Virus record (IMG/VR): IMGVR_UViG_3300043438_000518
Span: 40,261 to 104,260 of that record
Source of the DNA: a virus
DNA: 64,000 bases
Strand: one strand, 5' to 3'
Part shown: positions 1-64,000 of the stretch, piece after piece
How positions within the stretch are numbered: the stretch's first letter is position 1
Layout: every line of letters begins with the position of its first letter
Notes under the pieces: model-generated
What the model saw: the letters and a program-made list of their open reading frames with translations, nothing else
Databases searched by the model: none
What the model was told of the DNA's origin: nothing
Position numbers and translations under genes: made by a program

Positions 1-3000
1 TTAGACAGTCTTTATGTAGCTACTACTAGTGCTATGTCTAAAGACAAAGGAGTTACGTTTGTAAACATACTAGCTAATCCTAAGCAAGCAAATCTAGTCT
101 ACTCTATGATGGCTAAGCGATTAGACTCTGAATATACTCAGTTGTTAGAATCATACGAACAAACTGATAATGTAGAATACGTTCCACGTATTGATGCTAT
201 TGTAGACCTTTTAGAAAACTTTGAAGCTACAGTAAAATTCCATAAGCAAAACTCTTTCTTATTTGAAGATAAAGTTAGAAAGGCACTTTTAAATAATCAG
301 ATAGTTGAACAAGAAAGTGTCAATGCTGAGTTTGCTTCGTATGAAGCTAGCGTAAACGAAATGTCCCAGAAGCAGTTGGCTTCACAAACTTTAATTAGTG
401 CTCTTAGAACGCTTCCTAGATATGAAAACGGGGTACAAGTATTTCATCCTGTATTTGGAACTCCTCTGTTGAGCGACTTTAGTTCTAACTGGAATATCCT
501 ACAACGCAGGTTGTCAGGAGTAAACTCTTACTCAGAACTATTTAGTAGGGTAGAAAACATTGCTGAAGTGTATCCTCAATTTACTGAGTTTCTATCTTAT
601 TTGCCTACACCAGAAGAAGACTTAACTTTTACTAGTGACTTAAACTTTAAGAATGAATTCTATCGTATCTTTAGTATGCCTTACATTGAAGGCTACACTA
701 CAGACATCAAGAGAGATGAAGATGGAAATATTGAAGACGTAAGAGTATTCCAAGCACAATCATTAGATGCTCAAAACATTAGGCGTTCTTTTGACTCAGC
801 TTTTTCTCTTAACCCTTCTGAGTATTCTTTGACTAATGCAGAGACAGGTACAGCATACTTAAATACAACAAAGTACTTTAATACTTTCCCTGGTATCCCT
901 GCAGTACCTATTGACGAAGAAGAATTTGAAGACTACAATCGTTCTTTGTATAATATGTTAACTCCATTAGGATTTAACTTAAGTCCTAACTCTATTGAGT
1001 TGTTTGTTAAGGAAGATCCAACTGTACAGTCTGCTAGAGTATCTTTAATTTATAATAAACTTAAATCTTTATCTCAGGTACAGGCTTACATTGCAACTCC
1101 TTTAGCAAGTATTTCTAGTTCTCATATGATTGAAGATAAAGGATCTAAGATTAAAGTAGAAGGAGAAAATACTAGTATATCAAATATTATACAATATGAG
1201 GTAGAGGCTAACCCTCAGTATGTTAATGACATGAGGTATAATGCAGTACAGAAACAAATCTGGTCTGTAAACCAACATACATTAATGACTAGAGTTCTTG
1301 GAGTATTAAACGATGAGGTATCTTATCCTACATTAGAAGATGTTTACAGAGAACTTCCTCATCTAGATCCCACAAATAATCCCAACACAATAGGTTCTTT
1401 TGTATTGTCTTACTTGTTTAATACAGCAGGTAACCGAATTACAGATAAGATGCAGAACCAACAAGTCTACAGAAAAGTAGAACTTGGTAACTTGTTAGGA
1501 ATTAAAGATAGAGGAGAAGGCGAAAAGACAATTGACTCTAATGAAGCTAAGAAACACTATGCTGATATTTTAGGATTAGTTAAGTCAGGTGTAGAAGAGA
1601 TTAACCGTCTTAGTGGTAAGTCAACTACTAGGGGATTAATCATGGATCTTCGCTTAAGAAAGTTCTTGGGCTTTAACAACTCTACTAACCAAGTAGATGA
1701 GTTCATTGCTTATGGGCCAGCGCAAGTTCCTTACAGTTTGTTTGTAAGTAGAATTCTTCCTCTTATTAAGTCTGAAGTTGAAGTTACTCTTAAGGATTCT
1801 GATAAATATAAAATTAGTCCTTTAGACGGAGATGGTTCTCCTAAACTTACATACTTCCATAAAATCTTTACTCCTGAACAACGTACTGCTTTATACGCAG
1901 CATACACATCAGCAGACTCTACAAAGTCTTTAGAGGACGTATTTAAAGAAATGCCTGAGGCACAAGCAGTATTTAATAAGTTTCAAGAATACATTGCAAG
2001 TAATGTAAAAGGATCAGAAGCTATCTTAGGTACGACTTATCCTGTAGATAAAGTAGATTTATTTAAGTATCATTTCTTCTCTTTTGTTTCTCGTATTGAA
2101 CAACATAAGATATTCTTTAACCATCCTTACTACTACAAGAATCCTAAAGATATCGAAAAGCGTTTGAGTATGTGGAATGCTTTTGGTTCTTATGCTATAA
2201 TTGATCAACAGAATATAGATTACTTATTATCTGATAGGTCTGGTTTAAGTATGTATTCTCACAGAGATGCTTTCCATGCACATGCAGGTCAAGTAGGAAT
2301 TAAAATAAATGCTAATAGAGCTGCAGTAGATCAAATCTCTTACCTCGTTTTAAAGGATGAGCCAATTAAATCCCCTACAGCAAAAGCAAGTAAATTCTAC
2401 GGTAAGTACAAAGATGCTTATACAAATGATCCTAAATCAGAAAAACAAAATGCTGCAGCTTTCTGTACATTAGATTTCTATCGTAAGTTCTATTCTTTGT
2501 CTACAGGTATTACTCTTCCAATGAAGCAAGAGTTTGATCGTCAAGATAAGATCTATAAAAAATACCTAGAGTTACAAAGAGCAGACGAGTTTACTAGAGA
2601 CCAGCTCAGTAAGGAATTAGAGGAAGAATTAAATAAAGGTCCTTTCTATAAGTTTACTATTAAGAAACTACAGTACGCAGGTCATAACAAAATAGAAAGT
2701 GGAGAGTCAGTTCCTGTAGGTCACAAGTATTCTATGAAGCCTATTCTTCCTTCTGAGATTATAGGTGATCCTAAACTCGCTTCTATTCTTCAGAAACTTC
2801 ATGCTTCTTCTGCAGAGTATGCAGTATTTGAATCAGGCACTAAGTTGTCTGAGACTGTTAAGCCTGTAAGTTTATTTAATGCTAAAGGAGAAGTACAAGA
2901 CAAAGCAGTACCTGTAGGATTGATTGATCTTAAGAACCTTAAAGAGCAGGTATTAATTGAAAACAAAGAAGACTTTAACAACATCTTCAGTACTCAGTTC

Positions 3001-6000
3001 CGTAAACTTGTATATAAGGATATCACTACTCCTGACGGAGAAGCTTTGTATGAGTCTTACAAATCTATCATTGAGAATCTTACTAACTTTGATAAACTTA
3101 ATTTCTTAGAACAGTTAGACGACAAAGAGAAACTTGTAGAGTTCTTGATTCGTGAGATTTCTAAAAAGAATGCAGCAGAGTCTACTAAAGATCTTCTTAG
3201 ATTAAAAGAAGATGGTACTTTAACTCACAGCCTTGATAGTATGATTGATCGTACTGTTATGGAGAGTGCAGTTGTATCTAGTGTTAAGAATCAAATCATT
3301 AAACAAAAGCTTCCTGGTGCACAGAGAGTACAGTATCCTGTATCTTTGATTAGACCTTCAAGGAAGTTAAGATTCTATGATATAGTAGATGGAAAGATTA
3401 CTAAGGCCGAAGCTATGGTCTCTTTCTCAAAAGGATATTACCCTTTGCTTAATCTTCTTTCACCTGTAGACAAACAACCTATTGGTCAACTAGACAATGA
3501 GGGTAATGTAATAAACCCACATACTGCGCTTACTCGTTTGAATGAAGCACTTGCTAATCCTAAGTTTAGAAGTCGTTATGCTAATCAACTTACCATGGAA
3601 GCTATTCGTATTCCTGGAGAGAAGCATCGTTCAATGGAGAACTACGAGATAGTAGAATTCTTACCCGAAGAAAGTGGAGAAATTATTTTAGTTCCTGACG
3701 AGATTGTAATTAAGTCTGGTGGTGACTTTGATATTGATAAGTTGTTCTGTTATGATCCTGTATTGAATGCAGACGGAAGTTTTACATACGGACCTGAGAT
3801 TACCTCACAAGAAGCTTTTGAGTTAAAGAAAGATCTTATAAATAGATTACAAGAAAATAAAGAATTGTTTAGAGAGTTCTACCAGGATAAACAAGACCTT
3901 ATTCAAGACTTACAAGATATCCTTGTTAGTCGTGGTATTGCTGCAGACACTAGAGTATCTGCTTTGTATAAAGAACTTCGTTCCTACAAGTATGTAAACG
4001 AACAAGAACTTGTAGACGAAGGTGCTATTACCGAGACAGATCAAGAAAGATTAAGGAAGTGGGCAGCAGGAGAAGTATCTACTGAAAAGAAAGACCTCTC
4101 TAAAGACATTAAAAATAGGATTAAGGTACTCAGAGCCACCTTATCAGAGATATCGGATGAAGGACTCTCTCAAGAAATCATAAACATTAATACTAGACTT
4201 AGTGTTATTGCAAAAGAAGGAAGAGATATCAAGAACGAATTAAAGAATCTTAGAGGTCGCTTTACAAATAGACTACTTCTTAACATCTCTAATCGTTTAT
4301 CTCAGCCTGAAATCTTCGAAGACTTAATTGCCCCTAACGACATTGCTAAAGTTACAGAAGCAGTAGAGTTGTTTGGTAGTTCATCAGATATTACTACAGC
4401 GTCTCTTACTAACCTTGTCAGTCCTTTATACCAGTTGTATGTATTCTCTTTGAATACTTATAAGACTTCTTTGGGTACAGATGCTAAGAATAACGTATTC
4501 CACGCATTGTTACAAAGAACTACCTTCTACAGAGAAGATAAGAACGGTAACAGAAAGTTTCTTTTAGATGCAAATAGAACTGTAGATGGATTCTTAAACT
4601 TTAGTGGTGTATTTAACATAGACGGAGATAAGATATCGAACATATCAGGTGAGATGATTAGTGCTCACGTAGATATTGAAAAGAACGATGGTATTGCTAA
4701 AATTGGACTTAACAACGTAATCACTCCTGTAGTTAACTATGCTAACATGGCAGGTGTTAGATTCTTTGATATGGTTAAGCTAATTAACTTAACTGACGGA
4801 ATTAGAAAACAATCTTCTATTATACGATACTCTAGAGGAAAGTCTATAGAGGAAGTTTTAGATGTTATGTACAAGAATGCTTCTGAAGGAAGTGTAGTTA
4901 AGTCTTTGATTGATACTTCTAAGAATGAATTTGGAAGAGTTATTCGTGGCAAACTGATTAACAATGTATTTAACCAAATGCTAAAAAACACTACATCAGA
5001 AACTTCTAAGGAGTTAATGCTTAGTGTTGAAGACCCTTTACAGGATCTTAGAAGATTTGCACAGTTCCTTGAGCTAGAAGACCAAACAAGAGACTTAGCT
5101 ACTATTTCATTGGCTACAGATTATGATACATTCTCTCCTCAAAACTTTGAATCATTCAGATCTAACATCTTAAGTTTGATTCCTTACATAAAAGAAGGTG
5201 GAGAGAAAGCAGGTATCTTTAACAAGAAAGGTCTGGACGATATCATAAACAACTCAATCATTGCTCCTTTCCAAGTACAACAAGATGTTTTAGATAAGTT
5301 TGTTCAAGTATTTCCTATCTCTGCTAATCCTAAGATTACAAATACTATTCTCAGACAGTTTGCAGTAGTCCAGAAGATAAATAGAAAACTAGACTATGAT
5401 AAGTTCTCCCGTACGTTTAAGAATGATTTGCTTTATGCTTTGTACATTAATAACGTACCACAGGTGGTTCAGTTTGAAGCTTACTTAGATAAAACAAGTC
5501 CTGCAAACTTAGCAACTATGCTTACTAACCTTAAGAGTAGACTGCGTAATAGAGGAATTGCTGCTGATAATATTATGTTTGATATTATGAGTGCAACTAC
5601 AGATGTTGACTCTAAGTATATTAGAACAGGTATCTTGGATACAGACTTAGACTATTCAGTTGATATGTATAAGGAAGAGTTTGAGAGAGGATTCAATTGG
5701 TCTCACTCAGAGCTAAATCCTGACAACGCTTTAGACTCTGAACTTATCGGAGATATGCAAGCTTTCTTTAAGGCATTTGCTTACGCTGGTATTATGGGAA
5801 GTCAATTAAATAAGAAGTTTGATTCTTACTTGCCTTTGATTCCTGAGTCTATCTACACCCTTCCTATGACTTCTGTTATTGAAAACTTTAGTAGGGAGTT
5901 AGATGCTTCAGAAAGTGCAGTTGTAGAAAGAGAGTATACTCCTGAAAAGGTTACTAAGTCTAATTTACCTGATAATGGTTTCTTTGTATTTGGTTCTAAT

Positions 6001-7440
6001 GATAGAGGTGTACATGGACTAGGAGCAGCAAAAGATGCAGTTAAAAACTTTGGAGCAGTTAAAGGTCAGGCAACAGGAAAACAAGGTCAAGCATTTGCAG
6101 TAAGAACAAAAATGTATCAGAACGGTAAACTTACTAAGTATAATGACTTAACTGAGGACAATAAGAAAGTAATGGATAGAATGACTGTAGAAGATCTTAA
6201 TGCATTAAGAATGGAGGCTATAGATAATCCTGACAATAAGTATTATGTTACAGTAATAGGAACTAAGTTAGCAGGAAGAAGTGTTGAACAGATGAAAGAT
6301 TTCTTTAGTAGAATGAACAGTAAGGTTGGTATTCCTGATAATATAATTTTGCCTGAAGAATTTGAAGTAAGAACAGAATCTGTTAGTGTTCCTTCTGAGT
6401 TTAATTTCTTTAAAAACTTCTTAACTCGATTTACTGAGAATCATCCAGAGTTCCGTAATGCAGAAGCGCCTAAGACTATGACCTACTACAAAGACTATCT
6501 TTTGTCTAGGGATAACATTGTAGCTCAGTATGAAGCTTCTATAGAGAGTATTACTAAGAGTACTAATGCCGGTTCTAAACAGATGATTTTAGGAACAAAA
6601 GTTAAAGATGGGATATACGTAAATCAATCTGCTTTAACTAAAGAAGAACAATTAGAGTTATTTGACTACTTAAAACCTTTCTTAGAGGAACAGGCAGCTA
6701 AAACTAATAAAGGGAAGTCCGCAAGTAAGATGATTGGTTTAGGATTAAGGTGGGATTATAAATCGAACAATCCTGGAAAACAAGCAATGAATATTCCAGA
6801 TGTTATTAATCCTGCAAATAAGACTAAGTATGGGTATTATGATTCTTCTATAAATAACCTACCTCTGGCTCCTATTACTAGTCGTTTCAGGGAGTTGATG
6901 CAGAAAGCTTCAGGAGTAGATATGACTAACTATGATGGAGCAATTATTAATTTATACGAGGAAACTACTTTTATTAGTTTACATAATGACGTAGATGAGA
7001 GTAGATCTGCTATTGGTTATCCTGTTATAGGAGTCAATCTTGGAGGTACAGGAAACTTCTCTATTGAACCCAGAAATAGTAGCCCTGAACAAATTAATCT
7101 TAAGGCAGGTACTGCTTACATTTTTGGAGTTGATGGTGTAAACAGAGAAGTTTGGCATAGAACATTGCCTAAGCCTCAAGACAGTTTCTTACCTGAATTA
7201 ACCACCAACATAGATGGTAAGACTTACGAACCTGGTTCTTATAGAGTTACGATAACTATGAGAAGAGTAATGCCTTTGGAAGAAGGAATGAATGCTACTC
7301 CTTTTATAGAAGAGACTCAATTGCCTAGTCCTGTATCCCAACAGTTAACTTTAGAGTTACCAGTAGACAACAGTTTTGCACTGAAAGATTCCTTCAACAG
7401 TCTACGTGAGATCAATAACAACCTAAGTAAAAACTGTTGA
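1..7440 (+). CDS. giant virion RNA polymerase of crAss-like type, with C-terminal macro-like and AlkB-like domains (5' truncated)
   Basis: The frame is open from base 1 with no upstream stop, so the gene starts outside the window and the ATG at 34 is probably internal; residue numbers count from that Met. An Asp triad GGDFDIDKLF lies at about 1229-1238 (D1231, D1233, D1235). This is the metal-binding motif of the single-chain, double-psi-barrel RNA polymerases carried in crAss-like virions, which transcribe phage DNA after ejection. Residues about 1975-2110 (FFVFGSNDRGVHGLGAA, then IGTKLAGRS) resemble the A1S_2505-type phage domain, which looks macro-domain-like to me. Residues about 2180-2420 are AlkB-like 2-oxoglutarate/Fe(II) dioxygenase: INLYEETTFISLHND supplies H2317 and D2319, VWHRTLP supplies H2375, YRVTITMRR supplies R2404. 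A promoter for the next gene overlaps its stop. RNA polymerase call is firm; the roles of the appended domains are inference. Confidence 0.88.
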   Translation, partial: LDSLYVATTSAMSKDKGVTFVNILANPKQANLVYSMMAKRLDSEYTQLLESYEQTDNVEYVPRIDAIVDLLENFEATVKFHKQNSFLFEDKVRKALLNNQIVEQESVNAEFASYEASVNEMSQKQLASQTLISALRTLPRYENGVQVFHPVFGTPLLSDFSSNWNILQRRLSGVNSYSELFSRVENIAEVYPQFTEFLSYLPTPEEDLTFTSDLNFKNEFYRIFSMPYIEGYTTDIKRDEDGNIEDVRVFQAQSLDAQNIRRSFDSAFSLNPSEYSLTNAETGTAYLNTTKYFNTFPGIPAVPIDEEEFEDYNRSLYNMLTPLGFNLSPNSIELFVKEDPTVQSARVSLIYNKLKSLSQVQAYIATPLASISSSHMIEDKGSKIKVEGENTSISNIIQYEVEANPQYVNDMRYNAVQKQIWSVNQHTLMTRVLGVLNDEVSYPTLEDVYRELPHLDPTNNPNTIGSFVLSYLFNTAGNRITDKMQNQQVYRKVELGNLLGIKDRGEGEKTIDSNEAKKHYADILGLVKSGVEEINRLSGKSTTRGLIMDLRLRKFLGFNNSTNQVDEFIAYGPAQVPYSLFVSRILPLIKSEVEVTLKDSDKYKISPLDGDGSPKLTYFHKIFTPEQRTALYAAYTSADSTKSLEDVFKEMPEAQAVFNKFQEYIASNVKGSEAILGTTYPVDKVDLFKYHFFSFVSRIEQHKIFFNHPYYYKNPKDIEKRLSMWNAFGSYAIIDQQNIDYLLSDRSGLSMYSHRDAFHAHAGQVGIKINANRAAVDQISYLVLKDEPIKSPTAKASKFYGKYKDAYTNDPKSEKQNAAAFCTLDFYRKFYSLSTGITLPMKQEFDRQDKIYKKYLELQRADEFTRDQLSKELEEELNKGPFYKFTIKKLQYAGHNKIESGESVPVGHKYSMKPILPSEIIGDPKLASILQKLHASSAEYAVFESGTKLSETVKPVSLFNAKGEVQDKAVPVGLIDLKNLKEQVLIENKEDFNNIFSTQFRKLVYKDITTPDGEALYESYKSIIENLTNFDKLNFLEQLDDKEKLVEFLIREISKKNAAESTKDLLRLKEDGTLTHSLDSMIDRTVMESAVVSSVKNQIIKQKLPGAQRVQYPVSLIRPSRKLRFYDIVDGKITKAEAMVSFSKGYYPLLNLLSPVDKQPIGQLDNEGNVINPHTALTRLNEALANPKFRSRYANQLTMEAIRIPGEKHRSMENYEIVEFLPEESGEIILVPDEIVIKSGGDFDIDKLFCYDPVLNADGSFTYGPEITSQEAFELKKDLINRLQENKELFREFYQDKQDLIQDLQDILVSRGIAADTRVSALYKELRSYKYVNEQELVDEGAITETDQERLRKWAAGEVSTEKKDLSKDIKNRIKVLRATLSEISDEGLSQEIININTRLSVIAKEGRDIKNELKNLRGRFTNRLLLNISNRLSQPEIFEDLIAPNDIAKVTEAVELFGSSSDITTASLTNLVSPLYQLYVFSLNTYKTSLGTDAKNNVFHALLQRTTFYREDKNGNRKFLLDANRTVDGFLNFSGVFNIDGDKISNISGEMISAHVDIEKNDGIAKIGLNNVITPVVNYANMAGVRFFDMVKLINLTDGIRKQSSIIRYSRGKSIEEVLDVMYKNASEGSVVKSLIDTSKNEFGRVIRGKLINNVFNQMLKNTTSETSKELMLSVEDPLQDLRRFAQFLELEDQTRDLATISLATDYDTFSPQNFESFRSNILSLIPYIKEGGEKAGIFNKKGLDDIINNSIIAPFQVQQDVLDKFVQVFPISANPKITNTILRQFAVVQKINRKLDYDKFSRTFKNDLLYALYINNVPQVVQFEAYLDKTSPANLATMLTNLKSRLRNRGIAADNIMFDIMSATTDVDSKYIRTGILDTDLDYSVDMYKEEFERGFNWSHSELNPDNALDSELIGDMQAFFKAFAYAGIMGSQLNKKFDSYLPLIPESIYTLPMTSVIENFSRELDASESAVVEREYTPEKVTKSNLPDNGFFVFGSNDRGVHGLGAAKDAVKNFGAVKGQATGKQGQAFAVRTKMYQNGKLTKYNDLTEDNKKVMDRMTVEDLNALRMEAIDNPDNKYYVTVIGTKLAGRSVEQMKDFFSRMNSKVGIPDNIILPEEFEVRTESVSVPSEFNFFKNFLTRFTENHPEFRNAEAPKTMTYYKDYLLSRDNIVAQYEASIESITKSTNAGSKQMILGTKVKDGIYVNQSALTKEEQLELFDYLKPFLEEQAAKTNKGKSASKMIGLGLRWDYKSNNPGKQAMNIPDVINPANKTKYGYYDSSINNLPLAPITSRFRELMQKASGVDMTNYDGAIINLYEETTFISLHNDVDESRSAIGYPVIGVNLGGTGNFSIEPRNSSPEQINLKAGTAYIFGVDGVNREVWHRTLPKPQDSFLPELTTNIDGKTYEPGSYRVTITMRRVMPLEEGMNATPFIEETQLPSPVSQQLTLELPVDNSFALKDSFNSLREINNNLSKNC

Positions 7441-7465
7441 TTAAATTTTAAATAAACTATATTTG
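7437..7465 (+). promoter_or_regulatory. flavobacterial-type promoter for the second giant gene
   Basis: TTG at 7437-7439, an 18-base spacer, and TATATTTG at 7458-7465 match the Bacteroidota consensus TTG-N17-23-TAnnTTTG. The ATG at 7482 is 17 bases past the -7 element, giving a leader of roughly ten bases. The TTG overlaps the stop codon region of the RNA polymerase gene. Confidence 0.75.
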
Positions 7466-7481
7466 TATTAAGCCATTAACT

Positions 7482-10400
7482 ATGTTTTGTCCTAACCTAT
7501 CAGATCCTACTATAAAAGCTCAGTTTGAGTCTCTCCAATCTATAGTCCCAGAGTATGCTTATTATCTCTGGGATAAGTATCAGGGAGATGTTCCTGCTAA
7601 GTACTATAACCTATCTACTGCATTTATAAGAGATGGAGTGTCTGAATTGTTTGAGTCTAACCCTGAGTTAGTTAACATAGGTACACCTCAACAATACTCT
7701 CAGTACTTAGATTCTATCTTTCCTGGAAGTAAAGTAAAAGATATTCTTTATCACAGTAGATTTACTATTGATAACATTAAAAATAAAGATAGGTGGAAAA
7801 ATGGTTTCTACTCTGGTACTAGAGATCAAGCAGACTTGATGGCTGAAATGGCAGAAGACGGCAGTAATGACCTGATGACAACTGTTGCTTTATTAATTAA
7901 TATGCAAAATCCTAAAGTAACTGATTTCGTAGATAGAAAAGTTGAAAATTATAAAAACACAAATGATGGTTTTATTATAGAAGCTACTCAAGAAGATGCT
8001 TTACAATTAATTGGAGACAGGGATGGGTATAATCCAGAAAACTTTAAAAAAGAGTATGTAGTATTTGAACCAGAACAGATACATATATTAGGAAACAAAC
8101 AAGACATAGATGGGTTTAAAAAGTTTGTAGCTACTTCTACTATGCCTATTAGTATGCCTACTACTATGTTTAGTAGGAAGGATGCTAAGTTTGTATCTGA
8201 CAGATTTATTCGCTTAGAGAGACAGTATGACTTCCTTAAAGAGTCTCAAATGGATCCTGAGTACTGGAAACTTAATAGTATCGCAGATAAGAAACAATAC
8301 GTAGCTAAGAAACAGTTTGATACTGTAGTAAAAGCAATAGAAGGTAGAGAGTCTGTAAGAGTAGCTGATAACAAAATTTACTTATCATCTACCAAAACAG
8401 TTAAAGGAGGTAAAGTTCTTTATGGTTATGCGGCAGGTTTAGCTTCAGACATAAATAAAATGTATCCTTTAGTAACTGATGCTTCTCCTGCTTATGCAAG
8501 AGAAGATTCTAATGGAGAAGTCTACGTAGAATTTGACTTAAGTGGTCGTTATGCTACCTTACTAGTAGAGGGAGTAGAGTTCCTAGAAGAAGAATCTATG
8601 AGAGCAGAGATAGAACTAATGGATATTCATGATGCTATTCGTAGAGAGAAGGCTGCTATCATGGAGAAATTAGAATCTGCAAACGAGGTAGTCATTGACG
8701 GAGAAGTTTATGCTTACACAGGATCAATGTTCCAAAAAGGATTTGCATTAACTCAAGCCCTTAAAGACCCACAGATTAAAAACTATACTAAGTTACTAAA
8801 TAGATTGGTTTCTAAATTTCCTGGAGTTACTTGGAAGTGGAACACTGAAATACCTGAGGTAGCAAAAGTAAACTTAGCTACAGGACAGATAGAAATTAAT
8901 CCTACTCTTATACAAGAAGATACTCCTTGGCATGAGTTCGGGCACTTTGTAGTTAGAGGAATCAGAGAATCTAATCCTGAACTATTTGAACAGCTTAAGA
9001 AAGAAGTAGAAACTTTACATAATGAAACTCCTAATTCTTCTTCGTATTCTCATGTAGAAGCTTCTTATCCTGAGTACTTAGGAACAGATTCATTCTGGGA
9101 AGAAGTTATCGTAACTGAGTTAGGAAGACAAGCTGCTAGAAAAGAAAACAGAAGTTTGTTTGACAAGGTACTTGATTGGTTTAAATCTCTTATTAAAGAC
9201 CTAGGAGGAAGAAGTACTGAACAGTTAGCTATGTCTAGTTTAGTAGACTCTTTAGTAGATCCTAGTGTTGCTTTTGAGACAGAGTTCAACGAAGAAGCAG
9301 TAAGTGATTATATGTTCCAAAGGATTGTTCCTGCAGAAGAAGTTGATGCACTTACTAGCTATGTAAAGATTTCGCCTAATGATCCTTTTGTATTCCAAGA
9401 CTACGCAGAAAAAGTACAAGTAATCGCTAATGCTATTAGTGAGACTGAATTTAAAAAGATCTTAGACACAAACAAATACTTAGGCTTAGGTAGTGAGTCT
9501 CTCCAAAGAGCATTAGCTGCTATCAAAGAAGTTAAGAACATTGTAACTAAAGAAGATGTAGCCGCCTCTGTATTAGAACTTGCAGATTACTTACAGTACA
9601 ATGCACTTTACTTAACAGGAGTTGTTCGTCACTTAAACAACATTCTAGAAGATCCTACTATCCCTTCTGGTAAAAAGCTAGGAGACTTGCATAGAGGTTA
9701 TAAGCAAGCTTTAGCTATTGAGAAACATGTTAAGAAGATAGAAGCCTTGTTTACTACTCGTGCTTTAGATGAGATGATGCGTAGTGAAGTCCAGAAGGAT
9801 GCTTTCCTTAAGAACCTTTCTTGGATGCGTACAGCAATTGCTACTATTAAGAATGGTCATAACAATAAGATTGTTGATCCTGTAATAACTGAACTTGCTG
9901 ATACCTTTAAGGCACAGTCTAAAGACATTGAAGATTCTTTCAATAGAGATATAGAAAAGTTAAAGTCAAGGACACAAACTGCTACTATTACTAAGAGAAT
10001 CAAAGAGTTAGAAAAAGAAAAGCAAGATAGTTTGCTTACTCCTGAGAACATTAAAAAGTTCTTAGCAGACACTAACTCTCCTTGGTACTTAGCTATTGAC
10101 TCTGCAATGGGAACAAAGAACCCAGGAGTTCAGTTGATTGCTAACTACATAAGAAGTATTAATAACGAGTTTCAAGAAAACTTAAAGCCTATAGCTAGTG
10201 AGTGGCAAGATCTTATGGATGATGTTGCTGCTAGTGAAGGAGGATTTATAGGTTCTGCATTAGATACTAAAAAGTTTTTTGAACCTTTCATTAGAGAAAC
10301 AGTTCTTTATGAAATCATTGATGGTCAATTAGTTAAAGACAAAAAAGTTCTTTCGCTTAACACAGAAGTTAAAACAGTTGAGTTAGGTAACAGAATTACT

Positions 10401-13400
10401 GAGTTAAAGCATACAATTGATTTTGGAGCAACCGAAGAAATCAGAGAACAAGCAGAAGAAGATCTTAAGAAATTCTACGAGGAATACACAGAGCGTCCAT
10501 TTACAGACGACTACTACGAGATTCAAAAACTTCTTCCAGATGATATTAAGTTTAAACGTAATCAAATCTACCAAGAACTTGCAGCAATTAGAGAAGAGTT
10601 TGGTACAGGTATCATTGAGGACGAAATCTTAGAACGCTTAAGAGACAAAGAACAAGAGCTTTACGAGTTAGAAAGACTTTATACAGAAGATGGAACTCTT
10701 AAAGAGGGAAAACCTTTAGAAGATGCTTTAGCTATTCAGGCTTGGAAAGAAGGTAAAAGATCTGCTAACGTTGTAAGTTTTGTTCTTACTTCCGACAGTA
10801 AAGCTGTGTTTGAAAGGATGCTAGTAGATAAGAAAGCACAGTTAGCTAAATCTTTAGCAGCAGCAAAGACTACTCAACAAAGAGATGATGCACATAAAGC
10901 TTACAATAACTGGGCGAGTATCTACACAAGAACTGTTTACACTCAAGAGTTCTACGATACAAGAAAAGATATTTTAGACGAAATTCAGCGATTACTTAGC
11001 GACAGAGGTTCTCTAAGTGATATGTACTCTGAGTTGTTTAATCTTTTATTAGGAACAAGAGATACTAATGGGGTTTACAATCCTGTAAGTATTACAGACA
11101 AACAAGTAAAGAAAGCAAAAGAAGTAGAAGAACAGATCGAAGAGATTAAAGCTTTGCTTAAGCAAGATAGTCCTTTAAGTGATGCTGTAAAGGGAAGACT
11201 AGGAGAACTAATACAGGATTTACAAGCCCTTCAAAGCAATGTAAACTCTGAATACTATACTAACGCTGTAGACAATCAATTAAAAGCAATCAGAACTAGA
11301 GTATTTACAGAACACACTGATTGGGATGTAGACTCTGTTGAACGTGAGACTAACATTAGATTTAAAAACTCTGACTGGTATAAGAATAACCACATTACTA
11401 AGTATAGATATGACCCTGAGATTAGAGGTGTAGTAGCAGTACAAGAGCCTATATTTATGTGGAGAGTTACTAGACCTAACGATCCTAAATATATTGAGAC
11501 TGATGCTCCTTCTTCTTTGTGGTATAAGTCTGTAGTTAGTCCTAAATACAAAAACGATAACTATAAGCCAGGAGAAGTTACTTTTAAATCAGTAACAGGT
11601 GGTCCTTACTATAACTCTGCTTACAATAATTTATCAAACAATCAGAAAGCTTTACTTGGTAGAATGAGAGAACTCCACTACCGTAGTCAAGAAGGTCTGT
11701 ATCAAAAAGATAAGTTAGGAGATTTGATTCCTGGTATGAGAAAGACTAGGGGAGAGTTTATAGACTTAGTTAAACTTAAAGCAAACACCATCAAACAATT
11801 CTTTAAAGGAATTAAGAACTGGTTTACAGGTGATCGTGAGGCTTTCTCTGAGGAAGAAGATATCTACGGAGACGCTTATCAAACAGATGCGTTTGGTGAT
11901 CCCGTAGTAAGAGAGTCTAGAAGACTATTCAATCGTTATGCTCGTACTCTTCCTATAGAAGAACAGTCTTATGATATTATGACTTCTATGGCTTCTTACG
12001 CTACTTCTTCTGAAAGATTTAAAGTAATGCGTAAGTATCAGTCTACAGTCCTTACTATGGAAGAAGTGTTTAACCAAGGTAAGTCTGAGTCTCTTTCTTC
12101 TAAAGTAATTAGAGATTTAGTAGACAGAGAACTTTATGGTAAAGTACTTGAAGACAAAAATGATTCTAAGCTTTTACGTAGAACCAATAGTATTATTAGT
12201 GGTGTTTCTAGTTTAGCAGGATTTAAAACTCTTGGTTTTAGTCTTTTAACTTTACCACAAAACTGGATAAACGGTTATCTTAAGATATTCTCTCAGCTTG
12301 GATTTTATCATATCACAGCTAAGGATATGGCAAAAGCCTTTGGAGATACTCTAGGAGTTAGTAAAGAGTTTTATTCAACCTATAATCAATTTGGTAATAA
12401 GAGTTATAGAGTTTCTTTAGTGGATTACTTTACAGGTACTCAGTCTATGGCTAACCAAGCAAGTGAAATTAACAACAAAGGTTTGGTTAAGTATGGTAAA
12501 GCATGGAAAGCAATTTCTACGCTTAGGGATTTTACTGAATTTGACATATCAGCTGTAACGACTTATGCTTTCTTAAACAAGTACAGAGTGCCCTTAAAAG
12601 GATCAACTACTACAATACCACTAAAAGATGCATTCGAGTTAGTAAATGGCGTTATACAGCCTAAAAACAACGTAGACGTAGATCCTAACTTTATTCAACA
12701 AGTAAGAATGAATATTCAGTTGGCTAACGAAAGGGCACAAGGTATTTATTCTGTTGAAGCTCAGCCTACTGCAATGAAGAATGCTTGGTTTAGGTCTCTT
12801 ATGTTCTTGAAGAAGTGGGTTATACCTGATTTAAAAACTACTTGGGGATCAGACACTGTACATTATGGTGCAGGTATTCGTACAATAGGTTCACACCAAG
12901 CAGCAATGAGATTTATCAGAGATGTTGTATTGTTGGATAAAGGAAACTTTGTTAGGACTTGGTCAACTAGTTCAGAAGTACAACAGGCAGGTCTAAAACA
13001 GTTTGCAGTTTCTTTAGGTACTTACACAGTTCTTGCTAACTTAATTATTCAGATGTCTCTTGCAATGGATTGTGAAGAGGATTCTGAAGCAGATTGGAAA
13101 GACTATGTTTGTTTAGGATTAAAGAGAACTACAAACGAAGCTGAAGGTGTCTTCACTCTTTGGGGTATGAATGAAATGAAGTTTACTTACATTTCTGAAC
13201 AAGCAAACGGTGTATCTATCTTTGAGAAGATTGGTTGGGCAGCTTTAGGTCCTTTTAGTGTATGGAAAAAATTCTGGACAGATGAAGATTTGTGGACTTC
13301 AGATCCTTACTATCGTTATAAGTCTAACTCTAATCAAGTAGATTGGGATAAAACTCATCCTATGCAAGCAGGACAGATTGGATTAGCCGTTTTAGGTATG

Positions 13401-13817
13401 GAATTTTTAGGACTTAGAGGATCGTTTATTGGTCCTAAGTCTATAGAGTTTCAGAACAGAGCATTTAATGATTATGCTCCTAAAACTTATACCAAAGAAC
13501 TTAGGACTAGATACACTAAAGATCACGAGGGTCTTGAGATTATGCCTACAAGAACTCGCTTAGCTCAAGAAAAGAAATTCTTTAAGAAACAACTTAAAGA
13601 AATTCAAGAAGAGATAAGAGGATATAAAGCAAAAGGAGAACCTGTACCTGCAAGTCTAGAGAATAAGTTAGTTAAACTTAGAGACTCTTACAGAAGTAGA
13701 GTAGAAGATATTAAGGAAGGAAATACAGAAGAAGGAATTTCTATTGCTTATCCTTTCATGGATATAATTGGAAACAGAAGAGGACTAGATATTACCCCTG
13801 AGCCTGAGGAAGAATAA
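7482..13817 (+). CDS. giant polyvalent virion protein: ADP-ribosyltransferase-like N-terminus, HEFGH metallopeptidase, long helical remainder
   Basis: 2111 residues directly after the RNA polymerase, the position occupied in crAss-like phages by giant proteins co-ejected with it. Residues about 85-217 look like an ART-PolyVal domain: ILYHSRF near 88-94, a GFYSGTRDQA segment near 108, NDGFIIEA near 161, and EYVVFEPEQIHILG near 191-204. A zinc metallopeptidase signature TPWHEFGHFVV has H484, E485 and H488. The middle (about 640-1250) is rich in charged heptad-like helices; the C-terminal third has a hydrophobic stretch near SSLAGFKTLGFSLLTLP and another around LANLIIQMSLAM. The start has a promoter just upstream. 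Likely injected into the host, where the enzymatic domains would modify or cleave host proteins (inference). No catalytic proof for the transferase from sequence alone. Confidence 0.72.
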   Translation: MFCPNLSDPTIKAQFESLQSIVPEYAYYLWDKYQGDVPAKYYNLSTAFIRDGVSELFESNPELVNIGTPQQYSQYLDSIFPGSKVKDILYHSRFTIDNIKNKDRWKNGFYSGTRDQADLMAEMAEDGSNDLMTTVALLINMQNPKVTDFVDRKVENYKNTNDGFIIEATQEDALQLIGDRDGYNPENFKKEYVVFEPEQIHILGNKQDIDGFKKFVATSTMPISMPTTMFSRKDAKFVSDRFIRLERQYDFLKESQMDPEYWKLNSIADKKQYVAKKQFDTVVKAIEGRESVRVADNKIYLSSTKTVKGGKVLYGYAAGLASDINKMYPLVTDASPAYAREDSNGEVYVEFDLSGRYATLLVEGVEFLEEESMRAEIELMDIHDAIRREKAAIMEKLESANEVVIDGEVYAYTGSMFQKGFALTQALKDPQIKNYTKLLNRLVSKFPGVTWKWNTEIPEVAKVNLATGQIEINPTLIQEDTPWHEFGHFVVRGIRESNPELFEQLKKEVETLHNETPNSSSYSHVEASYPEYLGTDSFWEEVIVTELGRQAARKENRSLFDKVLDWFKSLIKDLGGRSTEQLAMSSLVDSLVDPSVAFETEFNEEAVSDYMFQRIVPAEEVDALTSYVKISPNDPFVFQDYAEKVQVIANAISETEFKKILDTNKYLGLGSESLQRALAAIKEVKNIVTKEDVAASVLELADYLQYNALYLTGVVRHLNNILEDPTIPSGKKLGDLHRGYKQALAIEKHVKKIEALFTTRALDEMMRSEVQKDAFLKNLSWMRTAIATIKNGHNNKIVDPVITELADTFKAQSKDIEDSFNRDIEKLKSRTQTATITKRIKELEKEKQDSLLTPENIKKFLADTNSPWYLAIDSAMGTKNPGVQLIANYIRSINNEFQENLKPIASEWQDLMDDVAASEGGFIGSALDTKKFFEPFIRETVLYEIIDGQLVKDKKVLSLNTEVKTVELGNRITELKHTIDFGATEEIREQAEEDLKKFYEEYTERPFTDDYYEIQKLLPDDIKFKRNQIYQELAAIREEFGTGIIEDEILERLRDKEQELYELERLYTEDGTLKEGKPLEDALAIQAWKEGKRSANVVSFVLTSDSKAVFERMLVDKKAQLAKSLAAAKTTQQRDDAHKAYNNWASIYTRTVYTQEFYDTRKDILDEIQRLLSDRGSLSDMYSELFNLLLGTRDTNGVYNPVSITDKQVKKAKEVEEQIEEIKALLKQDSPLSDAVKGRLGELIQDLQALQSNVNSEYYTNAVDNQLKAIRTRVFTEHTDWDVDSVERETNIRFKNSDWYKNNHITKYRYDPEIRGVVAVQEPIFMWRVTRPNDPKYIETDAPSSLWYKSVVSPKYKNDNYKPGEVTFKSVTGGPYYNSAYNNLSNNQKALLGRMRELHYRSQEGLYQKDKLGDLIPGMRKTRGEFIDLVKLKANTIKQFFKGIKNWFTGDREAFSEEEDIYGDAYQTDAFGDPVVRESRRLFNRYARTLPIEEQSYDIMTSMASYATSSERFKVMRKYQSTVLTMEEVFNQGKSESLSSKVIRDLVDRELYGKVLEDKNDSKLLRRTNSIISGVSSLAGFKTLGFSLLTLPQNWINGYLKIFSQLGFYHITAKDMAKAFGDTLGVSKEFYSTYNQFGNKSYRVSLVDYFTGTQSMANQASEINNKGLVKYGKAWKAISTLRDFTEFDISAVTTYAFLNKYRVPLKGSTTTIPLKDAFELVNGVIQPKNNVDVDPNFIQQVRMNIQLANERAQGIYSVEAQPTAMKNAWFRSLMFLKKWVIPDLKTTWGSDTVHYGAGIRTIGSHQAAMRFIRDVVLLDKGNFVRTWSTSSEVQQAGLKQFAVSLGTYTVLANLIIQMSLAMDCEEDSEADWKDYVCLGLKRTTNEAEGVFTLWGMNEMKFTYISEQANGVSIFEKIGWAALGPFSVWKKFWTDEDLWTSDPYYRYKSNSNQVDWDKTHPMQAGQIGLAVLGMEFLGLRGSFIGPKSIEFQNRAFNDYAPKTYTKELRTRYTKDHEGLEIMPTRTRLAQEKKFFKKQLKEIQEEIRGYKAKGEPVPASLENKLVKLRDSYRSRVEDIKEGNTEEGISIAYPFMDIIGNRRGLDITPEPEEE

Positions 13818-13818
13818 C

Positions 13819-13848
13819 TTGACTTTATTTTTAATTAAAGTATTTTTG
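13819..13848 (+). promoter_or_regulatory. late-type flavobacterial promoter
   Basis: TTG at 13819-13821, 19-base spacer, TATTTTTG at 13841-13848. It is nearly a twin of the promoter at 54497-54526: both begin TTGACTT, have a T-rich spacer with AAAG, and end TATTTTTGTT. Transcription would start near 13855, leaving a leader of about 40 bases that contains a possible GGACT/AGTC hairpin before the ATG at 13895. Confidence 0.72.
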
Positions 13849-13894
13849 TTATACGGACTAAGGTCGGACTTAACAGTCGTAAAGATAAATATTT

Positions 13895-14233
13895 ATGGAA
13901 ACACATGACATTCTCAGAGAGCAATCAAAGAAACTTCGTCACATCGAAGGTCAACTTTGTTGCATCAACGCTAGCGTAACTGCGGAAGCAGGTATGAACG
14001 GCAGTAAAGTAATCTCAGGCACATCACCAGTTACAGGTACTTTTCAGTACTTTGTTGTTAACGCATCAGCTGTAGTTAGTGCTATCTTGGATCAGAACGC
14101 AGCTAGTCTTATGACAAGCTTAGGTCTTTCAGGAGTTACTTTGGCACCAGGAATGAAGATTAGCGTAGCTAAAGGAACAACTATCTCTTCTATAACACTT
14201 GCTTCAGGATCTATTATTGCTTACAACGCTTAA
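13895..14233 (+). CDS. small virion-like protein of unknown function
   Basis: 112 residues. A short charged N-terminus (METHDILREQSKKLRHIE) is followed by a Ser/Thr/Val/Ala/Gly-rich body with a beta-type pattern and no signal peptide or membrane segment. The gene is the first after a strong promoter and lies between the ejected giant proteins and the lysis genes. Such proteins in other phages are decoration or fibre-base proteins, but I recognise no family. Its first half uses more G and C than neighbouring genes. The stop is separated from the next ATG by three bases. Confidence 0.7.
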   Translation: METHDILREQSKKLRHIEGQLCCINASVTAEAGMNGSKVISGTSPVTGTFQYFVVNASAVVSAILDQNAASLMTSLGLSGVTLAPGMKISVAKGTTISSITLASGSIIAYNA

Positions 14234-14236
14234 TTG

Positions 14237-14662
14237 ATGAAGACCCTTTTAGTAACTATCACCACAGTATGTGCCTTTTTGGGCACATATTTTTTAAATC
14301 TAACTGCAGATAACGCAGAACAATACTTAGCGATTGTTGCTGTTGTATTTGTAGATGGATTTTTTGGTGTATGGGCAGGTACTAAGAAGATTGGTTTTCA
14401 AACAAGAAAAGCAGTTAAAGTACTTCAGACTTTGTTTGCTTGGGTAATGATTCTTTCTGCTATCTTAATGGTAGAGAAAGGATTTGATGGTACGTTCTGG
14501 CTTTCAGAAACTTTCTGTGCTCCTTTTATTGTTTTCCAACTTATTAGTGCTCTTAAAAATGCTAACACAGTAGGAGTAATAAACAACAGTGTACTATCTC
14601 AGATCTTAGCAAAGATAGATCAACATAAATTTAACCACGATAATGAAAAACCTCTCGATTAA
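14237..14662 (+). CDS. holin-like membrane protein
   Basis: About 141 residues. I chose the ATG at 14237 over the adjacent TTG at 14234. Four hydrophobic segments can be seen (about 3-21, 30-48, 64-84, 93-110), with VVFVDGFFGVWAG in the second and a basic patch TKKIGFQTRKAVK between the second and third, the pattern of the toxin-secretion/phage holin family. It would sit in the inner membrane and time lysis. Its 3' end overlaps the next gene by 20 bases, and two spanin-like genes follow, which supports a lysis cassette. A general membrane protein remains possible. Confidence 0.6.
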   Translation: MKTLLVTITTVCAFLGTYFLNLTADNAEQYLAIVAVVFVDGFFGVWAGTKKIGFQTRKAVKVLQTLFAWVMILSAILMVEKGFDGTFWLSETFCAPFIVFQLISALKNANTVGVINNSVLSQILAKIDQHKFNHDNEKPLD

Positions 14663-14960
14663 ACTTAATATTATCTTTTTCTTCATCATTGCTTACTTAC
14701 TTTTTAAGTATGAGTATGTACAGGAACAAGATACTAACCAAGTAATATCTTTTATTGATTCTATAGATAAACAAAACGATACCTACTTTGAAAAGATTGA
14801 CTCTCTAGAACATATAAAGCACGAAGAGTATTTCCGTTACGAACAAATCACCCTAAAGTATGACACAATTCAGATTGCTATTGACACTATGCCTGATATT
14901 GACGGCACAAAATTCTTACTCACAATCAGTAGACAGCTTACCCTTAAAGGAGTTGAATGA
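14643..14960 (+). CDS. membrane-anchored periplasmic protein, inner-spanin-like
   Basis: 105 residues. One N-terminal membrane segment (about 8-24, IIFFFIIAYLLFKYEYV) is followed by a charged helical periplasmic-type region. That is the topology of an inner-membrane spanin (Rz). It overlaps the holin-like gene by 20 bases and its last 101 bases are shared with the next gene in another frame, as in classical Rz/Rz1 pairs. The C-terminus turns beta-like (TKFLLTISRQLTLKGVE), unlike a simple coiled coil, so the spanin call rests mainly on topology and context. Confidence 0.5.
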   Translation: MKNLSIKLNIIFFFIIAYLLFKYEYVQEQDTNQVISFIDSIDKQNDTYFEKIDSLEHIKHEEYFRYEQITLKYDTIQIAIDTMPDIDGTKFLLTISRQLTLKGVE

Positions 14961-15219
14961 TGAGTTCCTAAAAGGAATTCAAGCACGTGAGAGAGTAGTA
15001 AGTCTTAAGAAGATTATCAAGACAGATAGCGTTCAGTTATCCTTGTATAAAGATTCTATTATCCCTAACTATAAAAAGGCTTTAGATACCGCTAAAGTAG
15101 AGATAGTTCGCTTAGATACTAAAGTTAGGTCTCAAGCAGAAACAATTAAAACTTTAAAGAACGTTTTGAAAGGCGGGTTATTTGCTATAGCTTTGTTAAC
15201 CATAGGGTTAATACTTTAA
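14860..15219 (+). CDS. secreted coiled-coil protein with C-terminal membrane anchor, spanin-like
   Basis: 119 residues. A signal peptide (about 1-22, ending NSYS before Gln, a typical Bacteroidota signal peptidase I site) is followed by a helical charged region (KKIIKTDSVQLSLYKDS to VRSQAETIKTLKNVLK) and a C-terminal membrane segment (about 103-118, GGLFAIALLTIGLIL). I see no clear lipobox, so it is not a textbook outer-membrane lipoprotein spanin. It starts inside the preceding gene in a different frame. Together with the holin-like gene it forms the probable envelope-disruption cassette; no endolysin is adjacent, the nearest candidate being the GH73 gene at 45516-46016. Confidence 0.5.
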   Translation: MTQFRLLLTLCLILTAQNSYSQSVDSLPLKELNDEFLKGIQARERVVSLKKIIKTDSVQLSLYKDSIIPNYKKALDTAKVEIVRLDTKVRSQAETIKTLKNVLKGGLFAIALLTIGLIL

Positions 15220-15230
15220 CCTACCAGCCT

Positions 15231-16550
15231 ATGATGCCAATCTCAAAACAGATTATCCAACACTACATGGATAATCCAAATACGGATGAGTCAGCTTTAG
15301 AAGTTGCTATTCGTTTCAACTACCAACCAGAAGTATATAATGAACTAAGAGCTAAGCGAGTTCGTGACTTAAAAAGAACTGCTATGTATAAGTTGGGTGC
15401 AGATAAACCTTTAACGCCTAACGATCAACCTACACAAATTACAGGAACTTATGATGAGAATCTAGATAAAGGTACCCTTGAGGTATCTAAACTAGTTTCT
15501 ACTCAGCCTAGATCTTCTGAAGAAATCATCGAAATCCACAAAATAGATAGATCTAAGTGGAGATTAGTACAATATTGGAGTAAAGAAAAACAATCAGGTT
15601 GGCTAGTGTCAGCCTTATTTGCTTCTATAAAGCCTGAGGATACTTTTCCTCAAGACATAGAGAACGTTCTCAGAGAGGTTTTTCTAGAATCTAATATAAC
15701 TCCGTACCCAACACCTAGAAAGTCTCCTATAGCGTCTAAGAGAGGCTTATTCGTCTACATGAGTGACAAACACGTAGGTGCTCTTACTCATCCTAACTCT
15801 ATTTTCAACAATCAGTACAACGAAGATGTCTTCGAAGTACGTATGATGAGAGTATTAGAAGAGATAGAGAAGCAAGTAAAGACCTATGGAAGGTTAGAAG
15901 ATCTTTTTATTTGTGATTTAGGAGATTCATTAGATGGTTGGAATGGTCATACTACTAGAGGAGGACATGCACTTCCCCAGAACATGAACAATAAGGAGTC
16001 TTTTATGACTTATCTTTATGCTCATAAGCGATTCTTTGATCTTTTAGTAGAAAAAAACCTAGCTAATAACATTCATGCTATTATGCAGACAGAAGATAAC
16101 CACTCAGGTTCTTTTGGCTACATAACTAACCAAGCACTAACTCTTTATTTAAATACGGCTTATCCTTTTATCAAAGTAACGATAATGGAGAAGTTCTTAG
16201 AACATTTTGACTATGGAAAACATACATTTATTTTTACTCATGGAAAAGACTCTGAGGATCTTAAGCATGGTCTTCCCCTTTTCTTAACTGAGAAAGCAGA
16301 AAATTTCCTTAACAAGTATATAGATCACCACAATTTAGGAGAGAATAAAAACATCTCAATAGTAAAAGGTGACCTACATACAGAGAGCATGCAGCAAGTT
16401 TACAAGTTTAGATATAGGAATGTATTGTCTATGTACGGCTCTTCTAAGTGGATAATGAATAACTTTGGTCCTGGTTATCCAGGAGTTTCGTTTGATTTAG
16501 TAGAAAAAGATACGGATTTAATATATTCGTTTTATATTCGCTTTAAATAA
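15231..16550 (+). CDS. calcineurin-like metallophosphoesterase
   Basis: 439 residues. The C-terminal two-thirds carries the metal-binding series of the family: SDKHVG (D-x-H), LGDSLDG (G-D-x-x-D), EDNHSG (variant of G-N-H-D/E), FTHGKD, and KGDLHTES (variant of G-H-x-H). The first 150 residues have helix-turn-helix-like content (ESALEVAIRFNYQPEVYNE), suggesting a nucleic-acid-binding front end. Phage enzymes of this type include nucleic-acid nucleases and phosphatases; the substrate cannot be read here. It starts at the first of two adjacent ATGs. It follows the lysis genes with an 11-base gap and precedes the last small gene of this transcription unit. Confidence 0.75.
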   Translation: MMPISKQIIQHYMDNPNTDESALEVAIRFNYQPEVYNELRAKRVRDLKRTAMYKLGADKPLTPNDQPTQITGTYDENLDKGTLEVSKLVSTQPRSSEEIIEIHKIDRSKWRLVQYWSKEKQSGWLVSALFASIKPEDTFPQDIENVLREVFLESNITPYPTPRKSPIASKRGLFVYMSDKHVGALTHPNSIFNNQYNEDVFEVRMMRVLEEIEKQVKTYGRLEDLFICDLGDSLDGWNGHTTRGGHALPQNMNNKESFMTYLYAHKRFFDLLVEKNLANNIHAIMQTEDNHSGSFGYITNQALTLYLNTAYPFIKVTIMEKFLEHFDYGKHTFIFTHGKDSEDLKHGLPLFLTEKAENFLNKYIDHHNLGENKNISIVKGDLHTESMQQVYKFRYRNVLSMYGSSKWIMNNFGPGYPGVSFDLVEKDTDLIYSFYIRFK

Positions 16551-16557
16551 AATTAAG

Positions 16558-16788
16558 ATGATTAAGATAGCAGATATAGATAAACTTATAAACCAGTTCT
16601 ATTTAGACTCAGAGAAGGATGGGTTAGCAGTAAGACCTAATGTGGTACTGCTTACAGAGGATCAGTTTGAGGATCTATTAAAAGAAATGGGAGTAGAGGA
16701 AGAAGACGATGTTGTGATAGAAAGTATACTAGGATTAGATGTCGTCATAGCAAACGGGATAGAACATCCAAGAGTAATAAGATTATAA
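16558..16788 (+). CDS. small acidic protein of unknown function
   Basis: 76 residues, very acidic in the middle (MGVEEEDDVVIES), ending in a beta-like DVVIANGIEHPRVIRL. No family recognised. It is seven bases after the phosphoesterase and its stop codon abuts the terminator at 16790, so it closes the plus-strand transcription unit. Confidence 0.65.
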   Translation: MIKIADIDKLINQFYLDSEKDGLAVRPNVVLLTEDQFEDLLKEMGVEEEDDVVIESILGLDVVIANGIEHPRVIRL

Positions 16789-16789
16789 A

Positions 16790-16817
16790 AAAAGGGGCCC
16801 TATTAAGAGCCCCTTTT
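16790..16817. terminator. bidirectional terminator between convergent units
   Basis: AAAAGGGGC (16790-16798) pairs with GCCCCTTTT (16809-16817), a 9-bp stem with a 10-base loop, A-run on one side and T-run on the other. It separates the plus-strand unit ending at 16788 from the minus-strand unit ending at 16875. Confidence 0.85.
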
Positions 16818-16874
16818 CTTTTGGTTGGTAAACTAAATAACTAAAAACTAAAACTAAATAAACTAAAACTATGA

Positions 16875-17198
16875 TTACATCGCTTGTGGTCCTCCTGTAG
16901 CAGCTAAGAAAGCAAGAACTTCTTCTTTTACTTTCAGCTCTACTACGATTGGCTCACTTGTGATTTCAAATTTAGTGATTTTTACTGGAACTTTTTGCTT
17001 AGTTGCAGGATCAATTTTGTATTGATAGTCTACAGGGTTAAGTTTATCAGCGTTACCTTCTAAGACAACGGCTAAACCATTCTCTGTAGGGTAAGTCATA
17101 AGAACCTTGTGGATGTTAAAAGAGAAACCTTTCTTGATGATCAATTCCATCTCTTCACCGTTCTCTACTTTTTCTTTTTCTGTGTAATAGAATAACAT
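16875..17198 (-). CDS. conserved-looking hypothetical protein
   Basis: 107 residues from the ATG at 17198; a longer frame would need a TTG at 17219 and would overlap the GroES-like gene. The sequence is beta-rich (FSFNIHKVLMTYPTE, VVLEGNADKL) with a KIDPATKQKVPVKI segment, then a Lys/Glu-rich strand and a short tail TGGPQAM. Function unknown. It is the last gene of the long minus-strand replication operon, downstream of the GroES-like gene, with an A-rich start region and no Shine-Dalgarno. Confidence 0.7.
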   Translation of the reverse strand: MLFYYTEKEKVENGEEMELIIKKGFSFNIHKVLMTYPTENGLAVVLEGNADKLNPVDYQYKIDPATKQKVPVKITKFEITSEPIVVELKVKEEVLAFLAATGGPQAM

Positions 17199-17212
17199 AT
17201 TTGTCTTTTTAA

Positions 17213-17494
17213 TTACCAAACGATAGCAATGTCTCGATCACTTACCATGATCTTTTCTTCTCCTTCTACTTCAACTAACTCTGCTGATTGAAGGTACATG
17301 ATGTTTACATAAACGAAGTCTCCTACTTTTACGTTGGTTACTTCTTCTCCGAGAGCGTATACTTCTAAACGCTTAAGGTTAGCCAACTCTTTCATGTTCA
17401 ACTCTTCTTCCATCTCTGGTGTAAGTTGAATGAGTCTTTCTTCTCTCTTAGGACGGTTGAGTAATACTCGGTGTCCTTTTACTGTGATTGCCAT
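17213..17494 (-). CDS. GroES-like co-chaperonin
   Basis: 93 residues, the length of a Cpn10 subunit. It begins VKGHRVLLNRPKREE, has a long insertion in place of the mobile-loop region, then LEVYALGEEV, the VKVGDFVYVN strand typical of Cpn10 (compare VGDxV), and ends EEKIMVSDRDIAIVW like the GroES C-terminal strand. Phages such as T4 carry their own co-chaperonin (gp31) to help host GroEL fold the capsid protein; the same role is likely here (inference). The mobile-loop sequence is not canonical, so binding to the host chaperonin is not certain. Confidence 0.68.
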   Translation of the reverse strand: MAITVKGHRVLLNRPKREERLIQLTPEMEEELNMKELANLKRLEVYALGEEVTNVKVGDFVYVNIMYLQSAELVEVEGEEKIMVSDRDIAIVW

Positions 17495-17500
17495 ATTGTT

Positions 17501-17941
17501 TTAATTTGTTTTTGCTTTGATTACATCTAGACCTGCTGCTATTAATAGTTCTAATCCTGTTCTATCTCTATAATCTTCTAGATATACAAATGTAGTGATT
17601 CCACTTTGAATAATCAACTTAGCACAATGCACACAGCATGCATGAGTACAGTACATAACGGCTCCTTCTGTACTGATAGGACTCTTGCATGCTTTAGTAA
17701 TTGCATTGGATTCTGAGTGGAGTACGTATTCAAAGGTTGTATCATTCTCTTCACATACATTTGGAAACCCTGAAGGAGTTCCATTATACCCAAAAGAGAT
17801 AATGTTTCCGTTCTTTACGATTAAAGATCCTACCTGGAGTCTCTTACAGTAAGATTCTTGAGCGATTCTTACAGCTAAATCTAAGTAAAGTTCAGACTTA
17901 TCAGTCTTAGGCATGTTATATATGATAGGTATTTTATACAT
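17501..17941 (-). CDS. deoxycytidylate (dCMP) deaminase
   Basis: 146 residues. Zinc-dependent deaminase motifs are clear: HSESNA (H75, E77) and CTHACCVHCAKLI, where C103 and C106 match the P-C-x-x-C zinc ligands although the usual proline is Cys. LQVGSLIVKNGNIISFGYNG is the typical dCMP-deaminase N-terminal strand pair. It converts dCMP to dUMP, feeding the ThyA encoded at 36487-37560. An internal Met at residue 10 could be the true start; the upstream ATG overlaps the previous stop by 8 bases. Cytosolic, dTTP supply for AT-rich DNA synthesis. Confidence 0.88.
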   Translation of the reverse strand: MYKIPIIYNMPKTDKSELYLDLAVRIAQESYCKRLQVGSLIVKNGNIISFGYNGTPSGFPNVCEENDTTFEYVLHSESNAITKACKSPISTEGAVMYCTHACCVHCAKLIIQSGITTFVYLEDYRDRTGLELLIAAGLDVIKAKTN

Positions 17942-18392
17942 TATTGTTTATTAAAAATTGTTCAGGTGGTACAAATCTACAAAGTTCTCTTGGTATTCTG
18001 TAGAAATAATCTTCTCCAGATCTTTCTCTCGTATTAATATATAACCTCTCTAAGTACTCTTTTTTAAAAATCTTATCAGATCTTACAATTAGAGCTGCAT
18101 ATGTTTTACTGCTTATAATTATATAAAAGAACAAATGATCTTTACTAAATTTTTTCTTTCTATCTAAAAAAGAAACAGTAGAATATGGAAAACTATTCAT
18201 ATCAGTAAAAGCGGTATTTTTCATTTCTACTTCAAAGAAGTATCTTTTACCGTCTTTGTAGGCTACAATGTCTATGTTGTAATCTTCTTCCTCCTTTGGC
18301 TCAATTGTATAACCATGACTTTCTAAGAAGGAACATGTAAGTTTCCTTCCTAGAGCGTCATATCGGTCATATTGATCTTTTACAAATTTCAA
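17934..18392 (-). CDS. putative PD-(D/E)XK nuclease-fold protein
   Basis: 152 residues. A short N-terminal helix (DALGRKLTCSFLESHGY) precedes NIDIVAYKDGKRYFFEVEMKN, which reads as the nuclease core: Asp on strand two, then E-V-E-M-K on strand three. The same arrangement occurs in Holliday-junction resolvase and restriction-type nucleases. The remainder (FFYIIISSKTYAALIVRSDK) is a beta-alpha continuation. Substrate unknown; a role in DNA processing would fit the neighbouring RecB-like nuclease at 18831-19799. It is not similar enough to a named family to be more specific. Confidence 0.55.
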   Translation of the reverse strand: MKFVKDQYDRYDALGRKLTCSFLESHGYTIEPKEEEDYNIDIVAYKDGKRYFFEVEMKNTAFTDMNSFPYSTVSFLDRKKKFSKDHLFFYIIISSKTYAALIVRSDKIFKKEYLERLYINTRERSGEDYFYRIPRELCRFVPPEQFLINNNV

Positions 18393-18394
18393 AA

Positions 18395-18853
18395 CTATCT
18401 TAAACTGAGTTCAAATCTAAAGATTTCTTTTGGAATATCTACAACTACGTCTTTAAAATTTATATCACGATGTAAAAGAGATTTATAATCTTTGGACATG
18501 TCATTAAACCTACCTTGCTTAAACAATTCAATGTCTCTATGATATAAAGAACTAGGTCTAAAGACATACATAACCATGTTATCTACTTCATAATAGTCGT
18601 AGAAAGAGTCAAATCCTGTAATTTTAGTTTCAAACATCTCAAAAGCATCTTTGTCTGTAGGCTTAAACAAAAAGAACAAACAGTTAGTGTACTTACTTTT
18701 ATACCCGTAATCATCTATGTAAACATTAACTAACCCAAAGTTAGCAAGTAAACGAGCAGCATTAGCCCCTGATGTAAATATCATGGGGCTAAGAAACTTG
18801 GTGGTATTGTTTGTAGTATCTGAGTACACTTTACACAATTCTAAGTCCGTCAT
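18395..18853 (-). CDS. hypothetical protein
   Basis: 152 residues, aromatic-rich (YKSKYTNCLFFLFKP, FDSFYDYYEVDN). Its ending VVVDIPKEIFRFELSLR resembles the RIPRELCRF ending of the adjacent nuclease-fold gene, hinting at a distant shared domain, but I cannot show it. It overlaps the upstream nuclease gene by 23 bases and is two bases from the downstream gene, so the three are probably translated together. Confidence 0.65.
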   Translation of the reverse strand: MTDLELCKVYSDTTNNTTKFLSPMIFTSGANAARLLANFGLVNVYIDDYGYKSKYTNCLFFLFKPTDKDAFEMFETKITGFDSFYDYYEVDNMVMYVFRPSSLYHRDIELFKQGRFNDMSKDYKSLLHRDINFKDVVVDIPKEIFRFELSLR

Positions 18854-19799
18854 TCCAGTAGTCCTCCATTGTATATGCCCACATATCGTTTTCTGAGTGC
18901 CATTTTAAGCGTTGAATTGCTTGGTGGAACCCTTCATACTCCTTACCTAAGTAAGTGCCTCCCATCTTTCCTAAATCCATTAGCTTGTCTGACATCTCAT
19001 AGATCAAAGGACTACCTGGATACTTCTGACTTTCTACGATAAATCTAAAGTTATGTATAGTCAAGTTCTCTCCGTAGATACTTAGGTCTGTCTGCTTAAG
19101 AGCTTCTGTGTAGAAAGCTGCTTGGAAATCATATCTGTGCTTAAGCAACATCTCTACCCAATAGTTTAAAGAAGTTGTGGTTGTTTTAAGGTCAATAGGA
19201 TATAAGATGTTGTTCACTGTGTCAACTACCACTAAATCCAAAAGACCCTTACAAGCAATTCCTTCGTATTCAAACTGAAGAGACTGTTGGGTAAATACTT
19301 TAAACTGTGAATTCCCTACTACGTACTTAGAAGTAAAGGAACTCATCTTAAGAGTGTTGGCTACGTTCTGAATGGTTGCATACTGAATAGGACTTACTAC
19401 TTTCTTTCCTTCTCCAGCAATCAAGTCATCATAATAGGCTTTACCCTCTTTCTCGAATCTCTCTCTCACCTTAGCAAGAGTATCACGCTTAAATCCTGCT
19501 AATTCGTAGGCTATGTTTTCTGCCATAGTATCATTACGATTAGCAAATAGATGCCATACAAAGTCTCCCATCTGTCCTGTAGGTCTTTCTACAGTACTAA
19601 AATAGAATTGCTCCATGAAAACATCCTCTCCTTGAGTTAATAATAAATCTACTCCGTCACCTATAACTGTTACTTCTGCTGGTTCATCCATGTCAGAATT
19701 AGGATCGTAGTTAATATAAAGATTAGGGTGTAAAAGTATTTTCTTTAGCCTACTCTGGCTTTGTGCTGTGTTGGATAAATAATCCTCGTCTAAAATCAT
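18831..19799 (-). CDS. PD-(D/E)XK exonuclease, RecB/RecE-like
   Basis: 322 residues. An N-terminal helical region (residues 1-130) with SRLKKILLHPNLY is followed by the nuclease core: KGLLDLVVVDTVNNILYPIDLKTT, holding the Asp and the D-L-K of the motif, then YDFQAAFYTEAL, the QxxxY helix typical of RecB-family nucleases. This family resects double-stranded ends and works with single-strand annealing proteins; the AAA ATPase at 28382-29074 and the ssDNA-binding protein candidate at 27523-28362 are possible partners. ATG start chosen at 19799, preceded by a structured 150-base gap. Confidence 0.8.
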   Translation of the reverse strand: MILDEDYLSNTAQSQSRLKKILLHPNLYINYDPNSDMDEPAEVTVIGDGVDLLLTQGEDVFMEQFYFSTVERPTGQMGDFVWHLFANRNDTMAENIAYELAGFKRDTLAKVRERFEKEGKAYYDDLIAGEGKKVVSPIQYATIQNVANTLKMSSFTSKYVVGNSQFKVFTQQSLQFEYEGIACKGLLDLVVVDTVNNILYPIDLKTTTTSLNYWVEMLLKHRYDFQAAFYTEALKQTDLSIYGENLTIHNFRFIVESQKYPGSPLIYEMSDKLMDLGKMGGTYLGKEYEGFHQAIQRLKWHSENDMWAYTMEDYWNDGLRIV

Positions 19800-19907
19800 T
19801 GCTTCGTAAATTTAATAGTTAGTGTAAACCATAAGAACCCTAAATGAATACTAAACCTCTCTCTAGAGTTAGTGCGACTAAAAGTTAATATGGGTAAAGG
19901 ATAGAAG

Positions 19908-19940
19908 AACCAATAAGGATAATTCCTTTGGCCTTTGGTT
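19908..19940 (-). promoter_or_regulatory. nested hairpin in the 19800-19952 gap
   Basis: AACCAA (19908-19913) pairs with TTGGTT (19935-19940), and inside it AAGGA (19915-19919) pairs with TCCTT (19924-19928) around a 4-base loop. It lies just 3' of the gene ending at 19953 and 5' of the nuclease gene, so it could be a transcript end or processing signal. No T-run follows, so it is not a standard terminator. I see no promoter consensus in the rest of the gap. Confidence 0.4.
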
Positions 19941-19952
19941 AGTTTGGAAAAG

Positions 19953-20312
19953 TTACTTACTTGGATCTTCATGGGTCAAATCATTAAACTCAGGCTTCTC
20001 CCTTAAGATATAGGCAATAAACATAGCATTACATTGTATGTGTCCTATATGGTGGATAAGAGATTCTTTGTCGTGAGACTCTCCTGATAACAAACTAAAA
20101 GTATGTCTCAACATACTCTCTAATACTTCGCTAGCTGGCATTCCTTTCTTCCAATTATCTTTAGCGTATTTCTTAGCTCCGAACTCTAGTACTTCTACCA
20201 TAGGTTCTAAAGACTTAAAATCTACTAAAGACCACTGAGCCTTACCTTTGTTGTAGCGTAGTGCTTGACTACCCTCATTATAGTCTTCCATAGCAGGAAA
20301 ATCGTTAGCCAT
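19953..20312 (-). CDS. dATP/dGTP diphosphohydrolase-type protein (DUF5664-like)
   Basis: 119 residues. ALRYNKGKAQWSLVDF, EVLEFGAKKYAKDNWKKG, SMLRHTFSLLSGE and HHIGHIQCNAMFIAYIL follow the all-helical pattern of this MazG/HD-like nucleotide-hydrolase family, found widely in phages. The related enzyme MazZ helps make 2-aminoadenine (Z) genomes, but no PurZ gene is visible in this window, so a general dNTP-pool role is the safer reading. It is three bases from the upstream gene in the replication operon. Confidence 0.72.
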   Translation of the reverse strand: MANDFPAMEDYNEGSQALRYNKGKAQWSLVDFKSLEPMVEVLEFGAKKYAKDNWKKGMPASEVLESMLRHTFSLLSGESHDKESLIHHIGHIQCNAMFIAYILREKPEFNDLTHEDPSK

Positions 20313-20314
20313 AG

Positions 20315-20587
20315 TTAACGTTTTAAAGCACCTGTAGTAGTTTTAGAAATAGGATAAGCAGGAACTACTGTAAGAACAACTCTTCCAAATTTCATAGGAA
20401 GAACATTAGTTACAATAGACATTACTTCATTACAGTTTACTATAGTTCCTAATTGGATAGTTTGACTGTACTCATCTCCATAGTAAGTGACCATGTTTTC
20501 TCCATAAGCGTAGGAGTGTGCGACATCAGGGGAGCCAACAGCTTCCACTTTGTCTGATTCTGTGCGGGGTTCTATAATATATAACAT
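20315..20587 (-). CDS. hypothetical protein
   Basis: 90 residues, beta-rich, with SYAYGENMVTYYGDEYSQ in the middle and a basic C-terminus (TTTGALKR). No family recognised and no signal or membrane segment. It sits between the nucleotide hydrolase and the possible recombination gene with gaps of 2 and 5 bases. Confidence 0.6.
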   Translation of the reverse strand: MLYIIEPRTESDKVEAVGSPDVAHSYAYGENMVTYYGDEYSQTIQLGTIVNCNEVMSIVTNVLPMKFGRVVLTVVPAYPISKTTTGALKR

Positions 20588-20592
20588 AATTT

Positions 20593-21030
20593 TTAGTCTA
20601 GTTCTGGTACTTCCACTCCCAGGATTTCTCTTGCAAATAAAATCACATCTTGTATAAACTTATGTACTTCGTCCTTCTTACCGTTAGATAACGATAGAGG
20701 AGTTTTAATAAACTGTCCTTGGAACATAGTCTCTTCGTAGAAGTACTTGTCTTTAAGGAATGTTACTACGTCCTCTTTGCTATATACTTCGCCTGTAAGC
20801 GACTCAAAGCCTGCTTTTACTATAGGTACTAGGGTACTATAGAAATAAGCTAACTGAGGGTTTGTTTTCTTAGAATCTATTCTAGTAATACAAACTTCTA
20901 CATCTATACTCGGATCTTGTTTCATAAGTTCTTTAAAGTATGATTGCATTAACTCTTTATCTCCCTTAAGATAAACGTTACCATCTATATTAAGGGAGAG
21001 AGTTGCAGGTATGTAAACTCTATTTATCAT
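20593..21030 (-). CDS. phage protein, possibly NinB/Orf-type recombination factor
   Basis: 145 residues. After an N-terminal beta region the segment KTNPQLAYFYSTLVPIVKAG followed by YSKEDVVTFLKDKYF is typical of a broad group of phage proteins that include NinB-like recombination factors (RTxxQNxxYW type start, then a helix ending in KxxF). I base the call on that pattern only. It overlaps the downstream end of the next gene by 11 bases. Context (nuclease, polymerase, NinG) supports a DNA recombination role but does not prove it. Confidence 0.45.
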   Translation of the reverse strand: MINRVYIPATLSLNIDGNVYLKGDKELMQSYFKELMKQDPSIDVEVCITRIDSKKTNPQLAYFYSTLVPIVKAGFESLTGEVYSKEDVVTFLKDKYFYEETMFQGQFIKTPLSLSNGKKDEVHKFIQDVILFAREILGVEVPELD

Positions 21031-21280
21031 TAGTTCTCTTTTCTATTTCTTCCAAAAGCAAAAATGCCAACTCTTCGTCTTCTTCTATCTGGTTACTTAC
21101 GTTTCTCTTCTGCAAATATCCGTCTAAAATTTTAATAAAGTAAGCATTTTTTGCTTTTGCTTCGTTAATTGCTTTCCGTAAATCGTCATTAACAAACTCA
21201 CGGATAAACTGATACTGTGTGTTAACTGCTCTAGCAAGAAGATAAGTTCTTCTTACTTCTTTTAATTGTTCATCTGTCAT
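21020..21280 (-). CDS. small helical hypothetical protein
   Basis: 86 residues, almost entirely helical and charged (LRKAINEAKAKNAYFIK, EEDEELAFLLLEEIEKR). It probably oligomerises or binds a partner. It overlaps the gene at 20593-21030 by 11 bases, and the small gene at 21301-21447 lies 20 bases upstream. No family recognised. Confidence 0.6.
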   Translation of the reverse strand: MTDEQLKEVRRTYLLARAVNTQYQFIREFVNDDLRKAINEAKAKNAYFIKILDGYLQKRNVSNQIEEDEELAFLLLEEIEKRTNDK

Positions 21281-21300
21281 TACACTACTGCTATCATAGT

Positions 21301-21447
21301 TTATTTTTTCTTAAGAGATTTAATAATCATTCTAATCTGTTGACCTTCAAGTCTCAATTTATGAATTTTTTTATCTATGGTAACCAATCTTTGGTGTAAA
21401 TACTCTGGGGTTAACTCTCTTAGTTTTAAAATTTCTTCTTGTTTCAT
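21301..21447 (-). CDS. 48-residue basic protein
   Basis: A short frame starting MKQEEILKLRELTPEYL and ending IIKSLKKK, basic and helical. It fills the gap between the polymerase gene (ends at 21450) and the gene at 21020-21280, leaving only 2 bases to the polymerase stop. The spacing, A-rich start and continuous operon argue that it is real. It may be a polymerase accessory peptide, but this is only from position. Confidence 0.55.
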   Translation of the reverse strand: MKQEEILKLRELTPEYLHQRLVTIDKKIHKLRLEGQQIRMIIKSLKKK

Positions 21448-21449
21448 AA

Positions 21450-23420
21450 TTACTTTTTCCAAAATTTTTCTATGCAAGGATCTGCTTTGAGAGGAACTCT
21501 CTTACAAAACTTAGCACCTGCATCTACCATTGCTTTTTCTAATTGTGCAGCAGCCTGTTGCGCAATTTCCTCAGGTGTTTCTATTAATATCTCATCGTGT
21601 ATTATATTGACTATCAATACTTTAAACAATAAGTTATTAGGTACTAGATACTTAGTCCAGAAATACACACAAGCTAACTTAGTAATCTCTGCGGATTCAC
21701 CTTGGATAGGATAGTTCAAAGACATGCGTTCAATGTCTCCACGCTTTCTAAAGAATTGACTTACCTTTTCTTTCATCTCTCTAGCCGTAGGTGTGTTTGC
21801 ATTCTTCATCTGCTTGTACCTGTCCCAGAAATCTTTGTTCATCTCGTTCTTAAGTTTAGAAAACTCATCGTAGTAATCTACGTAAGACTTTTTACCTGTT
21901 ACGGGTGAGATAAGAACATAGCCATTCTCTACACCAAACTTCTTTGCTTCAGTAAAGTAAGCTGCTAATCCTGGGAAGGCTCTAAAGTATGCATCATAGA
22001 TAGACTGACCTTGTTCTACATTTAGTCCTAGTTGATCTGCAATACCAATACCTGAGCCACCGTAGTTAATAGCAAAGCCTGCAACCTTAGCTGATTGACG
22101 CTTATCTTTGTGTTTCTTTTTGATGTCATTAAGATCCATACCATCTAACTCAGGATACATCTTGCTCGCAATAAAGCTGTGCATATCACCCAAGTCATTA
22201 TCATAGAACTCTAAGAGGTTTTTATCTAGACACTTGTTAACTAATACAATTTGTTCTTGGCCTGTATAGTCACAACCTACTAGAGTGTTTCCTTCTGATG
22301 CTACAAAGCAAGATCGAGTTTCTTGGTCTGAGGGAATGTTCTGAAAGTTAAAGTTCTTTACGTCTCCTGATTTACCACCACTAGATAAGCGTCCTGTGTT
22401 CATCAACTGCTTAAACTGTGTGTGAATTCTTCCGCTTACTGGATTAATTTGATCTATCCAGTTCTGTCCGTAAGTCCCTATGTCTTTTTGAGCTCCTTTA
22501 AACTTTAAATAAGTCTCAATAATGGGGTATTTTGAGCTGTATTTTACTAGATGGTTAGCTTCAATGGTGTCTTTAGTCTTTCCTTTCTCTACTACTTTAG
22601 TGTTTACACCTAGTGCCTGAAAGAATTCTACTACCTGTGAAGGTGAGTTCCAATTCACATTAACCTTAGTCGAAGAAGAGAAGAGGTCAAGTTGAGAGTC
22701 GATAAACTTTTCCATCTTATTATCTAGGATGAATTGGTTTAACTGTGCTTCAGCTTCATCTGCTATGGCTTGTACTTTGTTTATCTTAGCTGTCCATTGC
22801 TCTACGTCTAGTTTCATTCCTGAATACTCGATGTAGGCTAGTACTAATACAAACTTATTGTCCAAATCAATGGACACTGAGGTACCATCTGCTAGCTGTA
22901 AGAATTCTTGTTTGTCCTTTAATTCGTGTAGATACTTTACGTCATACGCAGAGTACTTTACGAAACCTTCAGTAAGTCTACCTGTAATATTTAGTCGCTC
23001 TTCTTTGCTTAGTATGATTCCACAATGACGTAGTACACAAGCAGCAAGTGAGCATCTATGGCTTTCTATACCTAGGCGAGATGTTTTTTCTCCTAAGAAG
23101 GTATCGTATACCTTTGTTGGAATTACCCTATAATGATAAAGGAATCTTAGGTCAAACTTTAAGTTATGACCAATAAGACCCTTAGTCTCTAATAACTCTT
23201 TGTATTCGTTGATGTCAATCGTAGTTAAGTCTATTACGTATTGAACATCGTTATCTCCTAACTGAAGAGTATACAGTTTAGTAGTGTAAGGATCGAAACC
23301 TGAGGTCTCTGTGTCCAAACCTATCCACTCTAACTTGTTTAAGTATTCGAGGGACTCTTGTACTGTAGTAAGGGTAATGTCGGGTAAGGAGATATCTTGT
23401 TTGGTAACTAGATATATCAT
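21450..23420 (-). CDS. DNA polymerase, family A, with 3'-5' exonuclease domain
   Basis: 656 residues. Exonuclease motifs are complete: Exo I GLDTETSG (D36, E38), Exo II GHNLKFDLRFL, Exo III YSAYDVKYLHEL. Polymerase motif A is VGCDYTGQEQ (D384), motif B is RQSAKVAGFAINYGG with the conserved Arg, Lys, Phe and Tyr of the O-helix, and motif C is NIIHDEILIE (D609). This is the replicative polymerase, with the length usual for T7-like and crAss-like enzymes. The O-helix Phe predicts discrimination against dideoxynucleotides. It overlaps the NinG-like gene by 4 bases, so the two are translationally coupled. Confidence 0.96.
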   Translation of the reverse strand: MIYLVTKQDISLPDITLTTVQESLEYLNKLEWIGLDTETSGFDPYTTKLYTLQLGDNDVQYVIDLTTIDINEYKELLETKGLIGHNLKFDLRFLYHYRVIPTKVYDTFLGEKTSRLGIESHRCSLAACVLRHCGIILSKEERLNITGRLTEGFVKYSAYDVKYLHELKDKQEFLQLADGTSVSIDLDNKFVLVLAYIEYSGMKLDVEQWTAKINKVQAIADEAEAQLNQFILDNKMEKFIDSQLDLFSSSTKVNVNWNSPSQVVEFFQALGVNTKVVEKGKTKDTIEANHLVKYSSKYPIIETYLKFKGAQKDIGTYGQNWIDQINPVSGRIHTQFKQLMNTGRLSSGGKSGDVKNFNFQNIPSDQETRSCFVASEGNTLVGCDYTGQEQIVLVNKCLDKNLLEFYDNDLGDMHSFIASKMYPELDGMDLNDIKKKHKDKRQSAKVAGFAINYGGSGIGIADQLGLNVEQGQSIYDAYFRAFPGLAAYFTEAKKFGVENGYVLISPVTGKKSYVDYYDEFSKLKNEMNKDFWDRYKQMKNANTPTAREMKEKVSQFFRKRGDIERMSLNYPIQGESAEITKLACVYFWTKYLVPNNLLFKVLIVNIIHDEILIETPEEIAQQAAAQLEKAMVDAGAKFCKRVPLKADPCIEKFWKK

Positions 23421-24061
23421 TTTAAAATGGGTCCTACTATCTTGTTATAATCATTTAAAGCCTGTTTAAGCTTTTCATACTTCTGTTCTTGTGAGTAGTT
23501 GCCTTGTTCAATATCGGTAAGGCAGGTTCTGTACACATCGTAGATAAGCTTTCTATCGTGGTTACTTAACTTAAGAATCTTATTCGAAAGTTGTAGCATG
23601 TCTTCTGTGGTATCTTCTCCCCATATCTTGTTTAGGGATTTACCTAAGTTCCATACGTGATGAGGGGTATAAAGATTGCACTTAGGGCAAGCTGGCAATA
23701 AGTTAGTTAAGTGATAACGAGTAGATACTTTAGTTCTACCTACAAAGTGAGCACATTGAAGTCCTTTAGGATCTAGAGTAATTTCACAAGCATGGCACTT
23801 ATTGATGTGTGCACCTCTTACTAACCATGATGTTATTTGATCTAACTTGGTTTGAGTAATAGTTTCTTGTTTGATCTTACGTTTGATTTCTTTGCGGACT
23901 TTTTGCTTAGCTTTCTTTTCTTTTACTACACATCCTGCACAAAGTCTTTTAGTCTTGTTGGCGATAGCTTTTACTTTACCGCACTCAGAGCAAGGCTTCT
24001 GCAAGTCTCTTTCTTCGGGATTTCCTTTTACAGGAACTTTCTTGATTGTTCTCTTTAACAT
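23417..24061 (-). CDS. NinG/Rap-like recombination nuclease with zinc-binding clusters
   Basis: 214 residues from the ATG at 24061; a TTG nine bases upstream is rejected because a promoter lies directly before the ATG. An N-terminal zinc ribbon (KPCSECGKVKAI ... RLCAGC) and a basic helical linker precede KCHACEITLD, LQCAHFVGR and LLPACPKCNLY, the Cys/His and HNH-like core of lambda NinG (Rap), which helps resolve recombination intermediates. The gene is first in a unit with DNA polymerase and has TATATTTG seven bases before its start, implying a very short or absent leader. Confidence 0.8.
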   Translation of the reverse strand: MLKRTIKKVPVKGNPEERDLQKPCSECGKVKAIANKTKRLCAGCVVKEKKAKQKVRKEIKRKIKQETITQTKLDQITSWLVRGAHINKCHACEITLDPKGLQCAHFVGRTKVSTRYHLTNLLPACPKCNLYTPHHVWNLGKSLNKIWGEDTTEDMLQLSNKILKLSNHDRKLIYDVYRTCLTDIEQGNYSQEQKYEKLKQALNDYNKIVGPILK

Positions 24062-24067
24062 GGTGTA

Positions 24068-24075
24068 CAAATATA
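24068..24075 (-). promoter_or_regulatory. promoter -7 element for ninG-like/polymerase unit
   Basis: On the minus strand the sequence reads TATATTTG, six bases before the ATG at 24061, the flavobacterial TAnnTTTG element. A good TTG at -33 is not visible. It follows directly after the terminator at 24088-24104, so one unit ends and the next begins within 45 bases. Confidence 0.6.
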
Positions 24076-24087
24076 ACTAAAAGAAAA

Positions 24088-24104
24088 GGGGATCTGTTGA
24101 CCCC
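24088..24104 (-). terminator. rho-independent terminator of the DUF932 gene unit
   Basis: On the minus strand GGGG, a 9-base loop and CCCC are followed by TTTTCTTTT. It lies 27 bases past the stop of the gene at 24131-24979. Confidence 0.72.
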
Positions 24105-24130
24105 CTAATCTTTTTTGGCATGCAAGAGAA

Positions 24131-24979
24131 TTACAAAGTTAATCTAGCTTCGTGTAAAGGAGTGTAGGTTTCAGAAATTAATTCTAAGCCTCTGTTGTTG
24201 ATGTTGTAAGCTGTTCCGTGGATCAAAGACTCACGCTTATGCTCTATACTCTTGTGTCCCATCATATAGTTAGTGAAACGAGTAGTAGCATTAAACAAAG
24301 CATAAGCTGTATTACCATGAGTGTTATACTCAGTAGCAATAGCTTGTTTGAAATCTAAGATACGATTCTTAGTACGAGAAGCTTCCCCATCACCTCCGAT
24401 AATACCTAAGATAAAATCGTCTGTAACTACTTCAGGAATGTTAATTTTACTCAATTCGATTAACTTCTCAACAAATTGCTCCTCTTGAGTAAGAGAGTTT
24501 TGTAGTTGAGAGATGATAATAGCTAATCTTCCGTGAGAGTTCTTAGTGTGTCTTACCCTCTGAGACTCTCTTAGAGCCATGTAAAACGTGTTAGCACATA
24601 CAACTGTCACATTGGTTGCTCCGAAGCCAATAGGAGCACTACCATCGTGTGAAGTAAGGGCTGTAAGAAACCTCTTATTGTCAGATCCACCGATAGTAAC
24701 ATCAGTTAGAGGGAATTGATAGTATACTTTCTGGCCGTCTCCTAAGAAACCACCTCTTTCTCCTGAGATATTAACCCTAGCAGCAGCTTCTAAAAGCATG
24801 TCTAAGATTTCTTCATTCTGTGTAGGAACATATTTAGATCCTACGATACCTAAACACTTGTTAGTATCTCCTCTGAAGATACCAAAAGCAGGAGTAGGTT
24901 CTCCGTTAGGACCTACTAGTTCACGTTTGTCTACTGTCCAGTTAGTCCTGGAGGTTTCTAATAATTGTTGTTTGTTCAT
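24131..24979 (-). CDS. DUF932 phage/plasmid-like protein
   Basis: 282 residues. The family signature is strong: an N-terminal LGIVGSKYVPTQNEEIL, a central SHDGSAPIGFGATNVTVVC and NTFYMAL, and a C-terminal helical domain. DUF932 proteins are common in phages and plasmids and are of unknown biochemical role; the beta-helix-like core may bind nucleic acid. It has a 4-base overlap with the preceding small gene and its own terminator. Confidence 0.85.
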   Translation of the reverse strand: MNKQQLLETSRTNWTVDKRELVGPNGEPTPAFGIFRGDTNKCLGIVGSKYVPTQNEEILDMLLEAAARVNISGERGGFLGDGQKVYYQFPLTDVTIGGSDNKRFLTALTSHDGSAPIGFGATNVTVVCANTFYMALRESQRVRHTKNSHGRLAIIISQLQNSLTQEEQFVEKLIELSKINIPEVVTDDFILGIIGGDGEASRTKNRILDFKQAIATEYNTHGNTAYALFNATTRFTNYMMGHKSIEHKRESLIHGTAYNINNRGLELISETYTPLHEARLTL

Positions 24980-25173
24980 AAGGCTGGTCTTTTAAATGTT
25001 TCAATAAAGTTTTGTAGTTCTTCTAGTTCTTTAATTCTACCTTGTACTTCACAATATTCGTACTCGGTGCTTTGTTCCATTAGTTTGGTTTGTTTTACTC
25101 TTTCAGTAAAGTGTTCTATTAATTTAGATTTAAATTCTAAATGACTTAATGTCTCGAAATCTTGCCAATTCAT
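24976..25173 (-). CDS. small coiled-coil protein
   Basis: 65 residues, amphipathic helix with heptads (EYCEVQGRIKELEELQNF). Start and stop overlap the DUF932 gene by ATGA, a sign of coupled translation. No function recognised. Confidence 0.62.
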   Translation of the reverse strand: MNWQDFETLSHLEFKSKLIEHFTERVKQTKLMEQSTEYEYCEVQGRIKELEELQNFIETFKRPAL

Positions 25174-25178
25174 ATTTT

Positions 25179-25880
25179 TTATTTTAAGTTTTGTAGCCAG
25201 TCTATATCATCACGATTACTGGCCATTAATATTTCGTTTATTCTTTTAAAGTGGTTACATTCCCACTTACCTCCAGCGTATAGAGCAGCTGCAGGATGAG
25301 ATGCTACTAATACGTGATGAAATTTATCATCAATCAGGTGAGCAAACTTTAAAGCGTCTTTACCCCAGAAACAAAAAATAAGTCCTGTGGTGCTTTCGTT
25401 TAAAGTTTTGAATACAGCTTCTGTAAATTGAGTCCAATGAGCTAGGTGAGAACCTGACTTACCTTCTTCGATAGTTAAAGCTGCGTTAATTAAGAGAACT
25501 CCTTGCTTAGCCCATGCTTCTAGGTCCATGTCAATAGGAAATGATAGTTCGTCTGGATAAATATCTTCTTTAATCTTGTTATACATAACCCTTAAAGAAG
25601 GAGGAACTTGATCTTTATTTCTAGGACTGAAAGCTAAGCCATGTGCTGTAGGTTCTCCTTTGTATCTACCTGGATACGGATCCATACCTAAGATAACCAC
25701 TCTTACTTTCTGAAAAGGGGTTAAATTAAAAGCCTTGAAGACTTCATCTTTGTAAGGAAGAATAGACTTAGTTTGTCTTTCCTTAGCAATGAAGCCCCCA
25801 AGGCTCTTAAAATATGGACTTTCTATTGTATCTCTTAGGTGTAAATACCAATCATCTGGAATATTTACTAATTTTTTCAT
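25179..25880 (-). CDS. uracil-DNA glycosylase, family 1, with altered active-site loop
   Basis: 233 residues, the usual family length. Motifs: VVILGMDPYPG (residues 62-71), AHGLAFS, LLINAALTIEEGKSGSH, and SHPAAALY. In the standard enzyme the first motif is GQDPYH and the last HPSPLS; here Gln is Met and the His is Pro, while the catalytic Asp (D67) and Tyr remain. It removes uracil from DNA, consistent with dUMP production by the phage dCMP deaminase. The changes may reduce or alter activity. It overlaps the DnaA-like gene by 29 bases. Confidence 0.9.
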   Translation of the reverse strand: MKKLVNIPDDWYLHLRDTIESPYFKSLGGFIAKERQTKSILPYKDEVFKAFNLTPFQKVRVVILGMDPYPGRYKGEPTAHGLAFSPRNKDQVPPSLRVMYNKIKEDIYPDELSFPIDMDLEAWAKQGVLLINAALTIEEGKSGSHLAHWTQFTEAVFKTLNESTTGLIFCFWGKDALKFAHLIDDKFHHVLVASHPAAALYAGGKWECNHFKRINEILMASNRDDIDWLQNLK

Positions 25881-26484
25881 TAATCTCTTTTCTACGTTTA
25901 CGTCTTCTGCTACTATCTAAAGTTTCTACAATAACATTAGCTCTAATCTCTGTATTCATCATACCAGGAAAAACATCATCTACCATGTTAAGGATTTGAT
26001 TATATCTTACCTTATAGCTGTTCATTACATCGTAGAAGTCAGTATGCTGCCTAATCGAATGAATGATTGTAGAGTGATCTTTGCCTAGTAAGTTACCTAC
26101 TTTGGTATATGTGTAGTGAAATTGAATAAGTAAAACAGCAGCAAACTGAAATCTAGCTTCTACATACTCTCTCTTTCTGCTTAGTTTAACAAACTCTTCT
26201 ACACTGATTCTATTGACGTTACAAACTATCTTTATAATAGTCTGCTCAAAGTCTGTAAACTTAGCTAGATTTACTTTAACCATCTGAGCTTTTTCTTGTG
26301 CTAGTTTTTTCTTTCTTGCATACTCTTCAGGATCGATTATATTAATCCTTCTTTGATAGAACTCTTTGTTTTTAGATTTTAAATTTACTGTATTCAATAG
26401 ACTCTCTTGCATAAGAGGTTCTATTTTGAGTTTTGTGAACACAATTTCTAAAGCTTCTTTTACAATATCTTTAACTCTTGGCAT
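25852..26484 (-). CDS. DnaA domain IV-like DNA-binding protein
   Basis: 210 residues. The segment ISVEEFVKLSRKREYVEARF ... YTKVGNLLGKDHSTIIHSIR matches the DnaA box-binding domain, including the GxDHSTxxH signature helix. The AAA+ part of DnaA is absent; the first 75 residues are basic and the C-terminus is Arg/Lys-rich (SSRRRKRRKEINEK). It could recognise the phage origin and recruit the primase or helicase encoded nearby, or interfere with host initiation (inference). It overlaps the primase gene by 25 bases. Confidence 0.8.
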   Translation of the reverse strand: MPRVKDIVKEALEIVFTKLKIEPLMQESLLNTVNLKSKNKEFYQRRINIIDPEEYARKKKLAQEKAQMVKVNLAKFTDFEQTIIKIVCNVNRISVEEFVKLSRKREYVEARFQFAAVLLIQFHYTYTKVGNLLGKDHSTIIHSIRQHTDFYDVMNSYKVRYNQILNMVDDVFPGMMNTEIRANVIVETLDSSRRRKRRKEINEKISKYSR

Positions 26485-27449
26485 AATTTTATTAATTTAT
26501 CTTTTCCGTGTTCTTTATAAATGTCACTAATGTCCTTACCTAGACTTGCATGATGGTATAATACAGGTATGTCGTACATCTCAGATATTTTCTGTGAGCC
26601 TTCTATACCTGCTCTATCTGCATCAAACCACACATATATGTTATCGAATCTTGCTCTAAGCAATTCATAGGCATTTTCCGATATAGGTGTAGTTTCGCTT
26701 CTTACTGCAACTGCATTAACTCCAATAGAGTGTAAGGTCATAACATCTTTAGTACCTTTAGTAATGACTAGGATACTTCCTTTGTGAGGGAGTTGTGTGT
26801 ATCCTTCTAGCATGCCTCCGAAGAAATTAGTTCTAAACTTTACTCTCTTTTCTGCAAAAGGACGGTATAATTTAAACTTATCTTTCTCTTTGTAGCGATA
26901 GCAAGGATCAAAGTCATTGTTAATGTACCAGATGTTATCAGCTATCCAAGCTTTGTCTACTCTTCTTATGTCAAAAAACTTAAGGATACTTGGAGTTACT
27001 CCGAACTGTGCCCAATACTCTAAGTCTTTTTGTGTAAAACGAGTAAGTTTAACTTTAATAGATGCTGGCTTTACCTCTGCTGGTTTAACTGTTTTAAGAC
27101 TGTCGACTTCTATTTTAAGACCTAACCTGTCTTCTAGGCTAAAGTTCTTAAGTTGGAAGTCAGACTCAATCTTATAGAGAATGTCTGGATACTCGTAACC
27201 AGTTCTCATTTGAGCTATGTCTATACAGTTGTAGTGGATTTTCTCAGTAGCGTAATCTATAAAATAAAGATTACCACCTTGACTCCACTTAAAGAAGCAT
27301 GTTGCATGCTTATCAGATCTGAAAGGATTCTTGTACTTGTTTCTAAAGTTAATCTTTTCTCCGAAGTAAAACTCCATGAGTTGTTCTTGACCTAATAACT
27401 TGTACAAAGTTTGTACGTTAGGTCTAATTTCTATACTTGTCAGATCCAT
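26460..27449 (-). CDS. DnaG-like primase with Toprim domain
   Basis: 329 residues. The N-terminus has a YKNPFRSDKHATCFF segment, the CHC2-type position but without zinc cysteines. The Toprim region begins SILVITKGTKDVMTLHSIG, where the usual catalytic Glu is Lys-Gly, and continues NIYVWFDADRAGIEGSQK with the D-x-D motif. It makes RNA primers for the family A polymerase. Length is short for DnaG, as is usual in crAss-like phages. Transcription may begin inside the upstream terminator at 27480-27487. Confidence 0.85.
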   Translation of the reverse strand: MDLTSIEIRPNVQTLYKLLGQEQLMEFYFGEKINFRNKYKNPFRSDKHATCFFKWSQGGNLYFIDYATEKIHYNCIDIAQMRTGYEYPDILYKIESDFQLKNFSLEDRLGLKIEVDSLKTVKPAEVKPASIKVKLTRFTQKDLEYWAQFGVTPSILKFFDIRRVDKAWIADNIWYINNDFDPCYRYKEKDKFKLYRPFAEKRVKFRTNFFGGMLEGYTQLPHKGSILVITKGTKDVMTLHSIGVNAVAVRSETTPISENAYELLRARFDNIYVWFDADRAGIEGSQKISEMYDIPVLYHHASLGKDISDIYKEHGKDKLIKLCQELKIL

Positions 27450-27468
27450 AAGAAAGGTTTTTAAAAGA

Positions 27469-27496
27469 AAAAGGGGCTACAAATGTAACCCCTTTT
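27469..27496 (-). terminator. terminator with an embedded promoter element
   Basis: On the minus strand AAAAGGGGTTACA and TGTAGCCCCTTTT form a 13-bp stem (one G-U pair that exists only on this strand) around a 2-base loop, then a T-run. It ends the unit of the gene at 27523-28362. The minus-strand element TACATTTG (27487-27480) lies across the loop and fits TAnnTTTG, so RNA started there would lack the 5' arm and escape the terminator before the primase ATG at 27449. Confidence 0.7.
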
Positions 27497-27522
27497 CTTA
27501 AAAATGAAACAGTTAGTTAAAA

Positions 27523-28362
27523 TTAAAACAAGCTATCTACGTCATCACTAACAGGAGCAGTAGCTACATCGCTTTTTTCCCATGACATCATATCACTAGC
27601 AAAAGGACTTTCTACTTCGTTAGCAGCAGGTGCATTGTTTTCGGTGTATTCTTTGAAGTCAAAGTTTCCGTAGAAACTCTTAAATCCATACTCACCAGTA
27701 ACTTGTTTAGCTACGTAATCAGTGATTTTACTGTTTACGTTTACAAATACTTTAGTACATACATCTTGGTACTTGTCGTCTTTGATTCCTAAGAGAACTT
27801 TAACACCCATGTTGGCTTTGTTAAAGTGTGCAAAGAAATCTACCAACTCATTACCTTTACCTTTTGCAATAGAATTCCAAGAATCCAATACAAATGGCTT
27901 CTCTTTAGGAGAGATATTACCATAAGCCTTCAATAAAGAGTATACAGTTTCTTCACCACCTTTAGCTTCACGAACACTCTTAAGGTCCATTCTACGAGAA
28001 GGATCCAAAGATGCTTGTGCTTCACTCAAAGCAGCCAAGTTCTCAGCCCAAGAAGTTCTAGTAAAGTTGTCAATGAATTGTTTCTTACCTGCTTGAGAGG
28101 TACGAGTATCATTGTTTACCCACAAAGAAAACTTACCACGTAAGTCTGTTTTAAAATCAGGATGGTTTACATACCAGAAGTCTAAACGCATTCCGTTTTC
28201 ACCGTCATAGTTAGGCTCTTTTACTTTGTCTTCGTCAATACCTAGTAAAGCAGCAAGTGCTTTACTGTTAGGGTTAACAGCTACAATTTGAATAGGAGCA
28301 AATCCTGTGTACATCTTTTTGCCTGATGAAGGCTCTCTGGTTTCTAATTCGTCAAATTTCAT
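27523..28362 (-). CDS. putative single-stranded DNA-binding protein
   Basis: 279 residues. The N-terminal half has an OB-like strand pattern (TGFAPIQIVAVNPNS, LRGKFSLWVNND, GKKQFIDNF). The tail is low-complexity and acidic, ending SDDVDSLF, the acidic/aromatic tip by which SSB and T7 gp2.5-type proteins contact their polymerase and helicase. Position between the primase and the AAA ATPase agrees. It has its own terminator and a long A-rich leader, suggesting high expression. The OB fold is inferred and not proven. Confidence 0.62.
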   Translation of the reverse strand: MKFDELETREPSSGKKMYTGFAPIQIVAVNPNSKALAALLGIDEDKVKEPNYDGENGMRLDFWYVNHPDFKTDLRGKFSLWVNNDTRTSQAGKKQFIDNFTRTSWAENLAALSEAQASLDPSRRMDLKSVREAKGGEETVYSLLKAYGNISPKEKPFVLDSWNSIAKGKGNELVDFFAHFNKANMGVKVLLGIKDDKYQDVCTKVFVNVNSKITDYVAKQVTGEYGFKSFYGNFDFKEYTENNAPAANEVESPFASDMMSWEKSDVATAPVSDDVDSLF

Positions 28363-28381
28363 AATAATTTTTTTTTGTTTT

Positions 28382-29074
28382 TTATTTTGTTTTGGTTACT
28401 TCTTCTGTGTAATAGGAGTCAATAGACTGACATACTAAGTTAAGGTCATTAGGGATTAAAGTTTCTGAGAACATATCCATTGGGCTCTTAGCAGGATAGT
28501 TGCGGAAACGGTTAGTCACAAAATGATAAGTTGCATTCTCGTCTTTATCTTCACCTACGTGAGTATAAAGTGCGATTGTAAACAATCCTTCGAGAACAAT
28601 CTGGTTGTCTAACGCTTTACCGATAGTCTTAATCTTCTGACCTACGATATGTCCATCATCCTCAATTGTTTCGCTGTGAGTGATGTAGAATACTTTAAGG
28701 TCATTACGAAGCTTACGAGCAGTAGTAAGCATGTTAGTTACGTCTTTAGCCAAGTTAACAAACTTACCAAAGCCTACTTCGTTAGCTTTCTTCATCATAA
28801 GAAATGACATAGAGTAGATAGCATCATCCATTACGATAGTCTTAATGTGTAATGCTTTCTCGCTAATCTGTTGTAACAAGGTAGTGATTTGGTTGATGTC
28901 GTCTACTTCCATGTAATTCTTAGATTCTAGGTTGTAGAGTTTCTCAGCTCCTTTGAAAGGCAATTCTTTCCGTGCTACGTTAATAATAAAGGTTTCTTTT
29001 GGGTCTAGAGTCCTGATAGAGGTAGATTTACCTGTACCTGAAGGACCTACAATTGCGATTAGTTTTGATGACAT
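28382..29074 (-). CDS. RecA-fold AAA ATPase (AAA_24, Sak4-like)
   Basis: 230 residues. Walker A GPSGTGKSTS near residue 10 and Walker B IKTIVMDDAIY near 80 define a small RecA-type ATPase; TARKLRNDLKVFYITHSE is the following sensor strand. The family includes phage Sak4 single-strand annealing recombinases, which cooperate with an SSB and a 5' exonuclease, both present here (27523-28362, 18831-19799). It could instead be a loader of the replication machinery. It lies 19 bases downstream in a run with helicase genes. Confidence 0.8.
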   Translation of the reverse strand: MSSKLIAIVGPSGTGKSTSIRTLDPKETFIINVARKELPFKGAEKLYNLESKNYMEVDDINQITTLLQQISEKALHIKTIVMDDAIYSMSFLMMKKANEVGFGKFVNLAKDVTNMLTTARKLRNDLKVFYITHSETIEDDGHIVGQKIKTIGKALDNQIVLEGLFTIALYTHVGEDKDENATYHFVTNRFRNYPAKSPMDMFSETLIPNDLNLVCQSIDSYYTEEVTKTK

Positions 29075-29079
29075 ATTTT

Positions 29080-29403
29080 TTATTTTACTTTGTTTTCTTC
29101 TATGTTGTCTACAATATCACCTAGTGTATCCCAACCAAAGTTGGCTACAAAGTGTACTGCTGCGTGGAAACAATTCATAATACTTTTCTCAGGGTTTTCT
29201 AACAGTTCTTCTCTCATAGCTTCGTTGTTAAAAAGCTCTTCTGACATCCATACAATGTATTCGTTTTCTTGTTCTTCTGTCCAGGTATGTTTATCATACC
29301 ATTCATCTTCTTGAAAGTCTATAGTGTTGTAATCTACGTTGATTACTTCACACATCTTCCGTATGAGTTGTACTAAATAAGGGTTCTTTTCTTCTTCGAT
29401 CAT
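29080..29403 (-). CDS. acidic hypothetical protein
   Basis: 107 residues, strongly acidic and helical, rich in Trp and Glu (EWYDKHTWTEEQENEYIVW). No family recognised. It sits between the AAA ATPase and the helicase gene with gaps of 5 and 2 bases, so it is part of the replication operon and may be a small adaptor. Confidence 0.62.
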   Translation of the reverse strand: MIEEEKNPYLVQLIRKMCEVINVDYNTIDFQEDEWYDKHTWTEEQENEYIVWMSEELFNNEAMREELLENPEKSIMNCFHAAVHFVANFGWDTLGDIVDNIEENKVK

Positions 29404-29405
29404 TT

Positions 29406-30521
29406 TTAATGTTTTGCTTTTCTTAAAAAATTCTCATAGTGATTAGCTGTAGGGCTATTCATCTCTTGGGGTCTAGGTAACTCTTCAAATTCTCCGTTAG
29501 CTCCATTAAAGTATAGACCGATGCTTGAGTTTTCTAAGCCAAAGTATCTATCTTTTAGGAATTTAAGGGATCTGTAGTGGTTACCGAGTAATGATACATC
29601 ATAGCCATTGTGTGTGCCTATGTTGTATCTAGCAGGACTAAACAAACCTATTACTACTTCGTAGTCTTGGTGTACACCCTTATTGATGTGAAGCTCCTCC
29701 ATTGAGGGTTCTAGCTTCTCTTCCATAAGTTGACCTTTGTAAGTGTAAGTTTGCTTTTCTGAAGCTGGTGTTTGTTGGTGGACGATTACATTAACCATCT
29801 TAAAACGCTTAGAAAATATATCAAGAACATAATCCTTAATCATAAAGTCAAACGTTTGATAAGACGATAACTTCATCTTAGTGTCAGGAGCTAGCTCATT
29901 AGATAAAAGACTAATATGATCTAATACAAAGAACACCCACAAGTCATCTGACTTATAAGTATAACCTGTTATTATACGCTTACCTTCTTCTATTTCTTTG
30001 TAGGTGTATTCTCCTATCTCAGGATTTTCGAAGTACGCTTTTACGTACTTAGCCATACCTGTGGGATTTCTGATATAGTCAACTACCTCTACTGATCTTT
30101 CTAGTGTGTTAATGAACTTCTCTCCTTGCTTTACCTTTTCTAATAGTTCGCTACTTAAAGTATAATTACCTACTGATTTAAGTTGAGATACACTGATTGT
30201 AATACGGTGTTTCTCATACATATACATAGATAGAAATGATAACCAAAAGTCTGTAGCACTTTCCTCTAAGGCAAAATAGAAGATTTTAGGAACTATGTTT
30301 GTGTTCTGTGTCTTCTTCATGATGTTAAGAATAGTCATGTATTTAGCAAACTTTGACTTACCTACACCTGAAGCAGCAGTTAAACAAGTAATAGAACCTT
30401 TAGTAAATCCTCCATAATGTTCTGATAAACGAGGAAATGGAGGAGGGATAGCTGTTAAGCCACCTGTCTCTTTAATAATCTTGTTACCCTCAATCTGACT
30501 TATTAACTTTTCAAAGTTCAT
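29406..30521 (-). CDS. replicative DNA helicase, DnaB-type RecA core
   Basis: 371 residues. Walker A SITCLTAASGVGKSKFAK near residue 44, a conserved Glu in FYFALEESATDFW, Walker B LWVFFVLDHISLL near 195, and a sensor His in NVIVHQQTP give a hexameric helicase core. There is no N-terminal primase-interaction domain of full-length DnaB, as usual in small phage helicases. It unwinds the fork with the primase at 26460. The adjacent upstream gene ends 2 bases before its start. Confidence 0.85.
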   Translation of the reverse strand: MNFEKLISQIEGNKIIKETGGLTAIPPPFPRLSEHYGGFTKGSITCLTAASGVGKSKFAKYMTILNIMKKTQNTNIVPKIFYFALEESATDFWLSFLSMYMYEKHRITISVSQLKSVGNYTLSSELLEKVKQGEKFINTLERSVEVVDYIRNPTGMAKYVKAYFENPEIGEYTYKEIEEGKRIITGYTYKSDDLWVFFVLDHISLLSNELAPDTKMKLSSYQTFDFMIKDYVLDIFSKRFKMVNVIVHQQTPASEKQTYTYKGQLMEEKLEPSMEELHINKGVHQDYEVVIGLFSPARYNIGTHNGYDVSLLGNHYRSLKFLKDRYFGLENSSIGLYFNGANGEFEELPRPQEMNSPTANHYENFLRKAKH

Positions 30522-30523
30522 AA

Positions 30524-31072
30524 TTAGAGGATTTGATGACTATTGTAAGCAGGTCCTGTACCATTTTTGAGTTCTTCACACCACTTAGCTAAGTCGCTTT
30601 GATCTACTCCGTCTACTTTCTTAAAGATAAAGTAACCACATTCTCTGATGAATTTAATACTTCCTTGCTGCTTAAGCGTACTAATATACAGATCGGTGGC
30701 TTGTGAGATCTCTTCGAGAGTGTAATCATACTCAGATAAAAACTTAATCAACCTTTTAACTACACTAGACTTATCAGTTGTTTTACCTGATACTCCTAGA
30801 TTCTTAGCACTGAACTTAGAAATAAAATCAGCTAACCATGTAGGAGGGATACTTAAGTCTCTGTTAGGAGCAGTGTTTATGTGTGTAGTCTTTAATTTCT
30901 CAAGAGCAGATAACTCACCAACAGACTCAGTTACATCAAGATCTTGTAGTGCTTTAGGAGTCCAACTGTAAGTTGTTCCATTAAACAGAAGTTTCTCTTC
31001 GTAAATCCATCTGTCTATCATCTTTTCCTGTTTGGCTAGTGCCCATAGTACTTCGTAGAATGTCTTTTTCAT
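30524..31072 (-). CDS. helical protein beside helicase, possible loader
   Basis: 182 residues, helical throughout, with a C-terminal segment KFIRECGYFIFKKVDG and DQSDLAKWCEELKNG. I do not recognise the family. Its place directly before the helicase gene is where phage helicase loaders are often found, so this is a context guess. It overlaps the next upstream gene by 92 bases in another frame; a Met at residue 18 (31021) would shorten the overlap. Confidence 0.55.
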   Translation of the reverse strand: MKKTFYEVLWALAKQEKMIDRWIYEEKLLFNGTTYSWTPKALQDLDVTESVGELSALEKLKTTHINTAPNRDLSIPPTWLADFISKFSAKNLGVSGKTTDKSSVVKRLIKFLSEYDYTLEEISQATDLYISTLKQQGSIKFIRECGYFIFKKVDGVDQSDLAKWCEELKNGTGPAYNSHQIL

Positions 31073-31262
31073 CTGTTTCTTTTATTAAATTAAAGTTTAC
31101 ACCTGCAAATATTTCCTTCGAATTAATCTTAGGCGGGTCTACAAAGATAAGCGAATCTTCCTCTTTTTCCAAGTCAATTTGGTCTTCCAACCACATTTTT
31201 TTCATAAAAAGAAAGCCTGGATGTGACTCCAGGCTATCTCCATAGTGTTCTATTTCTGTCAT
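30981..31262 (-). CDS. hypothetical protein overlapping its neighbour
   Basis: 93 residues with an acidic middle (EDQIDLEKEEDSLIFVD). The start follows the peptidase gene stop directly (31263), and the last 92 bases are shared with the next gene in another frame. The dual-coding overlap is long for this genome, so one of the two starts may be misplaced. Function unknown. Confidence 0.5.
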   Translation of the reverse strand: MTEIEHYGDSLESHPGFLFMKKMWLEDQIDLEKEEDSLIFVDPPKINSKEIFAGVNFNLIKETDEKDILRSTMGTSQTGKDDRQMDLRRETSV

Positions 31263-32711
31263 TTACATGTCTGCTATTTCTTGGAAATCAATTTTTCTTT
31301 CCACACACTCTTTAATCTTAGATTCTACGTAATCTTGGTCTTCTGCAACTACGTTAAATACGCTTTCACAAGCATGACAACAAGTGTGTAGTAAAAGATC
31401 GTTAGTAATTACTAAGCCACTTTCATCATAACAATGAGGGCAGATGTCATCCATAATCATTTCATCCAGCAAATCCTGACTTATTTCTTTAATTGTAGGG
31501 AAGAAAACAGAATAAGACTTAAGTTCCTCTCTGATTTTTGGATCTGTGTATTCAGGATAGCATTCCATAATCCACTCATTGTACGTTTCATACTCTTTGT
31601 CTTTTTCTAGTTCTGCTTCATCTATCATTTCAGAAGGCATTTCTCTGCTCCAATAAGTGGATTGTTTACCTACTTTAGATCCAGTAGAAGCTGATGGCTC
31701 AAAAGGATCTATAATTTTAGGTTTAGATTCTACCCAATCTCCAGCTACTGCATCATAGTACCAATCATTGTCATCAGCATCAAACATATGAATTTGACGA
31801 CCACCATAACCAAGAGGAATAGATGTAGATTTAACTTTAGATCCTCCGTATGGAAGTTCTGACCTAGAGTATATAGGAAATGTAAGAGGAATGTTCCTTT
31901 CAGCAAGCATAGTAAGCATTTCATAAGCAAAGCTAAAAGCGTTGATAAGAAGACCTACACTAGCTATCTCGGTATCTGAGTGCTCGTTAAAGTAACCACA
32001 TGATAAGTTATGTGAAGAAACTTTAAGTCCTCTTTTACGTAGACCACCGACATCAGTTGCTGTACCTGAGTTAAGAGTGTAACCATACTTCTCCATCAAA
32101 GGTTGGATTAGTTCATAATGATCGTGACTAAAAGTCTGAACTCCATTAGTAAACTTAATAAAGTCATTAGTGTAAGACCTACGATCCAGCTGAGTAACTA
32201 CTAGTGAGTTGTCAAAGAAAGACATATCACAGCAATTAGTACCTACAATTCCTCGTTCCTCGCCATAAGGTAAGAAAACCTTACATACAGGCATCATCTT
32301 AAGCATTTGGATAGCAAAGCATACACCTACTGAATCATCGAGACCTAAGCCACATTGTTCACCTGTTGCATCATCAAAGCCAAAAATCCACTGATCTGTT
32401 TTAAAGATACGCATACCTACATGGTAATCTTGAGCTGTGTCATAATGACCTACAATAGTAGGGTAGAACTCAGCTTCTCCTTTAGTGCAATAGATATTCC
32501 CTCCCTTTTCTACTACTGTTACACCTTCTATCTTAGAAATCAATTCTACAAGCCAATCTTTCTTTAGTCTTTCCATTTCTGGTTGATAAGTAGGGCTTTG
32601 TTGATACATGATATCAAACAATAGATCAAAATCTACGGGGAAATCTCCTTTAATAGTGTGGTCTATACTTTCTAGTCGGTTAACGTAACTGCTAACATAA
32701 GATTTTGTCAT
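31263..32711 (-). CDS. M28/M20-type zinc peptidase with C-terminal zinc ribbon
   Basis: 482 residues. Co-catalytic zinc peptidase motifs in order: IVGHYDTAQ (H-x-D), GLGLDDSVGVCFAIQ (bridging Asp), LPYGEERGIVG (Glu-Glu), VVTQLDRR (Asp), and FNEHSDTEIAS (final His). After a Pro/Ser-rich linker a C-terminal zinc ribbon follows, DICPHCYDESG ... TCCHACESVF. Aminopeptidases of this clan remove N-terminal residues or split dipeptides. A cytosolic peptidase in a phage replication operon is unusual; the ribbon could target it to nucleic acid or a protein partner (inference). No signal peptide. Confidence 0.7.
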   Translation of the reverse strand: MTKSYVSSYVNRLESIDHTIKGDFPVDFDLLFDIMYQQSPTYQPEMERLKKDWLVELISKIEGVTVVEKGGNIYCTKGEAEFYPTIVGHYDTAQDYHVGMRIFKTDQWIFGFDDATGEQCGLGLDDSVGVCFAIQMLKMMPVCKVFLPYGEERGIVGTNCCDMSFFDNSLVVTQLDRRSYTNDFIKFTNGVQTFSHDHYELIQPLMEKYGYTLNSGTATDVGGLRKRGLKVSSHNLSCGYFNEHSDTEIASVGLLINAFSFAYEMLTMLAERNIPLTFPIYSRSELPYGGSKVKSTSIPLGYGGRQIHMFDADDNDWYYDAVAGDWVESKPKIIDPFEPSASTGSKVGKQSTYWSREMPSEMIDEAELEKDKEYETYNEWIMECYPEYTDPKIREELKSYSVFFPTIKEISQDLLDEMIMDDICPHCYDESGLVITNDLLLHTCCHACESVFNVVAEDQDYVESKIKECVERKIDFQEIADM

Positions 32712-32735
32712 TTTTGTTTTGTTTTAGTTTGTTTT

Positions 32736-34841
32736 TTAAATAAGGAATTGTTGTTCATCTTGTAGATCTTCCTCCATTTCTTCTGGTTCTAATTCTACTT
32801 CTTCTTCGACTGTTTCGTTAATCTGTGCTAGTGATGAAGATACTGAAGATACTGAAGATAATGAAGATCCATGTATATTTATACCTGAACCAGTAGAATT
32901 AAGATAAGTTAAAACTGGAATATGATTATATGTACCAGTTGTTCCAGAACTACTTGTAATGAATGTATAACTAGTTTCTGTTTGAGCAATTGTTTCTCCT
33001 AGAGCACGTGCTTGTGCTATCATTCTTATAGTTTCTTCTTGTGCTCTTCTGTCAGCTTCCTGAGAGTCGTAAGCGTCTTCAGGGATATTTGGATCGTTCT
33101 TGTGATAGAAACCATTTCCGTCAGTAAAGTAAAAGTCTTCATCTAGAATAAAGTATCCGAAACCATTTTCATACTCTCTGAGTTGTTCGTCATTTATATG
33201 AGCATACTCTCCATTATTTAGTCTAAGAGATCTACATGTAAGAATCGTTTCTACATTATAGGTTTCTACTGTGTCATCTTCTATAGTAACATAAGAATCG
33301 TCTGCTTCACAATAAATATAACAACTACTGCAAGCATAAGAATCTGAATGATCACCTGCAGTAATATAAGTTGAGTCGTCTTCGTTTATCTCATCTCCAC
33401 AGATGCAACATTCTAGTCTTTCACTAGAGTTGTAGCGACTAAAACAACCTCCAGTAGATCTAAACTGCCAATATTCATCCCTAAGATGTTGGTTTGTCAG
33501 AAGCATTCTATGAGGGTCGTAGTTACAAAGAGTGTCTACATAAGGAAACTGATTAATACCTGTTAAGTCAATGTTTAAGGAGAAATTCCTATTTGATTGA
33601 AATAAAGTTTCATAACCAGCTCCTATTAGTGTGTTCTTAAGCAAGTTATGAGTCTCGTCATTTGAATAATAGATACGGTCAAACATAAACTTACCTTCGA
33701 TATTCCACATAATAGAACGAGCAGCAATCTTATTTGATCTTTTAAGTACAGCCATCTTTACTTTCTCTGGGTACTTAGTGTAGATTTGAAAATAATTCCT
33801 ACAGTTTTGGTAACGCATACAAGAATTACCTAAGGTACCTGAGTGTTGATAGTAATTATTTTCGTGATAAGCGTCTTTAATATCTTCTCCCTCGATAATC
33901 TGAAAGTCATACAAAGGATTGGAAACAGTAATCAAAGAGGCATATGCTTCTGCAAATGCAGTAACCTCTCTATCTGAATACTTGTCTGCAAATAACCTAC
34001 GTACAATCTTACCTATGGAAGTGTGATAACGCTTCTTAAAGTTCCATACTTCTTTAACAGTCATTGAAGTGTTCTCAAATTCTACTGCTAAGAGTCTTTC
34101 CCAGTTATTTGAATTTAAAATAACACCATTAGTAGTTAACGTAAACGCATCTGCTCCTCTAGTTCTTGAGTTTTGAATACGTAATGTTCCTGCTTCGTGT
34201 GAAAGATAAGTCTGTTTAAAACTAAAAGAATAAGTTTTAGTTGGAGAATCGTCCCAGAATTCTTGAATAAAGTATACGTCAGCGTCTTCTGTACGTTCAA
34301 TAGGATAAAATCTATCGCCTAGATGTCTTGCAGTCAACTTTAAGGTAAATACCATCATCATATCTTGTGCTGTAGAATCATCTGGAGTCTGTTCTCTGCT
34401 TCTACGTCTACTTCTCTGTACATAGAATTTAGCAACAGTTCCAGGACGAATCATCTCCATTGTAGTTTCTTGTCCTGCAAGTCTTTCTTCACGGTCTTTA
34501 TCTAGATAAGAAATCTTAGTATAGTCCGCTTGAGATAAACCTAGATAGTTACAATACTTACCTTCTAAAGGAACATACTTAAGGTTTAGAATGTCTTCAG
34601 CTACTGCTTTTGCTTGTTCGCTACAGTTACTAGCAATTAATCTAGTTAAGCGAGTCTTTAGGTCTTTGTGTAATACAAATTTGTCTCTTGCTATCCTTAC
34701 TCGTCTTTTAGGTAAGCTACCAAGTGAGTGAGCAGATACTTGTAAGGTATTTGCTGTTTCCATAAACTCCATTGAAAATGGATCATCGGGGATTAGAGCT
34801 GCAATTAGCTCCTGTGGTTCTTGTGGTTGTGAATTAGGCAT
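32736..34841 (-). CDS. large zinc-finger protein of unknown function
   Basis: 701 residues. The N-terminal part contains a basic VQRSRRRSREQ loop. Near 340-400 is a conserved-looking block SGTLGNSCMRYQN with IYTKYPEKVKMAVLKR and IAARSIMWNIEGK; similar blocks occur in large phage proteins without known function. Around residues 475-520 a Cys-rich finger (ECCICGDEINEDD ... SDSYACSSCYIYCEAD) looks RING/LIM-like. The C-terminus is low-complexity Ser/Thr-rich then strongly acidic (EEEVELEPEEMEEDLQDE). The Cys at CMRY next to a Gly-Asn could be catalytic, but this is only a suggestion. It is preceded by a terminator at 34869. Confidence 0.65.
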   Translation of the reverse strand: MPNSQPQEPQELIAALIPDDPFSMEFMETANTLQVSAHSLGSLPKRRVRIARDKFVLHKDLKTRLTRLIASNCSEQAKAVAEDILNLKYVPLEGKYCNYLGLSQADYTKISYLDKDREERLAGQETTMEMIRPGTVAKFYVQRSRRRSREQTPDDSTAQDMMMVFTLKLTARHLGDRFYPIERTEDADVYFIQEFWDDSPTKTYSFSFKQTYLSHEAGTLRIQNSRTRGADAFTLTTNGVILNSNNWERLLAVEFENTSMTVKEVWNFKKRYHTSIGKIVRRLFADKYSDREVTAFAEAYASLITVSNPLYDFQIIEGEDIKDAYHENNYYQHSGTLGNSCMRYQNCRNYFQIYTKYPEKVKMAVLKRSNKIAARSIMWNIEGKFMFDRIYYSNDETHNLLKNTLIGAGYETLFQSNRNFSLNIDLTGINQFPYVDTLCNYDPHRMLLTNQHLRDEYWQFRSTGGCFSRYNSSERLECCICGDEINEDDSTYITAGDHSDSYACSSCYIYCEADDSYVTIEDDTVETYNVETILTCRSLRLNNGEYAHINDEQLREYENGFGYFILDEDFYFTDGNGFYHKNDPNIPEDAYDSQEADRRAQEETIRMIAQARALGETIAQTETSYTFITSSSGTTGTYNHIPVLTYLNSTGSGINIHGSSLSSVSSVSSSLAQINETVEEEVELEPEEMEEDLQDEQQFLI

Positions 34842-34868
34842 ATTTTAGTTGGTTTAGTTTAAAACAAA

Positions 34869-34890
34869 AAAGCACCCCTAGAGGTGCTTT
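34869..34890 (-). terminator. rho-independent terminator
   Basis: AAAGCACC (34869-34876) and GGTGCTTT (34883-34890), a perfect 8-bp stem with 6-base loop; on the minus strand a T-run follows. It ends the unit that finishes at 34911. Confidence 0.85.
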
Positions 34891-34910
34891 CATTAAATTT
34901 TCTTCTTAAT

Positions 34911-35108
34911 TTAAAGTTGTTCTGGTGTTTTTTCGCTGTCTTTTTTGTAACGATGAGCTAGCAGTAAGTTTTTTTCTCCTAAAGCTTTTTTAAATTCTCT
35001 GTCTCTTTCTTTCTCTGAGTAGAACTTGTAGTCTTCGTTCTTTTTCATTGTCTTTACAATCAGATGGAATTCTATGACTGTACCTTCTTCGCTTAACGTA
35101 TACTCCAT
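34911..35108 (-). CDS. small charged hypothetical protein
   Basis: 65 residues; an N-terminal beta strand (TVIEFHLIVKT) is followed by a very charged helix (EKERDREFKKALGEK). Its start overlaps the stop of the preceding micro-gene as TAATG. No function recognised. Confidence 0.6.
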   Translation of the reverse strand: MEYTLSEEGTVIEFHLIVKTMKKNEDYKFYSEKERDREFKKALGEKNLLLAHRYKKDSEKTPEQL

Positions 35109-35257
35109 TATTCAAAGATAGCACATAAATCTACTACAATCCCTATTAACAGGGAGAATACGGAGACAAAGAGAAGAGAGAATGCGAAGAACTCGTTACT
35201 ACTCATACAGTTAGTGTTCTTAAGCTTTCTTCCAATATTTTTACATGCTTTTCTCAT
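35108..35257 (-). CDS. 49-residue single-span membrane protein
   Basis: A short frame starting MRKACKNIGRKLKNTNC, followed by a hydrophobic span (FFAFSLLFVSVFSLLIGIVV) and ending CAIFE. The basic N-terminus predicts N-in topology. A second Met at 35206 would give 32 residues. Its stop overlaps the next start (TAATG) and its start lies within the 3' end of the preceding gene, so all three are coupled. Confidence 0.5.
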   Translation of the reverse strand: MRKACKNIGRKLKNTNCMSSNEFFAFSLLFVSVFSLLIGIVVDLCAIFE

Positions 35258-35462
35258 TGATGTGCTGTTTTACTTCTTTCCAAAATAAAACTGCATTATG
35301 TACAGTTTTGTTGTTTAGATAATTATCCATGTCTCTGTACTCAGCAATGATCTTATCTAGGGTATAATTAGCAATCTGCTTAAATCGGTAGTGGTCCATT
35401 TGAAAACCTAAAGTCTTCTTGATTTCCACTTCCATAGCTTCTGCCTGTTGTTTGGGACTCAT
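35241..35462 (-). CDS. small helical hypothetical protein
   Basis: 73 residues, helical, with FQMDHYRFKQIANYTLDKII. It is directly preceded by TATATTTG and only four bases separate that element from the ATG, so its transcript is probably leaderless. No family recognised. Confidence 0.62.
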   Translation of the reverse strand: MSPKQQAEAMEVEIKKTLGFQMDHYRFKQIANYTLDKIIAEYRDMDNYLNNKTVHNAVLFWKEVKQHINEKSM

Positions 35463-35466
35463 GTTA

Positions 35467-35474
35467 CAAATATA
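35467..35474 (-). promoter_or_regulatory. promoter -7 element immediately before a start codon
   Basis: TATATTTG on the minus strand, then TAAC and the ATG at 35462. It matches the elements at 24068 and 47037 base for base. A -33 TTG is not evident. Confidence 0.55.
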
Positions 35475-35480
35475 AGTTAG

Positions 35481-35882
35481 TTAAAGCTTTTCTGCCTTCT
35501 CTTCGAATCTATATTTTAACTCTTCTTTAAAAACCTCTTTGTAAAAATCAGAGAGTTGATATTGAGTCTTTAGTATAGCTTCTATGTGATCGAAGTCTAA
35601 GTCTTTAATAGGTTTGTAGACTAAGGGTTGTCTTCCGTCTATACCTCTAGTACCCCAATGAACAGCAGATCTCCTAGTTAAATGTGAGCCATCGTCATAG
35701 ACGCTTAACTCTTCGTAAGTTCCTATATGTCTTCTAAGATAATCTGTTCCTCCATCTACCATAAGAACTTCTTTAGTAATAGTATCCTTGTAAGTCACAT
35801 AATCATGACGATTATAAGAAGTAAGGATAGTACCATCTGGTGTTTTAATCCTGTTTAAAAGGATCTTGTTTTCCGTAGTCAT
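35481..35882 (-). CDS. conserved phage hypothetical protein
   Basis: 133 residues. The arrangement TPDGTILTSYNRHDYVTY, VDGGTDYLRR and HWGTRGIDGRQP with an ending of two charged helices is one I associate with a widespread phage protein of unknown role. No membrane or signal segment. It overlaps the acetyltransferase gene by 38 bases. Confidence 0.62.
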   Translation of the reverse strand: MTTENKILLNRIKTPDGTILTSYNRHDYVTYKDTITKEVLMVDGGTDYLRRHIGTYEELSVYDDGSHLTRRSAVHWGTRGIDGRQPLVYKPIKDLDFDHIEAILKTQYQLSDFYKEVFKEELKYRFEEKAEKL

Positions 35883-36327
35883 AAGTTAGTATATAAGCTG
35901 GTTTAATTGTTGTTGTGATGCTTCCGTTGATGTCAACTGTTTCACTCCTACACTCATAGGTTTTGAACTTGTAACCTGCTTTAGTAAAGAAGTTAAGCGA
36001 AGTTAAGTTATTCGCTTTAACTCTTGTAATTACAGTTACAAATTCTTTTGTCTCTTCATAGATAGATTTAATAACATAATCTATGAGAAAACTTGCATAA
36101 CCTTGTCTTTGATACTTTTCTGCTACATGAATAAAGTTAATACGATAGCATTCTTTCTTCTTTCTCATTAACATTACAGCTACTATATCTAGTCCGTCTT
36201 GGATAGCGTGTACTGTTAAATTAGGGTCGTTAAACGACTTTTCCGTAAATTGTACTTCAAAATGATCTGAAATAAACTGAAAATATTTAGGATCTTTTCT
36301 GTTGTAATAAGAAATTTGAGTTAGCAT
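35845..36327 (-). CDS. GNAT-family acetyltransferase
   Basis: 160 residues from the ATG at 36327 (MLTQISYYNRK); a longer frame to 36384 would overlap the HTH gene more deeply. The acetyl-CoA pyrophosphate loop is EKYQRQGYASFLIDYVI, with the R/Q-x-x-G-x-A pattern, and NNLTSLNFFTKAGYKF is the usual helix-strand that follows. Substrate unknown; the enzyme may acetylate a host protein or small molecule. Confidence 0.82.
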   Translation of the reverse strand: MLTQISYYNRKDPKYFQFISDHFEVQFTEKSFNDPNLTVHAIQDGLDIVAVMLMRKKKECYRINFIHVAEKYQRQGYASFLIDYVIKSIYEETKEFVTVITRVKANNLTSLNFFTKAGYKFKTYECRSETVDINGSITTTIKPAYILTYDYGKQDPFKQD

Positions 36328-36523
36328 AGATAGTTTTAGTTTCGTGTTTATAGATAGCTCTTTTGTAGAGCTCCCTAAAAGCAAATCTATTAAGACCTAA
36401 ACGATTTCCTGCTCTTTCATAGCTGTACCCTAGTTCATCTCTTAAGATAAGGGCAGCATATTGTCTAGGAGTAAAACCTTTTAGGTCTAGTTTGAGAGGG
36501 GTGCTTTGATCGGGGGATGACAT
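36287..36523 (-). CDS. small helix-turn-helix protein
   Basis: 78 residues. GFTPRQYAALILRDELGYSYERAGNRLGLNRFAFRE reads as a sigma-region-4-like helix-turn-helix, with the turn near SYERAGNRLG. It could be a transcription factor acting on host or phage promoters. It overlaps both thyA (37 bases) and the acetyltransferase gene (41 bases). Confidence 0.6.
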   Translation of the reverse strand: MSSPDQSTPLKLDLKGFTPRQYAALILRDELGYSYERAGNRLGLNRFAFRELYKRAIYKHETKTIYANSNFLLQQKRS

Positions 36524-37560
36524 AAGTAGTTTTCTAAAATAAAGTCAGTATTCTCTAAGTGTGAATGTAGTGATTGATCTTTTGATAGTGACTCATAAAA
36601 GCTATCTGTTTTTAGATGCTTTAATCTGGGTAACTCATAAAAATCTCTTTCTATTTGCTCTTTAGCCTGTTCGATATGATTTAAGTAGAGGTGAGTATCG
36701 CCTAAGTTACCTATTAATTCATCAGGAACCATATTTACCTCTTTAGCAAGGATAGTTAAGAGAAGAGCATAGGAGGCGATGTTGAAGGGAAGGCCGAGGA
36801 AAGTATCTACTGAACGTTGATTCCACATTAAAGAGATTGCTCTGGTTGGTATGTTAGCTTGAGTTAAAGCCACATCGATAGTATTTTCTATTGCATCTCC
36901 CAAGTTTAATTTTATAAACGGTACTTCTATTTTATTTTCAAATTTAGAGTTATAATTTTCTACTCTTTCTGCTCTACTCAACTCTCTTGTATAAACTTGA
37001 AATCCATAATGACAAGGTGGAAGAACCATATCTTCAAGAGCATCTACATTCCAAGCACTAACCATTAATCTTCTAGAGTCTGGATTGTGTTTAAGATTAT
37101 AGATTAGACTTTTAATCTGGTCAATTGAACCTCCTGCTAAGTCTGTTGAAGGCCATCTTCTCCACTGAGCACCATAAATAGGACCTAACTCACCGTATCT
37201 AGCAGCAAAGTCAGAATTAGTCTTGATTTGTTCTGCAAACGCTTCTATAGTGTAAGCATGATTATCGTCTGGTCTTGCTTCACGGTAAGATTTATAAGCG
37301 TCTCCTGTCCAAATATTACATCCGTTGTCTAAAAGGTATTTAATGTTAGTGTCACCCTTTAAAAACCACAGTAACTCAGTTACTATTGTCTTCCAAGGCA
37401 TCTTCTTAGTGGTTAAGAGAGGAAATCCATCACTCATCCTGTGTCTGATGGTGTAGCCAAAGATTGACTTAGTACCTGTTCCTGTTCTATCTGACTTCTC
37501 TACTCCGTAATCTAAGATAGATTGAAGTAAGATCTGGTATTGTTTGTCTATGCTGTTCAT
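36487..37560 (-). CDS. thyA: thymidylate synthase ThyA
   Basis: 357 residues, longer than the bacterial enzyme (about 264) because of inserts near 90-125 and a C-terminal extension. Catalytic Cys183 lies in LPPCHYGFQVY; folate and dUMP contacts are in SRRLMVSAWN, MWNQRSVDTFLGLPFNIASYA and GDTHLYLNH. The N-terminal RTGTGTKSIFG is the phosphate-binding Arg loop. It converts dUMP to dTMP with methylene-tetrahydrofolate, using dUMP from the dCMP deaminase at 17501-17941. It overlaps the preceding gene by 4 bases. Confidence 0.96.
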   Translation of the reverse strand: MNSIDKQYQILLQSILDYGVEKSDRTGTGTKSIFGYTIRHRMSDGFPLLTTKKMPWKTIVTELLWFLKGDTNIKYLLDNGCNIWTGDAYKSYREARPDDNHAYTIEAFAEQIKTNSDFAARYGELGPIYGAQWRRWPSTDLAGGSIDQIKSLIYNLKHNPDSRRLMVSAWNVDALEDMVLPPCHYGFQVYTRELSRAERVENYNSKFENKIEVPFIKLNLGDAIENTIDVALTQANIPTRAISLMWNQRSVDTFLGLPFNIASYALLLTILAKEVNMVPDELIGNLGDTHLYLNHIEQAKEQIERDFYELPRLKHLKTDSFYESLSKDQSLHSHLENTDFILENYLCHPPIKAPLSN

Positions 37561-37844
37561 CCGTTAAAGTCTGAGTATTTAAGTCCCCACTGTAAGTTAA
37601 ACCAAGTCATTTCGTTTTCAGCTCGTTTCTTAGTGAATTTTAACTCTTTTCTTAAGTAAGCAATGCTCCACTGTTTCCACTCTTCTGCTTGTGCAGTAGT
37701 CATAGTCCACTGAGTATACCAATCGTCTGTTCTATCTTTAATGTCTTCGTACGTAACTTGATGACCAGCAATAACAAACATCTGATTAAGGATATCTATC
37801 ATTGCTTTTCTTCTTTTTTCGTCTCTTGTTATTCGTTTTGCCAT
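37557..37844 (-). CDS. conserved phage hypothetical protein next to thyA
   Basis: 95 residues, rich in Trp (DDWYTQWTMTTAQAEEWKQW, MTWFNLQWGL). This WTMTxxQxxxW pattern occurs in small proteins of many phages but has no assigned function. ATGA overlap with thyA indicates translational coupling. Confidence 0.65.
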   Translation of the reverse strand: MAKRITRDEKRRKAMIDILNQMFVIAGHQVTYEDIKDRTDDWYTQWTMTTAQAEEWKQWSIAYLRKELKFTKKRAENEMTWFNLQWGLKYSDFNG

Positions 37845-38134
37845 AATTCGTAAATGCTATTTGTTGTTGCAAACTTAATGTAGTTTTCTTTCTGTTCCAA
37901 AATCTCTGTAACAGTAGTAGTCAGCCAGGTATAAGACATTCTTTGAGGATCTAGGATAAGCGACCTACCTACTGCAGGTTCATCATGTAGTTCTTTAAAT
38001 TTACCATCTTCAGACCACTCAATCCATCCAGCTTTGTGACCTACGTTAGATAAGCCATCTCTTTCCCTGACTAACTTGTATCTGAAGAGATCCTCTACGT
38101 TTAAGTTTATTTTAACTTGTTCTATTTTGGTCAT
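37829..38134 (-). CDS. hypothetical protein
   Basis: 101 residues, mixed alpha/beta, with GHKAGWIEWSEDGKFKEL in the middle. It overlaps the next gene by 16 bases and the previous gene by 23. No family recognised. Confidence 0.6.
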   Translation of the reverse strand: MTKIEQVKINLNVEDLFRYKLVRERDGLSNVGHKAGWIEWSEDGKFKELHDEPAVGRSLILDPQRMSYTWLTTTVTEILEQKENYIKFATTNSIYELWQNE

Positions 38135-38381
38135 TTTGTATTTGTATTAGTTCTTGTTTTATCTCTTGGTACATTTCTATTACTTTTCTGTTTTGCCAAG
38201 CATGATGCTCTAATGCTTCTATAATCTTGTCTACAGAAATCAAGGAGCAAGTAATCGCTTCATTGTACCTCTTCTCACAACTCAATAGTCCTTCTTTATG
38301 GGACCCATTGTTAGGCAACTGATAATAAAAGTCATTAATCAGCTGCCTAGCTGGTGTTGGATTAATAATATCTTCTAGCAT
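38112..38381 (-). CDS. hypothetical protein
   Basis: 89 residues, mostly helical. TPARQLINDFYYQLPNNG and SVDKIIEALEHHAWQNRKVI suggest a small helical domain. Its 3' end overlaps the gene at 37829-38134. No function recognised. Confidence 0.6.
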   Translation of the reverse strand: MLEDIINPTPARQLINDFYYQLPNNGSHKEGLLSCEKRYNEAITCSLISVDKIIEALEHHAWQNRKVIEMYQEIKQELIQIQNDQNRTS

Positions 38382-38384
38382 AAC

Positions 38385-38651
38385 TTACCTCCAGTCGATT
38401 TTGGTATAACTAGCTGCACCTGTATCCATGATACGATCCCATCTATACCAATTATACTGACTATTCTCATCCCATATTTTGTCTTTTACAAACTCCTCAT
38501 GATAGTCTTGTAGGTTTTTTCTAATCCTATTAAACTTCTCTACATAGGCTATTGCAAGTTGTTCATCGTGTGTAACAAACACAAGGTTCTCATAGTAAGT
38601 GTCGTAACTTCCTGTGGGATAACTAACTAAGTACATTATTTGATTTTGCAT
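38385..38651 (-). CDS. hypothetical protein
   Basis: 88 residues, beta at the start (IMYLVSYPTGSYD) and helical later, with YNWYRWDRIM near the end. The starting region VFVTHDEQLAIAYVEKFN is reminiscent of small phage proteins that track an argument across a helix, but I cannot name it. Confidence 0.6.
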   Translation of the reverse strand: MQNQIMYLVSYPTGSYDTYYENLVFVTHDEQLAIAYVEKFNRIRKNLQDYHEEFVKDKIWDENSQYNWYRWDRIMDTGAASYTKIDWR

Positions 38652-38848
38652 GATTTACATTGGTCCGTCACCTCACCCTTGACTAGTCTACACCATCCTT
38701 CTATACCTTCTTGATGCTGATAGAAAGGACAAGACTTAATCCAGTAAGGGAATAACTCTTTTTGCTGTGCGTTTTTCTTAAAGTCTGGAACATAGCAGTA
38801 AGGAGTATTCTTAGGGATTCTCTTCTTTAGTTTTCTAGGAATTCTCAT
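38636..38848 (-). CDS. small Cys-rich protein
   Basis: 70 residues, basic N-terminus (RIPRKLKKRIPK), four Cys near the C-terminus (SCPFYQHQEGIEGWC ... CKSCKIK) that could hold zinc. It overlaps genes on both sides by 14-16 bases. Confidence 0.55.
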   Translation of the reverse strand: MRIPRKLKKRIPKNTPYCYVPDFKKNAQQKELFPYWIKSCPFYQHQEGIEGWCRLVKGEVTDQCKSCKIK

Positions 38849-39020
38849 CTGTATCTTTATTTGTTATGTTACGGCTTACACCAGTATAAATCATAGAATA
38901 TGTAAATGAAATAAGTATTATTGCCGCAATTCCTAGTAAAACATAAAAACTCTTATGTATTCCTATAACTAACAAAATTAGTAGTACTAGTATTAATATT
39001 GAAATTAAGTGTGTTTTCAT
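38835..39020 (-). CDS. two-span membrane protein
   Basis: 61 residues with two hydrophobic segments (about 5-23 and 26-46) and a short polar tail NITNKDTDENS. It starts ATGA across the stop of the preceding gene, whose last codons carry GGAAGTGG as a Shine-Dalgarno-like site. First gene after the accessory island in reading order. Confidence 0.6.
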   Translation of the reverse strand: MKTHLISILILVLLILLVIGIHKSFYVLLGIAAIILISFTYSMIYTGVSRNITNKDTDENS

Positions 39021-39271
39021 TGTCCACTTCCTTGTATTTTATCACGCATCCATTTTGCGCCATAAATTCTACCAAATTTTTCTGCACCTGTTGGTTCACA
39101 CAAAGATTGCATTTCAGCCCATTTTTCTATCTCCTCATCACTTAGTAGTTCAATAGGGGTTAAAAGTGATACAAATGAATCGGCTTGATCTTCGTCTGCT
39201 AAATGTATTTTTAACAAACTTAAAATTTCTTCTTCTGTGTATAGTTTCATGATTTGTTTATTGTTGCTCAT
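39017..39271 (-). CDS. accessory-island protein with xNNKQ leader
   Basis: 84 residues starting MSNNKQIMKLYTEEE; the second Met (residue 8) may be the ancestral start. The rest is acidic and helical (LLSDEEIEKWAEMQS), ending GAKWMRDKIQGSGQ. The preceding gene ends with Lys-Gly-Gly-Asn-Lys, whose GGAGGT codons form a perfect Shine-Dalgarno 5 bases before this ATG. The N-terminal NNKQ is shared with several neighbours. Confidence 0.62.
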   Translation of the reverse strand: MSNNKQIMKLYTEEEILSLLKIHLADEDQADSFVSLLTPIELLSDEEIEKWAEMQSLCEPTGAEKFGRIYGAKWMRDKIQGSGQ

Positions 39272-39462
39272 TTGTTACCTCCTTTGATTTCAGTTAGTTT
39301 TTCTTCTATGCATTGTTTTTGATACTCAAGATGCAGTATTTCTGAGTGTTTTTTGATTACTAAATACGCATTGTCTAATAATTCTTTTTCTTGTTCTGTT
39401 CGCCATCCTGTTTTCACAATGCAAAGTGCATCAATTAGCGATAGATTTTTATAGTTACTCAT
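39268..39462 (-). CDS. accessory-island small protein
   Basis: 64 residues beginning MSNYKNLSLIDALC, helical. The C-terminus EIKGGNK encodes the Shine-Dalgarno of the next gene and its TGA overlaps that gene's ATG. Its own start lies behind GGAGGGAACA inside the previous gene's last codons. Confidence 0.6.
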   Translation of the reverse strand: MSNYKNLSLIDALCIVKTGWRTEQEKELLDNAYLVIKKHSEILHLEYQKQCIEEKLTEIKGGNK

Positions 39463-39742
39463 TGTTCCCTCCTTGTTCTACATAAATGTGTTTCAATGTT
39501 TTACCACTCTCAGTAATAATGTAATAATGAGTGTTTGATACAATTGGCATTTCTACTTGCTCGGAGTAAATCATACCGATAACTTCAGGGTCAAGAAGTG
39601 TTGGGTTGTTTGTTTTAGTGTGAAAATTCCATTCAGCAATAAAGCTTTCTTCATTGTTTTCTCTCATGACGATTCTAAAATTGTCGCCAATCCATTGATT
39701 TGTTTCTTCGGAGTTACTTCTCCATGTTCTTAGTGTGTACAT
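39455..39742 (-). CDS. accessory-island protein
   Basis: 95 residues, beta-rich: NQWIGDNFRIVMRENNEE, EWNFHTKTN, HYYIITESGKTLKHIYV. Ends EQGGNNE, where the Gly-Gly codons act as Shine-Dalgarno for the next start. No family recognised. The 60-base gap upstream is the only break in this cluster. Confidence 0.58.
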   Translation of the reverse strand: MYTLRTWRSNSEETNQWIGDNFRIVMRENNEESFIAEWNFHTKTNNPTLLDPEVIGMIYSEQVEMPIVSNTHYYIITESGKTLKHIYVEQGGNNE

Positions 39743-39801
39743 ATGTTTGTTTGTTTATTTGTGTGTATCTAAATTTACGAACTTTCTTTTTAAAAGCCAA
39801 A

Positions 39802-40668
39802 TTAAAGTTGAATAATTTTTTTCTTTGTTCCGTCATCATATAGGTAGATCATAAGTTCATCTTTGCGGATATATTGAACAGGTCTACCCATCATATCATA
39901 GATTCCAATGAGTTTAGGCTCTGGTTTTTTGACTTCAGATGTGGTAAGTGTTACACATGGGTCAATAGTAAATCTTATCAAAATGTTAGTATCATCGCCA
40001 TGACAGTAATGAGACCATGTTAACACCAATAAGTATCTACCCGGTTTTCTGAATTTATAATTTATTTGTCTACCAGCATCTAAAGTGTCTCGCTTTTCGT
40101 AAACAATATCTTTGGAACTCCAGCTCAAACCATTATCAAATATATTAGGGTCATTAGACCATTGGCTGTCTGTAAATCTGTCTAAATTACCACTATGCAA
40201 TAACATGGTCCTGTACACCCAACAAAAACTAGGAGGTTCAAGTGTACCCTTGGTCATTTCACCAGCTATGCTATCAATACAACTAGAGTCGTAAGTTGAT
40301 AACATTTTGTAGTTGAGAACACAGTGATTAAAGTAATGGTAATCAACATAGTCGTAAATGATTGTATCACAACCAGTACAAGTGTTTGTTAATTTTAGAT
40401 TGAATTGATATTTCCCTTTATGTGGAAGGTAAATTCTTGGAAAAAGTCTTTGACTCTTGTTTAAATTAGTCAGAACTTTGTGCGTTGACAGGTCAATAAT
40501 GTCATAGTCGTACTTGACACAAGTATCCTTGAACGCATCTCCGGTTATTCTCCAAAGAAAGTAGTTTCCACTACTCATTTGTTCAATGTTAACAGAAGCC
40601 CATGTACATTTTGCATTCGCTGTTGCTAAGGAGACCAGAAGCATTAACAGCATTATTAGTTTTTTCAT
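39802..40668 (-). CDS. secreted protein with T9SS-like C-terminal tail
   Basis: 288 residues. A signal peptide (about 1-19, MKKLIMLLMLLVSLATANA) is followed by a Cys-rich beta domain with repeated C-x-G-C and NTCTGCDTIIYDY-type strands that resemble PKD/gliding-type modules. The last 35 residues (LIGIYDMMGRPVQ, then LMIYLYDDGTKKK) match the C-terminal motif of Bacteroidota type IX secretion cargo: YDxxGRxV, then a glycine-containing strand and a basic ending. The gene looks host-derived and is probably a moron that is exported or surface-attached during infection (inference). Its role is unknown. Confidence 0.68.
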   Translation of the reverse strand: MKKLIMLLMLLVSLATANAKCTWASVNIEQMSSGNYFLWRITGDAFKDTCVKYDYDIIDLSTHKVLTNLNKSQRLFPRIYLPHKGKYQFNLKLTNTCTGCDTIIYDYVDYHYFNHCVLNYKMLSTYDSSCIDSIAGEMTKGTLEPPSFCWVYRTMLLHSGNLDRFTDSQWSNDPNIFDNGLSWSSKDIVYEKRDTLDAGRQINYKFRKPGRYLLVLTWSHYCHGDDTNILIRFTIDPCVTLTTSEVKKPEPKLIGIYDMMGRPVQYIRKDELMIYLYDDGTKKKIIQL

Positions 40669-40672
40669 TGAT

Positions 40673-41041
40673 TTAATTGCTTGAGTAGAACATTGTATTA
40701 ATGTAATTAGACTTCTTTGAGGATTTCATTTCCTCACGATTGGCATAATCAAGTTCTGTTTTCTGTACTTGCTGGTACAAAGCTAAAATCTCTTCGTGAA
40801 CATGAACGCTTATTTTTGCGTGAGCCAACCCTGATAATACATTTTTGTAGAAGATATAACTTGGGAGCCAATTTACCGAATTGGAAATAAAACCTTTCTC
40901 CAATGCGAATAAATAACATCTGTAGATGTGGTTTGTTTGTGCTGATGTCAGAGTTACATCCTTTAAGCATTCTAAGAGGCCGTCTTTGAATACTTGTAAA
41001 ATCTGTTCTTCTTTATTTTTCATACGTTTATTGTTGCTCAT
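40673..41041 (-). CDS. accessory-island protein with xNNKR leader
   Basis: 122 residues beginning MSNNKRMKNKEEQ, then a helical domain (QTNHIYRCYLFALEKGF, KISVHVHEEILALYQQ). It starts inside the last codons of the preceding gene, after GGAGGT-AACA. It precedes the secreted protein by 4 bases. No function recognised. Confidence 0.58.
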   Translation of the reverse strand: MSNNKRMKNKEEQILQVFKDGLLECLKDVTLTSAQTNHIYRCYLFALEKGFISNSVNWLPSYIFYKNVLSGLAHAKISVHVHEEILALYQQVQKTELDYANREEMKSSKKSNYINTMFYSSN

Positions 41042-41243
41042 TGTTACCTCCGAATATTTTCTGCTTCATAAAGATTTCCCACCTCATTCTAACAGTACCT
41101 TCACTATCAAGCTCATCAGTTTCAAAAAGTTCTCTAGGTGTAGATATAATATCCCAGCCCTCAGAACCTAATTCGTTTAGTTTTTTGCTTAATTCTGGTC
41201 TACTTAAAGTCATAAACCCGTATTGATATTTAAACTTGTCCAT
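41028..41243 (-). CDS. small protein of the DUF4177-like size class
   Basis: 71 residues: YQYGFMTLSRPELSKKLNEL, EGWDIISTPRELFETDEL, then RMRWEIFMKQKIFGGNNEQQ. The GWDIIS with an alpha-beta-beta pattern is like DUF4177 proteins (short, ligand-poor domains of unknown role). The ending carries GGAGGT for the next gene. Start is 9 bases after the preceding stop with GGAGGT upstream. Confidence 0.55.
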   Translation of the reverse strand: MDKFKYQYGFMTLSRPELSKKLNELGSEGWDIISTPRELFETDELDSEGTVRMRWEIFMKQKIFGGNNEQQ

Positions 41244-41252
41244 AAATTATTT

Positions 41253-41618
41253 TTAACCTCCAAATGTTTCGTTGTAGTATTGTTCACCAGTTATTGGTAG
41301 TGTACTTTCAGGATAATCAATTCCATGAACTGTTCCTTTGTTGTATGCAGTTTCAATTCTTTCCTTCTCAATTTCTTTGCATTGGTCTGCATAAGATTCT
41401 ATCATTTCAAGATGTTCTTTACTCAGTAGAATTTGGTCTTTAATAGCATTTAGAAATTGTTCAACTGCCGTTTGTTGTTTATCCTTTTCCATTAGTTCTT
41501 TGAGTTTTTCTTTACGCTCTTTTCTTAGTTGTTCTCGGTTTTCAATACGCCATTTGTTCTTTGCTATTGCATCAGATTGCTCTGCGTTTTCAAGTAGTTT
41601 TTTTATCTTGTCGTTCAT
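41253..41618 (-). CDS. accessory-island protein of the KQTAVEW family type
   Basis: 121 residues. A Lys/Glu/Arg-rich helix (residues 20-45) leads to DKQQTAVEQFLNAIKDQI, a helix EKERIETAYNKG and the tail GEQYYNETFGG. This plan (KQTAVE start, EKEQI helix, EQYYNxTFGG end) is common in small Bacteroidota phage proteins of unknown role. The Gly-Gly ending is the Shine-Dalgarno of the next gene. Its start overlaps the preceding gene's stop as ATGA behind GGAGGTGAGCA. Confidence 0.62.
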   Translation of the reverse strand: MNDKIKKLLENAEQSDAIAKNKWRIENREQLRKERKEKLKELMEKDKQQTAVEQFLNAIKDQILLSKEHLEMIESYADQCKEIEKERIETAYNKGTVHGIDYPESTLPITGEQYYNETFGG

Positions 41619-41878
41619 TGCTCACCTCCTCCGTAGGTTTGTTTGTAAAACTGTCCAAATGTCATTACATCCGATTCATTCATCATTACATATAATTCGT
41701 ATTCATAATACAACTTAATGGCTTGCTCCTTTTCCATTACTTTGGCTTGTTCAAGCAGTTGGATTTCCAACATAACAAATTGTTTTCCTGTTATTTTACC
41801 AGTTATCAAATCGCTTGTTAATCTGCCGATTTCTTTGGAGTAATAGTCCAATGCTGTCGGTTGTTTATTGTCTATCAT
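41615..41878 (-). CDS. accessory-island protein of the KQTAVEW family type
   Basis: 87 residues from the ATG at 41878, coupled to the previous stop as TAATG; an upstream ATG at 41887 would add three residues. Begins MIDNKQPTALDYYS, has QLLEQAKVMEKEQA as the central helix and ends QFYKQTYGGGEQ, the same plan as its neighbour at 41253-41618. A tandem divergent paralogue is likely. Function unknown. Confidence 0.62.
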   Translation of the reverse strand: MIDNKQPTALDYYSKEIGRLTSDLITGKITGKQFVMLEIQLLEQAKVMEKEQAIKLYYEYELYVMMNESDVMTFGQFYKQTYGGGEQ

Positions 41879-42027
41879 TAGTGCCATCCGTTTTTAAATG
41901 CTGCGTTGTAATCATCAAACATTGCTATCAATAACTTACATATGATACCAACTGTTAAAAATAATACTGCTTTTATTGTAAATACTAATATCTTTTTCAT
42001 TACGGTTTGTTGTTTATTGTTTGTCAT
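41878..42027 (-). CDS. 49-residue membrane protein with NNKQQT leader
   Basis: Starts MTNNKQQTVMKK, then a hydrophobic segment (ILVFTIKAVLFLTVGIIC) and ends DDYNAAFKNGWH. The leader is nearly identical at DNA level to that of the next upstream gene. Stop and start overlap the following gene as TAATG, and its own ATG overlaps the previous stop as ATGA. Short frames with such tight coupling are likely real. Confidence 0.55.
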   Translation of the reverse strand: MTNNKQQTVMKKILVFTIKAVLFLTVGIICKLLIAMFDDYNAAFKNGWH

Positions 42028-42203
42028 TGCTTTTTATTTCTAAGTATGGTTGAATAAATACAGAAGTATGCGAATACCAAAACTGGAATTGCCATAACTG
42101 CTATTGAAATTGCTTTACTATTTGCTACCCCTATGCAAATAATGATAACCCCAATTAAAATAATTAAGGAAGTAATTGCCGTTTGTTGTTTATTGTTTTT
42201 CAT
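42024..42203 (-). CDS. 59-residue two-span membrane protein with NNKQQT leader
   Basis: Starts MKNNKQQTAI, then two hydrophobic segments (LIILIGVIIICIGVA, ISIAVMAIPVLVFAYFCI) and a basic end LRNKKQ. The leader DNA AATAAACAACAAACGGCA also occurs inside the gene at 41253-41618, where it encodes KQQTA. No function recognised. Confidence 0.55.
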   Translation of the reverse strand: MKNNKQQTAITSLIILIGVIIICIGVANSKAISIAVMAIPVLVFAYFCIYSTILRNKKQ

Positions 42204-42209
42204 GATTTA

Positions 42210-42884
42210 TTATCCTCTAAGTTTATCATTAGCTTGTTGAACAAGAGAATCTAATTGCTTATCTCTTTTTTCTTTTTCAGCTTCTAGTTCTTCTAGTTGT
42301 TTTTCTAAGCGATCAATACTACCCCAGATAATGTTTGAGTTAGGGTCTAGTCTTTTAATCTGAGCTACTAGTTCTTCTTGCCTACCCCTACTGTAAAATC
42401 CGCTTTCTATATCATCAGCTAGGTCTTGTAAGTGTTTAGGTGCTGAAATACTGATACGTAAGTCATAACTACTCCACTTAGTCTTGTAGTCCCAGAACAT
42501 AATACCTTTGGTTAAGTTTCTAAATAAGTTGTGTAGTCTTCTGTTTCTTACTCTTACTAGAGAGTTATCACAACCAAACAAATGTAAGAAGCGTAGAAAC
42601 CATCTGGGGCACCATTTAGGCTTAGCTTCATAGTCCATAGCTAGAATTAACGGGTAAATAGCCCTAAAGCAGTCTCCGTCTTCACTGTAAGGAATAGAAC
42701 CTAAGTAAGAATACTTATCATAGAAACCCTTAGGGAAGAATATAGGCTTAATTTCTCTCCAGCCTATATGCATAGTATGAACCATACCTTTCTTACGTCC
42801 TTTCCAAAACAGTAAGCCTGCTAAGAAGAAGGTTACTTTCTCCTTAACAGGTCTATTGTCTTTTACTTCAAATTTGGTTCTCAT
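42210..42884 (-). CDS. phage hypothetical protein with C-terminal coiled coil
   Basis: 224 residues. The first 150 residues are rich in Trp, Phe and Arg (FFLAGLLFWKGRKKG, WREIKPIFFPKGFYDKYSYL); the last 45 form a coiled coil (RLEKQLEELEAEKEKRDKQL). I recall comparable proteins in large phages without assigned function. ATGA-type overlap with the lipoprotein gene at 42881-43159. Could be a virion-assembly or membrane-associated protein; not settled. Confidence 0.6.
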   Translation of the reverse strand: MRTKFEVKDNRPVKEKVTFFLAGLLFWKGRKKGMVHTMHIGWREIKPIFFPKGFYDKYSYLGSIPYSEDGDCFRAIYPLILAMDYEAKPKWCPRWFLRFLHLFGCDNSLVRVRNRRLHNLFRNLTKGIMFWDYKTKWSSYDLRISISAPKHLQDLADDIESGFYSRGRQEELVAQIKRLDPNSNIIWGSIDRLEKQLEELEAEKEKRDKQLDSLVQQANDKLRG

Positions 42885-43159
42885 TTGCTATTTTCCTTGT
42901 GTATAGGGTTTTTGCAGTTACCTTTGTGGCAAAGAATGTTACCCTTGTGATTTTTACAGATAAAGTATTCACAATCTTCAATTACACACACCTTAAGTGG
43001 CTCTGATGCTATGTTACCTACTTCTGGTATTGTGTAGTTTGTTTGTTTACTCTGTACTGTTGGTTCTGTGCATCCTGTAATGAATAGCATAATGAAATAC
43101 AATCCTCCTACTGTAAGCAGAAGGAAGAACAGTTCTTTTTTCTCGTTTCTTTTTATCAT
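42881..43159 (-). CDS. putative lipoprotein
   Basis: 92 residues. A hydrophobic N-terminal segment ends LFITGCTEPT, a plausible lipobox with Cys30 as the lipid-modified residue. Mature part has a Cys-rich end (ICKNHKGNILCHKGNCKNP). Such small surface lipoproteins in phages often serve superinfection exclusion, which is only a possibility here. Confidence 0.6.
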   Translation of the reverse strand: MIKRNEKKELFFLLLTVGGLYFIMLFITGCTEPTVQSKQTNYTIPEVGNIASEPLKVCVIEDCEYFICKNHKGNILCHKGNCKNPIHKENSK

Positions 43160-43162
43160 AAG

Positions 43163-43240
43163 TTAAAGTTTACCTTGGGTCATATAGACATGAGTGTCTA
43201 TGGTCCACAAGAAGTTAAGTTTTTTGATTAAGTTTCTCAT
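43163..43240 (-). CDS. possible 25-residue leader peptide
   Basis: A short frame MRNLIKKLNFLWTIDTHVYM...L fills the gap between the terminator at 43249 and the lipoprotein gene. It contains a perfect 7-bp hairpin with 4-base loop (43184-43201). It may be a peptide or simply a structured leader for the lipoprotein; I cannot decide. Confidence 0.3.
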   Translation of the reverse strand: MRNLIKKLNFLWTIDTHVYMTQGKL

Positions 43241-43248
43241 AAGTAAAA

Positions 43249-43268
43249 AGCCCTCGATTAAGAGGGCT
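43249..43268 (-). terminator. terminator overlapping a stop codon
   Basis: AGCCCTC (43249-43255) pairs with GAGGGCT (43262-43268). The TAA of the gene at 43258-43605 is in the loop, and on the minus strand the stem is followed by TTTTTAC. The last four residues of that protein are encoded by the stem. Confidence 0.78.
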
Positions 43269-43605
43269 CTTGAAATTTTAAGTAGTTGTCTAGATATCCT
43301 TGTATGTTATCTCTTCCTACAGGATTCTGAGAGTGTACAAAGTACTTTGGTAGCTTAACTGCATTATTCATGCAGTATTCTATAAGCCATTTTGCACAAT
43401 CTAACCCTGTTAACTCTGTGCCTAAGTCGTGATCAAGAGACATTCCATCAGGCATAGGATTTTCAGTTAGATAGTTTACAAATTCTCTGTAACCTTTTAC
43501 CCAAGTAACTTTTACATTTTCACCAAAGATAACTGTAATCCAAACTCTGAATTGTGCTTGAGTAGGATTACGTAAGTCATCAAGCCAAAGAATTTCCTTT
43601 GTCAC
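43258..43605 (-). CDS. cyclic-phosphate processing receiver (cREC) domain protein
   Basis: 115 residues. WLDDLRNP at the N-terminus, MSLDHDLGTELTGLDCAKWL in the centre and PKYFVHSQNPVGRDNIQGYL near the end match the cREC_REC receiver-like family, which in other genomes is linked to cyclic-phosphate RNA or nucleotide processing. Two acidic centres (DD and DHD) replace the phosphoacceptor site of ordinary receivers. The gene stands alone, not with a kinase. Role in phage: unknown; could act in RNA-end repair after host anticodon nucleases (inference). Confidence 0.7.
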   Translation of the reverse strand: MTKEILWLDDLRNPTQAQFRVWITVIFGENVKVTWVKGYREFVNYLTENPMPDGMSLDHDLGTELTGLDCAKWLIEYCMNNAVKLPKYFVHSQNPVGRDNIQGYLDNYLKFQEPS

Positions 43606-43831
43606 CGTTAGTAGTTCTTTTAGTGTTTGTTGACCTACGCTTAGCGTTGGCTGCCTTACGTTTTTTACGCTTAATGGCTTTTTGAATATCCTCCTCTACG
43701 TGGTCATAAGTAATATCACTATGTATAGGGTATCTTTCTTTTTTATCTGTACGATACAGTAAGTAAAGAATGATTATACCTATAGCCGAAGCTCCAAATA
43801 AGATTGCTAAGCCTGTGAATATGCTTTCCAT
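43580..43831 (-). CDS. single-span membrane protein with basic tail
   Basis: 83 residues. One hydrophobic segment (about 4-25, IFTGLAILFGASAIGIIILYLL) and a strongly basic C-terminal half (KRKKRKAANAKRRSTNTKRT) that would sit in the cytosol and could bind nucleic acid. ATG and stop overlap neighbours. Confidence 0.58.
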   Translation of the reverse strand: MESIFTGLAILFGASAIGIIILYLLYRTDKKERYPIHSDITYDHVEEDIQKAIKRKKRKAANAKRRSTNTKRTTNGDKGNSLA

Positions 43832-44061
43832 TATTTCTGACTTAAGTCTATGGAACCTGTAATGAAGTTAAGTTGTTCTGTGAGATGCATCTCTCCATAA
43901 GCATTGTCTACTTCATACGTCTTAGCAATCTTTACTACCTTCTCTTCGATTTGTTTTTCTAGTGTTTCATCGTGAAGTTGAGACCAAGAGTCTCCGTTTT
44001 TAATACAAATCATTAAGATGTTAGCGTTGTGTTTGTCGATCTGATAGTTTACCCGATACAT
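43831..44061 (-). CDS. hypothetical protein
   Basis: 76 residues: NANILMICIKNGDSWSQLHD followed by a helical charged part EKQIEEKVVKIAKTY. The first strands resemble a small alpha/beta domain. Its start overlaps the next gene stop by one base. No function recognised. Confidence 0.58.
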   Translation of the reverse strand: MYRVNYQIDKHNANILMICIKNGDSWSQLHDETLEKQIEEKVVKIAKTYEVDNAYGEMHLTEQLNFITGSIDLSQK

Positions 44062-44063
44062 AA

Positions 44064-44219
44064 TTAGTTTAGCTTTGTGTATTTTCTACTGATTTTTCTT
44101 TGTTCCCAAATTAGATGTAATTGCCACCTGTACCATTTGATTAAGTCTATACCTTTCTCGTTACAGTGGTCTATAAACTGAGGAGTCATCTTACCTTTAA
44201 GAGATACTACCTTTTCCAT
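44064..44219 (-). CDS. small basic protein
   Basis: 51 residues from the ATG at 44219 (MEKVVSLKGKMTPQF); upstream starts would overlap the neighbour by 71 bases. Ends RKISRKYTKLN. Trp/Arg-rich (IKWYRWQLHLIWEQRK). Could be a small adaptor. No family recognised. Confidence 0.48.
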   Translation of the reverse strand: MEKVVSLKGKMTPQFIDHCNEKGIDLIKWYRWQLHLIWEQRKISRKYTKLN

Positions 44220-44427
44220 GGCTGTCGGACAATTGATCATCATCTGCAAATATACTACAAATAACATCGTTTGTTACTTCTTGTTCATTGATTTCGAACA
44301 AAGTAAATACACTTGGTTGATTTTTAAACTGTTCTAATTCAGCCTTAGCCGCAGCAAAGTCTGCTTCAATTAGAATGTCTAGCTCCTTAATGAGCTGTTC
44401 TGCTGATTTTTCTTGGTTAGTTTTCAT
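44197..44427 (-). CDS. acidic hypothetical protein
   Basis: 76 residues, helical and acidic (IKELDILIEADFAAAKAELE), C-terminal DDDQLSDSHGKG. It follows the helicase gene by 8 bases and shares 23 bases with the next start. No function recognised. Confidence 0.55.
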   Translation of the reverse strand: MKTNQEKSAEQLIKELDILIEADFAAAKAELEQFKNQPSVFTLFEINEQEVTNDVICSIFADDDQLSDSHGKGSIS

Positions 44428-44435
44428 GATCTGTT

Positions 44436-45509
44436 TTATTTTAAGTGTGTGATTTTGTTTTGATCGTAATTTTTAAGATTGTCGCTTACCCATTTCTCAT
44501 CTACTGTGTTACTGTAGCAAAGAATATGTACAGTAGCTGTTTGATCTGTTGGTAAGCGTAACATCCTCCCGAATTTTTGTTGGGCTTTGGGAGAACCTCC
44601 TGAATAAGAGTGTAGAATAATAGCATTTTTAAGGTTAGGGATGTTAATACCTTCGCTTAACTGCTCTACACATGATAGTTTAGTGATTTCACCTGTTTTA
44701 AAGGCTTCTAAGGGACTATTCTTGTTCTTGGAATGGTGAGAGTCCTTACAGAGTCTTTCAGCTTGATCTATGGTGTTTGCAAAGATTATAACTTTCTCCT
44801 CTGAGTCTATCTCTGAGATAAGTTTCTTAGCATAATTTTCCTTAGTTTCAAACTGCTTTAAGAAATTGATTCTTTGAATGGTCTTAAACATTAGATTGTT
44901 ACCCATTGCTCCATCTATCTCTCTAGTGATCCAATCATACTGTGCTCTTTCACTGGTCATCCAACCTTGCTTAGTCTTAATGGTTTTATTTCTGTTTAAG
45001 TCTAAGTAGTGTACAAAGATGTGATAGTCGTTAAGAATCTCATTCTCTACGGCTTTATCTGTCTTAAATACGTACTTAATAGGGTAGTATTCCATCATAA
45101 GTTGCCCTTTCTCTGAGGTTAAATACTTAGGAGGAGTACCTGTTAAGCCTAAAATCCTACCCTTATATCCTTGTAAGAAAGGAAGAGCAGTAGCTTTAAG
45201 AGAATGTGCTTCATCTAAGATAAGAATATCATATTCTTCAGGATTGTGTTTTATGAGAGAAAGATAAGTAGTGAAGGTAATACGCTCTAAAAGCTCTTCA
45301 ACCTCAAACTTAACTGCATCAGCTGTCCAAGACTTAAAGATATCTACCTTAGGAGCGACTACAAGAACTTTCAAGTGATCAGGTAAGACATTGATATAAT
45401 CTAATCCTATCTTAGTCTTACCTGCACCTGTCGCTAATTGTAAACCACACCTTTTAAACTGTAAGGCTTCTTTAAGAGCCTGATGTTGTATTAAATCTCT
45501 TGTTATCAT
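44436..45509 (-). CDS. SF2 DEAH-type helicase, UvsW-like
   Basis: 357 residues, compact. Motif I LATGAGKTK near 26, motif Ia VAPKVDIFKSW, motif II ILILDEAHS, motif III GLTGTPPK, motif IV-VI regions IIFANTIDQAERL, CVEQLSEGINIPNL and KFGRMLRL. Length and motif set fit small phage SF2 proteins such as UvsW that act on branched DNA or R-loops. No N-terminal nuclease or target-recognition domain, so it is not a restriction subunit. Gene lies 6 bases from the GH73 gene. Confidence 0.87.
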   Translation of the reverse strand: MITRDLIQHQALKEALQFKRCGLQLATGAGKTKIGLDYINVLPDHLKVLVVAPKVDIFKSWTADAVKFEVEELLERITFTTYLSLIKHNPEEYDILILDEAHSLKATALPFLQGYKGRILGLTGTPPKYLTSEKGQLMMEYYPIKYVFKTDKAVENEILNDYHIFVHYLDLNRNKTIKTKQGWMTSERAQYDWITREIDGAMGNNLMFKTIQRINFLKQFETKENYAKKLISEIDSEEKVIIFANTIDQAERLCKDSHHSKNKNSPLEAFKTGEITKLSCVEQLSEGINIPNLKNAIILHSYSGGSPKAQQKFGRMLRLPTDQTATVHILCYSNTVDEKWVSDNLKNYDQNKITHLK

Positions 45510-45515
45510 ATATTA

Positions 45516-46016
45516 TCATTTGTAACTCTTTAGTTTGCTTACGTAAGTAGGATCTTCAGCATAAACACCGTCTATGTTTTTAAGATACCTTTTTTGAATG
45601 TGAGCATAACACTTGATATTGTCTCTATAAGTGTCATACTTAGCATAGACTCCGTGTTTACCTGCTACATGTTTACATTTATGAAAAGTAATACCAAACA
45701 AGTTCTTTGCTTGAATACCTACATTAGACTTACCGTGGTTACTTTCAATTCTAGATTGTAAGCAAGCAACTGCTGCTAGGATTACTCCTTGCTTAGTAAG
45801 TTCTGCTGTAATTCCTGAATCATTAAGAATAACATCCTTTTCTGTGATAACTTCTTTTATCACTTTAGTCTTAGTTATTACCTCTGATTCTGGAAACATA
45901 AATGATACTAATAGCAATACTGCAAAGATAACATTAATAGTTAAAGAGATGTGAAAATACTTCTGATAATTGGGAGCTTTTGATAAGCTAAGATCTTGAT
46001 TTTGTTTGTAGTACAT
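45516..46016 (-). CDS. membrane-anchored GH73 glucosaminidase, endolysin candidate
   Basis: 166 residues. A membrane segment (about 23-41, HISLTINVIFAVLLLVSFMF) precedes a GH73-type peptidoglycan hydrolase: SRIESNHGKSN with the catalytic Glu, NLFGITFHKC, a KYDTYRDNIKCYAHIQKRYL helix and YAEDPTYVSKLKSY. N-terminal anchoring without a signal-peptidase site suggests a signal-anchor endolysin held in the membrane until holin action. It lies far from the holin/spanin genes and on the opposite strand. Alternatively it serves DNA entry. Confidence 0.74.
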   Translation of the reverse strand: MYYKQNQDLSLSKAPNYQKYFHISLTINVIFAVLLLVSFMFPESEVITKTKVIKEVITEKDVILNDSGITAELTKQGVILAAVACLQSRIESNHGKSNVGIQAKNLFGITFHKCKHVAGKHGVYAKYDTYRDNIKCYAHIQKRYLKNIDGVYAEDPTYVSKLKSYK

Positions 46017-46083
46017 GATTGTTAATATTAAATGTGAAACATAAATTAAGGCAACAACTATGCCAAATGGTAATAATTAGAAC

Positions 46084-46110
46084 TTAGGGCAGGTATCTCT
46101 CCTACCCTAA
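46084..46110 (-). terminator. hairpin after the gene at 46118-46510
   Basis: TTAGGG (46084-46089) pairs with CCCTAA (46105-46110), extended by AGG/CCT across one mismatch. It is 7 bases past the stop codon. The following T-run is weak, so it may stabilise a 3' end instead of terminating transcription. Confidence 0.45.
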
Positions 46111-46117
46111 ATTAAAG

Positions 46118-46510
46118 TTAAATAGTATCGTCTTGCCAGTTAATAACGCTTACTACTTCAGACTCTTCTATAAAAGTCTTAAGATAATTCTTACCTACCT
46201 TGTAGTCTCCTAGAATGATATCATGGATAACTTGGTAGTCTTGAGGTACTATTACTTCTTTGATGAAGGTAATAGTTTGCTTAGTAGTAGGAAGTTCTCT
46301 TAATCCTCTTAAATAAGTCTTTTCATCAATCATAGACTTAACTGTTAGGTGTTTAAACATCCTTTTAATCTCTCTTTCTTGGATACGATCTAGCTTATCT
46401 AAGCTAGTAATCCTACCCTTAAGTTGAAAAGATTTAAATTGTGGCTTCTCCTCCCTTACGGAGTAGACTTTCTCTGCTACAATAGCAGTCGAAGTGATTC
46501 TTTTTCTCAT
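46118..46510 (-). CDS. hypothetical protein
   Basis: 130 residues, basic N-terminal half with KFLSFQLKGRI-like content and helical DRIQEREIKRMFKHLTVK. Central FIKEVIVPQDYQVIHDIILG. No family recognised. It follows the terminator at 46559, so it begins a fresh transcription unit, with A-rich leader. Confidence 0.58.
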   Translation of the reverse strand: MRKRITSTAIVAEKVYSVREEKPQFKSFQLKGRITSLDKLDRIQEREIKRMFKHLTVKSMIDEKTYLRGLRELPTTKQTITFIKEVIVPQDYQVIHDIILGDYKVGKNYLKTFIEESEVVSVINWQDDTI

Positions 46511-46558
46511 ATAAATGTATTTTAAGTGTTTCTAAATTAGATATCTGTCTAAAAAGAA

Positions 46559-46582
46559 AAAGGAGGCCCAATAACCTCCTTT
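46559..46582 (-). terminator. terminator of the tRNA-Leu/ncRNA transcript
   Basis: AAAGGAGG (46559-46566) pairs perfectly with CCTCCTTT (46575-46582) around 8 bases; on the minus strand TTCTTTTT follows. It lies at the 3' end of the region that holds tRNA-Leu and the structured RNA. Confidence 0.85.
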
Positions 46583-46620
46583 GACGTAATACAGATATGA
46601 AAAAGATTTTAACCACTCAT

Positions 46621-46923
46621 TGGTTAGGGCTAATATTGGTTAGCCTTTGCAGTTAGGATAAACGCTAATCTATCCTAACTAAAAAGTCCTGGAAGCAGAT
46701 CTTACGGTATGCAACCAGGAACATTTAAAAAACAACTTCTTGCATGCTCACCATGCTTTTAGATTTTACTGGACATAGTTTACTGTCCACCTGTTGACGT
46801 GCACATCAGAGCAGGGTCCATCACAGTTCACTTTGGGTCATGTAACTCATTTGGGTAATTACTCCCAAGAGCCAAAGTATCTTTCAACGGTGCTAATCCG
46901 CCCTCTGTAAGAAGTTGTTTTTT
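46621..46923 (-). ncRNA. structured non-coding RNA downstream of tRNA-Leu
   Basis: No gene is supported in 46617-46922. A perfect 15-bp stem, AAAAAACAACTTCTT (46727-46741) with its complement 46909-46923, closes a 197-base domain. Inside are 46742-46746/46752-46756, 46770-46775/46784-46789, CCTG 46790-46793 with CAGG 46812-46815, and a stacked pair 46830-46836/46872-46878 enclosing 46851-46855/46864-46868. Past the domain a 10-bp hairpin lies at 46651-46660/46671-46680 and GGCTAA/TTAGCC nearby. The closing stem starts at the tRNA CCA, so tRNA end processing would release it. The strand follows from the tRNA and terminator. No known RNA class recognised. Confidence 0.6.
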
Positions 46924-47011
46924 GGTTCTATTGATGGGAATCGAACCCATACTGACATTGCTGTCAACAGGATTTTAAGTCCTGCGTGTCTACCTATTCC
47001 ACCACAATAGA
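46923..47011 (-). tRNA. tRNA-Leu (anticodon TAA)
   Basis: Acceptor TCTATTG pairs with CAATAGA; the anticodon arm CAGGA-CTTAAAA-TCCTG reads UAA; the long variable arm TGACA/TGTCA marks a class II tRNA; the T arm ATGGG-TTCGATT-CCCAT is perfect. The CCA end is encoded. It decodes UUA, the dominant leucine codon in this AT-rich phage. Confidence 0.96.
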
Positions 47012-47016
47012 ATAAA

Positions 47017-47044
47017 GGGAGCCTTACGACTCCCTACAAATATA
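47017..47044 (-). promoter_or_regulatory. composite promoter and terminator hairpin before tRNA-Leu
   Basis: On the minus strand TATATTTG (47044-47037) is followed at once by GGGAG-TCGTAAGG-CTCCC (47034-47017) and TTTATTC, then the tRNA six bases later. The hairpin can end transcripts of the gene at 47055-47645, while the -7 element can start the tRNA transcript. Confidence 0.55.
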
Positions 47045-47054
47045 ATTCATTTAG

Positions 47055-47645
47055 TTAAATTACTTCTGCTTTAGCTTTAACTTTGTTTTCTTTGATAGCA
47101 TCCATAGGATTAGCTGTCATGTTAGTAATGCTACGAGACAAGTTTTGATCTTGCTTAATAGTAGCATTAGACATACCTGGTTCAGCAAACTCTACAGAAG
47201 TGTAGATCAAAGCACCTTCAAAAGTTAACTCTTGACCATCACGAGTCTTTTTAACAGACCATTGAGGCTTAAGAGAACCATCAGCATTTTTTACTACTGC
47301 ATCATCAGTAGTATCTACTCTGCGAAGGATTAAGTCTTCACCATACAACTGAGAAGTACTTACGTTAACAGGGATAGCTGTTGAATAGTCACCAGTTACA
47401 TCATCAGCAGTAAAGCCAAACTGACCAAAGTCTTTGTCAAAGTTGTCTTCAGTGAAGTTAAGCAATGCAGTCATACGGTTGGTAAGGTTACCACCAAGAC
47501 CACGGCTAATCATACGTTGGTGAACAGATAAGTTAGCAGGAGTGTAGCACTCGAACATAACAGTAATAGGAGCTGTAAGTCCAGAATTGCGGAAAGCTTT
47601 GCTAGCGAAAGCTAAATTAGTTGATTTGAAATCTTCGTAAGTCAT
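47055..47645 (-). CDS. hypothetical protein, probably abundant
   Basis: 196 residues, beta-rich with no signal or membrane segment: APITVMFECYTPANLSVHQR, DLILRRVDTTDD, GQELTFEGALIYTSVEF. Tail is Lys/Ala-rich (KENKVKAKAEVI). Codons use more G/C and preferred forms than neighbours, as in highly expressed genes. Own terminator downstream and an A/T-rich leader. It could be an ssDNA- or RNA-binding coat-like protein; I do not recognise it. Confidence 0.62.
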   Translation of the reverse strand: MTYEDFKSTNLAFASKAFRNSGLTAPITVMFECYTPANLSVHQRMISRGLGGNLTNRMTALLNFTEDNFDKDFGQFGFTADDVTGDYSTAIPVNVSTSQLYGEDLILRRVDTTDDAVVKNADGSLKPQWSVKKTRDGQELTFEGALIYTSVEFAEPGMSNATIKQDQNLSRSITNMTANPMDAIKENKVKAKAEVI

Positions 47646-47679
47646 AATTTTGTTTTTAGTTTTTTAAATTTGTTAATTT

Positions 47680-48009
47680 TTAGTTGTCTTCTAATACTGT
47701 TACTTTATCTTTCTCATAAATATAAATAGGCCCTATATAGCCGTCTTTAATAAGATAAGTCTTTTCACAGTCTTGTAACTTGTAAGAGATGATCATGTTC
47801 CATTCTGAGAACTTAAACACGAAACAATCTATTACTTTAGGAGGATTAGGATTACCTTCTCCTATGAGATCTTCAATAAAGAGAGTATCTGAATGCGTTA
47901 AGCGTTCAAGTTTTACACAGCTATCAGAACAAAGAGATCTAATAGGAAATAATTGGGCTTTTAGATTAGTAAAGCCGTTTAAAATTAAGATAAAGAACAG
48001 TTTTTTCAT
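47680..48009 (-). CDS. secreted hypothetical protein
   Basis: 109 residues. A signal peptide (about 1-18, MKKLFFILILNGFTNLKA before Gln) and a mature part with a Cys pair (SLCSDSCVKLER) and a beta-rich end (IISYKLQDCEKTYLIKDG). Periplasmic or exported. No family recognised; perhaps an accessory gene affecting the infected envelope. Confidence 0.58.
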   Translation of the reverse strand: MKKLFFILILNGFTNLKAQLFPIRSLCSDSCVKLERLTHSDTLFIEDLIGEGNPNPPKVIDCFVFKFSEWNMIISYKLQDCEKTYLIKDGYIGPIYIYEKDKVTVLEDN

Positions 48010-48022
48010 AGTTTTAAATTAA

Positions 48023-48042
48023 AGGGGCCATTGCTGACCCCT
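48023..48042 (-). terminator. terminator of the ParB-like gene
   Basis: AGGGG (48023-48027) and CCCCT (48038-48042) with a 10-base loop; on the minus strand TTTAATTT follows. It is 9 bases from the stop of the gene at 48051-49034. Confidence 0.7.
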
Positions 48043-48050
48043 AGTTTTAA

Positions 48051-49034
48051 TTACAAGCCTTTACGCAAGAACTCAAGTGCAATTTCTTTCTTAGAAGCAC
48101 AGAATTTTAATTGATCTGCATTTTCTTTTACATACGACATTAAAGCTTTATGCTTAGCGTTAGTATAAGTTTCTTCTGTAAAGATATTAATAGCAGCACG
48201 AGTTAATGCTCTTGTAGACCATCTGTCCATTTTAGGAACAATAGTAAGCAAGTTTGCTACACGTTGACAGGCTAATTCAGATTTAGCAAAGTCAGGCATT
48301 TCAAATTTACCTGCTTTCATAGTCTTAACAGCTTCACCACCGTCATTACCTGTAGATGCGGTAATAACAACATCAAAGTCTAAGTTGTACTTTTTCTTCA
48401 AGAAAATAAGTTGCTTATAATCTTCTTTAGATTGAGCCCAGGCATTTACATAATCGCCTTGTTTCCAAGATCTAGAAGAAGAATTAAGCATAGCAACTAA
48501 TTCAGTAAGCTGTTCAACATTTTCAATTCCATTTACAACTACATAAGGAATAGGAATACCTAAACGCATACAAGCCATAAGAGCATGTTGACCGTCTGCT
48601 ACATACTTACACATATAGCCATTAATAAAAGATACTTCTACTACGATGATAGGACGAATCATACCATACATTTGAATAGAATTAGCTAAACGATCAATGT
48701 GTTTTAAGATAAGAGTACGTTGAACACCTGGCAAAAAGTTAAGTGTTTCGTTTGCTTTAAGCCACTTTAAGTTGTTTTTAAGACTGTTTCCGCTTACATA
48801 CAACATCTTCTTAGTTTTGCTTACTGCTGTTTTAGTAACTTCTTTAGCTTTCTCCATAAAACTAATAGGAGTAGTTCTAGAAGATGACTGTAACAGAGAA
48901 TTAGTTACTGTTGTTTCTTTAGAAACAATAACATTTTTACGAGGACGACCTTTTCTACGAGGAGTAGGAGTTGGTGCGTCATTTTTGGTTACCAATTTAA
49001 CCTTTAATTTGTTTGTTTTCTTTGTTGTTTTCAT
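48051..49034 (-). CDS. ParB-like protein with AT-hook
   Basis: 327 residues. The N-terminus is Lys/Thr-rich with RRKGRPRK, a classical AT-hook. Residues about 105-170 form a ParB/Srx-type fold: LILKHIDRLANSIQMYGMIRPIIV then YVADGQHALMACMRLGIPIP, equivalent to the ADGxHR loop. The Arg of that motif is Gln-His here, so CTP or nuclease chemistry is uncertain. Phage ParB-like proteins act in transcription or modification as well as partition. No ParA is present in this window. It follows tRNA-Glu with a long A-rich leader. Confidence 0.75.
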   Translation of the reverse strand: MKTTKKTNKLKVKLVTKNDAPTPTPRRKGRPRKNVIVSKETTVTNSLLQSSSRTTPISFMEKAKEVTKTAVSKTKKMLYVSGNSLKNNLKWLKANETLNFLPGVQRTLILKHIDRLANSIQMYGMIRPIIVVEVSFINGYMCKYVADGQHALMACMRLGIPIPYVVVNGIENVEQLTELVAMLNSSSRSWKQGDYVNAWAQSKEDYKQLIFLKKKYNLDFDVVITASTGNDGGEAVKTMKAGKFEMPDFAKSELACQRVANLLTIVPKMDRWSTRALTRAAINIFTEETYTNAKHKALMSYVKENADQLKFCASKKEIALEFLRKGL

Positions 49035-49073
49035 AAATGTTTTTTTTGGTTTTTTGTTTTTTTGTTTAATTTG

Positions 49074-49148
49074 TGGTAGCCCCTGGGTGAATCGAACACA
49101 CCATCTCTAGGATGAAATCCTATTGTCCTACCATTAGACGAAAGGGCC
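49074..49148 (-). tRNA. tRNA-Glu (anticodon TTC)
   Basis: Acceptor GGCCCTT pairs with AGGGGCT using two G-U pairs; D arm GTCT/GGAC; anticodon loop ATTTCAT reads UUC; T loop TTCGATT with one mismatch in its stem; encoded CCA. A hairpin ACACTT/AAGTGT stands directly upstream. Slight stem mismatches suggest divergence but not decay. Confidence 0.88.
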
Positions 49149-49177
49149 AATTACACTTTAACCTTAAGTGTGAAGGA

Positions 49178-49327
49178 TTAGTCTATGCCTACTTCTTTAG
49201 CAGCATAATAAGCAGAGAAAGCTCGGCTTACACCTTGCTTTCTAAAATACCTGTAGAAATCCAAGAACTCCGCTAAGAGTCCATAAGATTTAGCTACATA
49301 CCAATGTTCTAAGAATTGATCTTTCAT
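49178..49327 (-). CDS. 49-residue hypothetical protein
   Basis: Frame MKDQFLEHWYVAKSYG ... SAYYAAKEVGID, aromatic-rich helices. Its ATG overlaps the stop of the preceding gene as ATGA. It ends 30 bases before tRNA-Glu. No function recognised, but the coupling argues that it is real. Confidence 0.52.
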   Translation of the reverse strand: MKDQFLEHWYVAKSYGLLAEFLDFYRYFRKQGVSRAFSAYYAAKEVGID

Positions 49328-49509
49328 AATATTTCAGTTAAAGAGTTAATTTCTGCTTTAAGAGTTTCTATGTAACGTTCTTGATCTCTTACCCAATTCT
49401 CTTCACCAGAATCCATAGAAGGTACTGTAAAACAAAATAGGTCATTCTCTGCAGCATTTAGTTCTTGATACAAGTAAGTCAATCGGTCTTGAATGTCTTC
49501 AGTGTTCAT
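49324..49509 (-). CDS. small coiled-coil protein
   Basis: 61 residues with heptad-like helices at both ends (DIQDRLTYLYQELNAAEND, YIETLKAEINSL). ATGA overlaps on both sides. No function recognised. Confidence 0.56.
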   Translation of the reverse strand: MNTEDIQDRLTYLYQELNAAENDLFCFTVPSMDSGEENWVRDQERYIETLKAEINSLTEIL

Positions 49510-49733
49510 AATGTAATTAGATTAAGTTCTTCTTTAAGTTGATTAAAAGGGTTGTGTTCAGTAATTCTGTTTAGTGCTACTCTTAAGTCTTGAGTTTGTT
49601 CTAAATAAAACTCATCAGAGATGTTGCCTAACTCATACTCTTCATCTAGTCTTTCTAAGAAGAAGTATAAGCGGTTAATCTTCATGATGATCACACTAAC
49701 AGCTAAGGCTTCTACAAATTCTTCTGGGTTCAT
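49506..49733 (-). CDS. helical hypothetical protein
   Basis: 75 residues, helical, with VIIMKINRLYFFLERLDEEYEL in the middle and LRVALNRITEHNPF later. Its ATG overlaps the 31-residue frame's stop. No function recognised. Confidence 0.56.
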   Translation of the reverse strand: MNPEEFVEALAVSVIIMKINRLYFFLERLDEEYELGNISDEFYLEQTQDLRVALNRITEHNPFNQLKEELNLITL

Positions 49734-49825
49734 AGTTTTGAGATTACTAGATAGTTAGCATAAGCATCTTCATAAGTCAATGCCCAAATTCTGTAGCCGT
49801 CAATGATAAATAGTTGTTTTTCCAT
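49730..49825 (-). CDS. 31-residue coupled micro-protein
   Basis: MEKQLFIIDGYRIWALTYED followed by AYANYLVISKL. Start joins the previous stop as TAATG and its stop joins the next start as ATGA. Such double coupling in a packed operon favours a real micro-gene; the peptide looks like one alpha/beta element that may bind a partner. Confidence 0.45.
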   Translation of the reverse strand: MEKQLFIIDGYRIWALTYEDAYANYLVISKL

Positions 49826-50001
49826 TAGTTTTTAAAAGGTTTAGAATCTACTATTATAGAGCCAATGCCTGTAGCAATGGCTCCAATAGAGAAGAAGTTA
49901 GAGATAACGGTCAAGCCCATTTGTTCGCTTAGGTATGCTGCTAGAATAGCAACAATACAAGCAATCCCTAATAGAAGGGAAAGTAAAGTAAGTCTTTTCA
50001 T
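49825..50001 (-). CDS. 58-residue two-span membrane protein
   Basis: Two hydrophobic segments (about 4-22 LTLLSLLLGIACIVAILAA and 30-50) and a short basic end DSKPFKN. ATGA overlap with the gene at 49998-50231. It could form a pair with that membrane protein. Confidence 0.52.
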   Translation of the reverse strand: MKRLTLLSLLLGIACIVAILAAYLSEQMGLTVISNFFSIGAIATGIGSIIVDSKPFKN

Positions 50002-50231
50002 GCTTCTTGGCTTAAATAGTAAATAGTACCGATAATAGTAAACACACCTACTATAAAAGTAGTAATGCCTGTATTAAACAACCCATAGAAACATTCAGTA
50101 ATACTTCCTGCTCCTGAAAGATTTCCAATGATAGCAAGAAAGAAGTTAAAAATAGTAGTAGTAACTACTAAGAAGACGATTGGAAGAACTACTATCAGCA
50201 GTGCTTTCCACATAAATTTAAGTATATTCAT
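49998..50231 (-). CDS. two-span membrane protein
   Basis: 77 residues, two hydrophobic hairpins (about 8-30, LLIVVLPIVFLVVTTTIF, and 50-72). Starts with the ACAGAT-ATG leader shared by three genes of this region. No function recognised. Confidence 0.6.
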   Translation of the reverse strand: MNILKFMWKALLIVVLPIVFLVVTTTIFNFFLAIIGNLSGAGSITECFYGLFNTGITTFIVGVFTIIGTIYYLSQEA

Positions 50232-50256
50232 ATCTGTTTTGTTCTAATTAAGAGAA

Positions 50257-50277
50257 AAGGGGATTATTAGTCCCCTT
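50257..50277 (-). terminator. terminator
   Basis: AAGGGGA (50257-50263) with TCCCCTT (50271-50277), 7-bp stem and 7-base loop; TTTTCTCTT follows on the minus strand. The 3' arm touches the stop of the gene at 50276. Confidence 0.78.
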
Positions 50278-50569
50278 ATAGATTTTTTGCAAGCACTAAA
50301 ATTTCTACTAAATCATCAGTACTTACACGAGGGTTAACATCTGTACCGTCTGGAGTGATAGTCAGATTACCATCATAATAAACATACCAGTTACCATCTT
50401 TGTCTATGACAGCAACTTCAGCAGTTGTTACACCCTGATCACAGTAATGACCTGTACCAAATCTTACGCTTACATAAACTTTGTTAGCAAACGTAAGACA
50501 AAAACCTTCGTCAATAAAGTCTTTAGAGAATCCACGAGTAGTCTCTTTAATAGTAATGTAGTTATTCAT
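50276..50569 (-). CDS. hypothetical protein
   Basis: 97 residues, beta-rich (FCLTFANKVYVSVRFG, AEVAVIDKDGNWYVYYDG) with a helical C-terminus. Starts with the ACAGAT-ATG leader. Cytosolic, soluble. No family recognised. Confidence 0.58.
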   Translation of the reverse strand: MNNYITIKETTRGFSKDFIDEGFCLTFANKVYVSVRFGTGHYCDQGVTTAEVAVIDKDGNWYVYYDGNLTITPDGTDVNPRVSTDDLVEILVLAKNL

Positions 50570-50596
50570 ATCTGTATTTATCTGTATTTTTTAAAG

Positions 50597-51007
50597 TTAT
50601 CCGCAATAAGGATCTTCTTCATCCATCCAATTATCAGTGTTGAACATCATATTAAATTGTTCTGCTTGCTCTATAAGAGCTTCAAGGTCAAAAATACTGA
50701 AGCCACTAATTTGCTTAGCATAGTCATTAACCTTAATGTAGATAGCATTAAGTCTTTCAAGTTCCAGGAGATTATCCTTAACCATTTGTTCTTTTGTCCT
50801 ACTCATAGTTTGGTCTATTACATAACAGGCAAGATCAGCAAGAATTTTTGCTTTATCTTCGGTCAGTTCAAGTTCAGTCATAAAGAAACTAATAGCTTGA
50901 TAATACCCAAGAGTATTAACAATTTGCTTAGCAGTGTCTTTAAGTTCATCATTCATACCATCTAACATGATAGTATGTTCATCGGTTAGTTTAAATGTAT
51001 TTTCCAT
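50597..51007 (-). CDS. acidic helical hypothetical protein
   Basis: 136 residues, pI low, helical throughout (NDELKDTAKQIVNTLGYYQA, ELTEDKAKILADLACYVID) and ends NWMDEEDPYCG. Leader is a variant of ACAGATATG. Similar acidic helical proteins can mimic DNA or bind polymerase, but that is only a possibility. Confidence 0.58.
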   Translation of the reverse strand: MENTFKLTDEHTIMLDGMNDELKDTAKQIVNTLGYYQAISFFMTELELTEDKAKILADLACYVIDQTMSRTKEQMVKDNLLELERLNAIYIKVNDYAKQISGFSIFDLEALIEQAEQFNMMFNTDNWMDEEDPYCG

Positions 51008-51063
51008 TTCTATATCTGTTTTAGTTTAGTTTATACTAATTGGTATTATACCATAAGGTATAA

Positions 51064-51194
51064 TTTACTTCCATCTGCACTCAGTTGTAACAAGGCTACA
51101 TGTTACCTTGCTTAGGGATTAATGTTTTCATTACAACTGCTCACCCTTTGGAAGTGAGTTGTGGTGCATTAAAGTAAAGGGGTTGTTACACCCC
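51064..51194 (-). ncRNA. three-way-junction RNA, copy A
   Basis: Minus-strand structure from 51194 downward: a leading hairpin (51179-51183/51190-51194), outer stem TTTACTT/AAGTAAA (51172-51178/51064-51070), stem TGCAC/GTGCA (51164-51168/51076-51080), hairpin CTCAC/GTGAG (51154-51158/51140-51144) with loop TTCCAAAGG, and stem AGTTGTAAT/GTTACAACT (51130-51138/51083-51091), whose end pairs as U-G only on the minus strand. An inner CAAGG/CCTTG hairpin caps it. It fills the space between the genes at 50597 and 51186. A TTATACC/GGTATAA hairpin follows at 51046-51063. Copy B is at 51788-51986. Confidence 0.72.
51179..51194 (-). terminator. hairpin at gene end and RNA start
   Basis: GGGGT/ACCCC with a 6-base loop and TTTACTTT after it on the minus strand. 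It can end the gene at 51186-51356, and it also occupies the place of the leading hairpin of the three-way-junction RNA. Confidence 0.5.
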
Positions 51195-51356
51195 ATATAG
51201 AGAATTATGAATCTTATATAGAACACCATTATCTTCAAAGACCATCCAATACTGATAATTAACATCAAGTCTTGTTTGTCCTTTAAATTCAGGATTCTTT
51301 AAGTTCATGTAATCAGACGAACTGATTTCCTTTGCAATGTTTAATAGATTTTCCAT
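51186..51356 (-). CDS. small hypothetical protein
   Basis: 56 residues from the ATG at 51356 (MENLLNIAKEIS); the longer frame to 51476 starts in low-complexity AT-rich sequence and lacks a good start region. Ends YQYWMVFEDNGVLYKIHNSL, an alpha-beta-beta pattern. It stands alone between two non-coding stretches, with 120 bases of leader upstream in which I see no clear element. Confidence 0.5.
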   Translation of the reverse strand: MENLLNIAKEISSSDYMNLKNPEFKGQTRLDVNYQYWMVFEDNGVLYKIHNSLYGV

Positions 51357-51499
51357 ATGTATATTGTTTGTTTTAATTTCAAAATAAAAAAGCAGTTTAA
51401 ACACTTGCTTAGGTGTAGATACAATAGCACTAATATTAATAATACAAAAATTATTAACATTACCCCTTAGATTCAATAAGACAACCGATTTGACTTACG

Positions 51500-51770
51500 T
51501 CCAGTAGTCTCTCCCCTAATAGGCCGTTACAAAGTAACATTTGTCTGCTATTACAGTAACACAGTAAGTGTCACTTTGTAGAGCTGTATCTGTAGCTCAA
51601 CAGAAACCTGGTTCTTAAATTATAATCCCTATGAACCAGGAAGTTCAGGACATTATCTACAAGAGGCAGATACTCAACAGTTATTTCGTGCTGTAACACA
51701 AGTTATACTGATAAACTTAAGCTGGTCTTTTATGTAAAATGGCTTACTTGCTTAAGGTAAGTTAAAAACT
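51500..51770 (-). ncRNA. region of stacked inverted repeats
   Basis: No frame is supported. Perfect stems: TACAAAGT/ACTTTGTA (51528-51535/51573-51580), which competes with GTTAC/GTAAC in 51526-51538; GAGCT/AGCTC (51581-51585/51594-51598); CCTGGTTC/GAACCAGG (51607-51614/51633-51640); ACAG/CTGT around 51677-51693; CTTAAGC/GCTTAAG (51716-51722/51750-51756). The stretch lies downstream of copy B on the minus strand and may be part of one long RNA. The strand is inferred from copy B only. Confidence 0.45.
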
Positions 51771-51787
51771 GCCTGCTTACGCTCCGG

Positions 51788-51986
51788 CTACTCCACTCTG
51801 CATTCAATTGTAATAAAAAGCCAATAACACAAAAATGTTATCCGTTTGGGGCAACTAATTGTTCACCTATAAATAGGTTTAGTGTTTATCCATGCTTTAT
51901 ATCTCGTTACTACAATTGCCGGTCCTTGTGAAACCGGTTATGATGCATTAAAGTAAGACAGTTTCACTTCGCATTATATCTGTCTT
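51788..51986 (-). ncRNA. three-way-junction RNA, copy B
   Basis: Same plan as copy A with compensatory changes: leading hairpin AAGACAG/CTGTCTT (51955-51961/51980-51986), outer stem TTACTT/GAGTAG (51951-51956/51788-51793) with two U-G pairs, stem TGCAT/ATGCA (51943-51947/51799-51803), hairpin CCGGT/ACCGG (51933-51937/51919-51923) with loop TTCACAAGG, and AATTGTAGT/ATTACAATT (51909-51917/51806-51814) with one G-U pair. The apical part is longer and holds ACCTAT/ATAGGT and ATAACA/TGTTAT hairpins. The wobbles fit only the minus strand. Confidence 0.72.
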
Positions 51987-52200
51987 GAACCCCGCTTCTA
52001 GGGTTTTATTAACCAAGCAAAACTTTCGCTTAGCATTAGATAACGTCTCTGATACAAGAGACGAATAAGAATAACAGATAACAACTTATAAGAGATTATA
52101 TAAGAGGTTATCTGTTAGTAGGGTTAGTTAAGATTTAACTTTTTAGTCATATCACAACCTAAAAGGCATTAAAATCCACTATTTTGGACAGTTAGAAAGA
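51987..52200. other. inverted-repeat array upstream of copy B
   Basis: No gene. AACCC/GGGTT (51988-51992/52001-52005), CGTCTC/GAGACG (52044-52049/52058-52063), and AACAGATAAC/GTTATCTGTT (52073-52082/52107-52116) with CTTATA/TATAAG nested inside, then AGTTAA-GAT-TTAACT (52126-52140) followed by T-rich sequence on the plus strand. These could be terminators, further RNA stems or cruciforms near an origin. Confidence 0.45.
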
Positions 52201-52236
52201 AGATAGAGAGGGAAGAATCCCTTATTTCTAATGTAA

Positions 52237-52383
52237 AAAAGTTAAACAAAACATGATTTGTCTCCGATTTTCCCGGGTTTAGACTTTCAAAAGTTAAACA
52301 AAACCTATTTTACCTACATTTCATGACATTTCTATGACAATTGATAGATTGATGTCTTGATTTGTCGATTGATAGTTTGATGT
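52237..52383. repeat. iteron-like direct repeats, origin candidate
   Basis: AAAAGTTAAACAAAAC occurs twice (52237-52252 and 52289-52304), and ATTGATAGWTTGATGT twice (52340-52355 and 52368-52383), each pair with near-identical copies spaced 52 and 28 bases. The stretch is AT-rich, gene-free and sits where the two coding strands diverge, close to inverted repeats. I see no exact TTATCCACA DnaA box. A replication origin or the binding site of the DnaA-like protein (25852-26484) is plausible. Confidence 0.42.
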
Positions 52384-52489
52384 GTACTTCCCCGAAAGTC
52401 AGGAGGCAATCAGGCGTTAGCATAAAACACTACCATGCCGCAGGCATACCATTTTAACAGAGGCAATTTGCGACCTTACTAACGAAAAA

Positions 52490-52506
52490 GGGGGACAGAG
52501 TCCCCC
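52490..52506 (-). terminator. terminator of the cassette gene
   Basis: GGGGGAC (52490-52496), 3-base loop, GTCCCCC (52500-52506); TTTTTCG follows on the minus strand. 12 bases past the stop of the gene at 52519. Confidence 0.85.
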
Positions 52507-52518
52507 CGAAGGCAATCA

Positions 52519-52818
52519 TTAGCCGATGCTTACGTCCCAGAAGCGAGGGTAGTCAACACCGTTTACGGTAGTCACGTTCTTGAAGGTAGCGTAGATGCTT
52601 CCGCCAAATTGCTTCGCTTGAAGTAGGTCGCCAAACTTGTAGTCGGAACTGCTACCGATAAGGATTTCCAACTTGCTGTCTTTGTAGGAGACAGTTGCGA
52701 AGGTGAAGTTGTTACGTACTCTGAACGAACGCATCGAGAAGATGTACTCTGTTTCAGGTACGAAAGAAATTGTTGGGGCTGCGCCAGCAGCATCTGTTGT
52801 GTTAGTTTTGGTTGTCAT
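52519..52818 (-). CDS. hypothetical protein in GC-richer cassette
   Basis: 99 residues with an Ala/Thr-rich start (TKTNTTDAAGAAPTISF) and a beta-rich body (YIFSMRSFRVRNNFTFATVS, LEILIGSSSDYKFGD, IYATFKNVTTVNGVDY). Codon use is G/C-ending, unlike any neighbour, implying recent acquisition or strong expression. Starts with the ACAGAT-ATG leader and has its own terminator. The beta-barrel-like pattern could suit an OB fold, but I do not recognise it. Confidence 0.62.
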   Translation of the reverse strand: MTTKTNTTDAAGAAPTISFVPETEYIFSMRSFRVRNNFTFATVSYKDSKLEILIGSSSDYKFGDLLQAKQFGGSIYATFKNVTTVNGVDYPRFWDVSIG

Positions 52819-52949
52819 ATCTGTATGTATTAAAGGTTTCGGTTGTCAGTCTACCACGGGGGTAGAGGCAAGTGCCGAAGGCATACGGGGATAGTGAAGG
52901 TGGACACCCCCACCCTCTCATAGATATAAAGTGGGGGGGTTCTAAAATT

Positions 52950-52978
52950 TTGAAAAAAATTTTTTTAGTTTACCTTTG
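52950..52978 (+). promoter_or_regulatory. promoter for the secreted nuclease gene
   Basis: TTG (52950-52952), 18-base spacer, TACCTTTG (52971-52978), then only five bases to the ATG at 52984. The transcript would be leaderless or nearly so. Confidence 0.72.
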
Positions 52979-52983
52979 AACCC

Positions 52984-53559
52984 ATGAAAAAACTAGTCTT
53001 TATCTTATCTTTCTTTCTTTCCTTACAAGGGTTCTCTCAGAGGGATTCTGTTTATGTTAAGACCTCTATCTATTCTTGTGTGTATTCAGAGGTGTTACAA
53101 CAGCCTAAGCGAGTTTGGTACACTGTTCAATGCCCTCTAGGTTCTTATCCTAGAAAAGGAATGGACTTCTACACTAACGATTCAGTAAGGACTTCAGATG
53201 GTAAGGACTATGAGGCTAATGTATGGGATAAAGGACATTGTGCTCCAGCAGCTGACTTTAACTGCGATAGAGATAGACTATGGGCTACCTTCTCTTACCT
53301 TAATTGTGTTCTTCAACACGAGAGATTAAACAGAGGTGCTTGGAGACTTCTAGAAGTCAGAGAAAGAGAACTAGCTAAGTCTCAGGTTGTCGAGGTAGAG
53401 ATTAAAATGGTCTACTCTAAGAGCAGTTTAAAATTGCCAACAGGAGCTACAGTCCCTGATGGATTCTTAAAGACTATCAAGTACGGCAAAGTAAAAGAAG
53501 TTTACTATTTCAAGAACGAAGATCCAGGTACCACCGATTACTTAAGGTTTAGGAAGTAA
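52984..53559 (+). CDS. secreted DNA/RNA non-specific endonuclease
   Basis: 191 residues. Signal peptide (about 1-19, MKKLVFILSFFLSLQGFS before Gln). The beta-beta-alpha-metal core has WDKGHCAPAADF (the D-R-G-H motif with Lys for Arg; His is the general base) and LNCVLQHERLNRGAWRLLE, which holds the Asn and Arg/Glu metal and phosphate contacts. It would degrade nucleic acid outside the cytosol, perhaps DNA of competing phages or extracellular DNA (inference). Divergently transcribed from the GC-richer cassette under its own promoter; its end overlaps the convergent gene by 18 bases. Confidence 0.85.
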   Translation: MKKLVFILSFFLSLQGFSQRDSVYVKTSIYSCVYSEVLQQPKRVWYTVQCPLGSYPRKGMDFYTNDSVRTSDGKDYEANVWDKGHCAPAADFNCDRDRLWATFSYLNCVLQHERLNRGAWRLLEVRERELAKSQVVEVEIKMVYSKSSLKLPTGATVPDGFLKTIKYGKVKEVYYFKNEDPGTTDYLRFRK

Positions 53560-53745
53560 ACGACCAAAGGTTATATTACTTCTAACCGTTAAGTCCTTAT
53601 GAGTAAACTGCCACATCTCTCCACTGTCTAGGATGACTGTGTATATGGTATCGGTTTCATAACCATAGTCTGTTACTAGCCATATTATTCCTTTGCCTTT
53701 AGGGGTATTTACTTCTAAGCGATTTGTAGGTTCAAAAATTATCAT
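53542..53745 (-). CDS. small hypothetical protein
   Basis: 67 residues, beta-rich like an SH3-type barrel: FEPTNRLEVNTPKGKGIIWL, DTIYTVILDSGEMWQFTHKD. Its start overlaps the transferase gene by 4 bases, so the two form a small minus-strand unit facing the nuclease gene. No function recognised. Confidence 0.58.
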   Translation of the reverse strand: MIIFEPTNRLEVNTPKGKGIIWLVTDYGYETDTIYTVILDSGEMWQFTHKDLTVRSNITFGRLLPKP

Positions 53746-54413
53746 AAGTAAGTGTCTCTTTTACATAAATTTAAGTAGAGTGTTTTGTCTTCAGACCACT
53801 CCTTTCCTGTCCACCATTCAAAGCCTTTAAAGTCTGCCTTGTAAGCTGAAGCTAATTCGTAGCCTCCTAAAAGGTAGACGTGATTACATCTAAAGAACTG
53901 GGCTATTCTACACTCGAATAACTGAGACACATTACCTAAGGATAGTTTTGGGTTTTCATAATCCCACAGAAACTGGTAAGAGACTAAAGTCCTTCCAGTA
54001 GTGTCTTTGTATAGTTTAAAGATATTAGCTCCTACTAGTTTTTCTTCGTAGTAATAAAGCAGACATTCAAATCCTTTAAAATCTTCTAGGTTTATATCTC
54101 TTTTAAAACTGTGTTTGTCTGTGTACTTTCTATAAATAGGCTCTAGAAGAGTTAAAACTTCTTCTGATACAAAGTGCAGAGAGTATTGTATTTGTTTGCT
54201 TAGTTTTTTTACAGTTTTAGTAGGCTCATAGTCTTCTACTCTAAGTCGAACAGACCTTAGATTATACCAGTAGTCTTGCCACTCTACCCATCCCTCACTT
54301 AGATAGGTTAGATAAGTAGTATCTAAGGCTATTCCTTTGGGGTCAGAGAAGATAAAGTCTTCTTTTGTGACCTTACCGTACCCTGTTATATGATCAAAGA
54401 TAACCTGTATCAT
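53742..54413 (-). CDS. arginyl-tRNA-protein transferase-like (ATE/Bpt) GNAT-fold protein
   Basis: 223 residues. An N-terminal region with GWVEWQDYWYNLRSVRLRVEDY, then PTKTVKKLSKQ, is like the LRxxVxxFxPSxxQRR region of arginyl/leucyl transferases. The C-terminal GNAT half has the typical sequence WDYENPKLSLGNVSQLFECR and HVYLLGGYELASAYKADF, then FEWWTGKEWSED, matching the YdPe-SLG and YLGY-MxYK motifs. The N-terminal Cys cluster of ATE is missing. Members transfer amino acids from tRNA to protein N-termini for degradation. A phage copy might mark host proteins (inference). Confidence 0.6.
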   Translation of the reverse strand: MIQVIFDHITGYGKVTKEDFIFSDPKGIALDTTYLTYLSEGWVEWQDYWYNLRSVRLRVEDYEPTKTVKKLSKQIQYSLHFVSEEVLTLLEPIYRKYTDKHSFKRDINLEDFKGFECLLYYYEEKLVGANIFKLYKDTTGRTLVSYQFLWDYENPKLSLGNVSQLFECRIAQFFRCNHVYLLGGYELASAYKADFKGFEWWTGKEWSEDKTLYLNLCKRDTYL

Positions 54414-54496
54414 AACTTTATCATAGCTCTATTATAGTTCTATTGTAAATCAAAGATAGTTAATTAAACAAAAACCACTCTTCTACTTAAGTTTTC

Positions 54497-54526
54497 TTGA
54501 CTTATTTTTTTAAAGAGCTATTTTTG
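54497..54526 (+). promoter_or_regulatory. late-type promoter of the tail-fibre unit
   Basis: TTG (54497-54499), 19-base spacer, TATTTTTG (54519-54526). Near-twin of the promoter at 13819-13848. It lies in the 276-base gap 54414-54689, which otherwise holds an AT-rich 5' leader of about 155 bases with no gene and AGGTAGGG/CCCTACCT (about 54610-54617/54648-54655) as a long-range pair. Confidence 0.7.
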
Positions 54527-54689
54527 TTCTTAGGGGGAGATCTGTGTTTTTCTTGGAGTTACGATTGTTTTGTGACTAGTTTCTTTAGCCATGTTTTTGG
54601 AGGGTTACTAGGTAGGGATTCAGATCTTTCTCCTTTCATGTATTCCCCTACCTAGAACCCTTTTTTAGTTTATAAACTTCTAAATTTAT

Positions 54690-55064
54690 ATGCGTAACAA
54701 CTTCTTTCAGACACCTGGCTACGCTACAGACTTAGTAAATGTAATTATTAAGGGGTTTTCGGAGAAGACTTATGTTTGTCCTCATGACTGGCAGCAGTTA
54801 TACACTTTCAAAGAAAGAGTAGGAATAAAGATAAGAAGAGAAGGACATAAATGGTTTGTCTTACTTAGAGGAGGAGATAACTACGGAGGAGAATTTGAAA
54901 CACAGGTTATAGAAGATAACACAGTTACTTGTTCTAAGCCTAGGTTTGAGGGTCCCTACCAGAAGTTAGGCTTTCTTAAGTACGAAGGCCAATCCGCTAA
55001 GGGTACTTTTCTAGAAGATGGTTATATTTTAAATGAAGAAGGTCAATATATAGTTTACGAATAA
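54690..55064 (+). CDS. hypothetical protein upstream of tail fibres
   Basis: 124 residues, mixed beta: FSEKTYVCPHDWQQLYTF, GIKIRREGHKWFVLLRGG, LGFLKYEGQSAKGTFLEDGY. No signal. First gene after the late promoter and 11 bases before a tail-fibre gene, so a virion or assembly part is likely. No family recognised. Confidence 0.62.
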   Translation: MRNNFFQTPGYATDLVNVIIKGFSEKTYVCPHDWQQLYTFKERVGIKIRREGHKWFVLLRGGDNYGGEFETQVIEDNTVTCSKPRFEGPYQKLGFLKYEGQSAKGTFLEDGYILNEEGQYIVYE

Positions 55065-55075
55065 GTAAGAATAAC

Positions 55076-55684
55076 ATGAATTACAAAGTTTCCCAACTAC
55101 AACCACTAACAGGTCCTGAAATTGCAGGAGAAGATCTTCTGTTATTAATTGACGTCAATCCCACTACAGGAAACGTAAGATCTCGTAAAGTTAGAGTAGA
55201 AGACTTAGTAGACTTTCGTTTACTTAATTCTGGTTTAAGTAATTTTGTTCTATTATCAGGGTCTTATGCCAATCCTTCCTTTATTACTTCGTTAGACTGG
55301 AACAAAATCATCAATACTCCAGACACTTTAGCGGAATATGGCATTACAGACGCCTATACCAAGACACAAGTGGACAATTTATTGGACACTGTAGAAGGAA
55401 ATCAGATTGCTTCTATGTCTATTACAGGAGCAGAGACCAAAAGTTTAAACTTACACCAAGTAGATGGAGGCGTAGTAAGCGTTTCTTACGTAGATACTTA
55501 CACTCACACTCAAAGTTCTCCTATTAGTACCTGGACTATCACTCATAACATGAACAAATACCCTTCGGTAACGATTGTAGATTCAGCAGGAACTACCGTG
55601 GATGGCTCGGTAGATTACATTAGTTTAAATGCAGTAACTATTAATTTCTGTGGAGCGTTCAGTGGTAAAGCTTACTTTAACTAA
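55076..55684 (+). CDS. tail fibre-type protein
   Basis: 202 residues. LDWNKIINTPDTLAEYGITD and YTKTQVDNLLDTVEGN are standard phage-fibre segments that form trimeric beta/coil regions; the C-terminal domain THTQSSPISTWTITHNMN to AVTINFCGAFSGKAYFN is the small beta domain seen at the ends of many Bacteroidota phage fibres. A structural protein that helps bind the host surface. Confidence 0.75.
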   Translation: MNYKVSQLQPLTGPEIAGEDLLLLIDVNPTTGNVRSRKVRVEDLVDFRLLNSGLSNFVLLSGSYANPSFITSLDWNKIINTPDTLAEYGITDAYTKTQVDNLLDTVEGNQIASMSITGAETKSLNLHQVDGGVVSVSYVDTYTHTQSSPISTWTITHNMNKYPSVTIVDSAGTTVDGSVDYISLNAVTINFCGAFSGKAYFN

Positions 55685-55715
55685 AATAAACAAAACAAAA
55701 TAAAAATATAAAATC

Positions 55716-57149
55716 ATGTCAAAAAAATTCTTATCTGGCATAGACCTCAATAAATGCGAACTGCAAAATGCGGTCATCCAGAACTTAGGTACAGCACCAG
55801 GAACTCCTGCTGCAGGTCAGGTCTACTTCAACTCCTCTACTGGAGACAAGTCAATCTACTTCTATGATGGTACTGCCTGGGTAGACGTAGGAGGTGATTT
55901 AAGGTCAATTGTAGCTGGTAACGCTATATCTGTTAGCGGAACCAGAGATATTACCGTAAACGTTCTGTATGACGATGCTTCTATTGGTTTAAATGTATCT
56001 AACCAACTTTACATTAAGGCAGGCGGTGTTACTAACGCAATGTTGGTTAACTCCTCTCTTTCTGTAGTTGCTGGAGCAGGTCTTACTGATGGAGGTTCTG
56101 TTGCTCTTGGAGCTTCTGTAACTCTTAACATTGGAGCAGGTACAGGTATTACTGTAAACGCCAATGACGTAGCTCTTGACACCACTTCTACTCGTAACAC
56201 TGATCACTCTGCAGTTATCTTGACAGCAGGTGCAGGTTTAACTGGCGGAGGAGATATTACAGCTTCTCGTACATTTACAGTAGGTGCAGGAACTGGTATC
56301 ACAGTTAACGCTGATGATATTGCTATCACAGGTGCTGGATCATTGACTACCAACTACTTAACTAAGTGGAACGGTACAGGATTCTCTAACTCAACTATTA
56401 CAGATGACGGAACTACCGTAACTATTGGTGGTAACTTAACTGTAAACGGTAGCATTACTTACGTTAACTCTAACACAGTTGAAATCGGTGATAACATTCT
56501 TCTTCTTAACAGAGATGAAGTTAGTGCTCCTTCTCAGAACGCAGGTATTGAAGTAGAAAGAGGAACAAGTACTAACGTTTCTTTCATCTGGAATGAGACT
56601 AGTGACTACTGGTCTACTGTAACTGAGCCTTTACACGTAGGTTCTATTGCTGACGCTGGTGCTGCTTACACAGGTAACAAATACTTGGTAAGTGACTCAG
56701 GTGTAATCAAATACTTAACTTCTGCTGATTTAGCAGGTGACGTTATTACAGGAATCACAATCAGTGGATCTAACGGTGTTGCAGTTGCTGGTTCAGGAAC
56801 AACTTCTATTACTGTAAGTGGTGTAAACGCTACTACAAGTGCTGCAGGTGTTGTAGAATTGGCTACTAGTGCTGAAGTAAATGCTTTAAGTAGCTCTACA
56901 GTAGCAGTAACTCCTTCTGGATTAGCTGCTTTGCGTTATGCTGCAACAGGTCCAGCAGCTCCAGCAACTAGCATGATAGTGACTCACGCTTTAGCTTCTA
57001 ACGATATCATAGTTCAAGTTTATGAACTAGCTACTGGTGAGAACGTAGAGTGCGATGTAGTACGTACAACCATCAACGTAGTTACTTTAGGATTCTGTTC
57101 TCCTGTTACTACAAATGCTCTTAGAGTATTGGTGATTAAAATTGCTTAA
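55716..57149 (+). CDS. tail fibre protein
   Basis: 477 residues. Begins with an APGTPAAGQVYFNSSTGDKS beta segment, then Gly/Thr/Asn-rich repeats (AGTGITVNA at two positions, GAGLTGGGDITASRTF), a central NTVEIGDNILLLNRDE collar-like stretch and a C-terminal small beta domain (AATSMIVTH-type, ending VLVIKIA) shared in plan with the gene at 55076. It would form a trimeric fibre. Starts after an A-rich leader without Shine-Dalgarno. Confidence 0.78.
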   Translation: MSKKFLSGIDLNKCELQNAVIQNLGTAPGTPAAGQVYFNSSTGDKSIYFYDGTAWVDVGGDLRSIVAGNAISVSGTRDITVNVLYDDASIGLNVSNQLYIKAGGVTNAMLVNSSLSVVAGAGLTDGGSVALGASVTLNIGAGTGITVNANDVALDTTSTRNTDHSAVILTAGAGLTGGGDITASRTFTVGAGTGITVNADDIAITGAGSLTTNYLTKWNGTGFSNSTITDDGTTVTIGGNLTVNGSITYVNSNTVEIGDNILLLNRDEVSAPSQNAGIEVERGTSTNVSFIWNETSDYWSTVTEPLHVGSIADAGAAYTGNKYLVSDSGVIKYLTSADLAGDVITGITISGSNGVAVAGSGTTSITVSGVNATTSAAGVVELATSAEVNALSSSTVAVTPSGLAALRYAATGPAAPATSMIVTHALASNDIIVQVYELATGENVECDVVRTTINVVTLGFCSPVTTNALRVLVIKIA

Positions 57150-57171
57150 TTTAATTAAACTATTATCTTTG
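57142..57171 (+). promoter_or_regulatory. promoter overlapping the upstream fibre gene's end and a terminator
   Basis: TTG (57142-57144), 19-base spacer, TATCTTTG (57164-57171). The start point would fall in the 5' arm of the terminator 57172-57193, so new RNA lacks part of that stem, allowing read-through into the long fibre gene. Confidence 0.6.
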
Positions 57172-57193
57172 CTAGGGGCCTAAAAACCCCTAG
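57172..57193 (+). terminator. rho-independent terminator of the 477-residue fibre gene
   Basis: CTAGGGG (57172-57178), 8-base loop, CCCCTAG (57187-57193), then CTTTTTTAC. It is 22 bases past the stop at 57149. Confidence 0.88.
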
Positions 57194-57217
57194 CTTTTTT
57201 ACATTACAAACAAAAAC

Positions 57218-60200
57218 ATGAAGTCACTTAGCAGCAAAACCTATCAATGTGGTGTAACTATACAAGGTTTAACCACTCTTTCAGGGACTGTTTATTTAAC
57301 AGGAATAACCAACACAGCTAGCTGGGATCATGTTATTGTAGGAACAACTGCACAAGGTCAGATTTACACTAGGACCTACGCTCAGTTAATGTCAGATATT
57401 ACATCTGGCATAGGCTTAAGTGGTTACGTTCCTACATCTCGTACGTTAACTATTAACGGTGTAAGTTATGATTTAACTGCTAATAGGTCTTGGACAATTA
57501 CAACTCCTTATGTTTCTAAACTACAACACCAAGTTAAAGCTGGTGTAGCAATCAATAAGGGTCAAGCAGTCTACGTTACTAGTGCAGATGGAACTAACAT
57601 GATTGTTGGTTTGGCTTCTAATGCTTCTGAGGCTACATCTAGTAAGACTATGGGTCTTTTGGATGCTACAGTCTCAACTAACGGTTTTGCTAATGTAGTA
57701 ACAGAAGGTCTTTTAGCTGGTTTAGATACTTCAGGAGCTAATGCTGCAGGTGATCCTGTATGGTTAGGAACAGGAGGAAATTTAATTTACGGCTTAGCTG
57801 GTAAACCTTACGCTCCTGCTCACTTAGTTTTTATAGGTATCGTAACCCGTAAGAACGCTAATAATGGAGAAATCTTTGTAAAGGTTCAGAATGGTTTTGA
57901 ACTTAATGAGATTCATGACGTAGATTTAAAAACAAATCTTCCTACTGCTGGTCAACTTTTAAGATATGACTCAGACGGGCTTTGGAAGAATTGGTCTCCG
58001 AACTACTTAACTGCTGAGTCTGATACCTTAGCTACAGTTACTTCTAGGGGAGCAACTACATCAGCTCCTGTAACTTTCAACGGAAATGTTACATTAGGTA
58101 ATTCTGCTGATTTAGTTTTCCAAGATCTTGCAGGAACTTTTCCAACTAGCGGAAAAGGATTTGATTGGACTTTAAATAATGATGGTGCTAGAATATACGC
58201 AATTCAACCATCATCAGATAGCATTGACTTTGTATTTCAGTTAAGAGACAACGCTACAACAAATGACAGATTTGTATTTTGGGTAGATGAATGGCAAGGT
58301 CCTGCATACGATAAGTACCCACTTATCATTTCTGGAGGTACTGAGTTTGACTTAAAAGACTCTTCTCTCTACACAAATACTGTACTTAGATTATCTAATA
58401 GTGGAGTATTGCAGAATGTTACTGGTAACATCTCTATGTTTACTAATAACGTTGGTTATCTTACTTCCTATACAGAAACAGACACGTTAGCCACTGTAAC
58501 TGGGAGAGGAGCTACTACTACAAGTGCCGTTACCGTAGGTACTTCTTTGTCCATAACAGGACCTAACAGAACTGTTAGTATGACTTCAAGTAGTAACTAT
58601 CTGCATATTCAAGCATATGCTGGAAGCGCTAATGGAGCACAGTTGTGGTTAGGAAATGATAATGATCCTGGATTTTATGTAAATGCAAGTCAACATTTTT
58701 TTAGAGGACTCGACTCTTCTAATAAAATGTACATAAACGGTACATCAGGAAATGTTGGAATCGGTACTACTAGTCCTTCAGTAAAACTTGATGTTATCGG
58801 CTCAATTAGGAGCGAAATAGCAGTAGATGGTAATTTTTTAACATTACAAGCTACAGGACAAAGAGTTCACTATATAAAAAGATCAGGGCAAATTCTACAA
58901 TTTACATCTGATGGAGCTAATACATATGATGTACGGTTTGATTCATCTAATGGATCTGTCTACTTTGCAACAGGTAACATAGGTATAGGAACTACTAATC
59001 CAGCTTACAAGTTAGACGTAAATGGTATAGGTAATTTTTCTAATGGATTTAGTAGTCCTTCATCAGAAACTGGATACCGATTAAAGTTTTATGATAATGG
59101 TGGAATCCATAACGATGCAGGAATTGGGTTAGATGGATCAGGAGGTGGTGGTGAGATCATGTGGTTTAATGCCCTTGGAGGATTCTATTGGGGATTAGGT
59201 ACAGGTGGTACTAAAATGAAATTAGATAGTAGTGGCAATTTAGGTATTGGAACTACTAGTCCTACAGCTACATTACACACTGTAGGAAGTGGTATTGTAA
59301 ACATAGTTCAAAGCTCAAATACGGTATCATATACACAGTATTATAATACTAGTACAGGTAATAATTCAACTAATGATGGACTTACAGTTGGTTTAAATGG
59401 AATTGATGCATATGTTTTTTCTAGAGAAGCAGGTAACTTAATTCTTGGTACACTTGATACTGAACGTGTACGCATCACCTCTGCAGGTCTTGTTGGTATA
59501 GGGACTACAAGTCCTGCATCAAGATTTCAGAGTAATAACGTTTCAACCTATAACAGTTCAACACCAACAGGAGCAATAGTTGCTTCTAATTTAGTTGGAG
59601 GTAATGCTGTTATTGATATCGGAGTTGATTCAACTTATTTAGGGTATATTCAATCAAGGAATATTTTAAATACAACACCGTATAATTTATTATTAAACCC
59701 ACTTGGAGGTAATGTAGTTATAGGTACAACTAGTCCATTCACCATTGGCGGAACAGCTAAAGTTTCTATCTATGGTGATACGCCAGTTACTTACGGATTG
59801 TCAAGCACAGATGCTGTATACTTAAGGAGGTATGGAGTAGGTCAGTATCAATTTCAAACAACAGCAACTGGAGGAAATAATGGTGACTTATCTTTACAAT
59901 CTTATGGAGGAAATGTAGGTATTGGAACAACCGCTCCTCAATATACTCTAGATGTAGCTCAAGTTATTCGCTCTAAGTATGGTTCTAATGAAGGTGGGCT
60001 TTATTTAGGAGGTACTCCTGCTGGAGTAGCTTACGTTGCAGGAGCTGTAAGAGCTACACCTTCTCCTAGCTATTCTTATACAGGTAAGTTGTCTTTCTAT
60101 ACAACTACTTGGGGAGTTGGTTCAGACTATGGTATTACTGAGCAGATGTACATTGAAACTTCTGTAGCTGATACTAAAGCCGCAACTATAGTAATGTTGC

Positions 60201-61966
60201 CTTGGGGTGGTAATGTTGGTATTGGAACAACAAGCCCTGCTGAAAAGTTACATGTAGTAGGAAATATACTAGTTGAAGGATCATCCGATAGCAGGTTATA
60301 CCTAGGATCCAACATAGGACAAACATTCTCATTGGGTACTGTTTACGATGGATCTTACGATTCAATGTTTGTACAATACTCCGCTTTAGGATCACCAAAA
60401 ATACTAACAATTAGAGGAAACGGGAGCGTAGGTATTGGCACTACTTCTCCTGCTCAACAATTCCATATTACACAAAATATGGCGTTGGGTCTTACTGGAG
60501 GAAGTATAGGAGATACTAATAGTATTTTATTTCCTACTGTAAACGGAACTCATGCAGGTGTACCTAACGGTATTTATTATACTAAGAAAGGTAACTGGGG
60601 AGGACAAATTGATATCCGTACTAGTTATGATTGGGGCTACTCTACTGATAATGCTAAGATTAGTTTAAATGGAGCAGCAGGAAATGGTATTACTTTTAGT
60701 ACAGGAGCATCAGCTTTAGGCTCTACTGAGCGAGTACGTATTGATGAATTAGGAAATGTAGGAATAGGAACAACTAGTCCTGATTCCAAGTTACATATTG
60801 AAGGTACTACAACTGGTTCAGGATCAGGAGCAGATGCTATTGTACACATTAAACAAAATGGTGGATGGAATGGCAATGAACCTTGGGCTTTGTATGTTGA
60901 AGGTTACTCTTATCTTAATGGATTTAGAGTTAATGCTTACGATACTCAAAGAAGCTTATACAGTAGTGCAGGGGAGTTAGGATTTGCAGTTAGTGGGAAT
61001 TCTCCAATTTCGTTTACTCAGAATACTAGCGATTACAGGATGTATATTGCTCCTGGGGGTAACGTAGGTATAGGTACTATTAATCCTCCTTACAAGCTAA
61101 CAGTAGTCGGAGACACTTATGTAAACACTGCCAATTTACATTTAAATACTGGTTACGGAATTGTTGACGCAGCCAATATAAGTTATAAAATAGGATTTCC
61201 ATCTCTTGGAAATTTTGCATTTGAGAATGTTAACGTAGGTATTGGAACTACTTCTCCTTCTACAAAATTAGATGTAAATGGAGTAATAACTGCTACAGGC
61301 GGAAACAGTACCAACTGGAATACTGCGTATAGCTGGGGTAATCATGCTTCAGCAAGTTATGTTCCTCAAGCAAGAACGCTTACCATTAACGGAACTACTT
61401 ATGACCTAAGCGCAAATAGAAGTTGGACTATAGCAACAACAACTCCAGGAGGATCTAATACCCAATTCCAATACAATAGTTCTGGAACTTTGGCAGGAGC
61501 TTCTGCGCTTACCTACAACTCTGCAACTAACAGAGTAGGTATTAACCAAGCATCCCCAGGATATGACTTAGACGTAAACGGTCAAGTAAGAGTACAAGAT
61601 AAACTAAGAGTAGGAACTGTAAACTCTGGTAACGGAATAGTACACATGTCTTCTACTGCTACTATTAATCCTAGTGCTACTACTATTGTCTGGTCTCAGA
61701 ACGTAAGCGTAGGTATGTGTGCGTTTATCGAATATTACATTTTAAACAACAACACAACTACAGATCAAAGAGCAGGTACAATTATGGTTACTTGGAATCA
61801 ATCAGGAACTCCTACAATCGCTCACACTGAAACAACTACACCTGACATAGGGTCAACTACCGCTGTAACCTTTACAAGCTCTCTAGTGGGCTCAGATGCA
61901 CGAATTAACGCAGTTAACTCTAGTTCTGCTCCTTACACCATAGTAATGAGTTACAAATATTTTTAA
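57218..61966 (+). CDS. long repeat-containing tail fibre
   Basis: 1582 residues. The central part has about eleven repeats of the form GNVGIGTTSP followed by KLDVNG-like strands, the beta-helix stem motif of Bacteroidota phage fibres. The N-terminus holds a KAGVAINKGQAVYVTSADG beta domain that also occurs in other fibre bases. The C-terminus (GGSNTQFQYNSSGTLAGAS, then AFIEYYILNNNTTTDQRAG) is a compact beta domain with no S74 intramolecular-chaperone signature that I can see. Repeats vary in length with diverse inserts, as expected for host-range modules. Confidence 0.85.
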   Translation: MKSLSSKTYQCGVTIQGLTTLSGTVYLTGITNTASWDHVIVGTTAQGQIYTRTYAQLMSDITSGIGLSGYVPTSRTLTINGVSYDLTANRSWTITTPYVSKLQHQVKAGVAINKGQAVYVTSADGTNMIVGLASNASEATSSKTMGLLDATVSTNGFANVVTEGLLAGLDTSGANAAGDPVWLGTGGNLIYGLAGKPYAPAHLVFIGIVTRKNANNGEIFVKVQNGFELNEIHDVDLKTNLPTAGQLLRYDSDGLWKNWSPNYLTAESDTLATVTSRGATTSAPVTFNGNVTLGNSADLVFQDLAGTFPTSGKGFDWTLNNDGARIYAIQPSSDSIDFVFQLRDNATTNDRFVFWVDEWQGPAYDKYPLIISGGTEFDLKDSSLYTNTVLRLSNSGVLQNVTGNISMFTNNVGYLTSYTETDTLATVTGRGATTTSAVTVGTSLSITGPNRTVSMTSSSNYLHIQAYAGSANGAQLWLGNDNDPGFYVNASQHFFRGLDSSNKMYINGTSGNVGIGTTSPSVKLDVIGSIRSEIAVDGNFLTLQATGQRVHYIKRSGQILQFTSDGANTYDVRFDSSNGSVYFATGNIGIGTTNPAYKLDVNGIGNFSNGFSSPSSETGYRLKFYDNGGIHNDAGIGLDGSGGGGEIMWFNALGGFYWGLGTGGTKMKLDSSGNLGIGTTSPTATLHTVGSGIVNIVQSSNTVSYTQYYNTSTGNNSTNDGLTVGLNGIDAYVFSREAGNLILGTLDTERVRITSAGLVGIGTTSPASRFQSNNVSTYNSSTPTGAIVASNLVGGNAVIDIGVDSTYLGYIQSRNILNTTPYNLLLNPLGGNVVIGTTSPFTIGGTAKVSIYGDTPVTYGLSSTDAVYLRRYGVGQYQFQTTATGGNNGDLSLQSYGGNVGIGTTAPQYTLDVAQVIRSKYGSNEGGLYLGGTPAGVAYVAGAVRATPSPSYSYTGKLSFYTTTWGVGSDYGITEQMYIETSVADTKAATIVMLPWGGNVGIGTTSPAEKLHVVGNILVEGSSDSRLYLGSNIGQTFSLGTVYDGSYDSMFVQYSALGSPKILTIRGNGSVGIGTTSPAQQFHITQNMALGLTGGSIGDTNSILFPTVNGTHAGVPNGIYYTKKGNWGGQIDIRTSYDWGYSTDNAKISLNGAAGNGITFSTGASALGSTERVRIDELGNVGIGTTSPDSKLHIEGTTTGSGSGADAIVHIKQNGGWNGNEPWALYVEGYSYLNGFRVNAYDTQRSLYSSAGELGFAVSGNSPISFTQNTSDYRMYIAPGGNVGIGTINPPYKLTVVGDTYVNTANLHLNTGYGIVDAANISYKIGFPSLGNFAFENVNVGIGTTSPSTKLDVNGVITATGGNSTNWNTAYSWGNHASASYVPQARTLTINGTTYDLSANRSWTIATTTPGGSNTQFQYNSSGTLAGASALTYNSATNRVGINQASPGYDLDVNGQVRVQDKLRVGTVNSGNGIVHMSSTATINPSATTIVWSQNVSVGMCAFIEYYILNNNTTTDQRAGTIMVTWNQSGTPTIAHTETTTPDIGSTTAVTFTSSLVGSDARINAVNSSSAPYTIVMSYKYF

Positions 61967-62009
61967 AATACAGATTATACACATTGTTGGATAGTGAAAA
62001 CAATAAAAG

Positions 62010-64000
62010 ATGCCTAATGAATTTATCGTAAAAAACGGACTTATAGTAGGGGGTAACGTAGTTACCTCAGGTACTATTACTATTAATGGAGCTCTTGCAG
62101 CTACACAATCTTGGGTTACATCTCAAGGGTACTTAACTTCTGCTAGTTTAAGCGGATATGCGACTCAGTCTTATGTGACTAGTGCAATAGCTGCCTTAGT
62201 GGATTCAGCCCCTGCAGCTTTAGATACTCTTAATGAGTTAGCAGCAGCTCTTGGTGATGATGCCAACTTCTCCACAACTATTACAAACAGTATAGCTTCT
62301 AAGCAATCACAACTTAACGGAACTGGCTTAGTAAGAATGTCAGGAACAAGTGTAAGTTATGACAACACTACCTACTTAATTTCTAATTTTGGAAATATAG
62401 AAGGAGATCATACTTATGGGTATCCTTCAAGTGATGGTTGGTATAAGATTGCAGAAGTAGTTTTAACATCAACATGCCAATCTTTTAATCTTTGGGGAGA
62501 ATACAGAGACACAGGTTACTTTGATAACTCTCACTATAGGATTCATATTACTGCAAGAGCAGAATGTGATTTTCCAACTAACAATGAAAATCATGCTATT
62601 AACGTAAACATATATGGAAGTAGTACTAATGATACTTACTTTAGTAATAACGTAAGGGTTGTTCTTACTCAATCTTCTTCTAACTATAGAAAGTACGAAT
62701 TACAATACTATAGATCTACTTGGGATACAGGTAGTTGGCGTCTACAAACATTGGGTTGGACTACGTACACAACTTCTCAAACTGCAGGAACTCCTACAGG
62801 AACTCCTAGAGTCTATTATGTTTCTAAGTTTAGTACAGACAATATTTTTGTTGCTAACAGACTTTCTATAGGAACAACTTATGCTGGATTTGCAGCTAAC
62901 ATTGCAGGAACAACGTACATTATTGGAGCTTCAGTCTGGGTTAATGATGGTTATGGATTAACAAATGCTAGTAGTGGGGGTACAGGATTCTTTCCTTACA
63001 GTGATGGGACTTTAGTTTTTAATTCTGCTAACTCCGAAAAAATGCGTGTTGCTTCTAGTGGCAATGTCGGAATTGGGACTAATAGTCCAGGATATAAATT
63101 AGAAGTAAACGGTGGAGCTACTGGGAATAACATTGCTAGATTTACAACAGGGGGAGCAGGTGGAGGCACTAGAGGTCTTACCATGTACTCTGACAATTCT
63201 CAAGTTAAACTGCAAGTAAGTGATAATGCAGGAGGAGTTGGAACTTGGGCATTCTTAAACTTAAACCCCGATGGAGGAAATGTTGGTATTGGTACAACTA
63301 CTCCTTCATCTCTTTTAAATATTGTAGCATCTGGATCTGGATCTACAGCATTAACAGTACAAGATAATGCACGTAAAATAAAGATTGGTAGAGATCAAAT
63401 TGAAGTAACGGATTTATCAGATGTTGCTTCTACAATGTATCTGCAGCCTAATTCAAATCTTGTAATTAATGGTACTGCAGGAAACGTGGGTATTGGAAGC
63501 CAACCTTCTTACAAACTAGATGTAAATGGTACTATAAGAACCCAGACTGGTTATATACTAGGAGCAAATGGTTTAGCCGATATAACTATTGATGGTAATA
63601 TAGGAAGTCAGTTAAGATATGGAAATCAAAAGATTTTATTAAATTCAGCTGATGCATATATTTATACTAATAACATAGCTAGGGTATATGTTAACAATAC
63701 AGGTAACGTAGGTATTGGTACCACTAGTCCAACAGAGAAACTTCATGTAAATGGAGATACTAGAATTGTAGGAAATACTTACGTAGGAGGTATTATAAAT
63801 GCATATCAAGGAGATGCCTCAATTTGGGTTCCTAATCTAGGTCAAGCATTTACGGTAAAACAAACTACAGGCAATGTTGGTATTGGAACAAGTAGTCCAG
63901 GATATAAACTTGAAGTAAATGGGAATCTTGCTTCTCTTAATTCAAGTGCTGCAGGATTATTTTCTATTAGTGGAACAAGAAGTATAGCAATTCAATCTTT
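62010..64000 (+). CDS. second long tail fibre (3' truncated by window edge)
   Basis: Open from ATG at 62010 to the end of the window, at least 663 residues. The N-terminus MPNEFIVKNGLIVGGNVVTS and SAPAALDTLNELAAALGDDA are typical T4 gp37-type or short-fibre beginnings. GNVGIGTTTP-like repeats occur five or more times from about residue 350. It is 43 bases after the previous fibre gene, with no terminator, so probably cotranscribed. It may be the fibre end or an alternative receptor-binding protein. Confidence 0.85.
   Translation, partial: MPNEFIVKNGLIVGGNVVTSGTITINGALAATQSWVTSQGYLTSASLSGYATQSYVTSAIAALVDSAPAALDTLNELAAALGDDANFSTTITNSIASKQSQLNGTGLVRMSGTSVSYDNTTYLISNFGNIEGDHTYGYPSSDGWYKIAEVVLTSTCQSFNLWGEYRDTGYFDNSHYRIHITARAECDFPTNNENHAINVNIYGSSTNDTYFSNNVRVVLTQSSSNYRKYELQYYRSTWDTGSWRLQTLGWTTYTTSQTAGTPTGTPRVYYVSKFSTDNIFVANRLSIGTTYAGFAANIAGTTYIIGASVWVNDGYGLTNASSGGTGFFPYSDGTLVFNSANSEKMRVASSGNVGIGTNSPGYKLEVNGGATGNNIARFTTGGAGGGTRGLTMYSDNSQVKLQVSDNAGGVGTWAFLNLNPDGGNVGIGTTTPSSLLNIVASGSGSTALTVQDNARKIKIGRDQIEVTDLSDVASTMYLQPNSNLVINGTAGNVGIGSQPSYKLDVNGTIRTQTGYILGANGLADITIDGNIGSQLRYGNQKILLNSADAYIYTNNIARVYVNNTGNVGIGTTSPTEKLHVNGDTRIVGNTYVGGIINAYQGDASIWVPNLGQAFTVKQTTGNVGIGTSSPGYKLEVNGNLASLNSSAAGLFSISGTRSIAIQS

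Follow-up and report, generated by a model that had tools for sequence, protein, structure and literature searches.

Twister ribozymes are built from stems P1, P2, and P4, with P0, P3, and P5 as optional additions, and contain two pseudoknots, T1 between L4 and L1 and T2 between L4 and L2 (PMC5408937, PMC6154101). They cleave at a U-A step and carry an invariant active-site guanine (PMC5408937, PMC6154101), with acid and base roles assigned to a guanine and to the first A 3′ of the cleavage site (PMC9901934). In T2, a conserved GC in L2 pairs with a GC bulged from L4. A functional twister printed in PMC12236469 reads AA-CACT-GCC..GGTCCCAAGCCCGG..AGTG-GAGGG. Eckert et al. (PMC10085705) looked for the missing non-circular permutations of the class without finding them. 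The biochemistry of twister is well studied; for its natural function, a family situated between the genes of crAss-like phages would offer a defined biological setting. Our searches of the open literature turned up no previous description of twister ribozymes from crAss-like phages.

Here, we describe such a setting from two RNAs in a 64-kb window (the whole stretch of DNA analyzed, equal to positions 40261–104260 of a 104,260-base IMG/VR record). The window comes from a crAss-like bacteriophage whose terminase matches Crassvirales, Cellulophaga phages phi4:1 and phi17:2, and Flavobacterium and Bacteroides phages. From sequence analysis, we conclude that each copy is very probably a twister-like self-cleaving ribozyme, predicted to cleave, from a divergent type-P1 subtype that always carries P5, usually a long one.

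A structured RNA occurs twice in the window

Both copies are non-coding DNA flanked by minus-strand genes, and all of their features lie on the minus strand. The positions proposed by the sequence-only reading held, with the copy 2 core ending at 51787, and unconstrained folding of the minus strand reproduced the full architecture that it had described (a leading hairpin, an outer stem, a short stem, a small hairpin, and a long stem) at −51.2 and −51.5 kcal/mol.

Copy 1 has a complete core, P1-L1-P2-P4-P5, at 51064–51178 and scored 92.8 bits (E = 1.4e-25) with R1, a covariance model of 19 relatives, copy 1 among them and copy 2 excluded. A terminator-like hairpin, GGGGTGTAACAACCCC, stands immediately 5′ of P1 (51179–51194). 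The 5′ strand of P1, TTTACTT (51172–51178), pairs with 51064–51070 in the free fold and in R1, and its placement agrees with the register test below. It is followed by U^AA (51169–51171), aligned to the twister L1 “UAA” through relatives with a short P5, with cleavage predicted between U 51171 and A 51170. The 5′ strand of P2, TGCAC (51164–51168), has GTGCA (51076–51080) as its partner, and P2 covaries between C-G and T-A at two positions. P4 (51154–51158/51140–51144) is closed by loop L4, TTCCAAAGG (51145–51153), in which CCA (51149–51151) forms one strand of T1. P5 spans 51082–51139, with arms at 51131–51139 and 51082–51090 that were detected as an inverted repeat and that covary. The 3′ strand of L1 (51071–51075) comprises the predicted catalytic G (51075), A 51074, and the T1 strand TGG (51071–51073).

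Copy 2 likewise has a complete core (51787–51957) and scored 69.3 bits (E = 2e-18) with R1, of which it was not a part. Its leading hairpin (51955–51986) pairs AAGACAG with CTGTCTT around an 18-nt loop, ATATAATGCGAAGTGAAA. On the same basis as in copy 1, U^AA falls at 51948–51950, with cleavage predicted between U 51950 and A 51949. P2 pairs TGCAT (51943–51947) with ATGCA (51799–51803), and P4 (51933–51937/51919–51923) carries the L4 loop TTCACAAGG (51924–51932), with CAC at 51928–51930 as one T1 strand. P5 (51805–51918, outer arms 51910–51918 and 51805–51813) is given by both the free fold and R1, and the 3′ strand of L1 (51794–51798) supplies the predicted catalytic G (51798), A 51797, and the T1 strand GTG (51794–51796).

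The pair had been described as a duplicated RNA. Two copies are indeed present, but simple local duplication does not account for them, since the copy 1 type (loop CCA with TGCAC/GTGCA) and the copy 2 type (loop CAC with TGCAT/ATGCA) both recur in other phages. Searching the 64 kb with R1 returned nothing beyond these two copies, and a pattern search of the entire 104-kb record found no third.

The hairpin that leads copy 2 also recurs as a separate motif, noted in the window at 51955–51986 on the minus strand and at L128, L142, L164, L194, L217, L241, and L350–L364. Its ATATAATGCGAAGTGAAA loop, which was fixed by the search, occurs in 30 viral contigs, some having an adjoining ribozyme and some not, and its stem has seven or more pairs that covary freely in 20 of 20 distinct examples, often preceded by GGGG. 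Elsewhere in the window, a non-coding 19-nt inverted repeat (89% complementary) lies upstream of copy 2 at 52072–52117, and a freshwater-1 RNA (Rfam RF02979, 84.4 bits) lies on the minus strand at 46764–46825, ~100 bases downstream of a same-strand tRNA-Leu.

Relatives and covariation

By scanning IMG/VR with TTTAATGCA..TTC..AAGG and stricter patterns, we found at least ~150 related sites on contigs of diverse crAss-like phages, with the CCC type alone accounting for at least about 148 sites in the fetched loci before deduplication. Detailed parsing covered 118 distinct sites. When R1 was run on 30 phage records, each contained one to three copies. On the RNA strand, the consensus is P1, U^AA, TGCAY, CA.., P4 with loop TTCCCAAGG, P5 (CAGTTGTAA...TTACAACTG), A, RTGCA, GA, GGG, and the returning strand of P1. 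Because the search patterns prescribed many core positions, part of the invariance at those positions is a selection effect; T1, P1, the sequence of P5, and the fifth P2 pair were free of this constraint. Sites in related phages are also not independent events.

The compensatory changes first seen between the two copies extend to these relatives. All helices covary, and in a 19-sequence alignment, 20 of 29 pairs showed double-sided change, amounting to 83 cells compared with 29 in shuffled alignments and 11–16 when partners were slid. The reported wobble asymmetry was also upheld, with 98 G-U pairs and 4 A-C pairs, indicating that the minus-strand RNA is the molecule under selection. Covariation across many relatives strongly supports the earlier proposal of a functional structured RNA made from the minus strand.

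The element appears to be essentially viral, as only two real matches were obtained from 84,980 bacterial and archaeal species genomes. One lies within a Chitinophagaceae bin, on a contig of 45 kb, and the other at the end of a 4.6-kb contig; both contigs look viral or misbinned, and we therefore rejected an origin in host genomes. Among 30 ribozyme-bearing records tested, 23 carried the portal family of the window phage, and most of the others were shorter fragments. Similarity between the DNA polymerases of these phages ranged from 99% down to undetectable, indicating that the ribozyme spans diverse phages. Seven named phages that are crAss-like or related to them (cr50_1, cr55_1, cr273_1, phi4:1, phi17:2, FpV4, and Lbo-JY46) yielded no credible copy, and blastn searches of named phages with the region and two relatives as queries gave nothing useful. 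We note that the portal gene in the records of L051, L177, and L068 (G005, G029, and G008) contains a single in-frame stop codon, TAG in two of them and TAA in the third, perhaps reflecting stop-codon reassignment or a frame break.

A pseudoknot joins L4 to L1

The sequence-only reading overlooked a pseudoknot between the three central bases of its “TTC..AAGG” loop and the triplet that follows GTGCAGA or ATGCAGA. These T1 triplets are complementary at all 118 distinct sites (CCC/GGG at 93, CCA/TGG at 16, and CAC/GTG at 9), and complementarity had played no part in choosing the sites. The register of P1 is similarly sharp. Its best pairing begins immediately 3′ of the T1 strand, which is twister's own position, with a mean run of 3.6 bp compared with 1.8 (maximum 2.25) for shuffled strands and 0.7–1.9 at other offsets. 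In P2, the third pair is C-G or T-A (13 of 14 TGTA sites), and the fifth alternates in the same way; the Rfam alignment assigns P2 only 4 bp, yet this fifth pair covaries. The three essential twister stems, P1, P2, and P4, are all present in twister's nesting, and all covary.

Conservation and decay of the predicted active site

The sequence U^AA or N^AA was found at 114 of the 118 sites. At the remaining four, AA was absent from its expected place, and three of these have U-AA two bases upstream. When all other core positions were kept constant, no real relative had A+1 replaced, and eight contigs, all real, had U-1, a position at which twister tolerates change, replaced by C or A. In six contigs, AA was displaced by TC; among those read, L247, L252, and L254 keep an intact U-AA just before it and L255 does not. 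The predicted catalytic G was present at 118 of 118 core-intact sites, a figure partly fixed by the search.

Twenty-two contigs had a base other than G after TATTACAACTGAGTGCA. Where their 5′ half was readable, most had L4 replaced by a plain P4 hairpin loop, and their outer helix was continuous. One site (L277:1294) kept L4 and has AA-GAG where GA-GGG is expected. Nine relatives (L260, L265, L267, L269, L271, L274, L276, L277, and L278) look decayed, retaining the P2/P5 three-way junction with a plain P4 loop and an unbroken outer helix and having lost both the G and T1. Relatives lacking the G thus also lack T1, which suggests that the two decay together while the P2-P4-P5 junction persists. 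The G-lost and core-intact sets came from different search patterns, so we set aside a Fisher test of linked loss. These natural relatives without the catalytic G and pseudoknot are built-in controls for the predicted activity.

The persistence of the junction without the L1/L4 core could mean that the scaffold has a value of its own, as it would if the RNA were a non-catalytic protein-binding site, riboswitch-like element, or mRNA stabilizer whose pseudoknot resembles twister by convergence. The low Rfam scores and the lack of a conserved canonical T2 are compatible with such a role. However, the P1 register, the UAA/GAGGG internal loop, the CCCAAG loop, and T1 agree with twister simultaneously, A+1 is replaced in no real relative, and the G and T1 are lost together. 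Given these coincidences, we consider a non-catalytic role improbable and favor a twister-like ribozyme.

Rfam comparisons

The RNA had been thought to match no named class and perhaps to be new. It does go unrecognized by Rfam, in that searches at gathering and permissive thresholds with the window and five loci returned nothing relevant. Once T1 is added, though, its architecture and active-site nucleotides are those of twister. Two natural relatives with a short P5 bear this out. For L207, twister-P1 ranked first of 4,227 Rfam families (20.2 bits, E = 0.027), and for L069 it ranked second (18.8 bits, E = 0.11), with both scores far under the twister-P1 gathering cut-off of 67.2 bits. Both alignments were full length and on the correct strand, and placed UAA and GAGGG on the UAA and GAGGG of the model. 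Neither the window copies nor two other short relatives (L210 and L242) gave a twister-P1 match in Rfam. Genome-wide searches with RF03160 matched none of these sites and are usable neither for nor against twister.

We infer that Rfam misses the other members owing to their long P5 and altered L4/T2. The L2 loop begins with C/T-C-A (YCA) and L4 ends with AAGG, leaving at most one C-G pair of T2; these bases were fixed by the search patterns, which puts the altered T2 outside the reach of the covariation test. The different T2, together with the 5-bp P2, the obligatory P5, and the 9-nt L4, is what might be expected if the ribozyme had its own fold and had reached a twister-like active site independently. 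This is very improbable, given that twister-P1 aligns full length and in register to two members and that all of the shared elements occur in the same order. Instead, the RNA appears to be a new subtype within a known class rather than a member of an unrelated one. The result is a large family that is invisible to Rfam and present at one to three copies per genome, and phage ribozymes are probably undercounted, as current models overlook members with a long P5 and a changed T2.

Gene context and proposed action

Most relatives lie between co-directional genes. Using a crude gene caller, we found the downstream gene to be co-directional at 89 of the 99 sites that have one, and the upstream gene at 88 of 105. 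Many sites directly follow a hairpin: the 43 bases upstream of the predicted cut fold unusually well, with z below −2 in 28% of cases compared with 7% further upstream and 4% downstream. In the window, a 56-aa ORF (51186–51356, minus strand) ends just upstream of copy 1, and a 136-aa ORF (50597–51007, minus strand) starts 57 nt downstream of it. Homologues of both adjoin ribozymes elsewhere, those of the former upstream (L141 and L110) and those of the latter downstream (L162, L173, L212, and L230). In the L162 phage, whose ParB is 99% identical, the leading hairpin of copy 2 is fused to a ribozyme of the copy 1 type with a different downstream gene (compare window 51000–52000), an arrangement that would fit recombination at the conserved cores.

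Such swapping of flanks and small ORFs around the ribozyme between close relatives, along with the long inverted repeats, would also be seen if this were a DNA-level element (a cruciform, or a recombination or replication signal) with RNA pairing as a by-product. We find this scarcely credible, as the excess of G-U over A-C pairs reveals selection on the RNA of one strand, the pseudoknot would have no role in a DNA cruciform, and the sites are mostly co-directional with neighboring genes.

A ribozyme of the twister kind would act in cis within the minus-strand transcript. P1, P2, P4, and P5 would form, and L4 would dock back to pair with the 3′ side of L1 through the 3 bp of T1, putting the U-A step of U^AA beside the G of “GCAGA”. 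If the chemistry follows that of solved twisters, this G and the A after the cut may then provide acid-base catalysis, leaving a 2′,3′-cyclic phosphate on the upstream RNA and a 5′-OH on the downstream RNA. The location of most relatives between co-directional genes, often right after a hairpin, suggests that the substrate is polycistronic mRNA. Phage transcripts would thus be segmented into an upstream part with a hairpin-ended 3′ terminus and a downstream part with a structured 5′-OH leader, which could tune mRNA stability or expression for individual genes. We regard this intercistronic processing role as about an even call.

A bolder and rather unlikely possibility is that paired co-directional copies of different type are processing cassettes that release the RNA between them with 5′-OH and 2′,3′-cyclic phosphate ends, and that copies which no longer cleave remain as non-catalytic junctions with a second use as RNA stabilizers. 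Were this so, environmental crAss-like phages would generally rely on ribozyme-based mRNA segmentation to control gene expression. In the window, the RNA between the two predicted cuts is 779 nt long and contains the 56-aa ORF. No RtcB or RNA_ligase family was found in 19 phage records, leaving circularization by a phage enzyme unsupported.

Comparison with known systems

The HDV-like theta ribozymes of gut phages (PMC10879173) are also self-cleaving, intergenic in phages, and mostly sense to their neighbors. However, their HDV-like fold is unrelated, and they cleave at tRNA 3′ ends, whereas the present RNA generally has no adjacent tRNA. ARAGORN placed no tRNA 3′ end at a ribozyme site in the loci scanned, and we rejected a theta-like role in tRNA processing, as tRNAs occur only occasionally nearby. 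Separately, tRNA-like sequences directly follow ribozymes at L145 (after 3898) and L003 (just 3′), where ARAGORN makes no call.

Closer comparisons lie among the twisters and their namesakes. Twister-sister has a somewhat similar P4 loop, but it lacks the T1 pseudoknot and cuts the opposite loop strand (PMC5408937). T1 is the best-supported feature of the present RNA, and its covariation sets the RNA apart from twister-sister. Type-P5 twisters belong to the same class and also use stem P5; here, by contrast, P1 carries the free ends and a loop caps P5, which is not how the type-P5 permutation is arranged. Nor is it one of the missing permutations sought by Eckert et al. (PMC10085705), being a divergent type P1.

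With type-P1 twisters (RF03160; Roth et al. 2014; PMC5408937, PMC6154101), the RNA shares the order of P1, P2, and P4, an internal loop made of UAA, GA, and the T1 strand, the loop CCCAAG, the T1 pseudoknot between L4 and L1, and a P1 that directly follows the T1 strand. The twister of PMC12236469 and our relatives have AA, CCCAAG, and GAGGG in common, in the same order. It differs in several respects. P5 is present in every member read here compared with 1% of annotated twisters (PMC6154101), and it stands where twister has the L2 3′ strand “UAAA”. There is no P3, L4 is TTCCCAAGG, and the canonical form of T2 is absent. Finally, the covarying P2 has 5 bp compared with 4 bp in solved twisters, and according to a review, extra pairs may disturb the active site.
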